From Thermoplasmatota archaeon (GTDB lineage: Archaea > Thermoplasmatota > Thermoplasmata > Thermoplasmatales > Thermoplasmataceae): a DNA stretch of 45,288 nucleotides. A program made the translations under genes and the position numbers. Below are positions 1 through 45,288 of this stretch, one piece after another. The notes under the pieces are model-generated. The model searched no databases. It was given only the letters and a program-made list of their open reading frames with translations, and had not been told where the DNA came from. Position 1 is the stretch's first letter. Each line of letters starts with the position of its first letter. Location: positions 1-45,288 of the forward strand of contig JAMDBW010000014.1 in NCBI GenBank assembly GCA_023487765.1, written 5' to 3'.

Positions 1-344
1 TCAAGAATACCCTTCATCTGTTTGAATGCCCTCTCCACAGAATCCTTGTCGTAGTATTTTCTCACGACATCGTCAATGCCGAGATCCGTATTGTGGAATA
101 TGAGGGAATATCCGGGATATTTCGCTATGTCTTCATTTGAGGAATGCTCGTAATAGTGATCCTTCTTCAGGGATTCCATGGTCGGATTATATACGATAAT
201 AAGCCTGCCCGAAAGGAAAACGACATCAGTGCAGTATACCTTTGTGTTCTTCAGCGACACCATGCGCTTCTTTGTGTAGATATCGTTCCTGTCGATTCCA
301 TCAATGATCCTCTTCAGGTCCGGCGTTTTCTTGAGGCCGCAGAT
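1..344 (-). pseudogene. DDE transposase fragment (IS4/IS1634-like C-terminal part)
   Basis: Reading the minus strand from 344 down to 1 gives one open frame with no start codon, running off the left window edge. It ends in YYDKDSVERAFKQMKG, which fits the Y-x2-[RK]-x3-E-x6-K signature around the catalytic Glu of IS4-superfamily DDE transposases. The frame is closed on its N-terminal side by a stop at 345-347, so the first part of the protein is missing here and this is a truncated copy, unless it is split by an upstream rearrangement. The family is seen from the motif; the exact IS group is uncertain. The ORF-track entry 144..395 (+) is its shadow. Confidence 0.65.
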
Positions 345-375
345 TCACCCGACCGTGAAAGGGAGGGTGTAACAT

Positions 376-421
376 ATGGACAGAAAAGTCAGTGAACTGC
401 AAGGAAAGCTATATGACATGG
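376..421 (+). pseudogene. Remnant of group II intron reverse-transcriptase N-terminus, 5' exon of the inserted intron
   Basis: An ATG at 376, preceded by a strong Shine-Dalgarno-like stretch (GGGAGGGTG at 361-369), opens the peptide MDRKVSELQGKLYDM. The pattern KV-x-x-LQ-x-KLY is typical of the first residues of group II intron-encoded reverse transcriptases. The frame is then interrupted by the group II intron beginning at 422. After the predicted 3' splice site the reading frame does not resume as a recognisable reverse transcriptase and soon stops, so only the first 15 codons survive. The assignment rests on a short peptide and is inference; a short unrelated gene is possible. Confidence 0.4.
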
Positions 422-1218
422 GTGCGCCGTCGAAGATGAACAACCATGAGAGAAAGTCTCAACACAGAAAGAACCGGAAACTATGAAGCGAGGGTCAAGG
501 CTGAACTGGCAACAGTTTCGGCTGAAGCAGACCGACAACGGGGTCAACGGAACCTCAGCAATGAGGCTCGGGTACCTCTACGCGAAGCCGCAGGCCTGAA
601 TGAAAATGAACCTATATGTAGCGTCGTGAGTATAGCCCGCAGTAATGCGGTGAAGGGGTATGTCGAGCCTGTCTATGTGTGGCGAAGACAGTATCATGCA
701 TCTCCAAATCCGGCAAGGATGCATGAATGCCCCGGCGTAGCAGGGCAGGCATGGGGTGAAGGTTGCTCGAGATAAGACGGGAGATCCCCCACTGTTCCGA
801 AAGGATAAGTGTGCCTATAAGCGGAAGTGAAGTGGCACTCAATGCAGTGCGGGAAGACAGAGGAGATCGTAGTACCTGTGAGAACGTCGTAATGACGGTG
901 GAGGAAAGGGTCTACACTTCACGGGAACCCAAAGGAGAACTGAGGCTGTCCTTACTGTCCGGGAGGACTATCATGGGACGGAATGGGTGCATAAAATGAA
1001 TAGAGCGCTCTAATGTGGGTCAGAGTAATGCATTCCATGAAAATGTCGACAGGTAATCCAGAGGGGATATCCTGCTGCCAAAGCCGCATGTGCAGACTGC
1101 ACATGATGCCATAACTGCAGCAGGTGAAACACCATCCCGTGTCGGTAAGCGTAGTGCGGGAAAACCGCAAGCACTGTTTGACGAGAGGCTTCTGGGTAAC
1201 GCCAGAAGTCTACTCTAC
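422..1218 (+). mobile_element. Group II intron without an internal ORF
   Basis: The segment begins with the conserved 5' sequence GTGCG and ends CTACTCTAC, the usual group II terminus, with a candidate branch-point A seven bases from the end. A domain V-like hairpin lies at 1147-1180. Exon-binding sites can be found for the flanking exon. EBS1 CTATGT (673-678, in the loop of a CTGTCT/AGACAG hairpin) pairs with ACATGG (416-421), and EBS2 ATGTAG (616-621) pairs with CTATAT (409-414), each with one G-U wobble. Domain I also has the familiar block GTAGTACCTGTGAGAACG followed by GGAGGAAAGGG. No open frame of maturase size exists inside, so mobility or splicing would need a protein supplied in trans. 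The 3' end could be 1218 (AC) or 1220 (AT). The ORF-track entries here are non-coding shadows. Confidence 0.8.
1147..1180 (+). other. Group II intron domain V (catalytic hairpin), partly mismatched
   Basis: The 34-nt hairpin AAGCGTAGTGCGG-GAAA-ACCGCAAGCACTGTTTG matches the layout of domain V: AGC catalytic triad, GNRA-type loop, short upper GC helix and a two-base bulge (AA). Compared with the common bacterial version it has two unpaired positions in the lower helix (T1152 and A1153 facing C and A), so catalytic activity may be reduced or lost. It is followed directly by a domain VI-like stem (CTTCTGG/CCAGAAG with a GTAA-containing loop). Confidence 0.65.
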
Positions 1219-1225
1219 ATGTAAA

Positions 1226-1302
1226 TGTCTGACAAATAGTTTATTACCGGGCCCAAAAAAGCATGTGGAATCTGAAAAATCAATAAATCACAGTGTCAGA
1301 CA
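1226..1302. repeat. Inverted repeat TGTCTGAC ... GTCAGACA
   Basis: A perfect 8-bp inverted repeat (1226-1233 and 1295-1302) lies between the intron end and the IS630-like element. It could be a terminal repeat of a lost insertion or a transcript hairpin; nothing in the sequence decides this. Confidence 0.3.
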
Positions 1303-1320
1303 GATTTGTATGTTGGTTAT

Positions 1321-1859
1321 GCGGTTATAGTTTTTTTAGCTTTTCATCGGCATCCTCCGGCTTCCTGTAATCCACCTGATAAGGCTTTGCGTGGTTCATC
1401 TTAAAGCTCTTCAATATCCTTCGGACCTGCCTCTCGGAATATTCTGTGTTGAATTCTGATTTTATGAGATCCTTGATATCCCCAAGGTACCAGAGATCCT
1501 TTGCCTTTAGCAGTGCCATGAGATCGTTTTTCTGTTCACCGGAGAGCTTTGATGGTTTTCCACCGGCGAATCTCGGAATGAGGTCTTCATATCCGGATTT
1601 GCTCCATCTTCTCAACCATTCGTATGCAATGGTTTTTACGACACCAGCATGCTTTGCCGCTGACGGTCCGCTCTTTCCCTCGTAAAGATCATTGATGAAG
1701 ATCAGTCTCTGCAGTACCTTTCCTCTTTTCTGCTCTTCCCTGATAAGCTTTCTCAATTCACCGGAGGCCAGATGTCTTTTCACTTCCTTGGGCGTACGTT
1801 TTGTCATTAAAGGCCATGGTAATATGGTTTCATACAGTGATGTCTAAGACTATAACTGC
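1321..1859 (-). mobile_element. Shortened IS630-like element carrying only the DNA-binding ORF
   Basis: The IS630-type ORF is bracketed by short inverted repeats: GCGGTTATAGTT at 1321-1332 and, read inward from the other side, GCAGTTATAGTC (1848-1859), 10 of 12 identical with a perfect GTTATAGT core. The ORF stop codon lies inside the left repeat, so the element is only about 540 bp and has no room for a DDE catalytic domain. The ends are inferred from the repeats; a TA target duplication is not clearly visible. Confidence 0.4.
1325..1807 (-). CDS. IS630-family transposase, N-terminal HTH part only
   Basis: A 160-residue protein with an HTH region (residues about 40-75, KSGPSAAKHAGVVKTIAYEW followed by LRRWSKSGYEDLIPR) and a second winged-helix segment (about 85-145, ending ERQVRRILKSF). 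This is the paired helix-turn-helix architecture that precedes the catalytic domain in IS630/Tc1-type transposases. The text stops after DADEKLKKL, at the usual junction to the DDE domain and near an A-run (CTAAAAAAACT). In IS630 elements this junction is often a frameshift site, but no DDE sequence follows in any frame. It is therefore probably a deletion derivative that can at most bind DNA. Confidence 0.7.
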   Translation of the reverse strand: MTKRTPKEVKRHLASGELRKLIREEQKRGKVLQRLIFINDLYEGKSGPSAAKHAGVVKTIAYEWLRRWSKSGYEDLIPRFAGGKPSKLSGEQKNDLMALLKAKDLWYLGDIKDLIKSEFNTEYSERQVRRILKSFKMNHAKPYQVDYRKPEDADEKLKKL

Positions 1860-1880
1860 TTGAATGGTTCATCTTGTCAA

Positions 1881-1899
1881 TCCCGCAAAGGTCGCGGGA
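1881..1899. repeat. Hairpin TCCCGC-7-GCGGGA
   Basis: A perfect 6-bp GC-rich inverted repeat in the gene-free stretch between the IS630-like ORF and the thermosome gene. It might act as a transcript end structure. No other feature is recognisable between 1860 and 1980. Confidence 0.3.
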
Positions 1900-1993
1900 A
1901 AAATGTGCGATGTTAATCCATGTCGCTTAAGAGTTAAGAACTCGACAACTTCCATAATTCCAACAGGTTATTCTATAAAAAACTCAACCAACT

Positions 1994-2036
1994 CCCACAA
2001 AAAATAAAAAATAGAGAGGGTTTAAAAAATATATTC
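1994..2036 (-). terminator. T-rich terminator of the thermosome gene
   Basis: Immediately downstream of the thermosome stop codon the minus strand reads a series of T tracts (ATATTTTTTAAACC, then TTTTTTATTTTTTG). Oligo-T runs are the usual archaeal intrinsic termination signal. Confidence 0.5.
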
Positions 2037-2043
2037 GGGTTGA

Positions 2044-3675
2044 TTACTCGTCGGAGTCTCCGCCCATTCCAGGTTTTCCGCCGGCGCCAGGTCCACCTTT
2101 TGTTCCTTTGGTAGCGATTACGTCGTCGATTCTCAGGATCATTACAGCGGCTTCCGTTGCAGCTTCAATGGCCTGTTTTCCGACACGTATAGGTTCTATA
2201 ACACCGGCTTTCTCCATATCCTCGACTTCGCCCGTATAGACATTGATTCCTGAAGTTGTTTTGCCCTTCGCGTGCTCATTCCTTATCTTTATGAGGACGT
2301 CAATGGCATCAAGCCCGGCATTCTCTGAAAGTGCACGCGGGATTTCCTCAAGCGCATTCGCAAATTTCTCAATGGCAAGTTGCTGTCTTCCGCCCACTTT
2401 GGAGGCGTATTCTCTCAATCTCAGGGAAATTTCAGATGCAGATGATCCTCCGCCGGTCACGTATCCGCCATCCTCAACGGCAGCCGCAACTACATGGATG
2501 GAATCAGTTATTGATCTCTCTATCTCATCAACGACGTGTTCGGTGCCTCCCCTGACAAGAACGCTCACTGCTTTTGGATTCTTGCAGCCGGTTACGAATG
2601 TCAGGTAATCGTCTCCGATCTTCACCTGTTCAACTGATGCCGCCATTCCAAGATCCTGCGGGGATAGTTCGTCCATGGATGAGGCGATTGCAGCCCCCGT
2701 TGCCTTGGACAGTTTTTCAACGTCGCTCTTCTTAACCCTTCTAACGGCGTATATACCTTCCTTGGCGAGATAGTGCTGTGCAAGATCATCTATTCCTTTC
2801 TGTGTTATGAGAACATTTGCGCCTGATTTCTTGACCTTGGAGACCATTTCTTTCAGTACATTCTCTTCCTGTGACAGGAATTTCTGAATCATCGAAGGGT
2901 CGTCGATTCTAATGTTGGTATCGAATTCAGGTTTCTTTATCTCAAGTGCAGCGTTGAGCAGGGCAATTTTTGCATCCTTCACGAAATTAGGCATTCCGGG
3001 GTGAACCTTTTCCTTGTCAACAATGATTCCGAATATCAGCTCAGAGTCCTCTATGTCTCCACCCTGTTTCTTGACTATCTGAATGTTGTCAAAGTCGACT
3101 GAATAACCGCTATCAGTCTTTTCGGCTACCGCCTTGACTGATTCGTAGGAGATTTCCGAAAGCTTCTCTTTGCTGGATGACGCACTTTTGCTGCTCAATG
3201 AAGTTCCTGCCATTTTCATTAACAAACCCTTGTCCTGGAACTTCACCGGTTTCGATATGTCATCCATAACCTTCTTGGCGTGATCGGCTGCCATTCTGTA
3301 ACCTGCTGAAATGACCGTTGGATGTACGTTCTGATTGATCAGGCTTTCCGCTTCCTGAAGCAGTGCTCCTGCTATCACTACGGCTGTGGTTGTTCCATCA
3401 CCGACAAATGAGTCCTGTGTTTTAGAAACTTCTACCATCATCTTTGCCGCAGGGTGTTCTACGTCCATTTCCTTCAGAATTGTTACGCCGTCGTTCGTAA
3501 TAACAATGTCACCGAGCGAGTCCACAAGCATCTTGTCCATGCCTCTCGGACCCAGACTGGATCTTACTGCCTGGGCAATACCCTTAGCTGCATCGATGTT
3601 GTTCTTCATGGCATCTCTGCCGGTCTCTCTTTTCGTGCCTTCCTTTAATATGAATATTGGTTGACCGCCTATCAT
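2044..3675 (-). CDS. thsB: Thermosome (group II chaperonin) subunit, beta-type
   Basis: ATP-dependent protein-folding subunit of the cytoplasmic archaeal chaperonin. The 543-residue length is standard. The N-terminus [14 protein letters not shown], the GDGTTTAVV nucleotide-binding loop with its catalytic Asp, [12 protein letters not shown], and the C-terminal [13 protein letters not shown] are all family hallmarks. From memory the protein is closer to the Thermoplasma beta subunit than to alpha. The tail is Gly-rich with [13 protein letters not shown] and a final DSDE, like the flexible tails that project into the ring cavity. The ATG follows a clear ribosome site (GGTGAGGT) and a TATA box. 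A partner alpha subunit would be expected elsewhere in the genome. Confidence 0.97.
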
Positions 3676-3704
3676 AATGACCTCACCAAAGTAAAAATAA
3701 ACTT

Positions 3705-3712
3705 CTATATAA
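3705..3712 (-). promoter_or_regulatory. TATA box of the thermosome gene
   Basis: The minus strand reads TTATATAG about 34 bp upstream of the thsB ATG, with GGTGAGGT (3680-3687) between it and the start. This gives a short leader with a ribosome-binding site. Confidence 0.6.
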
Positions 3713-3720
3713 CCATTTCT

Positions 3721-3983
3721 AATTTTGATTCGATGTGATTATTGAATATCGGATGATATGCCGGTGAAATTCAAATTCAAGCCATTGCAACCGCATCTGC
3801 ATTGTAATGCAAGTTCCGTGAATTGCCTTTGGATCGGGTTCTATTCTGTTCATCCTACTCGCTCTGCGATCATTTTCCCGGGCGACGGAGACGGCAAAGG
3901 CAGCAATACCATGAAAAATCGCGTACTTCGCCTCATCCCTGTTAAAGCGGCAATTCTTTAATGAACGATGGTAATAACTGTTC
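3721..3983. other. Gene-poor stretch between thsB and the DUF1805 gene
   Basis: About 260 bp with no convincing gene. The short ORFs on both strands lack recognisable similarity or a good start. A possible TATA-like TTCTTTAAT lies at 3955-3963 ahead of the next gene. Confidence 0.4.
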
Positions 3984-4271
3984 ATGATACAGGTTGAACA
4001 GGTTGACATAGCCGGAAAACCATACGAATTTATGAGGATGGAAATGGGAAATGCTCCTCTTCTGGTGCTGAAAGGTTCAAAAGGTTTCGTAATGTGCGGA
4101 TATCTCAATATTGAAGCCTCCGAAAAACTGGGCGATGCTGCTGTGCGCGTCACCGGAGTCAGAGACCTTGAAACTATGCTCGAGAGTAAGGCCGCAAACG
4201 TATCCGGCAAGGCAAAAGCCTTAGGCGTGAAAGAGGGGCAGAAAGTCTCGGAATTCATCCACATGCTTTAG
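3984..4271 (+). CDS. DUF1805 (YunC-like) small protein
   Basis: A 95-residue cytoplasmic protein resembling the DUF1805/YunC family, which occurs widely in archaea and Firmicutes and has no established biochemical role. Recognisable features are the early GKPYEF segment, LLVLKGSKGFVMCGYL (about residues 29-44, the most conserved part of the family) and DAAVRVTGV with a following helix. The length is normal for the family. No strong ribosome site precedes the ATG. It lies 13 bp ahead of the Nudix gene on the same strand and may be co-transcribed with it. Confidence 0.75.
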   Translation: MIQVEQVDIAGKPYEFMRMEMGNAPLLVLKGSKGFVMCGYLNIEASEKLGDAAVRVTGVRDLETMLESKAANVSGKAKALGVKEGQKVSEFIHML

Positions 4272-4284
4272 TGGCAGTCTGACT

Positions 4285-4746
4285 ATGATTAAGGAAAGAA
4301 AAGCGGCAGTGGCCGTAATAAAATCGGGCGATCAGATTCTTCTGATAAGGAGGAAGAAGATTGACGGTGATCCCTGGTCAGGACACATAGCTCTGCCCGG
4401 TGGTCATGTGGAAACAGGTGAAACAATAGAACAGGGTGTTTTGAGGGAGATCAGAGAGGAGGTCTCTCTGTGTTATTCTGAGAACGATATTGTCGGTGAA
4501 ATGTCACCTGTAAACACTGTCAGGATGCCTGACCTCTGGGTGTACCCGGTTATAATCGCTGCCGCTTCATATAACGGGGCTAAAGCCGGTCCGGAAGTCG
4601 AAGAGATACGTGTGGTTAACATCGGCGATTATCACGAGACAATCGAACCAGGCTTCAACTCCCCTGCAATGGATTATGGCGGCTGGATAGTATGGGGACT
4701 TACCTACAGGATACTCAGGACTTATCTGGAATCCACAAAACAGTGA
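4285..4746 (+). CDS. Nudix hydrolase, CoA-pyrophosphatase-like
   Basis: A 153-residue Nudix-fold pyrophosphohydrolase that would cleave a nucleoside diphosphate linked to another moiety, using Mg2+. The Nudix box is complete: GHVETGETIEQGVLREIREE (G-x5-E-x7-RE-x2-EE). The segment LSPVNTV-like (EMSPVNTVRMPDLWVYP) after the box resembles the CoA/8-oxo-type subgroup (NUDT7/8-like), but the substrate cannot be fixed from sequence. It follows the DUF1805 gene closely and is convergent with the GHMP kinase gene (6 bp gap). Confidence 0.85.
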   Translation: MIKERKAAVAVIKSGDQILLIRRKKIDGDPWSGHIALPGGHVETGETIEQGVLREIREEVSLCYSENDIVGEMSPVNTVRMPDLWVYPVIIAAASYNGAKAGPEVEEIRVVNIGDYHETIEPGFNSPAMDYGGWIVWGLTYRILRTYLESTKQ

Positions 4747-4752
4747 CCCGCG

Positions 4753-5742
4753 TTAAAAAGTTTTAGTTCCATTTTCTTCAAACGATACACGTACAACAAA
4801 GCTGGATATATCCATCAGAGATTTCTGGAGTGTCTCCAGCTCATCTTTCCTGCTTATTGCAAGGATAAATCCTTCTCCTCCTCCACCCATAAGTCTCGCT
4901 GCCGCTGCTCCATTCTCCGAGGCAGTTTTTATTATTCCGTCGATCTTTTCGTTAGAAACGTTCTTTCCAAGCTTCTTCTTCAGGATCCATCCATTGTTCA
5001 CGGCTTCCGTAAATCTGTAAAAATCTCCCGCTTTTACTGCTGATTCCATCTGGTAGGCCAGTTCTTTCATCCTGAGGAGGTTTGAAACCACTTCATGTGA
5101 CCCTTTCTCTGATTTTTCAACCTGATCGCGGAGAACCTGTGAACTCTCTCTGGTTTTGCCCGTATAAACCAGCAGGGTACGTTTTTCAAGCTCCTTTATG
5201 AAGCTGGCACTGCCAGCCATGCGGTCAATGGTTTCCTTTCCGGACTTGAACTCCATGAATTTAAATCCGCCGAGGCTTACAGCAAAGGGATCCTGCTTTC
5301 CGAGGGTTACGCCAAAATAATCCCCCTCTATCCGGAACGCTTCTCTTGCTATCTCCCATGGGTCAGTTATCTGTCCTTTGATTCTGTAGATCAGGGCAAG
5401 AACTGCAGTTATCAGCGCACTGGATGAACCGAGGCCGGAGCCCGGGGGCACCCCGGCATTAATGGCAATGCGCCCGCGGTCGATACCCCTGCTCTGGAAA
5501 AGCATGGACATCTTGTGAAGAACGTCATCCTCCTCGTTTTCTTTTCCTATTATCACGCTCTTGAGAAAATCTCTTGAGGATATCTCAAGTTCGTACTCAT
5601 CCTTTGTATAGATCAGGGTTACGCCACGGTCAATGGTGGTGTTTACAACGGCTCCTCCATAAGTGTCACAAAATGGATTTATGTCGGTCCCTCCGCCTCC
5701 AAAACTAACCCTGAACGGACTGTAAGCGATGATTTTTGTCAT
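4753..5742 (-). CDS. GHMP-family small-molecule kinase
   Basis: A 329-residue ATP-dependent kinase of the galactokinase/homoserine/mevalonate/phosphomevalonate superfamily. It shows the N-terminal YSPFRVSFGGGGTDINPF motif, the ATP-binding PPGSGLGSSSA loop (about residues 98-108) and the C-terminal glycine loop ARLMGGGGEGF. The N-terminus resembles the heptose-7-phosphate kinase subgroup (COG2605-like). Thermoplasma and relatives make isoprenoids through mevalonate 3-phosphate and need an unusual mevalonate-3-phosphate 5-kinase from this superfamily, so that is one possible role. A sugar kinase is equally possible from sequence alone. A TATA-like GATATTTAAGG lies upstream on the minus strand. 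Confidence 0.85.
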   Translation of the reverse strand: MTKIIAYSPFRVSFGGGGTDINPFCDTYGGAVVNTTIDRGVTLIYTKDEYELEISSRDFLKSVIIGKENEEDDVLHKMSMLFQSRGIDRGRIAINAGVPPGSGLGSSSALITAVLALIYRIKGQITDPWEIAREAFRIEGDYFGVTLGKQDPFAVSLGGFKFMEFKSGKETIDRMAGSASFIKELEKRTLLVYTGKTRESSQVLRDQVEKSEKGSHEVVSNLLRMKELAYQMESAVKAGDFYRFTEAVNNGWILKKKLGKNVSNEKIDGIIKTASENGAAAARLMGGGGEGFILAISRKDELETLQKSLMDISSFVVRVSFEENGTKTF

Positions 5743-5816
5743 TGGGAATCAGCGTTCAGGCATGGTAACTATTGCCTTAAATATCTTGTGCAACAGATTT
5801 GCCTTTCAAAAACTGA

Positions 5817-5826
5817 TTTATATTTC
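5817..5826 (+). promoter_or_regulatory. TATA box of the pyrophosphatase gene
   Basis: TTTATATTTC lies about 24 bp ahead of the ppa ATG, implying a leaderless or nearly leaderless transcript. AGAGAAGGT adjacent to the ATG could still serve as a ribosome site in a longer transcript. Confidence 0.5.
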
Positions 5827-5843
5827 AAAATCATAGAGAAGGT

Positions 5844-6386
5844 ATGGAAAAGAATAACAGCTACTGGCATACGGTACCTATTGGGTCGAAAGCACCCGAA
5901 ATCCTTAATGTAATTATAGAAACGCCTCAGGGCAGCAAGAACAAATATGAGATATCCAAGGAGTTTCCAGGCGTTGTTCTGGACAGGGTCCTTCACTCTT
6001 CCGTAATGTATCCTATTGAATACGGTGCGGTTCCGCAGACATACTACATGGATGGAGACCCCCTTGATGTAATGGTACTGGTTTCCGAAAGAACGTATCC
6101 GGGCATTGTGCTTTCTGCCAAGCCCATTGGTGTCATGAAAATGATCGATCAGGGTGAAGTCGACAACAAGATACTGATGGTTGCAGACAAGGACCCGCGT
6201 TACAGGGAAATCAATAATTACACAGACCTTTCGCCCCACCTGCTGAAGGAAATCGTGCACTTCTTTCAGACGTATAAATTGCTGGAAAACAAGAAGACGG
6301 AGGTTTCAGGGTGGGAAGATCGCGATGTGGCTATAAAGGAGATAGAGGAATCCGTAAAACTCTACAACGAGAAATTCCCCAGATAA
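5844..6386 (+). CDS. ppa: Inorganic pyrophosphatase
   Basis: A soluble family I pyrophosphatase of 180 residues that hydrolyses pyrophosphate to phosphate and so pulls biosynthetic reactions forward. It contains the signature DGDPLDVMVL with the metal-binding aspartates (about residues 69-78), YPIEYGAVPQTY before it, and ADKDPRY after it, all in standard order. Length is typical. The following small gene starts 1 bp after the stop, so the two are probably co-transcribed. Confidence 0.96.
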   Translation: MEKNNSYWHTVPIGSKAPEILNVIIETPQGSKNKYEISKEFPGVVLDRVLHSSVMYPIEYGAVPQTYYMDGDPLDVMVLVSERTYPGIVLSAKPIGVMKMIDQGEVDNKILMVADKDPRYREINNYTDLSPHLLKEIVHFFQTYKLLENKKTEVSGWEDRDVAIKEIEESVKLYNEKFPR

Positions 6387-6387
6387 T

Positions 6388-6714
6388 ATGACAAGAGGAA
6401 CTGAGATTCCTGTCGGGCGAGGCAGGGTTATCATCGATCCCGCCTTCAGGAACATTGCGGGCAGGGGAAAATACATAATCGTGAGGTTGAAAACCAGGCA
6501 AGGCCCCTGCAACGACGCAGACTGTCAGCCCATAATGTACGCATCTCTGGAAATAGCTGAAATACCGGATAATACTCTGAGAATATTCGCGGGAGAAGGC
6601 TATTTTCTGGCACTTGACCAGGAAATATTCTCTGCAATCGACAGGAACAGGCAGACCGCATTCCTGAAGAAAGTATTTCCCGGCAGATATTCCGTCAGGG
6701 GCATCTCCTTCTGA
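6388..6714 (+). CDS. Small hypothetical protein downstream of ppa
   Basis: A 108-residue protein that I do not recognise. It has no signal peptide or membrane segment and reads as a mixed alpha/beta soluble domain, with GRGRVIIDPAFRNIAGRGKY near the N-terminus and two cysteines (GPCNDADCQP). It begins 1 bp after the ppa stop, which suggests translational coupling and co-expression with pyrophosphatase. Codon use looks like its neighbours, supporting a real gene. Confidence 0.6.
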   Translation: MTRGTEIPVGRGRVIIDPAFRNIAGRGKYIIVRLKTRQGPCNDADCQPIMYASLEIAEIPDNTLRIFAGEGYFLALDQEIFSAIDRNRQTAFLKKVFPGRYSVRGISF

Positions 6715-6770
6715 AGCATTTCCGATTCCTCATAAATACGGAAGTTCATCATTCGCGCAACCTCAAACCA

Positions 6771-6792
6771 TTTTTATATCGTAGTATGCTAC
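6771..6792 (+). promoter_or_regulatory. TATA box and small palindrome ahead of the MFS gene
   Basis: TTTTTATATC (6771-6780) is followed directly by the short palindrome GTAG-TATG-CTAC (6781-6792). The ATG is about 37 bp further on. A repressor bound at the palindrome would sit between the TATA box and the start site. Confidence 0.4.
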
Positions 6793-6828
6793 CATGATAC
6801 GTCGAATAGCAAAGCATCCCGGCTTTTT

Positions 6829-8040
6829 ATGTTCAGTAACAAAGAACTCTGGGCCGTAAGCATTGCATCCGGGATCCGTTCCATCGGTTTTGGGGCTACA
6901 TGGCCTTTCATGGCAATTTTCTTTAACAGGAATCTTGGCGTACCGGTCTATGCAGTCGGAATAATATTCACTCTGCTTTCCGTCGGGTCAATAATTTTCA
7001 GCCTTGTGGGTGGAGGGCTGGCAGACTTAATGGGGAGAAAGAAAACCCTTCTCACAGGGAGCCTGATAAGCACCGCACTGTTTGGTTCTGTGGCAATAAA
7101 CCTCTATGCGGGAGCTTCAGTTCTCATCATAGCCACTCTGTTCATCCTGACATCAATTGGCGGTTCACTAGTATTCCCGTCAGCAAATGCCCTCGTTGCA
7201 GATGTGACTGCAGAGGAGGACCGGATGAACGGATACGTGATATACAGGATAATGGCTAACCTGGGTTGGGCCGTGGGGCCGCTGACAGGATCCCTGATAA
7301 TCAATTTCGGAATTTTATGGATCTTCATTCTTGTTGCAGCCTGCAGCATTATCCAGGGACTCATCGTCATGGTGTTCATAAGAGACAGGTGGAAGGAGAG
7401 AAAAACAGCGGAAGGATCGAAGAAGAAACTGAACATGGTTGCATATGACAGGTATCTGCTTGCATTCACGCTTGGAACTTTCTTCGTGACCCTGGTATCT
7501 TCCCAGTTCACTGTAACTCTGCCCGTATATTCCAGCCTGAAAATCGGCATACCCGAGAACATGATGGGTTACATTTATGCCGTTAACGGGACAGTGGTCG
7601 TTCTTGGGCAATTTCCTATGACCAATTTCATGAAGAGGTACCCGGATATGGTTTCGATGATTGCTGGATCCATCGCATACAGCATCGGTTACTTCCTCGT
7701 AAGCCTCTCAGGAAACCTCCCCGACCTCATGTTCGACATGGTGATCATAACCATAGGGGAAAACCTGATCTCACCGGTAATGAACAGCATCGTGTCCAAG
7801 ATAGCCCCGGATGACAAGGTTGCGAGGTATCTTGGTTTCATGGGAATGGTGAACTCTTCCGGAAGAGCCCTCGGACCGTCTGTGGGCGCATTCTTCCTGT
7901 CAGTCTACGCTTTCCGGGGGTTATACGTGTGGTCATCGGTGGATCTTTTCGGTGCCCTTTCCATAATGGTGTTCATGGTCTTCACGCGGATGACCCGGAA
8001 CAGATATGCAAAACCCGGAGTGGCCGATACCGGTTCTTAA
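6829..8040 (+). CDS. Major facilitator superfamily transporter
   Basis: A 403-residue integral membrane protein with about 12 hydrophobic segments. The MFS motif A between helices 2 and 3 is present as GGGLADLMGRKKTLL, and a second-half loop reads GYIYAVNGTVVVLGQFP. The overall layout resembles drug/proton antiporters (DHA1-like), but substrate and direction cannot be read from sequence. A central charged loop (DRWKERKTAEGSKKK) separates the two six-helix halves. The gene converges on ubiA, and the two stop codons overlap. Confidence 0.9.
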   Translation: MFSNKELWAVSIASGIRSIGFGATWPFMAIFFNRNLGVPVYAVGIIFTLLSVGSIIFSLVGGGLADLMGRKKTLLTGSLISTALFGSVAINLYAGASVLIIATLFILTSIGGSLVFPSANALVADVTAEEDRMNGYVIYRIMANLGWAVGPLTGSLIINFGILWIFILVAACSIIQGLIVMVFIRDRWKERKTAEGSKKKLNMVAYDRYLLAFTLGTFFVTLVSSQFTVTLPVYSSLKIGIPENMMGYIYAVNGTVVVLGQFPMTNFMKRYPDMVSMIAGSIAYSIGYFLVSLSGNLPDLMFDMVIITIGENLISPVMNSIVSKIAPDDKVARYLGFMGMVNSSGRALGPSVGAFFLSVYAFRGLYVWSSVDLFGALSIMVFMVFTRMTRNRYAKPGVADTGS

Positions 8041-8894
8041 AGTGTCTGAAAGCTTATTGAGAGGACCACGCCGATTAGGAAGATGAAACCTATGAAAGTA
8101 TTTGAGTTCTGGAACGAGACCCTGATACTCCTGGGATCCTCCGGATTTACGATGTAGTGCTGGTATACAATCAGCGCCAGAATCGGTATCAACGATATGT
8201 CGTAAAATATTGAATGAAGATAGAAAGCAAGGGCCAGGAAGAAAGCAAATGTGATGGCGTGGATTACGTTTGACAGCAGCAAACCAGTCTTTATTCCGAA
8301 GTCAGTCATCACGGTTCTCAGACCTGAAGCCCTGTCGTGTTCAACATCCGGGATAGTGTAAATCATGTCAAAGCCGGCAATCCACAGGGATGACGCCAGA
8401 AATATGAGGTACAGGGGCCATGTGGACGGAAATGCTGGAGTTATGGCAAGGTACCCGGCAAGAACTCCGACTCCTATGGTAAGTCCCATGTAAAGGTGTC
8501 TCCATGGCGTAACCCTCTTCATGAAAGGATCCGTGACAAAGAGCACGAGAACAATCGGGGAAAGCATGAAAACAAATCTGTTAAGAAGGAAGGCCGAAAC
8601 CTCAAAAACAGTCCCGAAGACGAGTGTCAGAATCAAAGCTCCTTTAAGGCTCAGTTTTCCTGATACCAGTGTCCATCCGCTTTTTCTGGGATTCCTGACA
8701 TCATACTTGAATCCCTCGATCCTGTTTACCGACATGGCAGTGGCCCTGGCAAATGTCGTTGCAAGCAGAATCAATAGGAGTTTCGAGTAATCGTAGGAAT
8801 TCTGCGAGGCAAGAACTGCCCCGCTCAAAACGAACGGTATATCAAAAACGGTATGTTCCAGCTTAATGTATTCAATGATGTCTTTAAGATTCAT
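8037..8894 (-). CDS. ubiA: UbiA-family prenyltransferase
   Basis: A polytopic membrane enzyme that transfers a polyprenyl chain onto an aromatic acceptor. Two Asp-rich motifs that bind Mg2+-diphosphate are visible: NRIEGFKYDVRN near residue 60 and YTIPDVEHD in the second half. I chose the ATG at 8894 (MNLKDIIEY) because it overlaps the stop of ubiD as ATGA. The longer ORF-track start adds six residues inside ubiD. Coupling to ubiD suggests sequential prenylation and decarboxylation in quinone synthesis, probably menaquinone (futalosine-type pathway). The role is inferred from neighbours and family. Confidence 0.9.
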   Translation of the reverse strand: MNLKDIIEYIKLEHTVFDIPFVLSGAVLASQNSYDYSKLLLILLATTFARATAMSVNRIEGFKYDVRNPRKSGWTLVSGKLSLKGALILTLVFGTVFEVSAFLLNRFVFMLSPIVLVLFVTDPFMKRVTPWRHLYMGLTIGVGVLAGYLAITPAFPSTWPLYLIFLASSLWIAGFDMIYTIPDVEHDRASGLRTVMTDFGIKTGLLLSNVIHAITFAFFLALAFYLHSIFYDISLIPILALIVYQHYIVNPEDPRSIRVSFQNSNTFIGFIFLIGVVLSISFQTL

Positions 8895-10330
8895 AGCCCG
8901 TATTCTCTCCATCTCTTTTTCACAGTTTCTTTCAAGTCGTCAGGGACATCCATCACTTCAGGCCATTTTCTGGTATAGCCTTCATCGGCATTTTTCCTCG
9001 TTGCGTCTATACCCATTTTAGACCCGTAATTGAACATTTGGGATGCATGGTCAAGGCTGTCTGTCACTGTTCCGGGGATTATGGTCACGTCTCTCTGTGG
9101 ATCAATCCTTGTCGTCATCGCCCATATAACCTGTTTCCTGTCGTGAACGTCGATGTCATTGTCAACAACAACGATGATCTTTGAGAACATCAGTTGACCG
9201 AGACCCCACAGGGCAAACATCACTTTCTTCGCCTGGCCCGGATACCTCTTCCTTATGGATACCACAACCATGTTGTGGAAAACCGCTTCTTCAAGGGTGT
9301 TCATCTCCACGATTTCCGGAATCTGGAATCGTATCATGGGCAGAAACATTCTCTCAATGGCTTTTCCTATAATCACATCCTCATGCCATAATTTGCCCAC
9401 AATGGTGGCCGGATAAACCGGTTTCTTCTTCTCTATTATCCTCTTAACGTGAAAAACCGGAAATTCCTCTTCAAGTGAATAATAGCCGGTATGGTCTCCA
9501 AATGGTCCTTCGATCCTTGTTTCAGATGTGTCTACATAACCCTCGAGAACAATCTCGGAATTCTTCGGGTACTCAAGATCAACGGTCTGCCCCTTTACAA
9601 GATCCATCCTCTTTTTTGAGACCAGGCCTGAAAAAGAGAATTCGTCAATGCCGCTGGGAAGCGGCGCAACTGCTGAGAATATTGTGAGCGGATCTGTTCC
9701 GAGGATCACAGCAACATCCATGATCTTCTTCCTTTCCGAATAATTGTGTTCATGTTCAGCTCCGCCTTTGTGTATCTGCCAGTGCATGCCGAGTGTCTCA
9801 GAATCATATACTTGCATCCTGTACATGCCTGCGTTTCTTGTTCCGGTCACAGGATCACTGGTTACAACGAGCGGTAAAGTGATGAATTTACCGCCGTCTT
9901 CAGGCCACGTCTTACAGATCGGATATCTCATCAGGTCAGGTCTCTCGATTACCGTATGCCCTGATCCGATGGATGACGACACCCTCGGTTTTATTCCGCT
10001 GAGTTCCTTCATCATCTGGAGTCCCCTGGAAATAAGGGATTCCGTATCGCCTGGAACCTGGATCAGGCTGAGAAGACGCTTTCCCACATCTTCCGGATCG
10101 TCACCCAGAATCATTTTCATCCTGTCCCGGGTGGAAAAAAGGTTTCCGGCGACAGGGATTTCCGATCCCTTTACGTTCGTGAAAAGAATAGTGTTCCTGT
10201 TTCCGGTCCTGAGTTCTTCACTGAGGATATGGGTAAGCTCGAGATTCGGATCGACCTCCGTTTCCACCTCTTTGAGCATATTGGACTTCTTCAGTGTGGA
10301 GAGGTAATCTTCGAGATCTTCGTAAACCAT
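8891..10330 (-). CDS. ubiD: UbiD-family prenylated-FMN decarboxylase
   Basis: A cytoplasmic decarboxylase of about 479 residues using prenylated FMN. Conserved cofactor-site segments are TGTRNAGMYRMQV and the catalytic RIEGPFGDHTGYYS. The end of the protein carries the family's DARKNADEGYTRKWP-like text (here DATRKNADEGYTRKWPEVM). I prefer the ATG at 10330 (MVYEDLEDYL); the ORF-track start eight codons earlier is a TTG. It is translationally coupled to ubiA (ATGA overlap). The prFMN-making partner UbiX is not in the window. Confidence 0.93.
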   Translation of the reverse strand: MVYEDLEDYLSTLKKSNMLKEVETEVDPNLELTHILSEELRTGNRNTILFTNVKGSEIPVAGNLFSTRDRMKMILGDDPEDVGKRLLSLIQVPGDTESLISRGLQMMKELSGIKPRVSSSIGSGHTVIERPDLMRYPICKTWPEDGGKFITLPLVVTSDPVTGTRNAGMYRMQVYDSETLGMHWQIHKGGAEHEHNYSERKKIMDVAVILGTDPLTIFSAVAPLPSGIDEFSFSGLVSKKRMDLVKGQTVDLEYPKNSEIVLEGYVDTSETRIEGPFGDHTGYYSLEEEFPVFHVKRIIEKKKPVYPATIVGKLWHEDVIIGKAIERMFLPMIRFQIPEIVEMNTLEEAVFHNMVVVSIRKRYPGQAKKVMFALWGLGQLMFSKIIVVVDNDIDVHDRKQVIWAMTTRIDPQRDVTIIPGTVTDSLDHASQMFNYGSKMGIDATRKNADEGYTRKWPEVMDVPDDLKETVKKRWREYGL

Positions 10331-10381
10331 GTAAATGGTTAATGGCTTAGCCAAATATCAGTCTTTGCCAGATTCTAAAAA

Positions 10382-13051
10382 TTATGTGGCCTGCAGCAAA
10401 GAAGCTCTTGCTGCAGACAGTCTTGCAACGGGTATCCGGTGTGGTGAAGCGGAAACGTAGTCCAGCCCGATCCTATGGCAGAAGTAGATCGTTTCCGGAT
10501 CTCCCCCCTGTTCTCCGCAGATTCCAATTTCAAGGTCTTTTCTTGCCTGCTTGCCCTTATATACTGCCATTTTCATCAGTTCCCCGACACCTTCCTCATC
10601 AACAGTGATGAACGGGTCGGATTCCAGTATGCCTTCCTCAAGATAGCTGGCAAGAAACTTTCCTTCAGCATCATCCCTGCTGTAGCCGAAAGTCATCTGA
10701 GTCAGGTCATTTGTGCCGAATGAGAAAAAATCTGCGTATTTTGCTATTTGATCGGCAGTTACACAGGCCCTCGGTATCTCGATCATTGTTCCGAATTTGT
10801 ACTCTATGCCTGCCCCTTCCGAGAGTTTTGTCGCGACCTTCTCAAGCTTGGTCCTCAGGTTTCTGAGTTCGTTGCTGTGGCCTATCAGCGGGATCATTAT
10901 CTCCGGGAATATGCTGTGCCCCTGATCTTTGACCTTGGCGGCCGCAGTGATAATAGCCTTTACCTGCATCTCATAAATCTCAGGATAGCTTAGCCCCAGC
11001 CTGCATCCTCTGAAACCAAGCATAGGGTTGAACTCTTCCAGGTTCTTGACGGTATCGAGGATTCGTTTAAGTTCAGAGAGTTTGGAAATGAGGTCATCCA
11101 TTTCCCTCGAATCCTTTGTGCTGCTCAGCTTCAGTTTCAGGTCGAATATCTCATTTAAAATATCCTCCTTGTCCGGAAGGAACTCGTGCAGGGGAGGGTC
11201 AAGAAGCCTGATAATGACCGGATATCCGTCCATGGTTCTGAAGAACTCAGTGAAATCAGCTATCTGCATTGGAAGGAGTATGTCAAGGTACTTCAGTCTT
11301 TCAGCCAAACTTGCGCTCATTATCATTGCCCTCATTATCTGTATCCTGTCATTTCCGAGGAACATCCTCTCTGTCCTTGCCAGGCCGATACCTTCTGCGC
11401 CGTTCTCCCTTGCCACTCTTGCCTCCAGTGGAGTGTTTGCATTGGCTCTTATGCCCAGTTTTCTATACTCATCACACCACTTCAGAAGGACGTTTGCCTC
11501 GGAAGTGATTGAGGATGTTTCCAGGGTGGCTTCCCCAAGAATGAACTGTCCGTTTGTTCCGTCGACTGTAATGGTATCGTCTTCCCTTAACAGGGTGTCA
11601 CCGATTCTGACAGTCTGTTCCCTGAGGTTGACGTTCATCGTCTCCACACCCACAACCGCAGGTTTTCCCATGGCTCTCGCCACAACGGCGGCGTGTGAAG
11701 TCATTCCCCCTTTCTGTGTCAGGAATCCCTCTGATACTGCCATTCCCCTGACATCATCCGCAGTTGTTTCAGGTCTGACCAGTATTATCTTCCTCTTCTC
11801 TCTGGAAAGCTCCACTGCTCTCTCCGAGGAGAACACTACAGTTCCGGATGCGGCTCCAGGAGATGCTGCCAGTCCCTTTCCCAGCAATTTTTCAGTGCCG
11901 TTGTACCTGACCTGAGGATGAAGCAGCGTGTCCAGGGTTTCAGGCATAACTCTCAAGATTGCCTCTTCTCGTTTAATCAGCCCCTCCTCCACAAGATCAA
12001 CTGCCACTTTTATTGCAGCTCTGGCAGACCTTTTTCCGCTTCTTGTCTGCAGAAGGTAGAATTTCCCTTTCTCGATAGTGAACTCTATGTCCTGCATGTC
12101 TCTGTAGTGTTTCTCAAGGATTTCTGCTGATTTTATGAGCTGTGAAAATGCCTCCGGCATCTCTTTTTTCAGGTCCTGGATTTCACGCGGTGTTCTGATT
12201 CCCGCTACCACGTCTTCACCCTGTGCATTCGAAAGGTATTCTGCAAAAATTTTCCGCTCGCCGGTATTCGGATCGCGGGTAAATGCAACCCCGGTGGCTG
12301 AATCGTCGCCCATGTTGCCGAAAACCATGGAAACTATGCTGACAGCAGTGCCAAGATCGTCCGGAATGTCGTTGAGTTCCCGGTAAGTAACCGCACGTTC
12401 TGTATTCCACGATTTGAAGACAGCCTCAATTGCCATTTTAAGCTGGTTCAACGGATCCTGGGGGAATGTCATGTGATGTTTCACGTATATTTCCTTGAAT
12501 TCGTCAATGAGGATTCTCAGGGATTTATCAGTAAATTCATTGTCACTTTTTATTTTCTCCTTGATCTTCAGTTCAATCAATGCCTCTTCGAAGTCCGAAT
12601 GCGGTATGTTCATGACAACATTCCCGAACATCTGGATCAGTCTCCTGTAAGAATCCAGCGCGAATCGGCGGTTGCTCGTTTTTGCCGCAAGCACTTCAAC
12701 TGTCCGGTCATTAAGCCCGACGTTCAGTATAGTGTCCATCATTCCGGGCATGCTTACGGCTGCGCCCGACCTTACAGAAACCAGCAGCGGGTCGGTTAGA
12801 CCGCCAAATTCTTTTCCACTGGAATTCTGAAGGGTTTTCAGATGTTCCAGAACTTCTTCCCACAATCCCTCCGGGAAAGTGCCCCTGCCAAGGTATTCAG
12901 GGCAGGCTTCAGCGGAAATGGTGAAACCGGGAGGGACATTCAGTCCAAGTTTTGTCATTTCCGCCAGACCGGCTCCCTTGCCACCCAGAATAGCAACCAT
13001 TTCCCTGCTTCCTTCCCGGAAGTCATAAACCAATTTTTTCGAACTACCCAC
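10382..13051 (-). CDS. ppdK: Pyruvate, phosphate dikinase
   Basis: An 889-residue cytoplasmic enzyme interconverting pyruvate + ATP + Pi with PEP + AMP + PPi, used in gluconeogenesis or glycolysis. Order of domains: N-terminal ATP-grasp (GGKGAGLAEMTKLG at 23-36), swivelling phosphohistidine domain with GGMTSHAAVVARAMG (His carrier), and the C-terminal TIM-barrel PEP/pyruvate domain with GLARTERMFLG, SFGTNDLTQMTFG and the catalytic cysteine in GICGEQGGDP. Length is standard. The start is GTG (MGSSKKLVYDF); an AT-rich TTTTTTAAACC lies upstream as a likely TATA element. The PPi it makes would be removed by the nearby ppa product. Confidence 0.97.
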   Translation of the reverse strand: MGSSKKLVYDFREGSREMVAILGGKGAGLAEMTKLGLNVPPGFTISAEACPEYLGRGTFPEGLWEEVLEHLKTLQNSSGKEFGGLTDPLLVSVRSGAAVSMPGMMDTILNVGLNDRTVEVLAAKTSNRRFALDSYRRLIQMFGNVVMNIPHSDFEEALIELKIKEKIKSDNEFTDKSLRILIDEFKEIYVKHHMTFPQDPLNQLKMAIEAVFKSWNTERAVTYRELNDIPDDLGTAVSIVSMVFGNMGDDSATGVAFTRDPNTGERKIFAEYLSNAQGEDVVAGIRTPREIQDLKKEMPEAFSQLIKSAEILEKHYRDMQDIEFTIEKGKFYLLQTRSGKRSARAAIKVAVDLVEEGLIKREEAILRVMPETLDTLLHPQVRYNGTEKLLGKGLAASPGAASGTVVFSSERAVELSREKRKIILVRPETTADDVRGMAVSEGFLTQKGGMTSHAAVVARAMGKPAVVGVETMNVNLREQTVRIGDTLLREDDTITVDGTNGQFILGEATLETSSITSEANVLLKWCDEYRKLGIRANANTPLEARVARENGAEGIGLARTERMFLGNDRIQIMRAMIMSASLAERLKYLDILLPMQIADFTEFFRTMDGYPVIIRLLDPPLHEFLPDKEDILNEIFDLKLKLSSTKDSREMDDLISKLSELKRILDTVKNLEEFNPMLGFRGCRLGLSYPEIYEMQVKAIITAAAKVKDQGHSIFPEIMIPLIGHSNELRNLRTKLEKVATKLSEGAGIEYKFGTMIEIPRACVTADQIAKYADFFSFGTNDLTQMTFGYSRDDAEGKFLASYLEEGILESDPFITVDEEGVGELMKMAVYKGKQARKDLEIGICGEQGGDPETIYFCHRIGLDYVSASPHRIPVARLSAARASLLQAT

Positions 13052-13131
13052 GTACTTTTATGGAAGGGTTTAAAAAAGTTTTTATCAAAAATCATCACCC
13101 CCGGTTACGAAATTCGAAAAAGGCGGGCAAT

Positions 13132-13149
13132 ACATGTCCCTGAACATGT
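13132..13149. repeat. Twin palindrome ACATGT-6-ACATGT
   Basis: Two copies of the 6-bp palindrome ACATGT separated by 6 bp lie between ppdK and the alpha/beta hydrolase gene, about 45 bp ahead of the latter. They could be an operator for one or both divergent genes; chance cannot be excluded. Confidence 0.25.
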
Positions 13150-13191
13150 CATAATACATTTTTTTATGAAATGCGGCAATAAAGTATTAAT

Positions 13192-13908
13192 ATGGAACGT
13201 TTATATGTGCACACCCCCCTTGGTGACATATCTTATCTCCACAGGGATGGTATTTTTCCGGTCATTTTCCTTCATGGACTCGGAGGTTCCAGCAATAACT
13301 GGTTAAAACTCGCCCCTCTATTCCCGGAAAAATACCGGCTTATAATTCCGGACCTGCTGGGCCACGGTAAATCGACCCGGCATGCGGATTATTTTACAAT
13401 ATCGGACCAGGTGGAATTCCTGGGGCATCTCCTCGGATCCCTGAAAATTGATGAATCCGGCTTTGTCGGAAATTCCTACGGGGGATGGGTATCTATGAGG
13501 TATGCACTGTCCCGCGGCAAATCACGGTTCCTGGTATTGATAGATTCCGCCGGTATCAACAAGACGCTTGGAGAAGAACCTCCTGAAGTCAGGGATCAGT
13601 TTGTCCGGAAGGTAATGGATATGAATCCGGCAAATGATCCGGACATAATCGGGAAAATGCTGGCACAGAATGCCACCGGAACAGAGAGAATAAATCCGCA
13701 GGAATTAACGGAGCTTCCCGAAGATACACTGATCATCTGGGGCGAAGGCGATAGAATAATAGACAGAAGATACTCTGAGGAACTTCATAAGGGAATACCG
13801 GGCAGCAGGCTGAGAACAATCCCTGATGCAGGCCACACACCTCACTCGACCCATCCGGCTGTAGTATCGGGCTTTATACTGGATTTCCTTGAAAATCTGG
13901 GCATCTGA
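13192..13908 (+). CDS. Alpha/beta-fold hydrolase
   Basis: A 238-residue serine hydrolase. The oxyanion region FLHGLGGSSNNW, the nucleophile elbow GNSYGGW (Ser near residue 95), the acid WGEGDRI (Asp near 184) and the catalytic His in GHTPHS are all present and correctly spaced. No signal peptide is seen, so it acts in the cytoplasm. Candidate activities include carboxylesterase, lactonase or C-C hydrolase; sequence does not distinguish them. TTTTTTATG about 25 bp upstream of the ATG suggests a leaderless transcript. Confidence 0.88.
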   Translation: MERLYVHTPLGDISYLHRDGIFPVIFLHGLGGSSNNWLKLAPLFPEKYRLIIPDLLGHGKSTRHADYFTISDQVEFLGHLLGSLKIDESGFVGNSYGGWVSMRYALSRGKSRFLVLIDSAGINKTLGEEPPEVRDQFVRKVMDMNPANDPDIIGKMLAQNATGTERINPQELTELPEDTLIIWGEGDRIIDRRYSEELHKGIPGSRLRTIPDAGHTPHSTHPAVVSGFILDFLENLGI

Positions 13909-13964
13909 ACGAATGATTTGCTGGTATAACGGCATGTGTGCGATATGCCCGGATTCGCAAAACA

Positions 13965-15191
13965 TCATTCTCTCTTCTGCAACAGTTCCGATATGCGGGC
14001 AAGAACCTTCCAGGACATCTCGGCTTTCGAAATGTTGCCAAGCTCCACAAGTTCATTTCCGGTTATGACCGTATAGTCGTTTGACACGAGTCCGAAAGCA
14101 CCGCTTTCACTTGAGTAGGGATTAAAGACTATCAGATCCGGAGATGAATTTCTGAATTTTTCGTTGATCGCGTTCATGGAAAACTCACCGGACAGCCTGA
14201 ACACTGCCAGAAAGCCGTCATAGTTCTCCCTGATCAGGTCATTCAGCTTCTTCCTTGGTATGAGCTTGAGCTCCACGCTTTTCTTACTGTCTATTTTTTC
14301 CGTACTCCTGTTCTCAACAGAGAAGTCCGGAAGAGCAGCAATGTTAATTATTACGTCAAATTTGTGCTTCCCGATAAGATCAATGGTCTTTTCCTCGTAT
14401 TCATCCATGGTAAAAGCGTCAAAAGTCCGGACATATTCCGGTATGGGGAACGTGGAATTCCCCACAAAGTATACCTCCTCCGAACCAAGCCTGAAAGCAT
14501 TCCGGACAAACCAGGATGCAGTGAAACCGCTCCCGTGATTCGTGAGTGTTCTAACGGGGTCTATTGTCTCCTCCCCCCTGCCTCCAATGATTAAAACCCT
14601 CTTCCCCCTGAGTGACTGTCCATTGAATGATCGGGAGACGTAATCAAGTATTTTCTCTGAATCAGAGATTTTTGCCTTGAGGTTTTCAATTCTCGGCGGG
14701 ATTGCAACAACGCCCATGGATCGCAGATCCTGCAGGTTCTGTATTTTGATCGGGTTTTTCATCATCCCCTCGTGCATAACCGGGCATATAACAACAGGAT
14801 TGCCGTTTCCGAAAGCGAATGAAAAGAATAGTGACGGCACATCGTCAGAGATTCCGGATGCAATTTTGCCAATGACATTGTACGAGGCGGGGCAGATCAG
14901 CAGGAGAGTATCTCCGGGCTGGTCTATGAAATATTTTATATGTTCAATCTCCCCGGTTATTTCCGTAACCACGCTATTATCGGATGCCCATTTCATGATC
15001 TCGGGATTAACAAGCTGCGCAGCTTCGCGTGACATTGCAACAACAACCCTGGCACCCTCCCTTCGCAACTCGCGTACGATGTCAGGCACCCTGTAAATCG
15101 AAATGCTGGCTGTAACTGCCATTATTACGGTCTTGCCGTTTAACGAATTCTCAAATCTTGCAGGATCAATATTTTCAATCACGTTTATCAC
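13965..15191 (-). CDS. coaBC: Bifunctional phosphopantothenoylcysteine synthetase/decarboxylase
   Basis: Makes 4'-phosphopantetheine from 4'-phosphopantothenate in coenzyme A synthesis. The N-terminal half is the FMN decarboxylase CoaC (TASISIYRVPDIVRELRREG; CPASYNVIGKIASGISDD; PVMHEGMMKNP), and the C-terminal half is the synthetase CoaB beginning near LRGKRVLIIGGRGEETIDPVR. I chose GTG at 15191, which overlaps the thioesterase stop as GTGA; the ORF-track start lies 12 codons inside that gene. The CoaB lysine region (GKHKFDVIINIAALPDF) is slightly divergent from the bacterial consensus. It is probably co-transcribed with the thioesterase. Confidence 0.92.
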   Translation of the reverse strand: MINVIENIDPARFENSLNGKTVIMAVTASISIYRVPDIVRELRREGARVVVAMSREAAQLVNPEIMKWASDNSVVTEITGEIEHIKYFIDQPGDTLLLICPASYNVIGKIASGISDDVPSLFFSFAFGNGNPVVICPVMHEGMMKNPIKIQNLQDLRSMGVVAIPPRIENLKAKISDSEKILDYVSRSFNGQSLRGKRVLIIGGRGEETIDPVRTLTNHGSGFTASWFVRNAFRLGSEEVYFVGNSTFPIPEYVRTFDAFTMDEYEEKTIDLIGKHKFDVIINIAALPDFSVENRSTEKIDSKKSVELKLIPRKKLNDLIRENYDGFLAVFRLSGEFSMNAINEKFRNSSPDLIVFNPYSSESGAFGLVSNDYTVITGNELVELGNISKAEMSWKVLARISELLQKRE

Positions 15192-15580
15192 CTGAATATA
15201 TACCAGGACCCGTTTGCCTCGGCACAAAGTTTCTCTGCGGCATCGAACAGCTCAATTCTTGAGAACGAAACATTCTTTCCTTTCTTGGTGACCCTTGCGC
15301 GGACGGTAACGGGACCTTCTTTAACGGGCAGGTAGAAGCTGGTATTCAGACTGATGGTTACCTGATTGCTGTTTTCGCCGTAGCTGAGGACGCTTAATCC
15401 TCCGGCAGCATCCAGGATGCTCATAATTGCCCCTCCGTTCATGATATCACCTATCCTGAGCAGGCTCTCCTTCAACGGCACTACTAACTCCACGGAACCG
15501 GGATTGACTTCCTTCACTTCGATCCCTAATCCGGAAAGATAGTTATCGGTCTTGAGAATCCTTGAAAACAGGTCTTTCAT
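15188..15580 (-). CDS. Hotdog-fold acyl-CoA thioesterase, PaaI-like
   Basis: A 130-residue single hotdog domain. The core motif GDIMNGGAIMSILDAAGG (about residues 46-63) is the helix that carries the active-site acidic residue in PaaI-type thioesterases. VTVRARVTKKGKN and SFSRIELFD are the later beta strands. It probably releases CoA from aromatic or other acyl-CoA esters. Its stop overlaps the coaBC start, which links it to CoA metabolism. The ATG at 15580 follows an AT-rich promoter-like stretch. Confidence 0.85.
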   Translation of the reverse strand: MKDLFSRILKTDNYLSGLGIEVKEVNPGSVELVVPLKESLLRIGDIMNGGAIMSILDAAGGLSVLSYGENSNQVTISLNTSFYLPVKEGPVTVRARVTKKGKNVSFSRIELFDAAEKLCAEANGSWYIFR

Positions 15581-15740
15581 TTATGTTAAGTTAGACCTTT
15601 GTTATTATTATTCATTTTCATTCGAAAAAGGTATGTTAAATAGGAATGATCGTAACAAGAATATCTAAATATCGAAAGTCATATATTTGACATACGAGTT
15701 AGCTCTCTACTGATTTTTGAGTACAATTCAAATAAGAAAA

Positions 15741-15750
15741 TCATATAAAC
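15741..15750 (+). promoter_or_regulatory. TATA box of the TrmB-type regulator gene
   Basis: ATCATATAAA lies about 25 bp ahead of the ATG at 15770, implying a leaderless transcript. The 190-bp gap from the thioesterase gene is strongly AT-rich and holds no other gene. Confidence 0.5.
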
Positions 15751-15769
15751 AATCAGCGTATTATTAGCT

Positions 15770-16483
15770 ATGGAAGCTAATACTGAGGAACTCAGTAAAA
15801 TAGCAGAGATGCTTAAGCTCCTCGGGCTCTCATCATACGAAGCTCAGGGTTTCGCGGCTCTTGTGTATCATGGAGTTGCAAACGCAGATACCGTCGCAGA
15901 CACCGCCAGGATACCTCGAACTTCCGCATATAAAGTTATGGAATCTCTTGTACAGAAGGGCTTTGCCAAGGAAACAGAAGGCAGGCCGAGGATGTTCAAA
16001 CCTGAAGACATGAACAGGATACGTTCGGAATTCCAGGAAAAGTTAGACAGCCTGTTCCACAGCCTTAAGGACCTTCAGGACATGCTTCCATCCAAAGGTG
16101 AACCACAGCTCGTCTACACCATTTACGGCACCCAGAAAGTGATGGGAAAACTTGCAGACATGATCAATCTTACCGAGAAAGAACTCATAATCTGCACTCC
16201 AAGAGTCAGGGAAATCCGGACCGAACTGAAGAAGAATCTCGACAATGCCATAAAGAGGGGCGTGAAAGTGGTTTTTGTCACTCCACCAAACAAGCGGATA
16301 CCTCCGAACACCCAGGTTTTCAGAAAGGACGGCCTGATCGCAACGGATGTCGTAAGCGACCAGGTGAGGGCAATGCTCGCTGGTCCTGAAATGGATGCCT
16401 GCGGTTACACGGATAATCCGGCGCTTGCACTGCACGTATATCAGTTCATCAATATGATGATCGAGAGTGACAAGATTTATTGA
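15770..16483 (+). CDS. TrmB-family transcription regulator
   Basis: A 237-residue DNA-binding protein. The N-terminal winged helix starts LKLLGLSSYEAQGFAALVYHG and contains ADTARIPRTSAYKVMESLVQKG as recognition region. A coiled-coil linker (about 85-110) is followed by a C-terminal domain with the phospholipase D-like fold used by TrmB proteins for effector sensing (ELIICTPRVREI, VKVVFVTPP). Sugar regulators of this family carry an extra sugar-binding domain, which is absent at this length, so the effector is unknown. It precedes nfo by 15 bp. Confidence 0.85.
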   Translation: MEANTEELSKIAEMLKLLGLSSYEAQGFAALVYHGVANADTVADTARIPRTSAYKVMESLVQKGFAKETEGRPRMFKPEDMNRIRSEFQEKLDSLFHSLKDLQDMLPSKGEPQLVYTIYGTQKVMGKLADMINLTEKELIICTPRVREIRTELKKNLDNAIKRGVKVVFVTPPNKRIPPNTQVFRKDGLIATDVVSDQVRAMLAGPEMDACGYTDNPALALHVYQFINMMIESDKIY

Positions 16484-16498
16484 TAAGGGGGGTTTTGT

Positions 16499-17356
16499 GT
16501 GTCTTTAACTGATAAAATACTACTTGGAGGTCATGTGTCAGCGTCCGGTGGAGTGTCCACTTCCCCGGAGCGTGCAGAAAAATTCTCATTTCACACATTC
16601 CAGATCTTCTCCAAGAATCAGATGCAGTGGAAAGGAAAACCACTGAGCGATGATGAAATCAATAAGTTCAGGGAGGAGATTTCAAAACGATCCATGAAGG
16701 GAATGATGATTCATGCATCATATCTCCTGAACATGGCCACGCCAAAGCCGGATTTGAAAGTGAAAGTTCTTGACGCCTTTCAGGACGAAATCAGGAGGGC
16801 GGACGCACTGAATATGCCATTCCTCACGTTTCATCCGGGATCAGCCTCGGATACCACCGAAAAGGAGGCACTCAAAAACATTGCCGATAACCTGAACACC
16901 CTGATTACATCAGGCCAGAAGTGTACAATCCTCATGGAAACCTCTGCAGGACAGGGTAAAACAGTCGGTCACACTTTTGAGCAGCTTGCGGAAATTCTTG
17001 ATTTTATTGATCAAAAGGATAAAATGGGGATATGTTTTGATACGTGCCATGTCTGGGCGGCAGGTTATGATATTAAGACCACTGAGGGATACGGTGAAAC
17101 CATGGACCGGTTCAGGACCAGCCTTGGACTGGATCGCCTTAAAGGATTCCATCTCAATGATTCCAAGAAGGGTGTTAACAGCAGGGTAGACAGGCACGAA
17201 CAAATCGGAGACGGCACCCTCGGCACTGATGGAATTTCAAATTTTATAAATGACAGAAGATTGCGTGGCAAACCAATGATCCTGGAGACACCTCTTGGAG
17301 AAGAGGGCTATGCAAGAGACATTGCCAATCTGTCCAGGATATTTTCCGGAGAATGA
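16499..17356 (+). CDS. nfo: Endonuclease IV (AP endonuclease)
   Basis: A 285-residue trinuclear-zinc endonuclease that incises DNA 5' to abasic sites in base-excision repair. Conserved metal ligands are visible in order: HASYLLNMA, LTFHPGS, METSAGQG, CFDTCHVWAAGYD, GFHLNDSK, VDRHEQIGDG and ILETPLGEEGY. The start is GTG with a strong GGGGGG ribosome site 6-7 bp upstream. It is likely in one transcription unit with the regulator before it and the DUF1015 gene after it. Confidence 0.96.
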   Translation: MSLTDKILLGGHVSASGGVSTSPERAEKFSFHTFQIFSKNQMQWKGKPLSDDEINKFREEISKRSMKGMMIHASYLLNMATPKPDLKVKVLDAFQDEIRRADALNMPFLTFHPGSASDTTEKEALKNIADNLNTLITSGQKCTILMETSAGQGKTVGHTFEQLAEILDFIDQKDKMGICFDTCHVWAAGYDIKTTEGYGETMDRFRTSLGLDRLKGFHLNDSKKGVNSRVDRHEQIGDGTLGTDGISNFINDRRLRGKPMILETPLGEEGYARDIANLSRIFSGE

Positions 17357-17360
17357 AATT

Positions 17361-18560
17361 TTGAATATAAGGACATTCAGGCCAATTGTCTTCAGAAGCG
17401 ATCTGAACGACATCACTTCACCGCCGTTCGACGTCATAACGCGACAACAGGAGCAGACCCTGAAAAAGAGCCGGTACAATATAACACACATAACATTGCC
17501 CGAAACAGGCGGCTTCGGGAAATCAGTCCAGACGATGAATCAATGGATGGAAGAAGGGGTACTGGTAAAGATCCAGCAGGAAACGCTCATAATATTGTGC
17601 CAGGATTTCAAGTCCGGCGGCAAGGAACTTTCAAGGATAGGACTTATGGCTCCCGTAGAAACGTCCTCCGAAGGAAAAGAAATAATTCCTCACGAGGAAA
17701 CATTCGAATGGGCCGTAGAAGAGAGAAAGGAACTGATGATCAGGACCGGCTGCCAGCTTGAACCTATTTTCCTTGTAATAAACGGAGTTGCATTTGAGAG
17801 GGTGCTGAGATCGGCCATAAAGGCTCTTGACCCGGTACGAACTTTCGAGGAGCCGTCAGGCGTGATTAACCGGGTGTATATGGTGAGCGATCCGCATTCT
17901 CTGAGCTCGATACAGAATTCAGTCTCCAGAGAAAAGGCCGTGGTTGCAGACGGACACCACAGGCTCAGGGCCGCCCAGGATATCTACCTTGATAAACCTG
18001 CCAAAACGAAGGATTTCTGGAAATACAGCTTTTCATACGTTACCTCGCTGCAGCAGGATTCTCTCATGATCTCCGGAATCCACAGGTTGATAAGCAGCGC
18101 TCACAAATTTTCCGACTACGCGGAACGCATAGGGAAATATTTCACACTTGAGAAAAAAAACTCAGCCGAAAATCACAAGGGAATAATGGTTTACGACGGC
18201 TCTTTTTACTCATTGGAACCCGGAGAGGAAAGTTACAGGGCCATAGGCGAATCCGGAAAATATCGTTTTCCCGCTGACCCGGCGCTTGTGAATCGCCTGA
18301 TTTTCCAGGATATTATGGGTCTGACCATCAATGAAATTTCAAGGCAGATAACATACACGCAGAGTGTTCCTTTTGCCGTTGAGGAAGTCGATAAGGGTAG
18401 AATCGGATTTGCGTTCCTGATGCCTGCGTGGGACAAGAGCACGTTTATTTTCATGACGGACGGTGGAAGAATTTTTCCGCAGAAATCAACATATTTCTAC
18501 CCGAAGATTCCATCGGGCGTTGCCATATACGGCCCTGAAGATTCCACTGCCAATGACTGA
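17361..18560 (+). CDS. DUF1015 family protein
   Basis: About 400 residues with the DUF1015 layout: IRTFRPIVFRSD and SPPFDVIT near the N-terminus, a central YNITHITLPE, and the hallmark VVADGHHRLRAAQDI (around residue 195). The family is widespread and often sits near serine-metabolism genes, but no activity is established; the ADGHHR motif resembles ParB-like/serine kinase active sites. I prefer the TTG at 17361, 5 bp after the nfo stop and preceded by GGAG. The ORF-track ATG lies inside nfo and adds 22 unlikely residues. Confidence 0.8.
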   Translation: MNIRTFRPIVFRSDLNDITSPPFDVITRQQEQTLKKSRYNITHITLPETGGFGKSVQTMNQWMEEGVLVKIQQETLIILCQDFKSGGKELSRIGLMAPVETSSEGKEIIPHEETFEWAVEERKELMIRTGCQLEPIFLVINGVAFERVLRSAIKALDPVRTFEEPSGVINRVYMVSDPHSLSSIQNSVSREKAVVADGHHRLRAAQDIYLDKPAKTKDFWKYSFSYVTSLQQDSLMISGIHRLISSAHKFSDYAERIGKYFTLEKKNSAENHKGIMVYDGSFYSLEPGEESYRAIGESGKYRFPADPALVNRLIFQDIMGLTINEISRQITYTQSVPFAVEEVDKGRIGFAFLMPAWDKSTFIFMTDGGRIFPQKSTYFYPKIPSGVAIYGPEDSTAND

Positions 18561-18597
18561 AATAATAGTTTCCGGAGAGAAGATTCGTTCAGTGACT

Positions 18598-19692
18598 TCA
18601 GAGTGTCTCACGTCGTCCGTCTCCCCGATGAACCATCTCCGCGGCCATCACAAAAATGATAGGAATAATGAAGAGCGGCAAAACTGAATAGAAACCTACA
18701 GACTGGAACAACGAACCGCCGCTTGCTGATCCTAAGACCAGTCCTATTGAGAAGAAGCTCTCGTAATAGAATACGCCGGTTGCCGGAGATGAAGTACTGG
18801 TTATGTAGGCAAGTACTCTGGCGAAGGCAATCGACGCTCCTATTTCTGATACAGAAAGTGTCATCACAACAAACCACAGGTCGTGGAAAAGGAATAAAAA
18901 GACGGGTGCTGAAAGTAGAATCGAGGCAACAGCCGACGTGCGTCTTATGTGGGCCCCATCCGTAAAATTCATGACGGCAAAGGTAATCGATGAAGCGAGG
19001 GCTGGCAACGATCCGGCGAATCCTATAGTCAGATAATTAAGCCCAAGTTTTGCCAGGTAAGGAATAAAAACGTACAGGTAGAAGCCAATTGATATGCCGG
19101 TGAACAGTAAGGGAAGGATGTAAATGATCCTGGGCCTGGATGAAACGCGCCTCTCTATCCTTCCCAAATTTCTTGGAGTAAAAATATACGCAACAAGAAA
19201 AGCAATGGCTGAAATAAAAAATAACCACCTGAATCCGATAAGCTGTAATACAGCTCCCGAAGCAAGCGGGGCAGCAAAACCGGTAACGCCCCAGGAAGCC
19301 GAATATTTCTCCGCAGCTTTGGTATCCTCCATGTAGCTTAGAGAAATTTCGGTGCCTATCCAATAGAAAGCCTGAAGAATATTGGCTGCTGCAATCAGAA
19401 GACCGAAAATAGCCCTGTCGTCAAAACAAAATAGCAGTCCTACCAGGAACAGACCGGCCGATGCTCCTCTGATCTCACCGGATATGTGTTTTATGTCAAG
19501 CCTGAATTGAAACAATGAAACCACAATGAGCGGCAGGGCGAACAGAACTCCAAACAGCCCCACTTCATAATAACTGAACCCGTATTTCACCGCCAGCAGA
19601 GTAAAACTGAACCGCAGGCTGAACCAACCCACTGAGAACATAAATCCTGAGACTACAAGATTTACCGGTATGCTGTTATTCCTGTAGCTCAT
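18598..19692 (-). CDS. MFS-like membrane transporter
   Basis: A 364-residue integral membrane protein with 11-12 predicted hydrophobic helices and few charged loops (for example RRVSSRPRIIY between halves). It resembles the major facilitator fold (YYEVGLFGVLFALPLIVVSL; SWGVTGFAAPLASGAVLQ), but motif A is weak, so the substrate is unknown. It is convergent with the DUF1015 gene. The ATG at 19692 is preceded on the minus strand by TTATATTAAT, a good TATA box about 25 bp upstream. Confidence 0.8.
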   Translation of the reverse strand: MSYRNNSIPVNLVVSGFMFSVGWFSLRFSFTLLAVKYGFSYYEVGLFGVLFALPLIVVSLFQFRLDIKHISGEIRGASAGLFLVGLLFCFDDRAIFGLLIAAANILQAFYWIGTEISLSYMEDTKAAEKYSASWGVTGFAAPLASGAVLQLIGFRWLFFISAIAFLVAYIFTPRNLGRIERRVSSRPRIIYILPLLFTGISIGFYLYVFIPYLAKLGLNYLTIGFAGSLPALASSITFAVMNFTDGAHIRRTSAVASILLSAPVFLFLFHDLWFVVMTLSVSEIGASIAFARVLAYITSTSSPATGVFYYESFFSIGLVLGSASGGSLFQSVGFYSVLPLFIIPIIFVMAAEMVHRGDGRRETL

Positions 19693-19847
19693 TGAGCCGC
19701 ATTGGTGTGATTAATATAAATCATGTGAGAGGTCAGTTCATATCCCGTCGGGTCAGTGCCAGGCTCAGCCGGAACACTACTGGAGCGGATTCCGGGCAGT
19801 AAAAGAGAAATGCCGCGAAATACTTAACCTGTTGAATCGCGGGCATG

Positions 19848-19861
19848 TTATATTTATATCG
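19848..19861 (+). promoter_or_regulatory. TATA box of the eIF1A-RIO1-KH operon
   Basis: TTATATTTATATCG lies about 30 bp upstream of the eIF1A ATG and would drive the three-gene unit. The 190-bp divergent gap holds no other gene. Confidence 0.55.
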
Positions 19862-19886
19862 TGCCAAATGATATAGAAAATCCATT

Positions 19887-20225
19887 ATGAATCCTGAACA
19901 ACTTAAGCCGGGCCTTGGTGAACCAGATACAGCAGTCAGGGTCTTACTACCCAACAAGAGGAAAGGAGAAATGTTCGGTATAGTTGAAAAACTGGCTGGA
20001 GCTTCAAGATTAAATGTTATGTGTGAAGATGGATTTACGAGAAGTTCAAGGATCCCGGGAAAGATGAAAAAGAGAATGTGGATCAGGGAAGGAGATCTTG
20101 TCATTGTTAAACCATGGCAGTTCCAGAACGAGAAGGCTGATGTGGTTTACAGATACACGCAAACACAGGCAAATTACCTCAGCAGAAGTAATATTCTGCC
20201 TGATGTCATTAATATCTTTAAATAA
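19887..20225 (+). CDS. eif1A: Translation initiation factor 1A
   Basis: A 112-residue OB-fold protein that binds the ribosomal A site and stabilises initiator tRNA binding. Visible family motifs are VRVLLPNKRKGEMFG, LNVMCEDGFTRSSRIPGKMKKRMWI (the S1/OB core) and GDLVIVKPWQFQ. Length is typical of archaeal aIF1A. It starts a tight operon (2 bp to the RIO kinase, then 9 bp to the KH protein), an arrangement common in archaea, linking initiation with small-subunit maturation. Confidence 0.96.
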   Translation: MNPEQLKPGLGEPDTAVRVLLPNKRKGEMFGIVEKLAGASRLNVMCEDGFTRSSRIPGKMKKRMWIREGDLVIVKPWQFQNEKADVVYRYTQTQANYLSRSNILPDVINIFK

Positions 20226-20227
20226 TT

Positions 20228-20992
20228 ATGCAGGAAGAATCAGCGCTAGAGCTTTTATTAAAATCCAACGAGTTTCTGCACCATCTTGACCTTGACAGGA
20301 AAACTGCGGACCTTGTTTTCGACAGAAGAACATTAAGGGCTCTTTACGAGCTAATGTCAAAACAATCTGTCAACTATATAGACTTCCCAATATCAAGCGG
20401 GAAAGAATCAGTGGTTTTCAAGGCTTACTTAGACCATAAACCTGTAGTAATAAAAATTTACAAACTGTCAACTTTGAGATTCTCAAGCATATGGAAATAC
20501 ATTGACGGGGATCACAGATTCTCAAAGGAACGCGTTAACAGGTCAAACGTAGTCAACATATGGGCAAAAAAAGAATTCACAAACCTCCGGGAATTCCAGA
20601 AATATGGTGTACCATCTCCAAAACCCATTGCTTTTCATAAAAATTTGCTGATGATGTCCTATGTCGGAACAAAAAAAAGCCCGGCGCCCATGCTACGGCA
20701 AATAGACGCTGACTTTCAGGATCTTTATGAACAGGTTCTGAAATTCACGAAGATCATCTATCAGGATGCCAAAATCGTTCACGCGGATCTCAGTGAATAC
20801 AATATTTTATACCACAGGAAAAAGGCGTATTTTGTTGATGTCGGGCAGTCTGTTTCCCGGGACCACCCCGCTGCACAATATTTCCTGGAAAGGGACATAA
20901 GAAATATAACAAACTTTTTTACAAAAAAGGGTGTAAATTGCCGGTACGACGAGATGTTGAGGGAAGTCGTGGGATCAAAAGCACCGGAATAG
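20228..20992 (+). CDS. rio1: RIO1-type atypical protein kinase
   Basis: A 254-residue atypical serine kinase/ATPase acting in late 40S/30S subunit maturation. Shown by the glycine-poor ATP loop SSGKESVVFKAY (usual STGKE replaced by SSGKE), the catalytic Lys in VVIKIYK, AKKEFTNLREF, the catalytic loop VHADLSEYNILY and the metal-binding DVGQSV. Length is normal. It sits between eIF1A and the KH-domain Pno1-like gene, its usual functional partners in ribosome assembly. Confidence 0.95.
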   Translation: MQEESALELLLKSNEFLHHLDLDRKTADLVFDRRTLRALYELMSKQSVNYIDFPISSGKESVVFKAYLDHKPVVIKIYKLSTLRFSSIWKYIDGDHRFSKERVNRSNVVNIWAKKEFTNLREFQKYGVPSPKPIAFHKNLLMMSYVGTKKSPAPMLRQIDADFQDLYEQVLKFTKIIYQDAKIVHADLSEYNILYHRKKAYFVDVGQSVSRDHPAAQYFLERDIRNITNFFTKKGVNCRYDEMLREVVGSKAPE

Positions 20993-21001
20993 GTTTAACA
21001 T

Positions 21002-21601
21002 ATGGCAAGCAATAATGCTGACAGTGACTCGAAAATGGAAAACGGTTCTGAGGACAACGTAACCGAACTGAGAATACCTGAGGATCGTGTGGCGGTCCTA
21101 ATCGGAAGAAACGGGGAGACCAAGAAACTCCTGGAAGAGAAAGGTCACGTGACTCTGGATATAGAATCTGAAAATGGAATAATCACAGTTTCACAGAACG
21201 GCGACCCCCTTAAAGCTAACATCTCCCTGAGTGTGATTCAGGCCATTGGTCGCGGTTTTAATCCACAAAAAGCGCTGGAGTTGCTTCAGGACAACTTTCA
21301 GCTTATCGTGATATCTCTCCGGGATTTTGCGAAACCTGGATCCAAACGGATTGCTGAACTGAGGGGAAGGCTGATAGGAACCGGCGGGAAGACGAGAAAA
21401 GTAGTGGAGGAATTAACTTCGACGCACATCTCGGTGTACGGGGATACTGTTTCCATAATCGGAGATTACGTTTCGGTAGAGTATGCACGCGAGGCGCTTA
21501 TGCTACTGATAAAGGGCAGCAAACAGAGGACAGTCTACACTTTTCTGGAAAAAAACGCACGGGACCTGAGGCTCAGGAGAATCGAGGAAAGCTTCGGATA
21601 A
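21002..21601 (+). CDS. KH-domain RNA-binding protein (archaeal Pno1/Krr1-like)
   Basis: A 199-residue protein with two KH modules. KH1 carries the GxxG-type loop IGRNGETKKLLEE (about residues 34-46) and KH2 carries GRLIGTGGKTRKVVEEL (about 119-135). The C-terminus KQRTVYTFLEKNARDLR is characteristic of the archaeal Krr1/Pno1 (Dim2) family, which binds the 3' end of pre-16S rRNA. The first 20 residues are acidic and low-complexity. It completes the eIF1A-RIO1-KH operon. Confidence 0.92.
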   Translation: MASNNADSDSKMENGSEDNVTELRIPEDRVAVLIGRNGETKKLLEEKGHVTLDIESENGIITVSQNGDPLKANISLSVIQAIGRGFNPQKALELLQDNFQLIVISLRDFAKPGSKRIAELRGRLIGTGGKTRKVVEELTSTHISVYGDTVSIIGDYVSVEYAREALMLLIKGSKQRTVYTFLEKNARDLRLRRIEESFG

Positions 21602-21652
21602 TCAGGGAGAATCAACAAACAATTATATCCGCCATTATAATGACGGAAGCGA

Positions 21653-21726
21653 AGCGGGGTAGGGTAGTTAGGAAATCCCGACGGGCTCATAACCCGTAGA
21701 TCAATGGTTCAAATCCATTCCCCGCT
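21653..21726 (+). tRNA. Initiator tRNA-Met (CAT)
   Basis: A complete 74-nt cloverleaf. Acceptor AGCGGGG pairs with CCCCGCT, the anticodon stem ACGGG/CCCGT encloses CTCATAA (anticodon CAT), and the T arm is AATGG-TTCAAAT-CCATT. The three GC pairs at the base of the anticodon loop and the A1:U72 pair mark it as initiator rather than elongator. CCA is not encoded. AATTATATCC about 27 bp upstream is a TATA box. Its 3' end overlaps the convergent hemD stop by two bases. Confidence 0.95.
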
Positions 21727-22462
21727 ATTTTCTGCCACAGTATATATAATCTATTTTTGTAAGCAGTTCCCGGATATCAGATTCACCGGGAGGGTCGGAC
21801 ACCTTCAGGTTCAGTTCCAGCATTGTCCTGGCTGTGGGTGCACCGATTGCAAAAAATTTCACATTCCTCAGTAGCGCCGTATTTATTTTTCCATCCGAAA
21901 GGGCAGCGTGAACCACTTTTGCTTCGTGCGACGAGGTAATTATGACCCCGAAACATGAAGGAGACGATATCTGCTGTATGAATGCGGTGCTATCAACCGG
22001 GACGGCATCGTACAGGCGAACCGGAATAAAAAAATAACCGTGATCTGCAAGGAAATTCTCGATAATCCTGTTTGATTTAGAACTGGTGAATAATATGATC
22101 TTCATATTCTGCCAGGCATTATTGCGGATTATCTCGATGACTCCTTCCGAGGTCCTGACTTCAGGCAGCCTGCACGGTAATCCGGCCGCCACAAGAGCTT
22201 CCGCAGTTTTCTCACCGATGGCGACTGCCTCCGGCTTCGTGGCGAAAATGTCCGGAAATCTGTCCAGTGCTGTCCGCGTTCCGTATGCGCTTGTAAAAAT
22301 CACAACATCTGGCTTGAAATTCCTGATTTTTACATCATCCAGATCTTTGTTCAGTTTCAGGGACGTAACCGGGACATTTACGATAGCAAAACACCTGCTG
22401 GAATATCCTGCATTATCTTTTGCTTCCGGCCTTGTGGTCACAATGAATTTCTGAAACGTCAT
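21725..22462 (-). CDS. hemD: Uroporphyrinogen-III synthase
   Basis: A 245-residue enzyme that closes and inverts ring D of hydroxymethylbilane to give uroporphyrinogen III for heme or siroheme. The family diverges strongly, but the two-domain pattern is clear: VIFTSAYGTRTALDRF, AIGEKTAEALVAAGLP, ILFTSSKSNRIIENFL and GVIITSSHEAKVV, each a Rossmann-like edge. Its ATG overlaps the hemC stop (ATGA), giving strong support for the role. Confidence 0.92.
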   Translation of the reverse strand: MTFQKFIVTTRPEAKDNAGYSSRCFAIVNVPVTSLKLNKDLDDVKIRNFKPDVVIFTSAYGTRTALDRFPDIFATKPEAVAIGEKTAEALVAAGLPCRLPEVRTSEGVIEIIRNNAWQNMKIILFTSSKSNRIIENFLADHGYFFIPVRLYDAVPVDSTAFIQQISSPSCFGVIITSSHEAKVVHAALSDGKINTALLRNVKFFAIGAPTARTMLELNLKVSDPPGESDIRELLTKIDYIYCGRK

Positions 22463-23358
22463 AAGCCCTTTCCGAAATTATAACCATAGCCCGCGGGCAC
22501 CCTATCCGTGATCTCTTTCACAAGTTCCTCAAGACCGGCCTCATTATTGAAAGTCCTGGAAAATTCCTTGAACTCTTTTGAGTTCCGGGAATAAAACCTG
22601 CATCTAATCCTGAACCCGAACTCTGTTTTTTTGCATAGAATACCGGCGGGAACGGAACAGCCAAGGTTCAGGTCAGACATGAGTTTCCGTTCCATTTTCA
22701 GAATATCCATGGTATCCTGATGTGAGATTTTCCGGATCACGTCTGCATTTTCATAATCCACACGAGAGACAACGGCTATTATCCCCTGATTCGGGGCCGG
22801 AAGAAAATCATCTTCAGTGAGCAGACTGTACGGGATATTTATTCCGAGTCTGTGAATTCCAGCCTCCGCGATTATTATTCCATCGTACTGGCCATCAAGG
22901 AATTTCCTTATCCTGGTATCAATGTTCCCCCTTATGTTTTCAGCAACCAGGTCAGGTCTGAAACTTTTGAGTTCGTGAATTCGTCTTATGCTGGATGTGC
23001 CAATCCTGGACCCAGAAGGCAACGATTCGAGGTTGAACCGTGAGACCATGGCATCAAGAAAATTCTCTCTTGGCAATGTACCGGATATTTCGAGTCCGCC
23101 CAGCAGTATGGATGGAAGATCCTTCGCACTGTGGACAGCTATGTCCACATTCCGGTCAAGAACATTCTGGTTCAGTTCTGCGACGAAGACACCGGTTCTG
23201 TCCATTTCATACAACGGTGAAACTGAATCTGTGTCACCGGTGGAAGATATCTTCACAATCTCGGTCTGGCATCCCGCATCATTCAGTCGCCGGGCAACCA
23301 TCTCCGCCTGCTTTACAGCAAGCTTGCTCGGTCTTGTGCCAATCCTGACTGCAGGCAT
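22459..23358 (-). CDS. hemC: Porphobilinogen deaminase (hydroxymethylbilane synthase)
   Basis: About 300 residues; polymerises four porphobilinogens. Seen: RIGTRPSKLAVKQAEMV at the N-terminus, VHSAKDLPS, GTSSIRRIHEL (substrate-binding arginines), and the dipyrromethane cofactor cysteine in LNLGCSVPAG. I start at the ATG at 23358 (MPAVRIGTR); the ORF-track start 12 codons earlier adds a hydrophobic stretch absent from the family. It is coupled to hemD. A divergent promoter region separates it from the wyosine enzyme gene. Confidence 0.94.
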   Translation of the reverse strand: MPAVRIGTRPSKLAVKQAEMVARRLNDAGCQTEIVKISSTGDTDSVSPLYEMDRTGVFVAELNQNVLDRNVDIAVHSAKDLPSILLGGLEISGTLPRENFLDAMVSRFNLESLPSGSRIGTSSIRRIHELKSFRPDLVAENIRGNIDTRIRKFLDGQYDGIIIAEAGIHRLGINIPYSLLTEDDFLPAPNQGIIAVVSRVDYENADVIRKISHQDTMDILKMERKLMSDLNLGCSVPAGILCKKTEFGFRIRCRFYSRNSKEFKEFSRTFNNEAGLEELVKEITDRVPAGYGYNFGKGL

Positions 23359-23456
23359 AATTAACGTCAGTGCTATATTGTTAAAAAAGATCACTCCAAT
23401 TGAGCCGGATCAGGAATCGAGCCGGAGGAAATGTATTGGCACTTAACACAGGTGTA

Positions 23457-24455
23457 ATGGTGGAGAAGGAGGAGGCAAACCGCACTCTCAGGATTCTATT
23501 CAGGAAAGGACTTGTAAGAAAAGACCTGAAGATAATCTACAATGGCACGAAAGTCATAATCCCGGTGAAATCAGCGGAATCTATTGTTCATGCGACGACT
23601 GTGCAGGCTGACTTCGAGGAGAGGAAAAACCGAATTTCACCTCAGGATCTGATTTCCATGGAATTGGAGAAATTACGTGTCAGCACGACCATTCATGATA
23701 ACTGGATCAGATTCGGGGACGCGCTGGTCATCAAAGAGAGTATCTGGAAGAATCCGGACAAAATCTTACTGGAAACCGTCGCGAGGAAAATGGGCCTGAA
23801 AACCATATACCTGGACAGAGGCATTAAGAGCGGCTGCAGAAGGACACCATCAGTCTCAAGAATACTCGGCCCCGGTGGTGAAGTCACCCACAGGGAAAAC
23901 GGCATCATATACACATTCGATCCAGAAAAGGTGATGTTTTCTCCCGGCAATGTAAACGCCCGCATCAGCGAGGGGAGGCGTGACTACAGTGGCATGATCA
24001 TACTGGATATGTTCGCGGGAATCGGTTACTTTTCCCTTCACATAGCAAAATTTTCCGGCAATAACACGGTGTTCTCATGTGAAATAAATCCGGACTCCTA
24101 TCATTTTCTTAACAGGAACGTTGATTTGAACTCGTTGCAGGACTCTGTGATTCCACTACTCGGGGACTGCCGTAGCGTGGCCCCCGCGATCAAAGCCGAT
24201 TACATCCTCATGGGGCATTTCCAGTGTCTTGACTATCTCGTGACTGCAATCCTGAGATCAAAAATAGGGACGATAATAAATTTTCATGTCCTTGTACCCA
24301 CAGACAGGCTTGACAGATACCACTACGAAATCCAGTCTCACGCACGATCATTGGGTTGCGTACTGGACTTCATGGATCAGTACGTTGTCAAGTCTTTCGG
24401 CCCTCATATGTGGCATATCTCGGTCAAAATGAGGGTATCGAATCTTCTCCTGTGA
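23457..24455 (+). CDS. taw2: tRNA-Phe wyosine-pathway enzyme, Taw2/Trm5-like
   Basis: A SAM-dependent enzyme of about 332 residues with the Trm5/TYW2 fold: HRENGIIYTFDPEKVMFSPGN ahead of the Rossmann motif DMFAGIGYFSLHIAKF, then CEINPDSYHFLNRNV. The text MFSPGN and MGHF in place of Trm5's NLP-type motif favour Taw2, which transfers the aminocarboxypropyl group of SAM to 4-demethylwyosine at position 37. The ATG at 23457 has AGGTG upstream. A TTG at 23400 would add 19 residues and lies about 26 bp after a CTATATTG element, so a leaderless TTG start is an alternative. Confidence 0.82.
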   Translation: MVEKEEANRTLRILFRKGLVRKDLKIIYNGTKVIIPVKSAESIVHATTVQADFEERKNRISPQDLISMELEKLRVSTTIHDNWIRFGDALVIKESIWKNPDKILLETVARKMGLKTIYLDRGIKSGCRRTPSVSRILGPGGEVTHRENGIIYTFDPEKVMFSPGNVNARISEGRRDYSGMIILDMFAGIGYFSLHIAKFSGNNTVFSCEINPDSYHFLNRNVDLNSLQDSVIPLLGDCRSVAPAIKADYILMGHFQCLDYLVTAILRSKIGTIINFHVLVPTDRLDRYHYEIQSHARSLGCVLDFMDQYVVKSFGPHMWHISVKMRVSNLLL

Positions 24456-24512
24456 ATCCAAAAATATGATTCCGAAAACCCTCAAAGAAATAAATGCCGG
24501 GATGGGGTCTCC

Positions 24513-24690
24513 TCGGGAGGAATCAGATGAACGGAACACTGTTTCATGCCGATTTCAACGATTCAAACAACATAGTCAAAAAAGGCAATACCTGAAAACT
24601 CCCGCCAACGGGACAGGGGGTGCATGGTTATGCCCGCGAAGTTTAAGTCTCAGGCAGGTGATTACGAGGTCAGGGGAAATCATAACCTGA
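24513..24690 (+). pseudogene. Decayed 3' end of a tnpB gene
   Basis: The text GTLFHADFNDSNNIVKKG (24533-24586) matches GTLIHADLNGSYNIIKKA of the intact TnpB at 37.1 kb. After a stop and a frame change, ANGTGGAWLCPRSLSLRQVIT matches its C-terminus. DNA identity is highest at 24626-24665, where I count 33 of 40 bases identical to 38329-38368. Everything upstream of about 24513 is lost, so it is a relic of an IS200/IS605-type element. The ORF-track entry 24466..24690 reads one of its two frames. Confidence 0.75.
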
Positions 24691-25144
24691 GGTTAATGTG
24701 GCTGTAGTCCATGCTCCTGATCGAGTATGCGACAACCCTCGAATCGCTCCTTTCAACTTCCTCAATACCGGTGATAGCCTCCATTGTTTTAAGGTAATCC
24801 ACTCTGGATTTGTTGACGGTGATCAGCACAAAGTCAATGTCGCCAAGAATGAAGTAAATAGCAACCACGTTTGGCAGCTTTTTTAGTTTATCACCGATTT
24901 TTGCCGCATAGTTCTTTCCGTAATTGGTTTTTATGAAGGTTAAGGTGACGAAGTCATATCCGAGCTTTTCATAATCAAGAATAGCAACAGTCTTCCTGAT
25001 GTAACCCTGCTTCTTCAGCTCCTTTATTCTCTTGCTGATGGCGGAAGGAGAAAATATGCCGACTCTCTGTCCGATCTCGCTCAGCGGTAGATCCGCCTCA
25101 TCCTTCAGTATATTCAGTATTTTTAGATCATAATCGTCTAACAC
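24680..25144 (-). CDS. Lrp/AsnC-family transcription regulator
   Basis: A 154-residue feast/famine regulator. The N-terminal HTH is DLKILNILKDEADLPLSEIG plus SPSAISKRIKELKKQGYI, and the C-terminal RAM ligand-sensing domain reads VVAIYFILGDIDFVLITV. Such proteins bind amino acids and act as dimers or octamers. The start is GTG. It is divergent from the amidase gene and the catabolic cluster, so it is the natural candidate regulator of that cluster, sensing an amino acid or amine. Confidence 0.92.
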   Translation of the reverse strand: MLDDYDLKILNILKDEADLPLSEIGQRVGIFSPSAISKRIKELKKQGYIRKTVAILDYEKLGYDFVTLTFIKTNYGKNYAAKIGDKLKKLPNVVAIYFILGDIDFVLITVNKSRVDYLKTMEAITGIEEVERSDSRVVAYSIRSMDYSHINLRL

Positions 25145-25232
25145 GATTCTCTAATTTACATAATCATAGAAAATTTTTTCCATCTCACGTTATTTTGGAG
25201 CAAATTATTCTTCCAATGCCACTTCAACTGAA

Positions 25233-25243
25233 AATTTATAAAA
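25233..25243 (+). promoter_or_regulatory. TATA box of the amidase gene
   Basis: AAATTTATAAA lies about 33 bp ahead of the amidase ATG in the 126-bp gap shared with the divergent Lrp gene. The gap is the likely binding region of that regulator. Confidence 0.5.
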
Positions 25244-25270
25244 TCGTTTCAACATCAGTGGCAGGATAAA

Positions 25271-26611
25271 ATGACTGTGGAATTCATCCACGCGCCGGCA
25301 ACCGAAACCATTCAAAACATAAAAGGCGGTTACCTGACACCATCAGAAATAGTTGAGACGCTGATTCACAGGATTGAACGACTTGATGTCGGGCTTGGTG
25401 CATATTCTGCGTTGAATCACAATATTCTGGATGAGGCAAGAGCTCTCGAATCGGTATTCAAGTCCGGCAAAAAGCTCAGCAAACTCTCCGGATTGCCAAT
25501 AGCGGTCAAGGATATTTTCGACACAAAGGGCATAGTGACCTCCTATGGTTCAGCAATGTTCTCAACGCACATCCCGGAAAAAGATGCGATCGCCGTTAAT
25601 AACATAAAGAAAAACGGGGGCCTGATCATAGGAAAGACTTCAACGCATGAATTCGCCCTTTCTATCATAACCCCTCAATGTCGGAATCCATGGAATACTG
25701 ACAGAATTGCGGGAGGCTCAAGCGGAGGATCGGCAGTTGCTGTTGCCGCCGGGCTGGCAATTGGCGCATTAGGATCTGACACAGGGGGTTCCATAAGGAT
25801 TCCGGCAAGTATGTGCGGGGTAACAGGGATGAAACCGACTTTCGGTGTTATCGATACTTCCGGTGTATTTCCGGAAGCCCCCTCTCTGGACCACGTTGGC
25901 GTAATATGCAGATATGCTTCGGATCTCCCGGTATTACTGGAGGCGACGGGTTGTAAGATACGGCAGTCCGGCATAAAGCGGAAGAAAAAGATCAGGGCAG
26001 GAATCCTCACTGGCTTCCTGGAGATGTGCAGACCTGCGGTAAAGAATCAATTTCTGAATCAAATAGATCAAATGGCTTCCGAAGATATCTGCGAGATTGG
26101 AGAAATTCAATTGAACGATCGGGAAGTTTTCCAGGAGGCACTCAACGTGATTGATGAAGTGGAGAGCTCGTATGTTCACAGAAACCTCTTTCATGCCAAC
26201 AGGGATAAATATATGGGCATTTCGGCCGATCAGATTGAATCCGGAACCCGGCGGAAAGCTCATGAATACATATGGGCAAAATCTCAGCAGACTGAATTCA
26301 AAAAATATCTCAAACGGATTTTCAGGAACTTTGATTTCCTGATGCTCCCCACGCAACCTGATTCAGCACCGACTTACAGCGATGCAATGGCAATGAAGGG
26401 AAATGAACTGGGCAGATATCTTGAGTTCACAGATCTGTTCAACATGTCGGGTAACCCTGCAATATCAGTTCCTTGCGGTCTCATAAGTGGTATGCCGGCA
26501 GGCTTGCAGATCGTCGGAAAAGTGCAGCGTGACATCGAAGTTATCGACATCGCCTCCTCTTTCCAGAATGTCACGTACTGGCATAAAATGTATAATAGTA
26601 AGTTCAAATGA
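25271..26611 (+). CDS. Amidase-signature family hydrolase
   Basis: A 446-residue amidase with the full Ser-cisSer-Lys machinery: Lys in PIAVKDIFDTKG, the signature GGSSGGSAVAVAAGLAIGAL, and the nucleophile in GSDTGGSIRIPAS. It hydrolyses a carboxamide to the acid and ammonia. GatA of the tRNA amidotransferase shares the fold, but no gatB or gatC lies nearby, and the C-terminal half differs from GatA. Its position at the head of a permease/aminotransferase/dehydrogenase cluster points to a catabolic amide substrate, which is inference. Confidence 0.88.
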   Translation: MTVEFIHAPATETIQNIKGGYLTPSEIVETLIHRIERLDVGLGAYSALNHNILDEARALESVFKSGKKLSKLSGLPIAVKDIFDTKGIVTSYGSAMFSTHIPEKDAIAVNNIKKNGGLIIGKTSTHEFALSIITPQCRNPWNTDRIAGGSSGGSAVAVAAGLAIGALGSDTGGSIRIPASMCGVTGMKPTFGVIDTSGVFPEAPSLDHVGVICRYASDLPVLLEATGCKIRQSGIKRKKKIRAGILTGFLEMCRPAVKNQFLNQIDQMASEDICEIGEIQLNDREVFQEALNVIDEVESSYVHRNLFHANRDKYMGISADQIESGTRRKAHEYIWAKSQQTEFKKYLKRIFRNFDFLMLPTQPDSAPTYSDAMAMKGNELGRYLEFTDLFNMSGNPAISVPCGLISGMPAGLQIVGKVQRDIEVIDIASSFQNVTYWHKMYNSKFK

Positions 26612-26750
26612 GATCATGGGTATGTCTTCTCAAGTATTCCGGCATCAGATCATTTTCAATTGACCAATATCAGCATTAATTTTTGTAGTATGCGTGTATA
26701 TGAAATAAAAAATACGTAAAATAGAGCGCATGGGGAAATTCATGAGAGAT

Positions 26751-26760
26751 ATTATATATC
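26751..26760 (+). promoter_or_regulatory. TATA box of the permease operon
   Basis: ATTATATATC is centred 27 bp ahead of the ATG at 26783, which predicts a leaderless mRNA and supports that start. The 170-bp gap after the amidase gene otherwise holds nothing recognisable. Confidence 0.55.
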
Positions 26761-26782
26761 GAATGTGTTTGTTCTTCAATTA

Positions 26783-28258
26783 ATGACAGAAAAAGATGGG
26801 CTTACAAAATCTGCCCACACTTTAAAAAAGGGGGAAGTGGGAATTCTACAGGGAGTGTTCCAATCCTTCTCGTTTGTCGGGCCTGCTGCTGATGTTGCCA
26901 TACTTCTGCTTGGAACTGTGTATTTTGCAGGAGTTTCCACGCCAATAGCCATTATAATTGCATGGCTGATTTATGGCCTCTGGATGATCACACCGTATGA
27001 GTTCTCGAAGTATAAATCGAACGCCGGAAGCTATTACGCGTATTCAGCCAGTTCCACAAAGGACGGGATGCTCGGTCCTCTGGCTTTATTCTCATGGATG
27101 GGTGAGAATTTCAGCGGTCAATCTTTTGGCATACTCGGACTCGCAGCGTTTCTTTTCGCAATATCAACGACGATCTCCGGTATACCCTATATCTGGGTCC
27201 TTTTCGCCATAGTAATCGCCGTATATATGTTCATAGTGCCCTATCTCGGGATAAAGATATCTCTGAACTACGTTGCAATCACTGGCATACTTGAACTTGT
27301 TGTACTGGTTGTTGGGGCCGCAATCATAATTATTATGGCCGGACCAGCCAACTCCATCACACCGTTCACAATCCCTGCCGGCACGATCAGTGCTGTATTC
27401 TTTGGAATAGTTTTCTCCATAGTTGATTTCACGGGACTCGGAACTGTCACCACTGTCTCGGAGGAAATCAGGAATCCAAGAAAGCAGATCAAGAAAGCGC
27501 TGGTAATCAGCTGGTTGCTTGCCGGTCTCGCACTTATACCGGCATCCTACGCACTTGTTATCGGATGGGGAAATGTCGGTCTAGGCGGGATTGGAAACTA
27601 TGCCAACGCTCCCGATCCCGGTCTGCTTGTGTTTCAGCGTTACCTTGGGCCGATTGGTTTCATTCTCCTTGCAATATTTACCATAAACAGTTATTTCTCA
27701 TACGGAGTTGCAAAAACAAACGCCGTCAGCAGGATATGGTTCTCGGCTGCCAGAGACGGAGTAATTTTTCCGAAGTGGATAGCGAAACTCCATCCCAAAT
27801 TTAAGACACCCGGAAATGCAATGAGCCTGTGGCTCGGTATATCATTTATACTGGATATCATACTGGGAATATTCTACGGGCCGGTATACGCGGCGCTGAT
27901 ATTGCTGACCATGGCGGGAATATACATCATATGTGTTCATGTTATAGCGAACACAGCCCTGACACTTTTCAGCTTCTCAGAACTGAAGAAATCCGGGCAG
28001 TCAAGCGTGCTTCTGCATTTTGTGGCACCCACGCTTGCTTCTGTTCTCGGACTGGTTGTGATATTCTTTTCGGTACAGCTGACGTATTCAAGCTATGTCG
28101 GTGATCCTAGCGGAATAAATCTGGCATTCATGGCTGCTGTTCTCATATCGATAGTATGGGTGGTAGTACTCGGACCGATTATAGCGCTATACTACAAAAA
28201 GCGGAAACCTGAAATCCTGAAAAAAGCGGGAGTTTACGACTCTGAACTTGCGGAATGA
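26783..28258 (+). CDS. APC-family amino acid/amine permease
   Basis: An integral membrane protein of 491 residues with about 12-14 hydrophobic segments. The first helix has the APC unwound-helix text FQSFSFVGPAADVA, and helix 6 reads VDFTGLGTVTTVSEEIRNPRKQIKKA, the typical site after which APC permeases place EEIRNP. It should import an amino acid, polyamine or related amine by proton coupling. The ATG at 26783 is chosen over the GTG six codons earlier because of the promoter spacing. The aminotransferase gene follows after 9 bp. Confidence 0.9.
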   Translation: MTEKDGLTKSAHTLKKGEVGILQGVFQSFSFVGPAADVAILLLGTVYFAGVSTPIAIIIAWLIYGLWMITPYEFSKYKSNAGSYYAYSASSTKDGMLGPLALFSWMGENFSGQSFGILGLAAFLFAISTTISGIPYIWVLFAIVIAVYMFIVPYLGIKISLNYVAITGILELVVLVVGAAIIIIMAGPANSITPFTIPAGTISAVFFGIVFSIVDFTGLGTVTTVSEEIRNPRKQIKKALVISWLLAGLALIPASYALVIGWGNVGLGGIGNYANAPDPGLLVFQRYLGPIGFILLAIFTINSYFSYGVAKTNAVSRIWFSAARDGVIFPKWIAKLHPKFKTPGNAMSLWLGISFILDIILGIFYGPVYAALILLTMAGIYIICVHVIANTALTLFSFSELKKSGQSSVLLHFVAPTLASVLGLVVIFFSVQLTYSSYVGDPSGINLAFMAAVLISIVWVVVLGPIIALYYKKRKPEILKKAGVYDSELAE

Positions 28259-28267
28259 AGTGATAAT

Positions 28268-29641
28268 ATGAAAAGCGAATATGAATTGAGTTTTGCCGGG
28301 GCTCCGTCAATAAGGACGAAGCTTCCGGGACCAAAGTCCATGGAACTTCTGAAAAAACAGAATCAACTGGAGACTGGAACGAGGACATACACGAACCAGT
28401 TCCAGCTCGCAGTGAAGAAAGCAAGCGGATCAACAGTTGAGGATGCGGACGGAAACGTTTTCATAGACTGGTTCAGCGGAATTTGTGTCATGAATATGGG
28501 TCATGGGCACCCCGAAGTGAAGAAGGCAATGATTGATCAACTTGACTCCATTGTTCACATAAACGAAGTTCCTACGGAGGCCAGGATAAATTTTCTTGAG
28601 ACCCTGAACTCCACTCTTCCAGGAGGCCTGAGAAATAAGTCCCGGGTTATGTTCACTGTTACCGGCGCCGATGCTTGTGAAGCCGCTATCAGCCTTGCCA
28701 GGCACGTCTCAAAAAAGAAGACAATTGTCGCCTTTGGAGGAGCGTATCATGGAGTAGCAGGCGATATAATCGGGGCAACAGGAAACCACCATTACCGTGA
28801 TTTCGCCGGACTTTCTGCACAGAACATCTACCATCTTCCGTATCCATACGCTTACAGATTCCCGGGAAAGGTAAATGAGGAAGACATAAGCAAGTTCATT
28901 GTTGACCAGCTAGAATACCTGATCACTGATCCATATGCCGGACCCGGTGCCATTGGGGGTGTACTGGTGGAACCGGTTCAGGGAGAAGGAGGATATATAG
29001 TTCCCCCGGATGATTTCCTGCCGCTGCTACGGGAACTCACGGAGAAATACTCAGTGCCTCTGATTCTGGATGAAGTTCAGACCGGTGTGGGAAGAACAGG
29101 AAAGATTTGGGCCAGCGAGCACCAGAAAGTGACTCCGGACATAATGTGCATTTCAAAAAGCATAGGGGGCGGAATACCCACATCCATGATAGCCTACAGA
29201 TCGGAATATGATCAAAATCTTCCGGCAGGATTCCATCTCGGAACATATCGCGGGAACCCGCTCGCTCTGGCAGCTGGAAATGCCATACTCAATCACCTTA
29301 AGAACTCGGGACTCCTTGACAGGGTCAGATCAAAGGGGGAATACATAAAAGGGAGATTCCAGGAGATCGCGGAGGATAACAGATTTGTCGGGGACGTCAG
29401 GGGAAGGGGATTCATGATAGCCGCTGAACTTGTGAAGGACAGAAAAACCAAGGAGCCTGCAGTTGAACTTGTTTCAAGAGCAAAATCGGCAATGTTCAGC
29501 AAAGGTCTTCTGATGCACACCTGCGGGCACTACTCAAATGTACTGAGACACATGGCTCCGCTTACCATCGAGGATGAACTCATCGAAAAAGGTATTGAAA
29601 TATTTGGAGAATCCCTGAAAGAGGCTTCAAAGAAAGCCTGA
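28268..29641 (+). CDS. Class III (PLP) aminotransferase
   Basis: A 457-residue omega-type aminotransferase. Conserved: DADGNVFIDWFSGI near residue 60, TVTGADACEAAISLAR (cofactor phosphate loop), AYHGVAGD, LILDEVQTGVGRTGKIW, and the PLP lysine in CISKSIGGG. The N-terminal PGPKSMELLKKQ resembles archaeal enzymes of the GabT/ornithine aminotransferase/racemase group. Likely substrates are omega-amino acids, diamines or ornithine; some archaeal relatives are amino acid racemases. Placement after a permease and before dehydrogenases favours deamination to a semialdehyde. Confidence 0.9.
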   Translation: MKSEYELSFAGAPSIRTKLPGPKSMELLKKQNQLETGTRTYTNQFQLAVKKASGSTVEDADGNVFIDWFSGICVMNMGHGHPEVKKAMIDQLDSIVHINEVPTEARINFLETLNSTLPGGLRNKSRVMFTVTGADACEAAISLARHVSKKKTIVAFGGAYHGVAGDIIGATGNHHYRDFAGLSAQNIYHLPYPYAYRFPGKVNEEDISKFIVDQLEYLITDPYAGPGAIGGVLVEPVQGEGGYIVPPDDFLPLLRELTEKYSVPLILDEVQTGVGRTGKIWASEHQKVTPDIMCISKSIGGGIPTSMIAYRSEYDQNLPAGFHLGTYRGNPLALAAGNAILNHLKNSGLLDRVRSKGEYIKGRFQEIAEDNRFVGDVRGRGFMIAAELVKDRKTKEPAVELVSRAKSAMFSKGLLMHTCGHYSNVLRHMAPLTIEDELIEKGIEIFGESLKEASKKA

Positions 29642-29662
29642 CCAAATTTTTTGTGATGCCTG

Positions 29663-30718
29663 ATGTCTTTTAAATTGATGAAATTTTCATCAAACATTGC
29701 TGCCGGTCTCGGTTCTATCAAATCCCTGGGGGAATATTTCGAGGATCTGAAGCTGAGCAGGAAAGCAATGATAATCTCTGGAGAGAAATCTTACCGGATA
29801 GCCGGAGAAATCGTGTCGAAGTCCCTGCAGGAGTCCAATATTCAAATTGAGGAATTCATCGGGAAGTTAGAACCAACCAGAGAAACGGCAGAAAGCTTTA
29901 TTTCGAAACTGTCAGGATACAAGGGAACAGAAACTGCCATTGTCGCCATAGGCGGCGGTTCAGTAGTCGATGTATGCAAATATGTCGCAAAAGAGCTCAG
30001 CCTGGACCTGGTCGTCATACCAACTCTGCTGGCAAGCGATGCAATCGCAACAGGGTATTCTGTTCTATGGGAAAAAGGAAAGAATCAGGCAATAGAGACA
30101 AAAACCCCATCACTGATAGTGGGAGATTACGACATTCTCAGGAATCAGCCAAAACGGTTTGTAGCGGCAGGAGCTGGAGACATGCTTTCCAAAATATCGG
30201 CGCTTTACGACTGGAGGCTGGCATTCTGGCTCGGAAATGAAAGTTACAATGATTTCGCGATGAATGTGGCAAAATCAACTACTGAACTGCTGGAAAAGAG
30301 GATACTCGACGTTTCAAAGATGAATTACATCGGGATCGAGACGCTGTTCCTCGCAGAGGTAACAGACGGATATTTGATGGAGCTCTCCGGTTCCACAAGG
30401 GTTGCGGCAGGAAGTGAACATCTCTTCACATTTGCCCTGGAAACACTGGATTCAAACGGCATCCATGGGGAATACTGCGCACTGGGAACGATTCTGATGT
30501 CCTATCTGCAATCGAGGGATAAAATGGACACAAGAGGATATCTGCAGGCCGTAGGAGCGCCTACCACAGCTTCAGAACTGGACATCAGACCTTACAACAT
30601 AGTGAAGGCACTTACCATGGCTCACAAAATGAGGCCATGGTATACGATTCTCGGACAGAACGGTCTTTCCGAGGGAGCCGCGGAGAGGCTGGCCAGATAT
30701 ACACGTGTAATATCGTAA
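29663..30718 (+). CDS. Glycerol-1-phosphate dehydrogenase-like oxidoreductase
   Basis: A 351-residue iron-ADH-superfamily protein closest to archaeal sn-glycerol-1-phosphate dehydrogenase (EgsA/AraM): GGGSVVDVCKYVA for NAD(P), IPTLLASDAIATGYSVL, GAGDMLSKISALYDWRLA, GSEH and HGEYCALGTI. The three metal ligands (Asp in AGDMLS, His in GSEH, His in GIHGE) are present. EgsA normally reads SGSSRPxSGSEHxFSHAL; here it is SGSTRVAAGSEHLFTFAL, and the second substrate-site region is altered. Lying inside an amine-catabolic operon, it may reduce an aldehyde rather than, or as well as, make lipid backbone. The ATG at 29678 is an alternative start. Confidence 0.8.
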   Translation: MSFKLMKFSSNIAAGLGSIKSLGEYFEDLKLSRKAMIISGEKSYRIAGEIVSKSLQESNIQIEEFIGKLEPTRETAESFISKLSGYKGTETAIVAIGGGSVVDVCKYVAKELSLDLVVIPTLLASDAIATGYSVLWEKGKNQAIETKTPSLIVGDYDILRNQPKRFVAAGAGDMLSKISALYDWRLAFWLGNESYNDFAMNVAKSTTELLEKRILDVSKMNYIGIETLFLAEVTDGYLMELSGSTRVAAGSEHLFTFALETLDSNGIHGEYCALGTILMSYLQSRDKMDTRGYLQAVGAPTTASELDIRPYNIVKALTMAHKMRPWYTILGQNGLSEGAAERLARYTRVIS

Positions 30719-30757
30719 GCCTGTGCACGGAGCCGGAAAATTGCGAGGTGAAAAAAT

Positions 30758-32086
30758 ATGAAAATAGAGACAGTAAATCCGTATAACGAGGAAAAAATTG
30801 GAAATTACGAGACAGAAAATGTTGAACAGGTAAAATCCAGGATAGAAAAAATTCGTTCCAACAAGTATGAATGGGGTATGCAGACTGATGAGAGAATTGA
30901 CTATTTCAGAAATGTACTGAAACCGCGTCTGGTGAAATTCAAGCCGGACCTGGCCAGGCTTATTACTTCGGAGATGGGAAAACCCATATCGCAAAGTCTT
31001 TCCGAGATAGACAAATGCATTGATCTTGTGGATTTTGCTGCCGGAAATTACGCGAAATTCCTCGAAAACGATTATGTGGAAACGGGCAGTAAAAGCACTT
31101 ATGTGAGATTTGATCCGCTCGGTGTAATTGGACTGATCATGCCCTGGAATTATCCTCTATGGCAGGTAATGCGGGCAGCTATCCCTGCAATGCTTTCCGG
31201 TAACGGAATAATTCTCAAACACGCGTCAATAGTCACAGGTACAAGCCTGATGATCGAGGAAATATTTGATTCTCCGGTGTTCAGTTCAGTGGTTATTCCC
31301 GGGAACCAGGCCATTGACATTATAAAATATCTGGACGGAGTCTCATTTACGGGCTCCTCTAACGTGGGTTCAAGTATTGCACAGGAAGCGGGCAAGCATC
31401 TCAGGAAGGCTGTTCTGGAACTTGGAGGATCCGATCCTTTCATAGTCCTTCCCGACGCTGATATTGAAAAAACAGTCAAAAATGCTGTGTTTGCAAGATT
31501 ACAGAATGGCGGCCAGAGTTGCATCGCCTCAAAGAGATTCCTGGTTCACGAGAAAATATTTGAAGAATTCAGGAAAAAGTTCTACGAGTCTTTTCATCAG
31601 GTCAGTGTTGGAGACCCTGCGGATGAAAAAACCTTTCTCGGACCGCTCTCTTCACGTGAACAGGCAGATACAGTTTCCGGCCAGATCACGCAGATGAGGT
31701 CTATTGGAGAAGTATCGCAAATCTCACAGAGGACTGGTAACACAATATTTCCGACAATCGCTGTAACAGACAGAAAATTCACAGAGGAAATATTTGGACC
31801 AGTTGCAATTCTCAAGAAATTCAGAACTGAAGATGAAGCGATTTCCCTGGCAAACGAGACATCATTCGGACTCGGTTCATCGATATGGGGGGATCCGGAC
31901 ACCGCTGAAAGAATGGCTCCGAGAATACAGTCAGGAATGGTTTACATCAATAAGATTGTCGCATCTGATCCGCGGGTTCCCTTTGGGGGCATCAAACGCA
32001 GCGGTCTGGGAAGGGAACTGTCAAGATACGGTCTTCTCGAATTCACGAATATTAAAACGGTATGGATCGAATCCTCTCCAAGATAA
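30758..32086 (+). CDS. Aldehyde dehydrogenase (succinate-semialdehyde-type)
   Basis: A 442-residue NAD(P)-dependent aldehyde dehydrogenase, shorter than the usual 480-500 and like the compact SSADH group. Seen: FDPLGVIGLIMPWNYPLWQ, the catalytic Glu in LELGGSDPFIVL, the catalytic Cys in NGGQSCIASKRF, and EEIFGPVAIL. The C-terminus FGGIKRSGLGRELSRYGL is typical. GAGGTG precedes the ATG by 8 bp. It would oxidise the semialdehyde made by the aminotransferase, finishing the route to a dicarboxylate. Confidence 0.93.
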   Translation: MKIETVNPYNEEKIGNYETENVEQVKSRIEKIRSNKYEWGMQTDERIDYFRNVLKPRLVKFKPDLARLITSEMGKPISQSLSEIDKCIDLVDFAAGNYAKFLENDYVETGSKSTYVRFDPLGVIGLIMPWNYPLWQVMRAAIPAMLSGNGIILKHASIVTGTSLMIEEIFDSPVFSSVVIPGNQAIDIIKYLDGVSFTGSSNVGSSIAQEAGKHLRKAVLELGGSDPFIVLPDADIEKTVKNAVFARLQNGGQSCIASKRFLVHEKIFEEFRKKFYESFHQVSVGDPADEKTFLGPLSSREQADTVSGQITQMRSIGEVSQISQRTGNTIFPTIAVTDRKFTEEIFGPVAILKKFRTEDEAISLANETSFGLGSSIWGDPDTAERMAPRIQSGMVYINKIVASDPRVPFGGIKRSGLGRELSRYGLLEFTNIKTVWIESSPR

Positions 32087-32156
32087 CTGTCACGCGCATT
32101 CCGGCATTAACATCCCGCCTCGCTTGCCAGTTCGGCCGGGACTAGTGACTGTTCAG

Positions 32157-32171
32157 TCCGGCGAAGCCGGA
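32157..32171. terminator. Hairpin between convergent genes
   Basis: TCCGGC-GAA-GCCGGA forms a perfect 6-bp stem with a 3-nt loop exactly between the aldehyde dehydrogenase and pseudo-protease stops, followed by TTATAAT. It may act as a bidirectional transcript end. Confidence 0.4.
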
Positions 32172-33158
32172 TTATAATCCCTCTTCACCAGGTTCAAAGC
32201 AGTCAGGTTCCTCAAACCCGAAGCGCTCCAGCAGAACTGCACCTCTGGCGCAAATAGCCATCCCGTGAAATACTATCTCAATCATTCCCACGAAGGCGTT
32301 GTCATTGTCCAGAAGAAATGCGCCTTCATCGCCATTCTCTGCAAAAACACTGTCTTCAGACATTGCGATGAACTGATCCTGTATAAAGAGAAGATGATTG
32401 TCTCTTATCAGCTTCATTTTCGCATCTATGCAAAGCACCCTGCCCTCTGTAAATCCGGAGGTCCTGCCTGTTTTTCTCACATTCATACCAATACGCGGGT
32501 CAACTGTTCCGCTTGGTCTTCCCAGGTACTTTATTCTCGGGGTGCTCGGTACAACGGTGTTGAGTGTGCCGACGGCGGCATCCAGATCATTTACCGAACC
32601 GGGAGCCAATCTGGAAATAACTGAGAGTTTTGCGAGAGCATAACCGCGCTCAGGGGAATCCAGAACCGAGGGCTGAACGATCACGTCACCTATGTTTGCC
32701 CCGTCTGGAGCCAGTATTTGAGAGGTTGAGACTACGTATTTCCGATCCCCCATGGTGAGGATTCCTCCGATAGTTCCGACAGTCCTGAAATTCATATGGC
32801 CGATCGACACTCCGCCCGGCACAACGTTTTCAGGGCTTGCTTTTATCGGGTCCGGCGTCGAGATCTTCGGGATGCTCGTAACGAGAGGATAGATGCTGAA
32901 TCCCATTTGTGCAGATGAAAACTCATCTTTCAGGGCCAGGCCTGTTTCTTCGTTCTCAACAAAGATATACCAGAAAAATTCAGGAATGTCAAATCCAAGG
33001 CCGAAGCCAACGAATGAATCCACCTCAGCAAGAAGTCTTGCCAGTATCCCCCTGCTCCGTTCTATTTCGCGATCTGCGCAATCAAGATCGCAAGGATGTC
33101 TGGCGATCTTGTAGGCAAATTCCTCAATTTCCTTCTCACAATACCAGCAGATAGCCAC
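32172..33158 (-). CDS. Trypsin-fold protein with replaced catalytic residues
   Basis: A 328-residue soluble protein. The N-terminus has a possible zinc site (CWYC near residue 4 and HPCDLDC near 27), followed by about 60 residues of linker. From GGVSIGHMNF onward it follows a bacterial/archaeal chymotrypsin-like family whose members read SNxHVL, NxVDAAI and GDSGS. Here the His segment is STSQIL (His to Gln), the Asp segment NDLDAAVG is intact, and the Ser segment is GDEGAFLL (Ser to Glu). No peptidase activity is expected; binding or scaffolding is more likely. It starts with GTG, ends 86 bp from the aldehyde dehydrogenase and follows the acetamidase gene. Confidence 0.7.
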   Translation of the reverse strand: MAICWYCEKEIEEFAYKIARHPCDLDCADREIERSRGILARLLAEVDSFVGFGLGFDIPEFFWYIFVENEETGLALKDEFSSAQMGFSIYPLVTSIPKISTPDPIKASPENVVPGGVSIGHMNFRTVGTIGGILTMGDRKYVVSTSQILAPDGANIGDVIVQPSVLDSPERGYALAKLSVISRLAPGSVNDLDAAVGTLNTVVPSTPRIKYLGRPSGTVDPRIGMNVRKTGRTSGFTEGRVLCIDAKMKLIRDNHLLFIQDQFIAMSEDSVFAENGDEGAFLLDNDNAFVGMIEIVFHGMAICARGAVLLERFGFEEPDCFEPGEEGL

Positions 33159-33253
33159 GTCGGAAAGACAACTATGAATTGCTCTTATATTTTTGCAGTG
33201 TCATCGCCGTGGGGCTTAAGTTTCTGTCCAGATGGCAAACACACTGATATTTT

Positions 33254-34180
33254 TCAGTTTCTCGCCATTGCAATTTCCTTTGGCAGTACAGTTGAGACCA
33301 CGAAATTCGGTTCGTCAACAATTTCACTGATTCTAAGGTCTCCTGCCACGCTGCAGAGCATGTATGATTCGTCTGCCGAGTATCCGCAAAGTTTCAGTTC
33401 TTCTATCATGTTAAGGAGCGATTCTCTTGCTGCGGTCTTGAGGTCGCTGTGAATACCCATTGTGACAACAACTTCGCCATTGTAGTTCTCGGAACTGAAA
33501 GCCCTCGGATATTTCATTCCCATTTTTTTGTGAACCTTTATGAAAATTTTTGTTTCAGCAATGGTCTCAATTGCTGTTCCGCATACTTCTCCGTCTCCCT
33601 GTGCCGCATGAGGATCTGCCAGCGATAACAGGGCACCCTCCTGATAAACCGGCAGGAATACACTGGCCCCCTTTTTCAGGAGTTTATTATCCATGTTGCC
33701 ACCGAAAGACTGAGGTGGTATCATCGGATGATCGCCCTCTGCGGGAGAAACTCCCACAATTCCCAGAAAAGGTGATACTCGTATATTAACACCCCTCAGG
33801 AAATCACCGGATGTGGAAGCGATTCCATCTTTTATATCCCAGATAACAAGCCGATTTTCAAACATTCCCTTAAGGAAACCAAAATTCTTGATTATTCCAG
33901 TCCATCCCCAGTCTGCTGTGGAAATATCCATTATTTTCACTTCAAGAACGTCTCCCGGCTCTGCTCCATTTACATATATGGGACCCACTGCTGCATCAAG
34001 CTTCGATGAATCTATACGGGACATATCATCTGTTGACGAGTTACGGTTGATCTGCAAGGTTGAAGAATCAGGTATTTTTACAGTGAGTTCCTGATTATCA
34101 TTGACGTAGAGCACTGGATTCAAAGACGGGCTCCATTTGAAATGAATATTTCGCTCATCAAGACCATTCAGTTTCAACAT
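33254..34180 (-). CDS. Acetamidase/formamidase family protein
   Basis: A 308-residue cytoplasmic amidohydrolase of the FmdA/AmdA family, which releases ammonia from short amides. Diagnostic text: VYVNGAEPGDVLEVKI-like (here IYVNGAEPGDVLEVKIMDI), GIVGVSPAEGDHPMIPPQSFGGNMD, GALLSLADPHAAQGDGEVCGTAIE with the presumed metal/catalytic His and Glu residues. Length is normal. The gene follows htrA by 38 bp, so the two are probably co-transcribed. With the opposite-strand amidase it suggests use of amides as nitrogen sources. Confidence 0.9.
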   Translation of the reverse strand: MLKLNGLDERNIHFKWSPSLNPVLYVNDNQELTVKIPDSSTLQINRNSSTDDMSRIDSSKLDAAVGPIYVNGAEPGDVLEVKIMDISTADWGWTGIIKNFGFLKGMFENRLVIWDIKDGIASTSGDFLRGVNIRVSPFLGIVGVSPAEGDHPMIPPQSFGGNMDNKLLKKGASVFLPVYQEGALLSLADPHAAQGDGEVCGTAIETIAETKIFIKVHKKMGMKYPRAFSSENYNGEVVVTMGIHSDLKTAARESLLNMIEELKLCGYSADESYMLCSVAGDLRISEIVDEPNFVVSTVLPKEIAMARN

Positions 34181-34218
34181 TCATAGGTATAATAACAGGA
34201 ACATAAAAATTTTAAAGT

Positions 34219-35208
34219 TTACTGGGGGTTCGGGGCCCTCCTGTAATTAAGATAATGATCAGGCATCTCCTGAACTTCTATCTCTGTTCTGAACTTTCTT
34301 CCCCCTCTCATGAAACCCAGAGATATGACGTTCCCCATTCCGATTCTGGAAATCCTCTCAAGCAGACTCTTCATGTCAGTCACAGATTCCCCGTTGATGC
34401 TTATTATAATGTCCCATGGTCTCAGTCCTGCCTCAAAAGCCGGGCTCTCCCGGGATATTCTGGCAATTACAACTCCTTTTACGCCTCTGGCCCACAATCG
34501 TGTCTGCATATCGCCTGTAATTGTGCTCCCTGATATGCCGAGCCATGGCCTCACTACCCTGCCGTATTCCAGAATCTGTTCCATTACCCGCTTGATTGTC
34601 ATAGAAGGTATTGCAAATCCCACTCCCTGAGCAAACGCGATTATGGCAGTATTCATCCCTATGACTTTTCCGTCGAGAGTAGATAAAGGTCCGCCACTGT
34701 TGCCCGGATTTATTGCCGCATCAGTCTGTATCAGTCCTTCAAAAATAAAATCGGCCCATGGCATGGGTCTTTCCAGGGCACTAATGACGCCGAGGGATAC
34801 GGAGGGATCGCCGGGGAGTCCCAGTGCATTTCCCACAGCCAGGACAAACTGCCCCGCCTTAAGGTCTTCTGAATCCCCGAGTTCGCAGGGCACAAGACCC
34901 TTTGCGTTAATTTTTATCAGGGCCACGTCAGTTGCGGGATCATTACCTACTATCTCAGCTTCAAAAGTATCACCGTCACGTGTTGTGACTTCCAGTTCCC
35001 GGGATTCCTGCACCACGTGGTTGTTTGTCACAATGTATCCGCTGGAACTCAGGACTATTCCGCTTCCAGCTCCCATTACAGGGAATACTTCGCCATATCT
35101 GTCCGCCTGAAACTTCTTGTTGCGTATCATTACAACACCATCTCTGATTTTCGAGACGGTGTCTGTTATTTCTTTCTGGAAATTTCCTGCACTTATCATT
35201 TTATCCAC
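34219..35208 (-). CDS. HtrA/DegP-type serine protease with PDZ domain
   Basis: A 329-residue S1C protease with an intact triad: His in VTNNHVV, Asp in ATDVALIKI, Ser in NPGNSGGPL. A single PDZ domain covers the last ~90 residues (VIARISRESPAFEAGLRPWDII). There is no signal peptide or transmembrane segment: the protein opens MDKMISAGNFQKEI, so it should work in the cytoplasm, unlike the classical exported HtrA. It heads the run with the acetamidase and the pseudo-protease, and is divergent from an HxlR-type regulator across an 83-bp gap. Confidence 0.92.
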   Translation of the reverse strand: MDKMISAGNFQKEITDTVSKIRDGVVMIRNKKFQADRYGEVFPVMGAGSGIVLSSSGYIVTNNHVVQESRELEVTTRDGDTFEAEIVGNDPATDVALIKINAKGLVPCELGDSEDLKAGQFVLAVGNALGLPGDPSVSLGVISALERPMPWADFIFEGLIQTDAAINPGNSGGPLSTLDGKVIGMNTAIIAFAQGVGFAIPSMTIKRVMEQILEYGRVVRPWLGISGSTITGDMQTRLWARGVKGVVIARISRESPAFEAGLRPWDIIISINGESVTDMKSLLERISRIGMGNVISLGFMRGGRKFRTEIEVQEMPDHYLNYRRAPNPQ

Positions 35209-35246
35209 CGGGGGTAAGTTCGAACCCCAGGTCCAGATTTCCTTCA

Positions 35247-35258
35247 GATTAATATACC
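35247..35258. promoter_or_regulatory. Shared TATA region of the divergent htrA and HxlR genes
   Basis: GATTAATATACC reads as a TATA-like element on both strands (TTAATATACC forward, GGTATATTAATC in reverse). It lies about 35-40 bp from each of the two divergent start codons, so transcription in the two directions may compete. Confidence 0.4.
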
Positions 35259-35274
35259 AGAAAGTATCTCTGGT

Positions 35275-35287
35275 GTTACCTGGTAAC
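35275..35287. promoter_or_regulatory. Palindromic operator candidate GTTACC-T-GGTAAC
   Basis: A perfect 13-bp palindrome sits 4 bp ahead of the HxlR-type start codon and downstream of the shared TATA element. This is where a dimeric winged-helix repressor would block its own gene. Confidence 0.5.
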
Positions 35288-35291
35288 AGAA

Positions 35292-35681
35292 ATGGTTGAG
35301 GTAAAAGTCATTTCCAAGCTTGAAGAAAAAGAGGGAGCCGCATTCAATGTGCTCAGTCAAGTCTCAAGTACGTGGGCGATCCCAGTCATACTGCGTCTTG
35401 GTTATTTCGAGGTCCTTAGATACAATCAGTTGAAAAACACATTGAAGAACGTCAGTTCTCGAAGCCTCTCAAGAACCCTGTCTTCTCTCGTTTCCAGTGG
35501 TATTGTTTCCAGGGAGGTCAGGAACGGATCGCCGCCCCGGGTCTTTTATTCGCTTACTGAGAGAGGTACAGAGTTAGCGGAACTGTTGGACAGCATGTCT
35601 GAGTTGGGCATCAAGTGGGATAGTTCAGAACCCGATTCAGAAACGATTGAAGTTTCCGTGGCAGGATCTCCGCCGGCTTAA
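35292..35681 (+). CDS. HxlR-type winged-helix regulator
   Basis: A 129-residue MarR/HxlR-like DNA-binding protein. The core reads WAIPVILRLGYFEVLRYNQLKN, then SSRSLSRTLSSLVSSGIVSRE (recognition helix) and RVFYSLTERGTEL (wing), the usual HxlR order. The characteristic HxlR cysteine of redox sensors is absent. A perfect palindrome just upstream suggests autoregulation and control of the divergent htrA operon. The last 20 residues (SEPDSETIEVSVAGSPPA) look disordered. Confidence 0.88.
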   Translation: MVEVKVISKLEEKEGAAFNVLSQVSSTWAIPVILRLGYFEVLRYNQLKNTLKNVSSRSLSRTLSSLVSSGIVSREVRNGSPPRVFYSLTERGTELAELLDSMSELGIKWDSSEPDSETIEVSVAGSPPA

Positions 35682-35943
35682 ACCGGACTGCGATTCCCGG
35701 AAAATAAGGAATTCAACGCGGATACGCTGTTCTCCACAAAGGGAAGAAATTGCGTAATGCAGACTCTTTCGTTGACGGAAAATATCTCCGGATAAATCGG
35801 CCGGTAATAGAAATGGAACAGAAAAGAGAATACGTTAAGGCAGCAGACATGGTTTCGATCAAACGCAGTAGAGGCCTGTCATTCAGATAATCAACGAGGA
35901 ATCCACAACCCATCGCTAGAAAAGATTTTAAGGAGAGTCTTTC
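35682..35943. other. Gap without a recognised gene
   Basis: About 260 bp. A 79-codon minus-strand ORF exists but has no recognisable domain and overlaps the next gene's start. The end of the gap carries AAGGAGAG (35930-35937), the ribosome site of the following gene. Confidence 0.35.
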
Positions 35944-36888
35944 ATGATTCAAAACATGGACTACACCGATATTGACAAATCACTGGATATGAGGTTTGTT
36001 ATATCGTATCCCGGCAGTCCGGCAATTGCGCAATTTTCCAAGCGAAATAAACTTTCATTCCAATCGGGACTTCACCTTGGCGATCAAACTCTGGAACTCG
36101 CGTACTTCATACCAGCTTCTCTGAAGGAGAATCGCGACATATCTATCTTCCTTTCACAGAGTGAAGCACAAAGACAGGGAAACATATATTTCATAAATTC
36201 ATCCACGCAGGACCCTTTCATGTATTCTGCTATAAAAACACAGCTAAAGAATACGAAGTCCCTTATGCTTGACAATATTTTGCTTCGCGAAGGGAGATAT
36301 TGCATTTCGTGTCGTTTCCATCACTCGGAGACGGAGAAAGTCTCCAAAGCCATTTTAGGATACGCAGCTACAATTGAAGGTCTTGAGCTGGAATATTTTG
36401 GCGAGAATCCCGGAATCCGCAAAATTCTTGAAGAAATCAGCAGGACCGTGAAGTTGAAATCATTTGAGTGGTCCGTGAGGATTCCGGAAGAGGAGATGGG
36501 GAGTGAGATTCTCGTGGCTCTGGGGAATGAATGGGTCGGTGCTAACAGATTCATGACGAGCGACACTCATGTGAACAGGCTGGTTAAAACACGGTTTCCG
36601 GTGAAAAATCCTGAAAAGTTACTTATGACGACAATTTCCGAACCAGACAATATTTATGAGATGGAAACCGACAGGAGCTTCACATTTCTGGATTTCTATT
36701 TCCGCAGAGCCTACGAATTAAGAATACTGAGGCTTGTCAGAGATCTGCATTTCAAGAACGAGTATCTGTACACAAAGGTGACTATCCCGGAAATCCTCTC
36801 TGAAAACTTCATGGAAGCGATCACTGAAACTTTTGAGCACTATCCTGACTGGGAACCAGTCCTGACACATGCCTCTAATTTCCAGTAA
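35944..36888 (+). CDS. Hypothetical soluble protein
   Basis: A 314-residue protein that I cannot assign. The ATG has an excellent ribosome site (AAGGAGAG 6 bp upstream), supporting a real gene. No signal peptide or membrane helix is seen. The middle (GRYCISCRFHHSETEKVSKAI followed by GENPGIRKILEEI) resembles the sensory part found ahead of the bacterio-opsin-activator-type HTH in archaeal regulators, but no clear DNA-binding helix is visible here. A regulatory role is therefore only a guess. It lies just upstream of the TnpB element. Confidence 0.6.
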   Translation: MIQNMDYTDIDKSLDMRFVISYPGSPAIAQFSKRNKLSFQSGLHLGDQTLELAYFIPASLKENRDISIFLSQSEAQRQGNIYFINSSTQDPFMYSAIKTQLKNTKSLMLDNILLREGRYCISCRFHHSETEKVSKAILGYAATIEGLELEYFGENPGIRKILEEISRTVKLKSFEWSVRIPEEEMGSEILVALGNEWVGANRFMTSDTHVNRLVKTRFPVKNPEKLLMTTISEPDNIYEMETDRSFTFLDFYFRRAYELRILRLVRDLHFKNEYLYTKVTIPEILSENFMEAITETFEHYPDWEPVLTHASNFQ

Positions 36889-37040
36889 CTGCAGATCAAG
36901 ATAATTGAAGTTTTCAACTCATTTCCTCATTTCCACGGTGAAGAGGAAGACTAAGATGGGATCAATAATTACAATATAGTTAGCAATAATGATAACTCAA
37001 TATATCTTAAATGTACATAATATTAACAATGAAAGCCAGG

Positions 37041-37142
37041 GAATCCCTGAATCTGCGGTAGATATCCGACCCTTCATGTTTACTCACATGACGGGAGGAT
37101 CAGGTATTCAGGAATAAAAAAACCATTCCATGGAGGCCGGAT
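37041..37142 (+). mobile_element. Probable left end of the TnpB element, with hairpin
   Basis: A strong imperfect hairpin (37064-37100: ATCCgaCCCtTCATGT, loop, ACATGAcGGGagGAT) lies 43 bp upstream of tnpB. IS200/IS605 elements carry such subterminal hairpins as transposase-binding sites rather than terminal inverted repeats. The exact left boundary is not determined; the 36889-37040 stretch before it is AT-rich and without a gene. Confidence 0.45.
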
Positions 37143-38387
37143 ATGAAGGTAATCAGGACTGAACAGATATACATCAGGAAAAATGCCACAGTATCAAGGG
37201 CATGCCATCTCTCCAGCAACCTGTACAACCAGGTGAATTACATCCTCAGGCAACAGTTCCTGAAGCATGAAAAGCCCAGCGGATATAATGCGCTTGCAAA
37301 ACAGTTTTCCATGCCATCTGGAAACGATGATCATGACAACTACAGCAAACTTCCGGCACAGACGGCACAGTGGACCATAAAAAAGGTGAAGCAGGCATGG
37401 AACTCCTACTTCAAAGCCATGAACGCGTACAGAAGATATCCTGAAAAATTCACAGGAAAGCCGAAAATACCGGGATACAGGGAGAAGAACGGGGAATTCA
37501 TCCTGACATTCACCAACCAGCAGTGCAGCATCAGGGACGGTATCCTGAAATTCCCGAAGATAATGGAACTGGAGGTGAAGACAGGACTGGAGAATGTGAA
37601 TCTGAGAGAGGTCAGGATAATTCCAAAGGGATCGGGTTACACTGTGGAAATAGTATATGCGAAAGAGATCGCGGCTCCGACAGCGAAAAAGCCTGAACGC
37701 ATCATGGGTATCGATATCGGCGTGAGGAATCTTGTAACCATTGGCAACAACATCTCCGTACAGGGGATTGCTGTAAGGGCAGGATTGCTTAGATCGATAA
37801 ACCAGTTCTTCAACAAAGAACTTGCGAGACTGAGATCGATAAACGATCTTCAGGGAAATGAGGAAAAGCAGACAAAACGGATACAGAAACTCTTCATGGT
37901 ACGGAACAGGAAGGTGAAGGACATCATGCACAAACTCAGCAGGTCCATAGTGGAATACGCATCGTCAGGAGGCATCGATACAATAGTCATCGGCCACAAT
38001 GAAGGATGGAAACAGTCGGTGAACATGGGAGGGAAAAACAACCAGAACTTCGTGCAGTTACCCTTCAACATGCTGATCAGCCAGCTCAGGTACAAGGCCG
38101 AAGAGAAAGGCATAAACGTCATAATACAGGAGGAGAACCACACAAGCAGATGTTCATTCCTTGACAGCGAGACCATAGAACACCATGACACATACACGGG
38201 CAGGAGAATAAGCAGAGGCGTATTCCAGTCTGCAGCCGGAACACTAATACATGCAGATCTCAACGGATCGTACAACATAATAAAAAAGGCAATCCCCGAA
38301 GCATTCGCGAACGGGATAGAGGGTGTAGGGTTATATCCGCGAAGTTTAAGCATCAGTCAGATGATAACTTCCAAAGGTGGATGTTAA
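37143..38387 (+). CDS. tnpB: TnpB-like RNA-guided nuclease (IS200/IS605 OrfB)
   Basis: A 414-residue TnpB with an intact RuvC triad: Asp in GIDIGVRNLVTIG, Glu in IIQEENHTSRCSFLD, and Asp in HADLNGSYNI. The usual CxxC...CxxC zinc finger between the last two is missing; instead SFLDSETIEHHDTYTGRRISRG is present, typical of one archaeal/bacterial TnpB branch. TnpB nucleases cut DNA next to a target motif, guided by a transcript from the element's right end. No TnpA transposase lies nearby, so movement would need one in trans. GGAGG precedes the ATG. Confidence 0.92.
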   Translation: MKVIRTEQIYIRKNATVSRACHLSSNLYNQVNYILRQQFLKHEKPSGYNALAKQFSMPSGNDDHDNYSKLPAQTAQWTIKKVKQAWNSYFKAMNAYRRYPEKFTGKPKIPGYREKNGEFILTFTNQQCSIRDGILKFPKIMELEVKTGLENVNLREVRIIPKGSGYTVEIVYAKEIAAPTAKKPERIMGIDIGVRNLVTIGNNISVQGIAVRAGLLRSINQFFNKELARLRSINDLQGNEEKQTKRIQKLFMVRNRKVKDIMHKLSRSIVEYASSGGIDTIVIGHNEGWKQSVNMGGKNNQNFVQLPFNMLISQLRYKAEEKGINVIIQEENHTSRCSFLDSETIEHHDTYTGRRISRGVFQSAAGTLIHADLNGSYNIIKKAIPEAFANGIEGVGLYPRSLSISQMITSKGGC

Positions 38388-38395
38388 CATGGTTA
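38329..38395 (+). ncRNA. Candidate omega-RNA scaffold region at the tnpB 3' end
   Basis: The last part of tnpB (38329-38368) is the stretch best preserved in the decayed copy at 24626-24665. In TnpB systems the guide RNA scaffold overlaps this part of the gene and the right end, and the guide lies just downstream. The boundary near TTAACATGGTTAAC is a guess. No structure has been computed. Confidence 0.3.
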
Positions 38396-38598
38396 ACGGA
38401 AATCGTAACCTTATGGCACGGCAGGATGCCTCAACTACAAGACAGATGAATTACATAACCAGATTGCAGAATAATCCCCGGAGTCAGATTACAGTCCGGG
38501 AGTATCTAAGCTCACGCGGAAAGGAAATTACCAATGCTCTAACAAGAAGCGAGGCCTCAGACCTCATAAAACTCCTGATCTTCGTGAGAAGCTACTGA
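38389..38598 (+). CDS. Small hypothetical protein after tnpB
   Basis: A 69-residue charged helical protein. The pattern RQMNYITRL ... LTRSEASDLIKLL resembles small domains with a T-x-K/R-Q-x-x-I and LT-x-x-EAS-x-LI helix pair seen next to DNA-metabolism genes, but I cannot name it. The ORF-track start (38377) lies within tnpB; the ATG at 38389 follows the tnpB stop by 1 bp. The region immediately after tnpB could instead be the element's right end and guide. Confidence 0.45.
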   Translation: MVNGNRNLMARQDASTTRQMNYITRLQNNPRSQITVREYLSSRGKEITNALTRSEASDLIKLLIFVRSY

Positions 38599-38677
38599 AA
38601 TAAGGCGAATGGGCGTTTGAGATTTGTGTAAGGTTCTCAGAAGCAGTTCTTCGAGTTAACACAGTTGTCTGTGGTAG

Positions 38678-39262
38678 TTAAACGATTTGGAGGGGTCGGT
38701 ACGGTTTTTGCGGCAAGACTATTTGTATTCTGTCACCAGGTTTAACGGTACCGCCTTCCAGTGCTACGCCCATTACCCCACCTTTTCTGATTATTGACCC
38801 GTCTTTGGCACGATCCAGGAGTGCATTCATCAGTCTTGGACGGAAATCATCAAGCTGAGCACAGGGATTTCTGAGTCCCGTTATTCCAACAACAGCAGTT
38901 TCTCCTATATGCAGCTCTGTTCCTGTCGGAAGTCCAAGCAAATCAATTCCATAAGTCGTAATGTTTTCGCCAATCTGCCCCGGAAATATGTTGTACCTTG
39001 CATTTTGCAGTTCCGTAAACAGTTCGGAATGTATAAGATGAATCTGTCTCAGGTTTGGTTGCTCAGGATTCCGTGCGATCCTTGATAAATGTTGCACAGT
39101 TTTACCCATGTGGGCATCTCCTTCAACTCCCAAGCTCTTCAGCAGCACGATGCTTTCTACATTTGCTTTGGAGAAAACGTGTTCTTTGCTGCGACTGACT
39201 GCAACAACCGAACCAGTTGTATGGTCATATTCTTGCCATCCAAAAGTGTTCTCTTCTGCCAT
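38678..39262 (-). CDS. MOSC-domain protein
   Basis: A 194-residue stand-alone MOSC domain, the beta-barrel that binds sulfur carried as persulfide in molybdenum-cofactor sulfurase and YiiM-like enzymes. Seen: KSLGVEGDAHMG, FPGQIGENITTYGIDL, GTELHIGETAVVGITG, the conserved Cys in LRNPCAQLDDF, and GVMGVALEGG near the end. Length and order match YiiM-type small MOSC proteins, which reduce N-hydroxylated compounds with Moco. The C-terminal tail is short. Confidence 0.88.
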   Translation of the reverse strand: MAEENTFGWQEYDHTTGSVVAVSRSKEHVFSKANVESIVLLKSLGVEGDAHMGKTVQHLSRIARNPEQPNLRQIHLIHSELFTELQNARYNIFPGQIGENITTYGIDLLGLPTGTELHIGETAVVGITGLRNPCAQLDDFRPRLMNALLDRAKDGSIIRKGGVMGVALEGGTVKPGDRIQIVLPQKPYRPLQIV

Positions 39263-39370
39263 AACTCGATATCTGTACCATAATATATTATCAATTCTGA
39301 ATTTGTCGAATCAATGTATTGGGGTGCAAGGCTGGAAATACTACTTTAACGCCCAATAACCATAAAAAGT

Positions 39371-39454
39371 GCGAGGGATGGGATTCGAACCCACGAACTC
39401 CTACGAGACAGAATCTTAAGTCCTGCACAGTTGGCCAGGCTTTGTTACCCTCGC
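39371..39454 (-). tRNA. tRNA-Leu (TAA)
   Basis: An 84-nt class II tRNA on the minus strand. Acceptor GCGAGGG pairs with the 3' CCCTCGC, the anticodon stem CAGGA/TTCTG encloses CTTAAGA (anticodon TAA), a long variable arm reads TCTCGTAGGAGTTC, and the T arm is GTGGG-TTCGAAT-CCCAT. No intron or CCA is encoded. TTTTAATATATTG upstream (39477-39489) is the TATA box. The 5' part and promoter are duplicated at 42.3 kb. Confidence 0.93.
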
Positions 39455-39500
39455 AATGTATCGGCTTATACTCCGGCAATATATTAAAAGTGCTGAAATT
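39432..39500 (+). repeat. 69-bp direct repeat, copy A (5' part and promoter of tRNA-Leu)
   Basis: This stretch covers the first 23 nt of tRNA-Leu and 46 bp of its upstream region. It matches 42275-42343 in the same orientation with only two differences (67 of 69), by direct comparison. The repeats bound a 2.8 kb segment of broken and unusual genes. Confidence 0.9.
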
Positions 39501-39574
39501 AGAAGATGGAGGAGAGGCATGCAGATGGAGATGGGAAATCTTCTGATCCAGGAGTGGAACTTCTTCAAAAATAG

Positions 39575-39583
39575 TTTATATAC
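39575..39583 (+). promoter_or_regulatory. TATA box ahead of a small frameshifted ORF
   Basis: TTTATATAC lies about 25 bp before ATG 39603 (a 13-codon ORF) and about 55 bp before ATG 39633, a plausible promoter for the degraded small gene. Confidence 0.4.
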
Positions 39584-39632
39584 GCCCCTTTATTGTTTCC
39601 TATGTTAAACATATTTAGTTCATCAACGAAGA

Positions 39633-39822
39633 ATGAGGCCTGAATATGCTCGATCAACTGTAAGTAGAGGTGTAAAATCTGAAGTTAAGTTTTTCTTTTT
39701 TGGGAATAATTCTCTGGGTCTTAAGTGCAATTCTTTTCATTTTTCGTGGATACCACCCGAACTTCTTCATTCCAATAGTAGTCGGAACTGTGATATTTCT
39801 CTATGGGCTTTTCAGCAAGTGA
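39633..39822 (+). pseudogene. Small two-helix membrane protein, apparently frameshifted
   Basis: MRPEYARSTVSRGVKSEVKFFF reads in one frame. Just after a T-rich run (TTTTTCTTTTTTGGG) the neighbouring frame continues as IILWVLSAILFIF and then FFIPIVVGTVIFLYGLFSK with a stop at 39820. Removing one T from the run would join both parts into a protein of about 62 residues with two membrane helices. It is either a real frameshift mutation, a slippery expression site or a sequencing error. I do not recognise the family. Confidence 0.45.
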
Positions 39823-39950
39823 TAATATGGGGTTCAGCATCCTCAAGTGATCTACAAATTGAAACAGGAGCAAATCTGAGCTTAAGTACTGAACAGTTGC
39901 AACTAAATTCCAAAAGTCAATTGAAGCAATCATCGAAATATTAATTATAA

Positions 39951-40917
<967 letters not shown>

Positions 40918-41088
40918 ATAGAATAGTCCGGTCAAATGTGAATGCTATTAATTGATCTGAGCCCCTTAATTTTGGACAGTAATTCCGTCTTCCAATGAGA
41001 CATTTTCTCTCAACCTCCTTTTTCTCTTCCCTGTTTTTCATTCTTTTCTCATCCTTCCTCTTTCTGTCTTCCAGAAATCTTTTCCTGA
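40918..41088. other. Gap with a low-complexity minus-strand ORF
   Basis: The minus strand is strongly purine-rich (plus strand C/T-rich) and encodes a Lys/Arg/Glu-rich ORF beginning MDEDFRKRFLEDRKRK. It overlaps the end of the pseudogene and has no known domain. It may be a real small charged protein or remnant, but I do not call it as a gene. Confidence 0.3.
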
Positions 41089-41292
41089 AGTCCTCATCCA
41101 TTAGCCATCACTTTTCGAATTCATCCGGAGGAAGGTATTATCTCTGCTGTTAAGAGGAAGTTCGGAGAAAATACGGTATCCCGATCTGAGGAAAACCTCC
41201 TTGCAGAGGATTTTCTGAGGTTCTGGGCATACGACGAGATCAGGGAATACGGTGAGAGAAGAGCAGGAATGGAGGTAAAAGTGCAGGGTTGA
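41089..41292 (+). pseudogene. Transposase C-terminal fragment
   Basis: An open frame without a start reads RIHPEEGIISAVKRKFGEN and then LAEDFLRFWAYDEIREYGE before a stop. The FGE motif with a following E-rich helix resembles the C-terminal end (catalytic Glu region) of DDE transposases. The rest of the gene is missing. The ORF track lists only its shadow on the other strand. Confidence 0.55.
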
Positions 41293-41590
41293 ACCCTGAG
41301 GACGAGCAGAAGGGAGTGATTCGGCGGAAATGAACAGGATATACAGGATTCATTCAACAGAGCATGCGAATGCTATGGTAATTACAATACCGTTAGATGA
41401 ATAATAAATTCCTATCATGATTATCGGTTAAAATGAGCGGTTTTTGAAGATTCAATCCGCGTATCATACGTGCCTCACACACTATAAGCCTTCATGAATC
41501 CTGTGTTTTAGGTGAAAAATCATATCAAGTATAATTATTTACCTAACTGCATATAATCGCCATAGTGCGAATGCAAATCATTATATCGCG
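41293..41590. other. AT-rich gap before the metallo-beta-lactamase-like gene
   Basis: About 300 bp without a recognisable gene. GCATATAATCG at 41545-41555 is a plausible TATA box, about 40 bp before the TTG start of the next gene. Confidence 0.35.
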
Positions 41591-42220
41591 TTGATAGGTC
41601 AACGTATCGTGTTTGAGCCTATTGCAAAAAACATTTTCAGATGGGGGACCATAGATGGAGAATCTGGCATAATGATGTATTCACACTTACTACTGAAGGA
41701 CGGCAAAGCTGTTTTAATTGATCCGCTCGCTATGCCCAGGCTTAATCAAATGATCAAGATACTGGGTGTACCCGAAGCAGTAATCATGACAAATTATCCT
41801 CATTTACGGGGGTCCCCTTTAATTTCTAGGCAGTTGAATATACCTTTGTTTTTTCCAGATATTACGGAAGTGGATGAAGACGAGGCACTCATCAACATAT
41901 TCATTGATTTATACAATATGAATCACGGACAGCAATACAAGGAATCAACTAACCTTCCTCTCGGAATCAGGGCATATGTAATCCCAGGTCGCCGTGAAAT
42001 GGCACTGGAGTTTAATGACTATTTGATAGTAGGTGATTCAGCATATGGGATTAATGAGAAACTCAATTTCTATCCTACCGGCATCTGGCCGGACGATACG
42101 GGCAGCAAGGCACGTGTCACTTCCGATGCTCTGAATCCATTAATAAGAAAAACCGGGGCTAGAGGGCTCTTATCAGGGCATATGGAAGACATCCCGTCGG
42201 GACTTCAAGAACTGATCTAA
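41591..42220 (+). CDS. Degenerate metallo-beta-lactamase-fold protein
   Basis: A 209-residue protein whose layout resembles the metallo-beta-lactamase fold: SHLLLKDGKAVLIDPLA (strand plus Asp turn), AVIMTNYPHLRGSPLISRQL where a canonical enzyme has TH-x-H-x-DH, LEFNDYLIVGDSAYG and GARGLLSGHMEDIPSG at the end. The zinc-binding HxHxDH is reduced to a single His (YPHLRGS), as in a side branch with the text TN-x-x-H-x-R-x-S, so catalysis is doubtful. The start is TTG with no ribosome site. It lies just inside the right-hand 69-bp repeat. Confidence 0.6.
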   Translation: MIGQRIVFEPIAKNIFRWGTIDGESGIMMYSHLLLKDGKAVLIDPLAMPRLNQMIKILGVPEAVIMTNYPHLRGSPLISRQLNIPLFFPDITEVDEDEALINIFIDLYNMNHGQQYKESTNLPLGIRAYVIPGRREMALEFNDYLIVGDSAYGINEKLNFYPTGIWPDDTGSKARVTSDALNPLIRKTGARGLLSGHMEDIPSGLQELI

Positions 42221-42274
42221 TAACTAAATCTACCATCTAATCGTGGAAACATTACGATTCGAGCCTTGTACGGG

Positions 42275-42343
42275 TGGCCAGGCTTTGTTACCCTCGCAAT
42301 GTATCGGTTTATACTCCGGCAATATATCAAAAGTGCTGAAATT
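42275..42343 (+). repeat. 69-bp direct repeat, copy B (partial tRNA-Leu)
   Basis: This copy keeps the first 23 nt of tRNA-Leu (minus strand) and its promoter, then diverges exactly after TGGCCA; no anticodon stem or T arm can be formed, so it is not a functional tRNA. The rest of the 42221-42586 gap has no recognisable gene; the minus-strand ORF across it is spurious. Confidence 0.9.
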
Positions 42344-42586
42344 TGAATATAGGGGAGAAGGTATCCTGTGTTGAGAATGGAATGTGAGAGAACATCGGAT
42401 GAACTGGAGATGTAAATTTTTCTTGTAATATGTGTATATTCCTGTATTACAACTCAAGTTAGGAATTTTTATGGAGACTTCTCAAATATTTTGTTCAAAT
42501 TCAGAAAATATTGGCCTGAATAACTCTTTCGAACTCACACCACATGGCAAAGGGATCATTGACCGATCAACGACGCCTCGCAAATC

Positions 42587-43228
42587 TCAGTTTGAAGGTT
42601 TTGCATAGATATATACGTAGTCAAAAGGTCTCGAATAATCATCTGGTTCAACACTTGATTCTAGTACTTCGAGCCCTGAATTAACCAGCATTTCTAATAA
42701 TTTATCCAGCGAATAGTAATTGACTTTCATCTTACCCCCTTCCGTCGAATCCTCAATTAATGTTGTAGTTTGGTCTTTTGTTCTAGTGGCAATATATAAA
42801 CATCCATCTTTCTTCAAGACTCTCTTTGATTCTTGAAACGTCTTCATGACATCAGACTCATCCAAATGAAGTAAGGTGGCAACGTTCCAAATGCCGTCAA
42901 AGAGGTTTGATGCAAATCCCAGCTGGCATAAGCTCATAACCCTAAATTCAACATCAGGATGCTCTTTTGAAGCTATTTCAATCATCGAAATCGAACTGTC
43001 AATACCTGTTACTTTGTAGCCATTCTTGATGAAATAGGGCACAAACCTTCCTGTACCACAACCCGCATCCAGAATATGCCCACCCTTTTTTACCCTGGAC
43101 GTAAATTTGTTATATCTTTCCAGGGGCTTTCTCTTCATTTCCGGGTCGTCCGTAGCCTTCATAAAAGCTTTGTGATAGTTCTCAGCCACTCTTTTGGAGT
43201 TGTAGTGGTCCACTGACCATGTACGCAA
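42587..43228 (-). CDS. Class I SAM-dependent methyltransferase
   Basis: A 213-residue methyltransferase. Motif I is HILDAGCGTGRFVPYF, motif II begins KVTGIDSSISMIEIA, and motif IV is DGIWNVATLLHL, the order of the Methyltransf_11/25 group acting on small molecules. The substrate is unknown. The start is TTG at 43228 (MRTWSVDHYNSKRVAENY), and no good ribosome site is visible, so it may be leaderless. It stands alone between two gene-poor gaps. Confidence 0.88.
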   Translation of the reverse strand: MRTWSVDHYNSKRVAENYHKAFMKATDDPEMKRKPLERYNKFTSRVKKGGHILDAGCGTGRFVPYFIKNGYKVTGIDSSISMIEIASKEHPDVEFRVMSLCQLGFASNLFDGIWNVATLLHLDESDVMKTFQESKRVLKKDGCLYIATRTKDQTTTLIEDSTEGGKMKVNYYSLDKLLEMLVNSGLEVLESSVEPDDYSRPFDYVYIYAKPSN

Positions 43229-43584
43229 GAGAATAATAAAAAAAGTTTGTTGGACGGAGAAATGAATGGTCTAAAACCACTAAAAAACGGTTTAAATATC
43301 GATTGAGCCTAATTCTAAATATCAAATGGGTATTGTTGCCTAAGTAAAAGGAGAAACTGAAGAACGGAAAGCCACAACAAAATAAGTGAGTAAATGTAGT
43401 GAACTCATCGGAGAACTCCTTAGTGAAGACAATGATTTTGACAAAGTTCCGGGCATCAAAAGAAGGCGGATATAACACCAACTAATGATTTCCGGACAGT
43501 TTTTTCAGTTTCCACACTCCCTGATTCATCTGTGCCCATGGTAGATATCCTTGGATGATAGCAAAATTAGATGACCTATCGCAA
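43229..43584. other. Gene-poor gap
   Basis: About 360 bp with no supported gene. A TATA-like GGTTTAAATATCG lies near 43288-43300, and a 29-codon plus-strand ORF (from GTG at 43386, ending GIKRRRI) has no recognisable similarity. Confidence 0.35.
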
Positions 43585-43590
43585 TAAGAC

Positions 43591-43601
43591 GTCTTTATAG
43601 C
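43591..43601 (+). promoter_or_regulatory. TATA box of the 98-residue protein gene
   Basis: GTCTTTATAGC lies about 44 bp before the ATG at 43640; a second AT-rich stretch (CCTTTAAAACC) directly precedes the ATG. Confidence 0.4.
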
Positions 43602-43639
43602 TTTGTTTCGTGACGCAGTATGAATACCTTTAAAACCTA

Positions 43640-43936
43640 ATGAAATCTTCAGAACTCATGATGCCTGGAGGAATCCCGCCACAAGGGGGGGAACTGGTTG
43701 AATTTGAGACAGAAGAAGAGCCTAAATGGGTAACGGTAAAACTGAAGGATGGAGCCGTAATTCAGATCAAGATGGAAATCGTCGCGATAATGAGGAGCGG
43801 CAATGATCAGAACACCGGACTGCCTCTTTACATGGTGCAGGCAACCAACATTATAAGGTTGATGAAAGTGCCTAAAGAACTGATGCAGAAACCAAGTCAT
43901 CTGGACGATTCAAGAGGACAGAATCTCTACCGGTAG
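43640..43936 (+). CDS. Small hypothetical protein
   Basis: A 98-residue acidic soluble protein with a compact beta-rich centre (PKWVTVKLKDGAVIQIKMEIVAIM) followed by MVQATNIIRLMKVPKEL. I do not recognise a named family. Codon use and position ahead of the Lrp and Alba genes support a real core gene. The second Met pair (MMPGG, residues 7-8) is an alternative start. Confidence 0.65.
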   Translation: MKSSELMMPGGIPPQGGELVEFETEEEPKWVTVKLKDGAVIQIKMEIVAIMRSGNDQNTGLPLYMVQATNIIRLMKVPKELMQKPSHLDDSRGQNLYR

Positions 43937-43984
43937 AATAGCGTTTACTGTCGTAAGAAACATATATTCCTCAGGTGATGTATT

Positions 43985-44380
43985 ATGGTGGACGAGAAGG
44001 ACTGGGCAATAATTGAACTTCTCAGGACTAACTCAAGAATTTCCAACTCAGATATAGGCAGGGAAATCAACGTATCAGAAGGAACAGTCAGAAAACGAAT
44101 CCAGAAACTCCGTGATGAAGGCGTTATAAGAAAATTCACAGTTATCCTGCACAACGAGGGCGTTGAAGGAATAATACTTCTGCGAACTGAACCCAAGAAG
44201 TCCAAGGAACTTATTTCATCCCTTGGTAAGAGATTTGATGAAATTTACGAATTCACCGGCAGGTTTGATCTTGCAATAAGAGTTAACTGCAAGTCTCTGG
44301 AAGAACTGAATGCGGTTGTCGATGAACTGAGAAATACAGACGGGATAAAGAACACAGATACTCTTGTCAGGCTTCATTAA
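43985..44380 (+). CDS. Lrp/AsnC-family transcription regulator
   Basis: A 131-residue regulator. HTH: DWAIIELLRTNSRISNSDIG with recognition helix VSEGTVRKRIQKLRDEGVI; C-terminal RAM domain with EIYEFTGRFDLAIRV. It is shorter than the Lrp protein at 24.7 kb and has a different sensing pocket text. It precedes alba, with about 60 bp between them and a separate TATA box for alba. Confidence 0.92.
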   Translation: MVDEKDWAIIELLRTNSRISNSDIGREINVSEGTVRKRIQKLRDEGVIRKFTVILHNEGVEGIILLRTEPKKSKELISSLGKRFDEIYEFTGRFDLAIRVNCKSLEELNAVVDELRNTDGIKNTDTLVRLH

Positions 44381-44401
44381 CTAGTCATTTCTTTCGATAT
44401 A

Positions 44402-44411
44402 ATTATATATC
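44402..44411 (+). promoter_or_regulatory. TATA box of alba
   Basis: ATTATATATC lies about 35 bp before the alba ATG, with GGAGAG (44431-44436) as the ribosome site in a short leader. Confidence 0.55.
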
Positions 44412-44441
44412 AAAGTATTATTGGAAAACGGAGAGAACCAC

Positions 44442-44711
44442 ATGGCAGAAGAGAACGTTATTTTCGTTGGTAAAAAGCCAACTATGAACTATGTACTGGC
44501 CGTAGTTACGCAGTTCAACAACAATATTGACAGGATAGTGATCAAGGCGAGGGGCAAAGCTATCAGTAAAGCTGTGGACATCGCGGAAATAACCCGGCAC
44601 AAATTTATTCAGACGGCAAAATACGAAGATATAAAAGTCGAAACCGAGGTTCTCCATGGGGAAAGAGGAGACTCAAACGTTTCATCGATTGAGATCACCC
44701 TCAAGAGATGA
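44442..44711 (+). CDS. alba: Alba chromatin protein
   Basis: An 89-residue DNA/RNA-binding chromatin protein. It starts MAEENVIFVGKKPTMNYVLAV, with the conserved KKP loop whose lysine is acetylated in relatives, then IVIKARGKAISKAVDIAEI and the C-terminal SSIEITLKR strand. I chose the ATG at 44442, behind GGAGAG; the longer ORF-track form (TTG at 44421) adds seven residues not seen in Alba. Length is standard. Confidence 0.96.
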   Translation: MAEENVIFVGKKPTMNYVLAVVTQFNNNIDRIVIKARGKAISKAVDIAEITRHKFIQTAKYEDIKVETEVLHGERGDSNVSSIEITLKR

Positions 44712-44838
44712 GATAATCCCTCATAATTTTTAATGACGGATTATATATTTCCGTTGCCTGGCACTTCGCAAAATAAATTTTCTGTTATGAACAATTATTA
44801 AATGAGCAGTTTAAATTACGCTAAGGCATAGTGGATAG

Positions 44839-45288
44839 ATGAGGGACTTTCTGGAATGGCAATCGGGCCTTCACGGTAAGGTTGATGAAGTCAATCAGAG
44901 GCTCATGGAAGCAGTACATACTGACCAGGAAGATCTCTACAGGATGTCCCTGTATACCATAGAGGCTGGCGGAAAACGTTTCAGGCCACTCTTAACAATC
45001 CTTGCGTACGAGATAAGCTGTGACCAGCCATATAACAAGATCCTGGATCTGGCTGCAGGATATGAATTAATACATACTGCAAGTCTGATCCACGACGATA
45101 TTATTGATAATGCTTCGGTGCGAAGGGGCAGACCAACTGTAAATAGTGTGGACGGGCTCGCGAACGCCATAGTGGTTGGTGATTATCTTTTCGCCAAGGC
45201 CTATGAGCTCGGTTCAAGATACGGCGCAACAGTATCTAAGATTATGGCAGACGCTTCAAGCAGGCTTGCAGAGGGTCAGACACTCGAA
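44839..45288 (+). CDS. Isoprenyl diphosphate synthase, partial (right edge)
   Basis: The first 150 residues of a trans-prenyltransferase (GGPP/FPP synthase type). GGKRFRPLLTILAYE and the first Asp-rich motif LIHDDIIDNASVRRGRPTV are intact, followed by GLANAIVVGDYLF. It makes the C20 or longer chains of archaeal lipids and quinones, which would feed UbiA. The ORF track misses it because the stop lies beyond the window. TTTAAATTAC about 27 bp upstream of the ATG suggests a leaderless transcript. Confidence 0.95.
   Translation, partial: MRDFLEWQSGLHGKVDEVNQRLMEAVHTDQEDLYRMSLYTIEAGGKRFRPLLTILAYEISCDQPYNKILDLAAGYELIHTASLIHDDIIDNASVRRGRPTVNSVDGLANAIVVGDYLFAKAYELGSRYGATVSKIMADASSRLAEGQTLE

Follow-up and report, generated by a model that had tools for sequence, protein, structure and literature searches.

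The window, the whole 45,288-nucleotide stretch of Thermoplasmatota DNA that was analysed, carries on its minus strand at 32172..33158 a real open reading frame that begins with GTG and encodes a protein of 328 amino acids, referred to here as the pseudoprotease. A TATA-like sequence, AAAAATATAAG, can be read directly about 30 nt before the GTG (33185..33195, minus strand), which suggests that the gene is transcribed from a separate promoter into an mRNA with a short leader or none. The same box precedes the gene at a second locus (L002); upstream of more remote members of the family it cannot be clearly recognized. Upstream on the same strand lie an acetamidase/formamidase gene (33254..34180; FmdA_AmdA by a Pfam-type domain match) and, beyond it, the gene of an HtrA-like protease with Trypsin_2 and PDZ domains (34219..35208). 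Divergent from the latter is a gene for an HxlR-type regulator (35292..35681, plus strand), a conserved neighbour of HtrA across this archaeal family. Further along, a TnpB/OrfB-like transposon-encoded gene was recognized at 37143-38387 by reading its translation by eye. The host group, judging from its lineage, is acidophilic.

We regard it as settled that the encoded protein is a Nal1-type chymotrypsin-fold (S1-like) protein, the fold being predicted and backed by sequence homology. Taken singly, the window protein gave only sub-threshold Pfam matches, to Nal1_C (PF25819, 5.4e-5; 22.9 bits against a curated cut-off of 26.1 bits) and to Peptidase_S64, and all 12 aligned members of the pseudoprotease family match these same two entries (best PF25819 match 1.4e-6). 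Searched against the PDB, the family profile found rice NARROW LEAF 1 (7y77) at 1.7e-5, and at 9.3e-14 once intact relatives were added to the profile. The AlphaFold2 model, built from an alignment of mainly distant relatives (the window protein, L013 and 22 relatives from viral contigs), has a mean pLDDT of 75.7 and a pTM of 0.79. In a Foldseek search with this model, rice Nal1 accounts for every one of the top 32 PDB matches (E 2.5e-11 to 5.9e-9, TM about 0.6), and streptogrisin B and alpha-lytic protease come next. A trypsin fold, as proposed in the first-pass annotation of this DNA, is therefore also what structure prediction returns. The trypsin-like domain spans approximately residues 113-315 (32214..32822, minus strand), as delimited by the profile matches and the model. 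It is preceded by a predicted alpha/beta domain, approximately residues 25-95 (32874..33086, minus strand), which would correspond to the domain at the N terminus of Nal1-type proteases; this assignment draws on the aligned NVVGVGIG..V.V segment, the helices and strands of the model and the whole-length match to Nal1.

The motifs named in the first-pass annotation, GGVSIGH (residues 115-121), GDVIVQPS (157-164) and VRKTGRTSGF (227-236), are present as quoted, and the catalytic positions around them have changed as the first reading held. On alignment to intact relatives, LSNNHVL becomes VSTSQIL, N.VDAA becomes NDLDAA and GDSGS becomes GDEGA, so that the former catalytic His position is Gln147 (CAA, 32718..32720), the catalytic Asp is kept as Asp193 (GAT, 32580..32582) and the former catalytic Ser position is Glu278 (GAA, 32325..32327), all on the minus strand. 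The Ser position is Glu, within GDEG, in all 13 members of the pseudoprotease family, encoded throughout by GAA or GAG, and no member has an intact triad. The His position is variable, being Ser in nine members (counting L089), Arg in two and Gln only in the two closest members, both of genus g1. Outside the family, His-Asp-Ser is kept in 53 of 53 readable relatives, comprising four bacterial plasmid proteins and 49 proteins, including two identical ones, from IMG/VR contigs and from archaea of this phylum; in the truncated frames L034 and L077 the triad positions cannot be fully read. The 40 invariant columns of the family alignment include D193, D277, E278 and G279 and exclude the His column, and no invariant His was found anywhere in that alignment, which rules out a displaced triad. 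Neither of the outcomes that would have refuted the first reading, a predicted fold other than chymotrypsin-like or an orthologue with an intact triad, was observed. Serine-protease catalysis is almost certainly lost, because the nucleophile position is occupied by Glu and the general-base position by Gln. The His-Asp-Ser triad of an active serine peptidase is thus no longer complete, while the features of a trypsin-fold pseudoprotease, namely lost catalytic residues in a fold and gene that are under selection, are present. In S1 proteases the FAGS segment after the catalytic Ser pairs with the substrate backbone; in the pseudoprotease family this segment is replaced and variable, which weakens the earlier suggestion of a peptide sensor.

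The extreme N terminus carries a second distinguishing feature, a Cys module in residues 1-30 (C4, C7, C23 and C27; 33069..33158, minus strand). All 12 aligned members have C4, C7 and C27. The fourth, C23, is Cys in 8 of 13 members; this position is Cys in g1 and g12 and is taken by Tyr or Phe, with His residues nearby, in g7, g3 and g5. A treble-clef or LIM-like zinc finger would have four metal ligands. A search of the proteins of 41 genomes returned convincing E-values for the module only within the pseudoprotease family, and none of the 12 aligned members has a Pfam zinc-finger match. Most of residues 1-22 are modelled with low confidence (pLDDT <50). The Cys cluster seen in the first-pass annotation is therefore real and conserved, and by its pattern it is likely a zinc site.

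The gene occurs in 13 genomes from five genera (g1, g3, g5, g7 and g12) among 77 genomes of one archaeal family within Thermoplasmatota. This count leaves out four weak matches in g13 (L038, L091-L093), which are thiolases that share a GGGISIGH stretch and are not relatives. Other families of this class and phylum have intact Nal1-type relatives. In a tree built without the catalytic columns, the pseudoproteases form a single clade with support of 99/91. The reading frame is intact in all 13 genomes; dN/dS is 0.05 between the window protein and its 93%-identical nearest relative, and 0.007-0.022 in the remaining pairs that could be estimated. On these alignments the Ser and His substitutions are beyond chance or sequencing error, and the pseudoproteases of Nal1 type described here are a real, previously unannotated family. 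Furthermore, the invariance of Glu278, its fixation in one clade and the strong purifying selection speak for a selected role of this residue rather than mere loss.

The genomic context of the pseudoprotease differs among genera. HtrA lies upstream on the same strand in seven genomes, five of g1 (G000, G001, G002, G004 and G005) and two of g12 (G016 and G032). Its His-Asp-Ser triad is intact in the window and in all seven linked genomes, and the window HtrA has no obvious signal peptide. The acetamidase gene stands between the two in two of the five g1 genomes (G000 and G002, the latter copy with 89% identity) and in both g12 genomes. An opposite-strand radical-SAM gene also intervenes in g12, as does an opposite-strand histidine-phosphatase gene in G004 and G005. 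Within 10 kb of the g12 pseudoproteases, only HxlR, HtrA, acetamidase and the pseudoprotease match this part of the window, and HtrA is about 50% identical between g1 and g12. Since the other genes within this distance differ, HxlR-HtrA-(acetamidase)-pseudoprotease constitutes an island of kept order. In g3, g5 and g7, on the other hand, different genes flank the pseudoprotease, with g5 again unlike g3 and g7, and any HtrA gene detected lies on a separate contig. The run of pseudoprotease, HtrA and amidase originally described thus extends across g1 and g12, with the acetamidase in four of the seven genomes, and does not extend to the other three genera. HtrA is present in 10 of the 13 genomes with the pseudoprotease versus 29 of the 64 without it (Fisher one-sided p = 0.036, a value that ignores shared ancestry and assembly incompleteness), and its presence in those 29 genomes means that HtrA works without the pseudoprotease. 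The pair formed by HtrA and its divergent HxlR-type regulator (34219-35681; L094-L107) is conserved in most of the genera examined, independently of the pseudoprotease.

A second neighbour belongs to the Ta1207 family (PF19020; 35944-36888 in the window), which is expanded, each of the 12 genomes checked having 4-11 copies, and is absent from 14 control genomes. In g7 and g3 a Ta1207-family gene lies directly downstream of the pseudoprotease on the same strand, with an 8-bp gap, and is followed by GlgB. In g1, Ta1207 genes are also found ≤2 kb from HtrA. Around the g5 pseudoprotease no Ta1207 gene was detected, and the closest ones in g12 lie about 10 kb or more from the pseudoprotease. In g7, the pseudoprotease and Ta1207 genes precede a GlgB-GlgE-trehalose-synthase-like-maltokinase-like cluster (L046:9674-19076; also L047 and L045), and in g5 (L107) it is HtrA that lies near GlgB/GlgE-like genes.

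Taken together, we propose, with a probability of roughly 0.6 for the explanation as a whole, that the pseudoprotease is a non-catalytic Nal1-type binding protein that in this lineage most likely acts with HtrA. That the fold, Glu278 and the Cys module are all strongly selected argues that the protein would be kept for binding and not for cutting. Invariant Glu278 and Asp193, together with the GD-G oxyanion-hole residues, would probably lock the loop of the old active site in a single, occupied state, so that Glu278 may plug the former active site. The Cys module would probably bind zinc and either mediate contact or sense the metal or redox state. Given that the FAGS segment is replaced and variable, contact through other surfaces is likelier than canonical substrate-like binding in the cleft. 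In this lineage the most likely partner would be the neighbouring active HtrA, which the pseudoprotease may regulate or feed with substrates. We put this partnership forward as a tentative hypothesis, at somewhat under even odds. The role of HtrA regulator or adaptor suggested in the first-pass annotation is plausible from the linkage in g1 and g12, a linkage that is only partly general and fails in g3, g5 and g7. The possible separate promoter of the pseudoprotease gene also speaks against this role.

The explanation that competes most closely keeps the non-catalytic binder and changes its partner: the protein could be a stand-alone metal- or redox-responsive adaptor working through its Cys module, or could act with a Ta1207 protein. 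The Cys module is invariant while linkage to HtrA is variable, and the 8-bp spacing of the Ta1207 gene in g7 and g3 and the closeness of Ta1207 to HtrA in g1 are as a Ta1207 partnership would have them. However, with so many copies of Ta1207 per genome such nearness can be chance, and the family is missing from the vicinity of the pseudoprotease in g5 and distant in g12. We consider a partner other than HtrA unlikely, though with an appreciable chance of being right. Far less probable is that the protein remains a peptidase of another mechanism, working with a carboxyl dyad of Glu278 and Asp193 like that of aspartic or glutamic (eqolisin-type) enzymes, a chemistry suited to an acidophile. Both residues are strictly invariant, and the window protein moreover has Gln147 paired with Glu278; Gln and Glu are the residue pair used by eqolisins. 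Nevertheless, the His position holds Ser or Arg in all but the two closest g1 members, the substrate-pairing FAGS segment is lost, and no enzyme of chymotrypsin fold is known to us to use such a dyad. An eqolisin-like Glu-Gln dyad in particular was rejected for the family, as Gln147 is not conserved. Finally, that this is a decaying gene whose triad residues drifted after loss of function would account for their absence and for the variable His position, but is refuted, with a vanishingly small remaining chance, by the dN/dS of 0.05, the intact frames in 13 genomes, the invariant Glu and the conserved Cys residues.

Most work on pseudoproteases concerns animals and a handful of bacteria. Haptoglobin and azurocidin are animal S1 pseudoproteases with a chymotrypsin fold that have lost catalytic residues and are kept for binding; they differ from the protein described here in lineage, in their substitutions and in being secreted animal proteins. 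Literature searches in an open-access library turned up no archaeal or Nal1-family pseudoprotease. The closest structural counterpart of the pseudoprotease is rice NARROW LEAF 1 itself (PF25819; PDB 7y77, 8pn2, 8has), which it resembles over the whole length of the fold, including the N-terminal domain, in the sequence profile and in the GRTSG and GD.G motifs. Nal1, in contrast, has GDSGS where the pseudoprotease family has GDEG, and the match excludes the Cys module. In Thermoplasmatota, on viral contigs and on bacterial plasmids, the intact Nal1-type proteases share GGVSIGH, QP and GRTTG at about 23-30% identity, but keep His-Asp-Ser and lack the Cys module. The fixed, clade-wide replacement of Ser by Glu offers a clean natural experiment on the chymotrypsin fold without catalysis.

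A functional parallel is provided by MamO of magnetotactic bacteria, a trypsin-fold protein with a degenerate triad, which its HtrA partner MamE needs for proteolysis (PMC4794232); an HtrA partner of this sort thus has a natural precedent. As in the window, a trypsin fold with a degenerate active site is found alongside an active HtrA. In MamO, Ser is replaced by Thr and Gly193 by Glu, His and Asp are kept and a TauE membrane domain is present (PMC4794232), whereas the pseudoprotease has Ser replaced by Glu, has lost the His, keeps the Gly of GD.G and is of Nal1 type. We speculate that a Glu-plugged, Nal1-derived pseudoprotease may switch or target cytoplasmic HtrA through its zinc module, and so be an archaeal equivalent of MamO/MamE that arose independently from another family of proteases; in this full form the proposal is doubtful. 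Were the HtrA link true, regulators of HtrA derived from inactive proteases would have originated independently twice.

Relatives of the pseudoprotease were also sought with its profile among viral contigs, and none were found. Relatives of Nal1-type proteases, with the triad intact wherever it is readable, are encoded by 29 IMG/VR viral contigs (L054-L082) and possibly represent a phage protease. On two Rhizobium plasmids (L120:1-1652 and L122:1-1397), an intact Nal1-type protease gene adjoins the gene of a putative peptide modification protein with a HEXXH motif, and the two may form a peptide-maturation pair.
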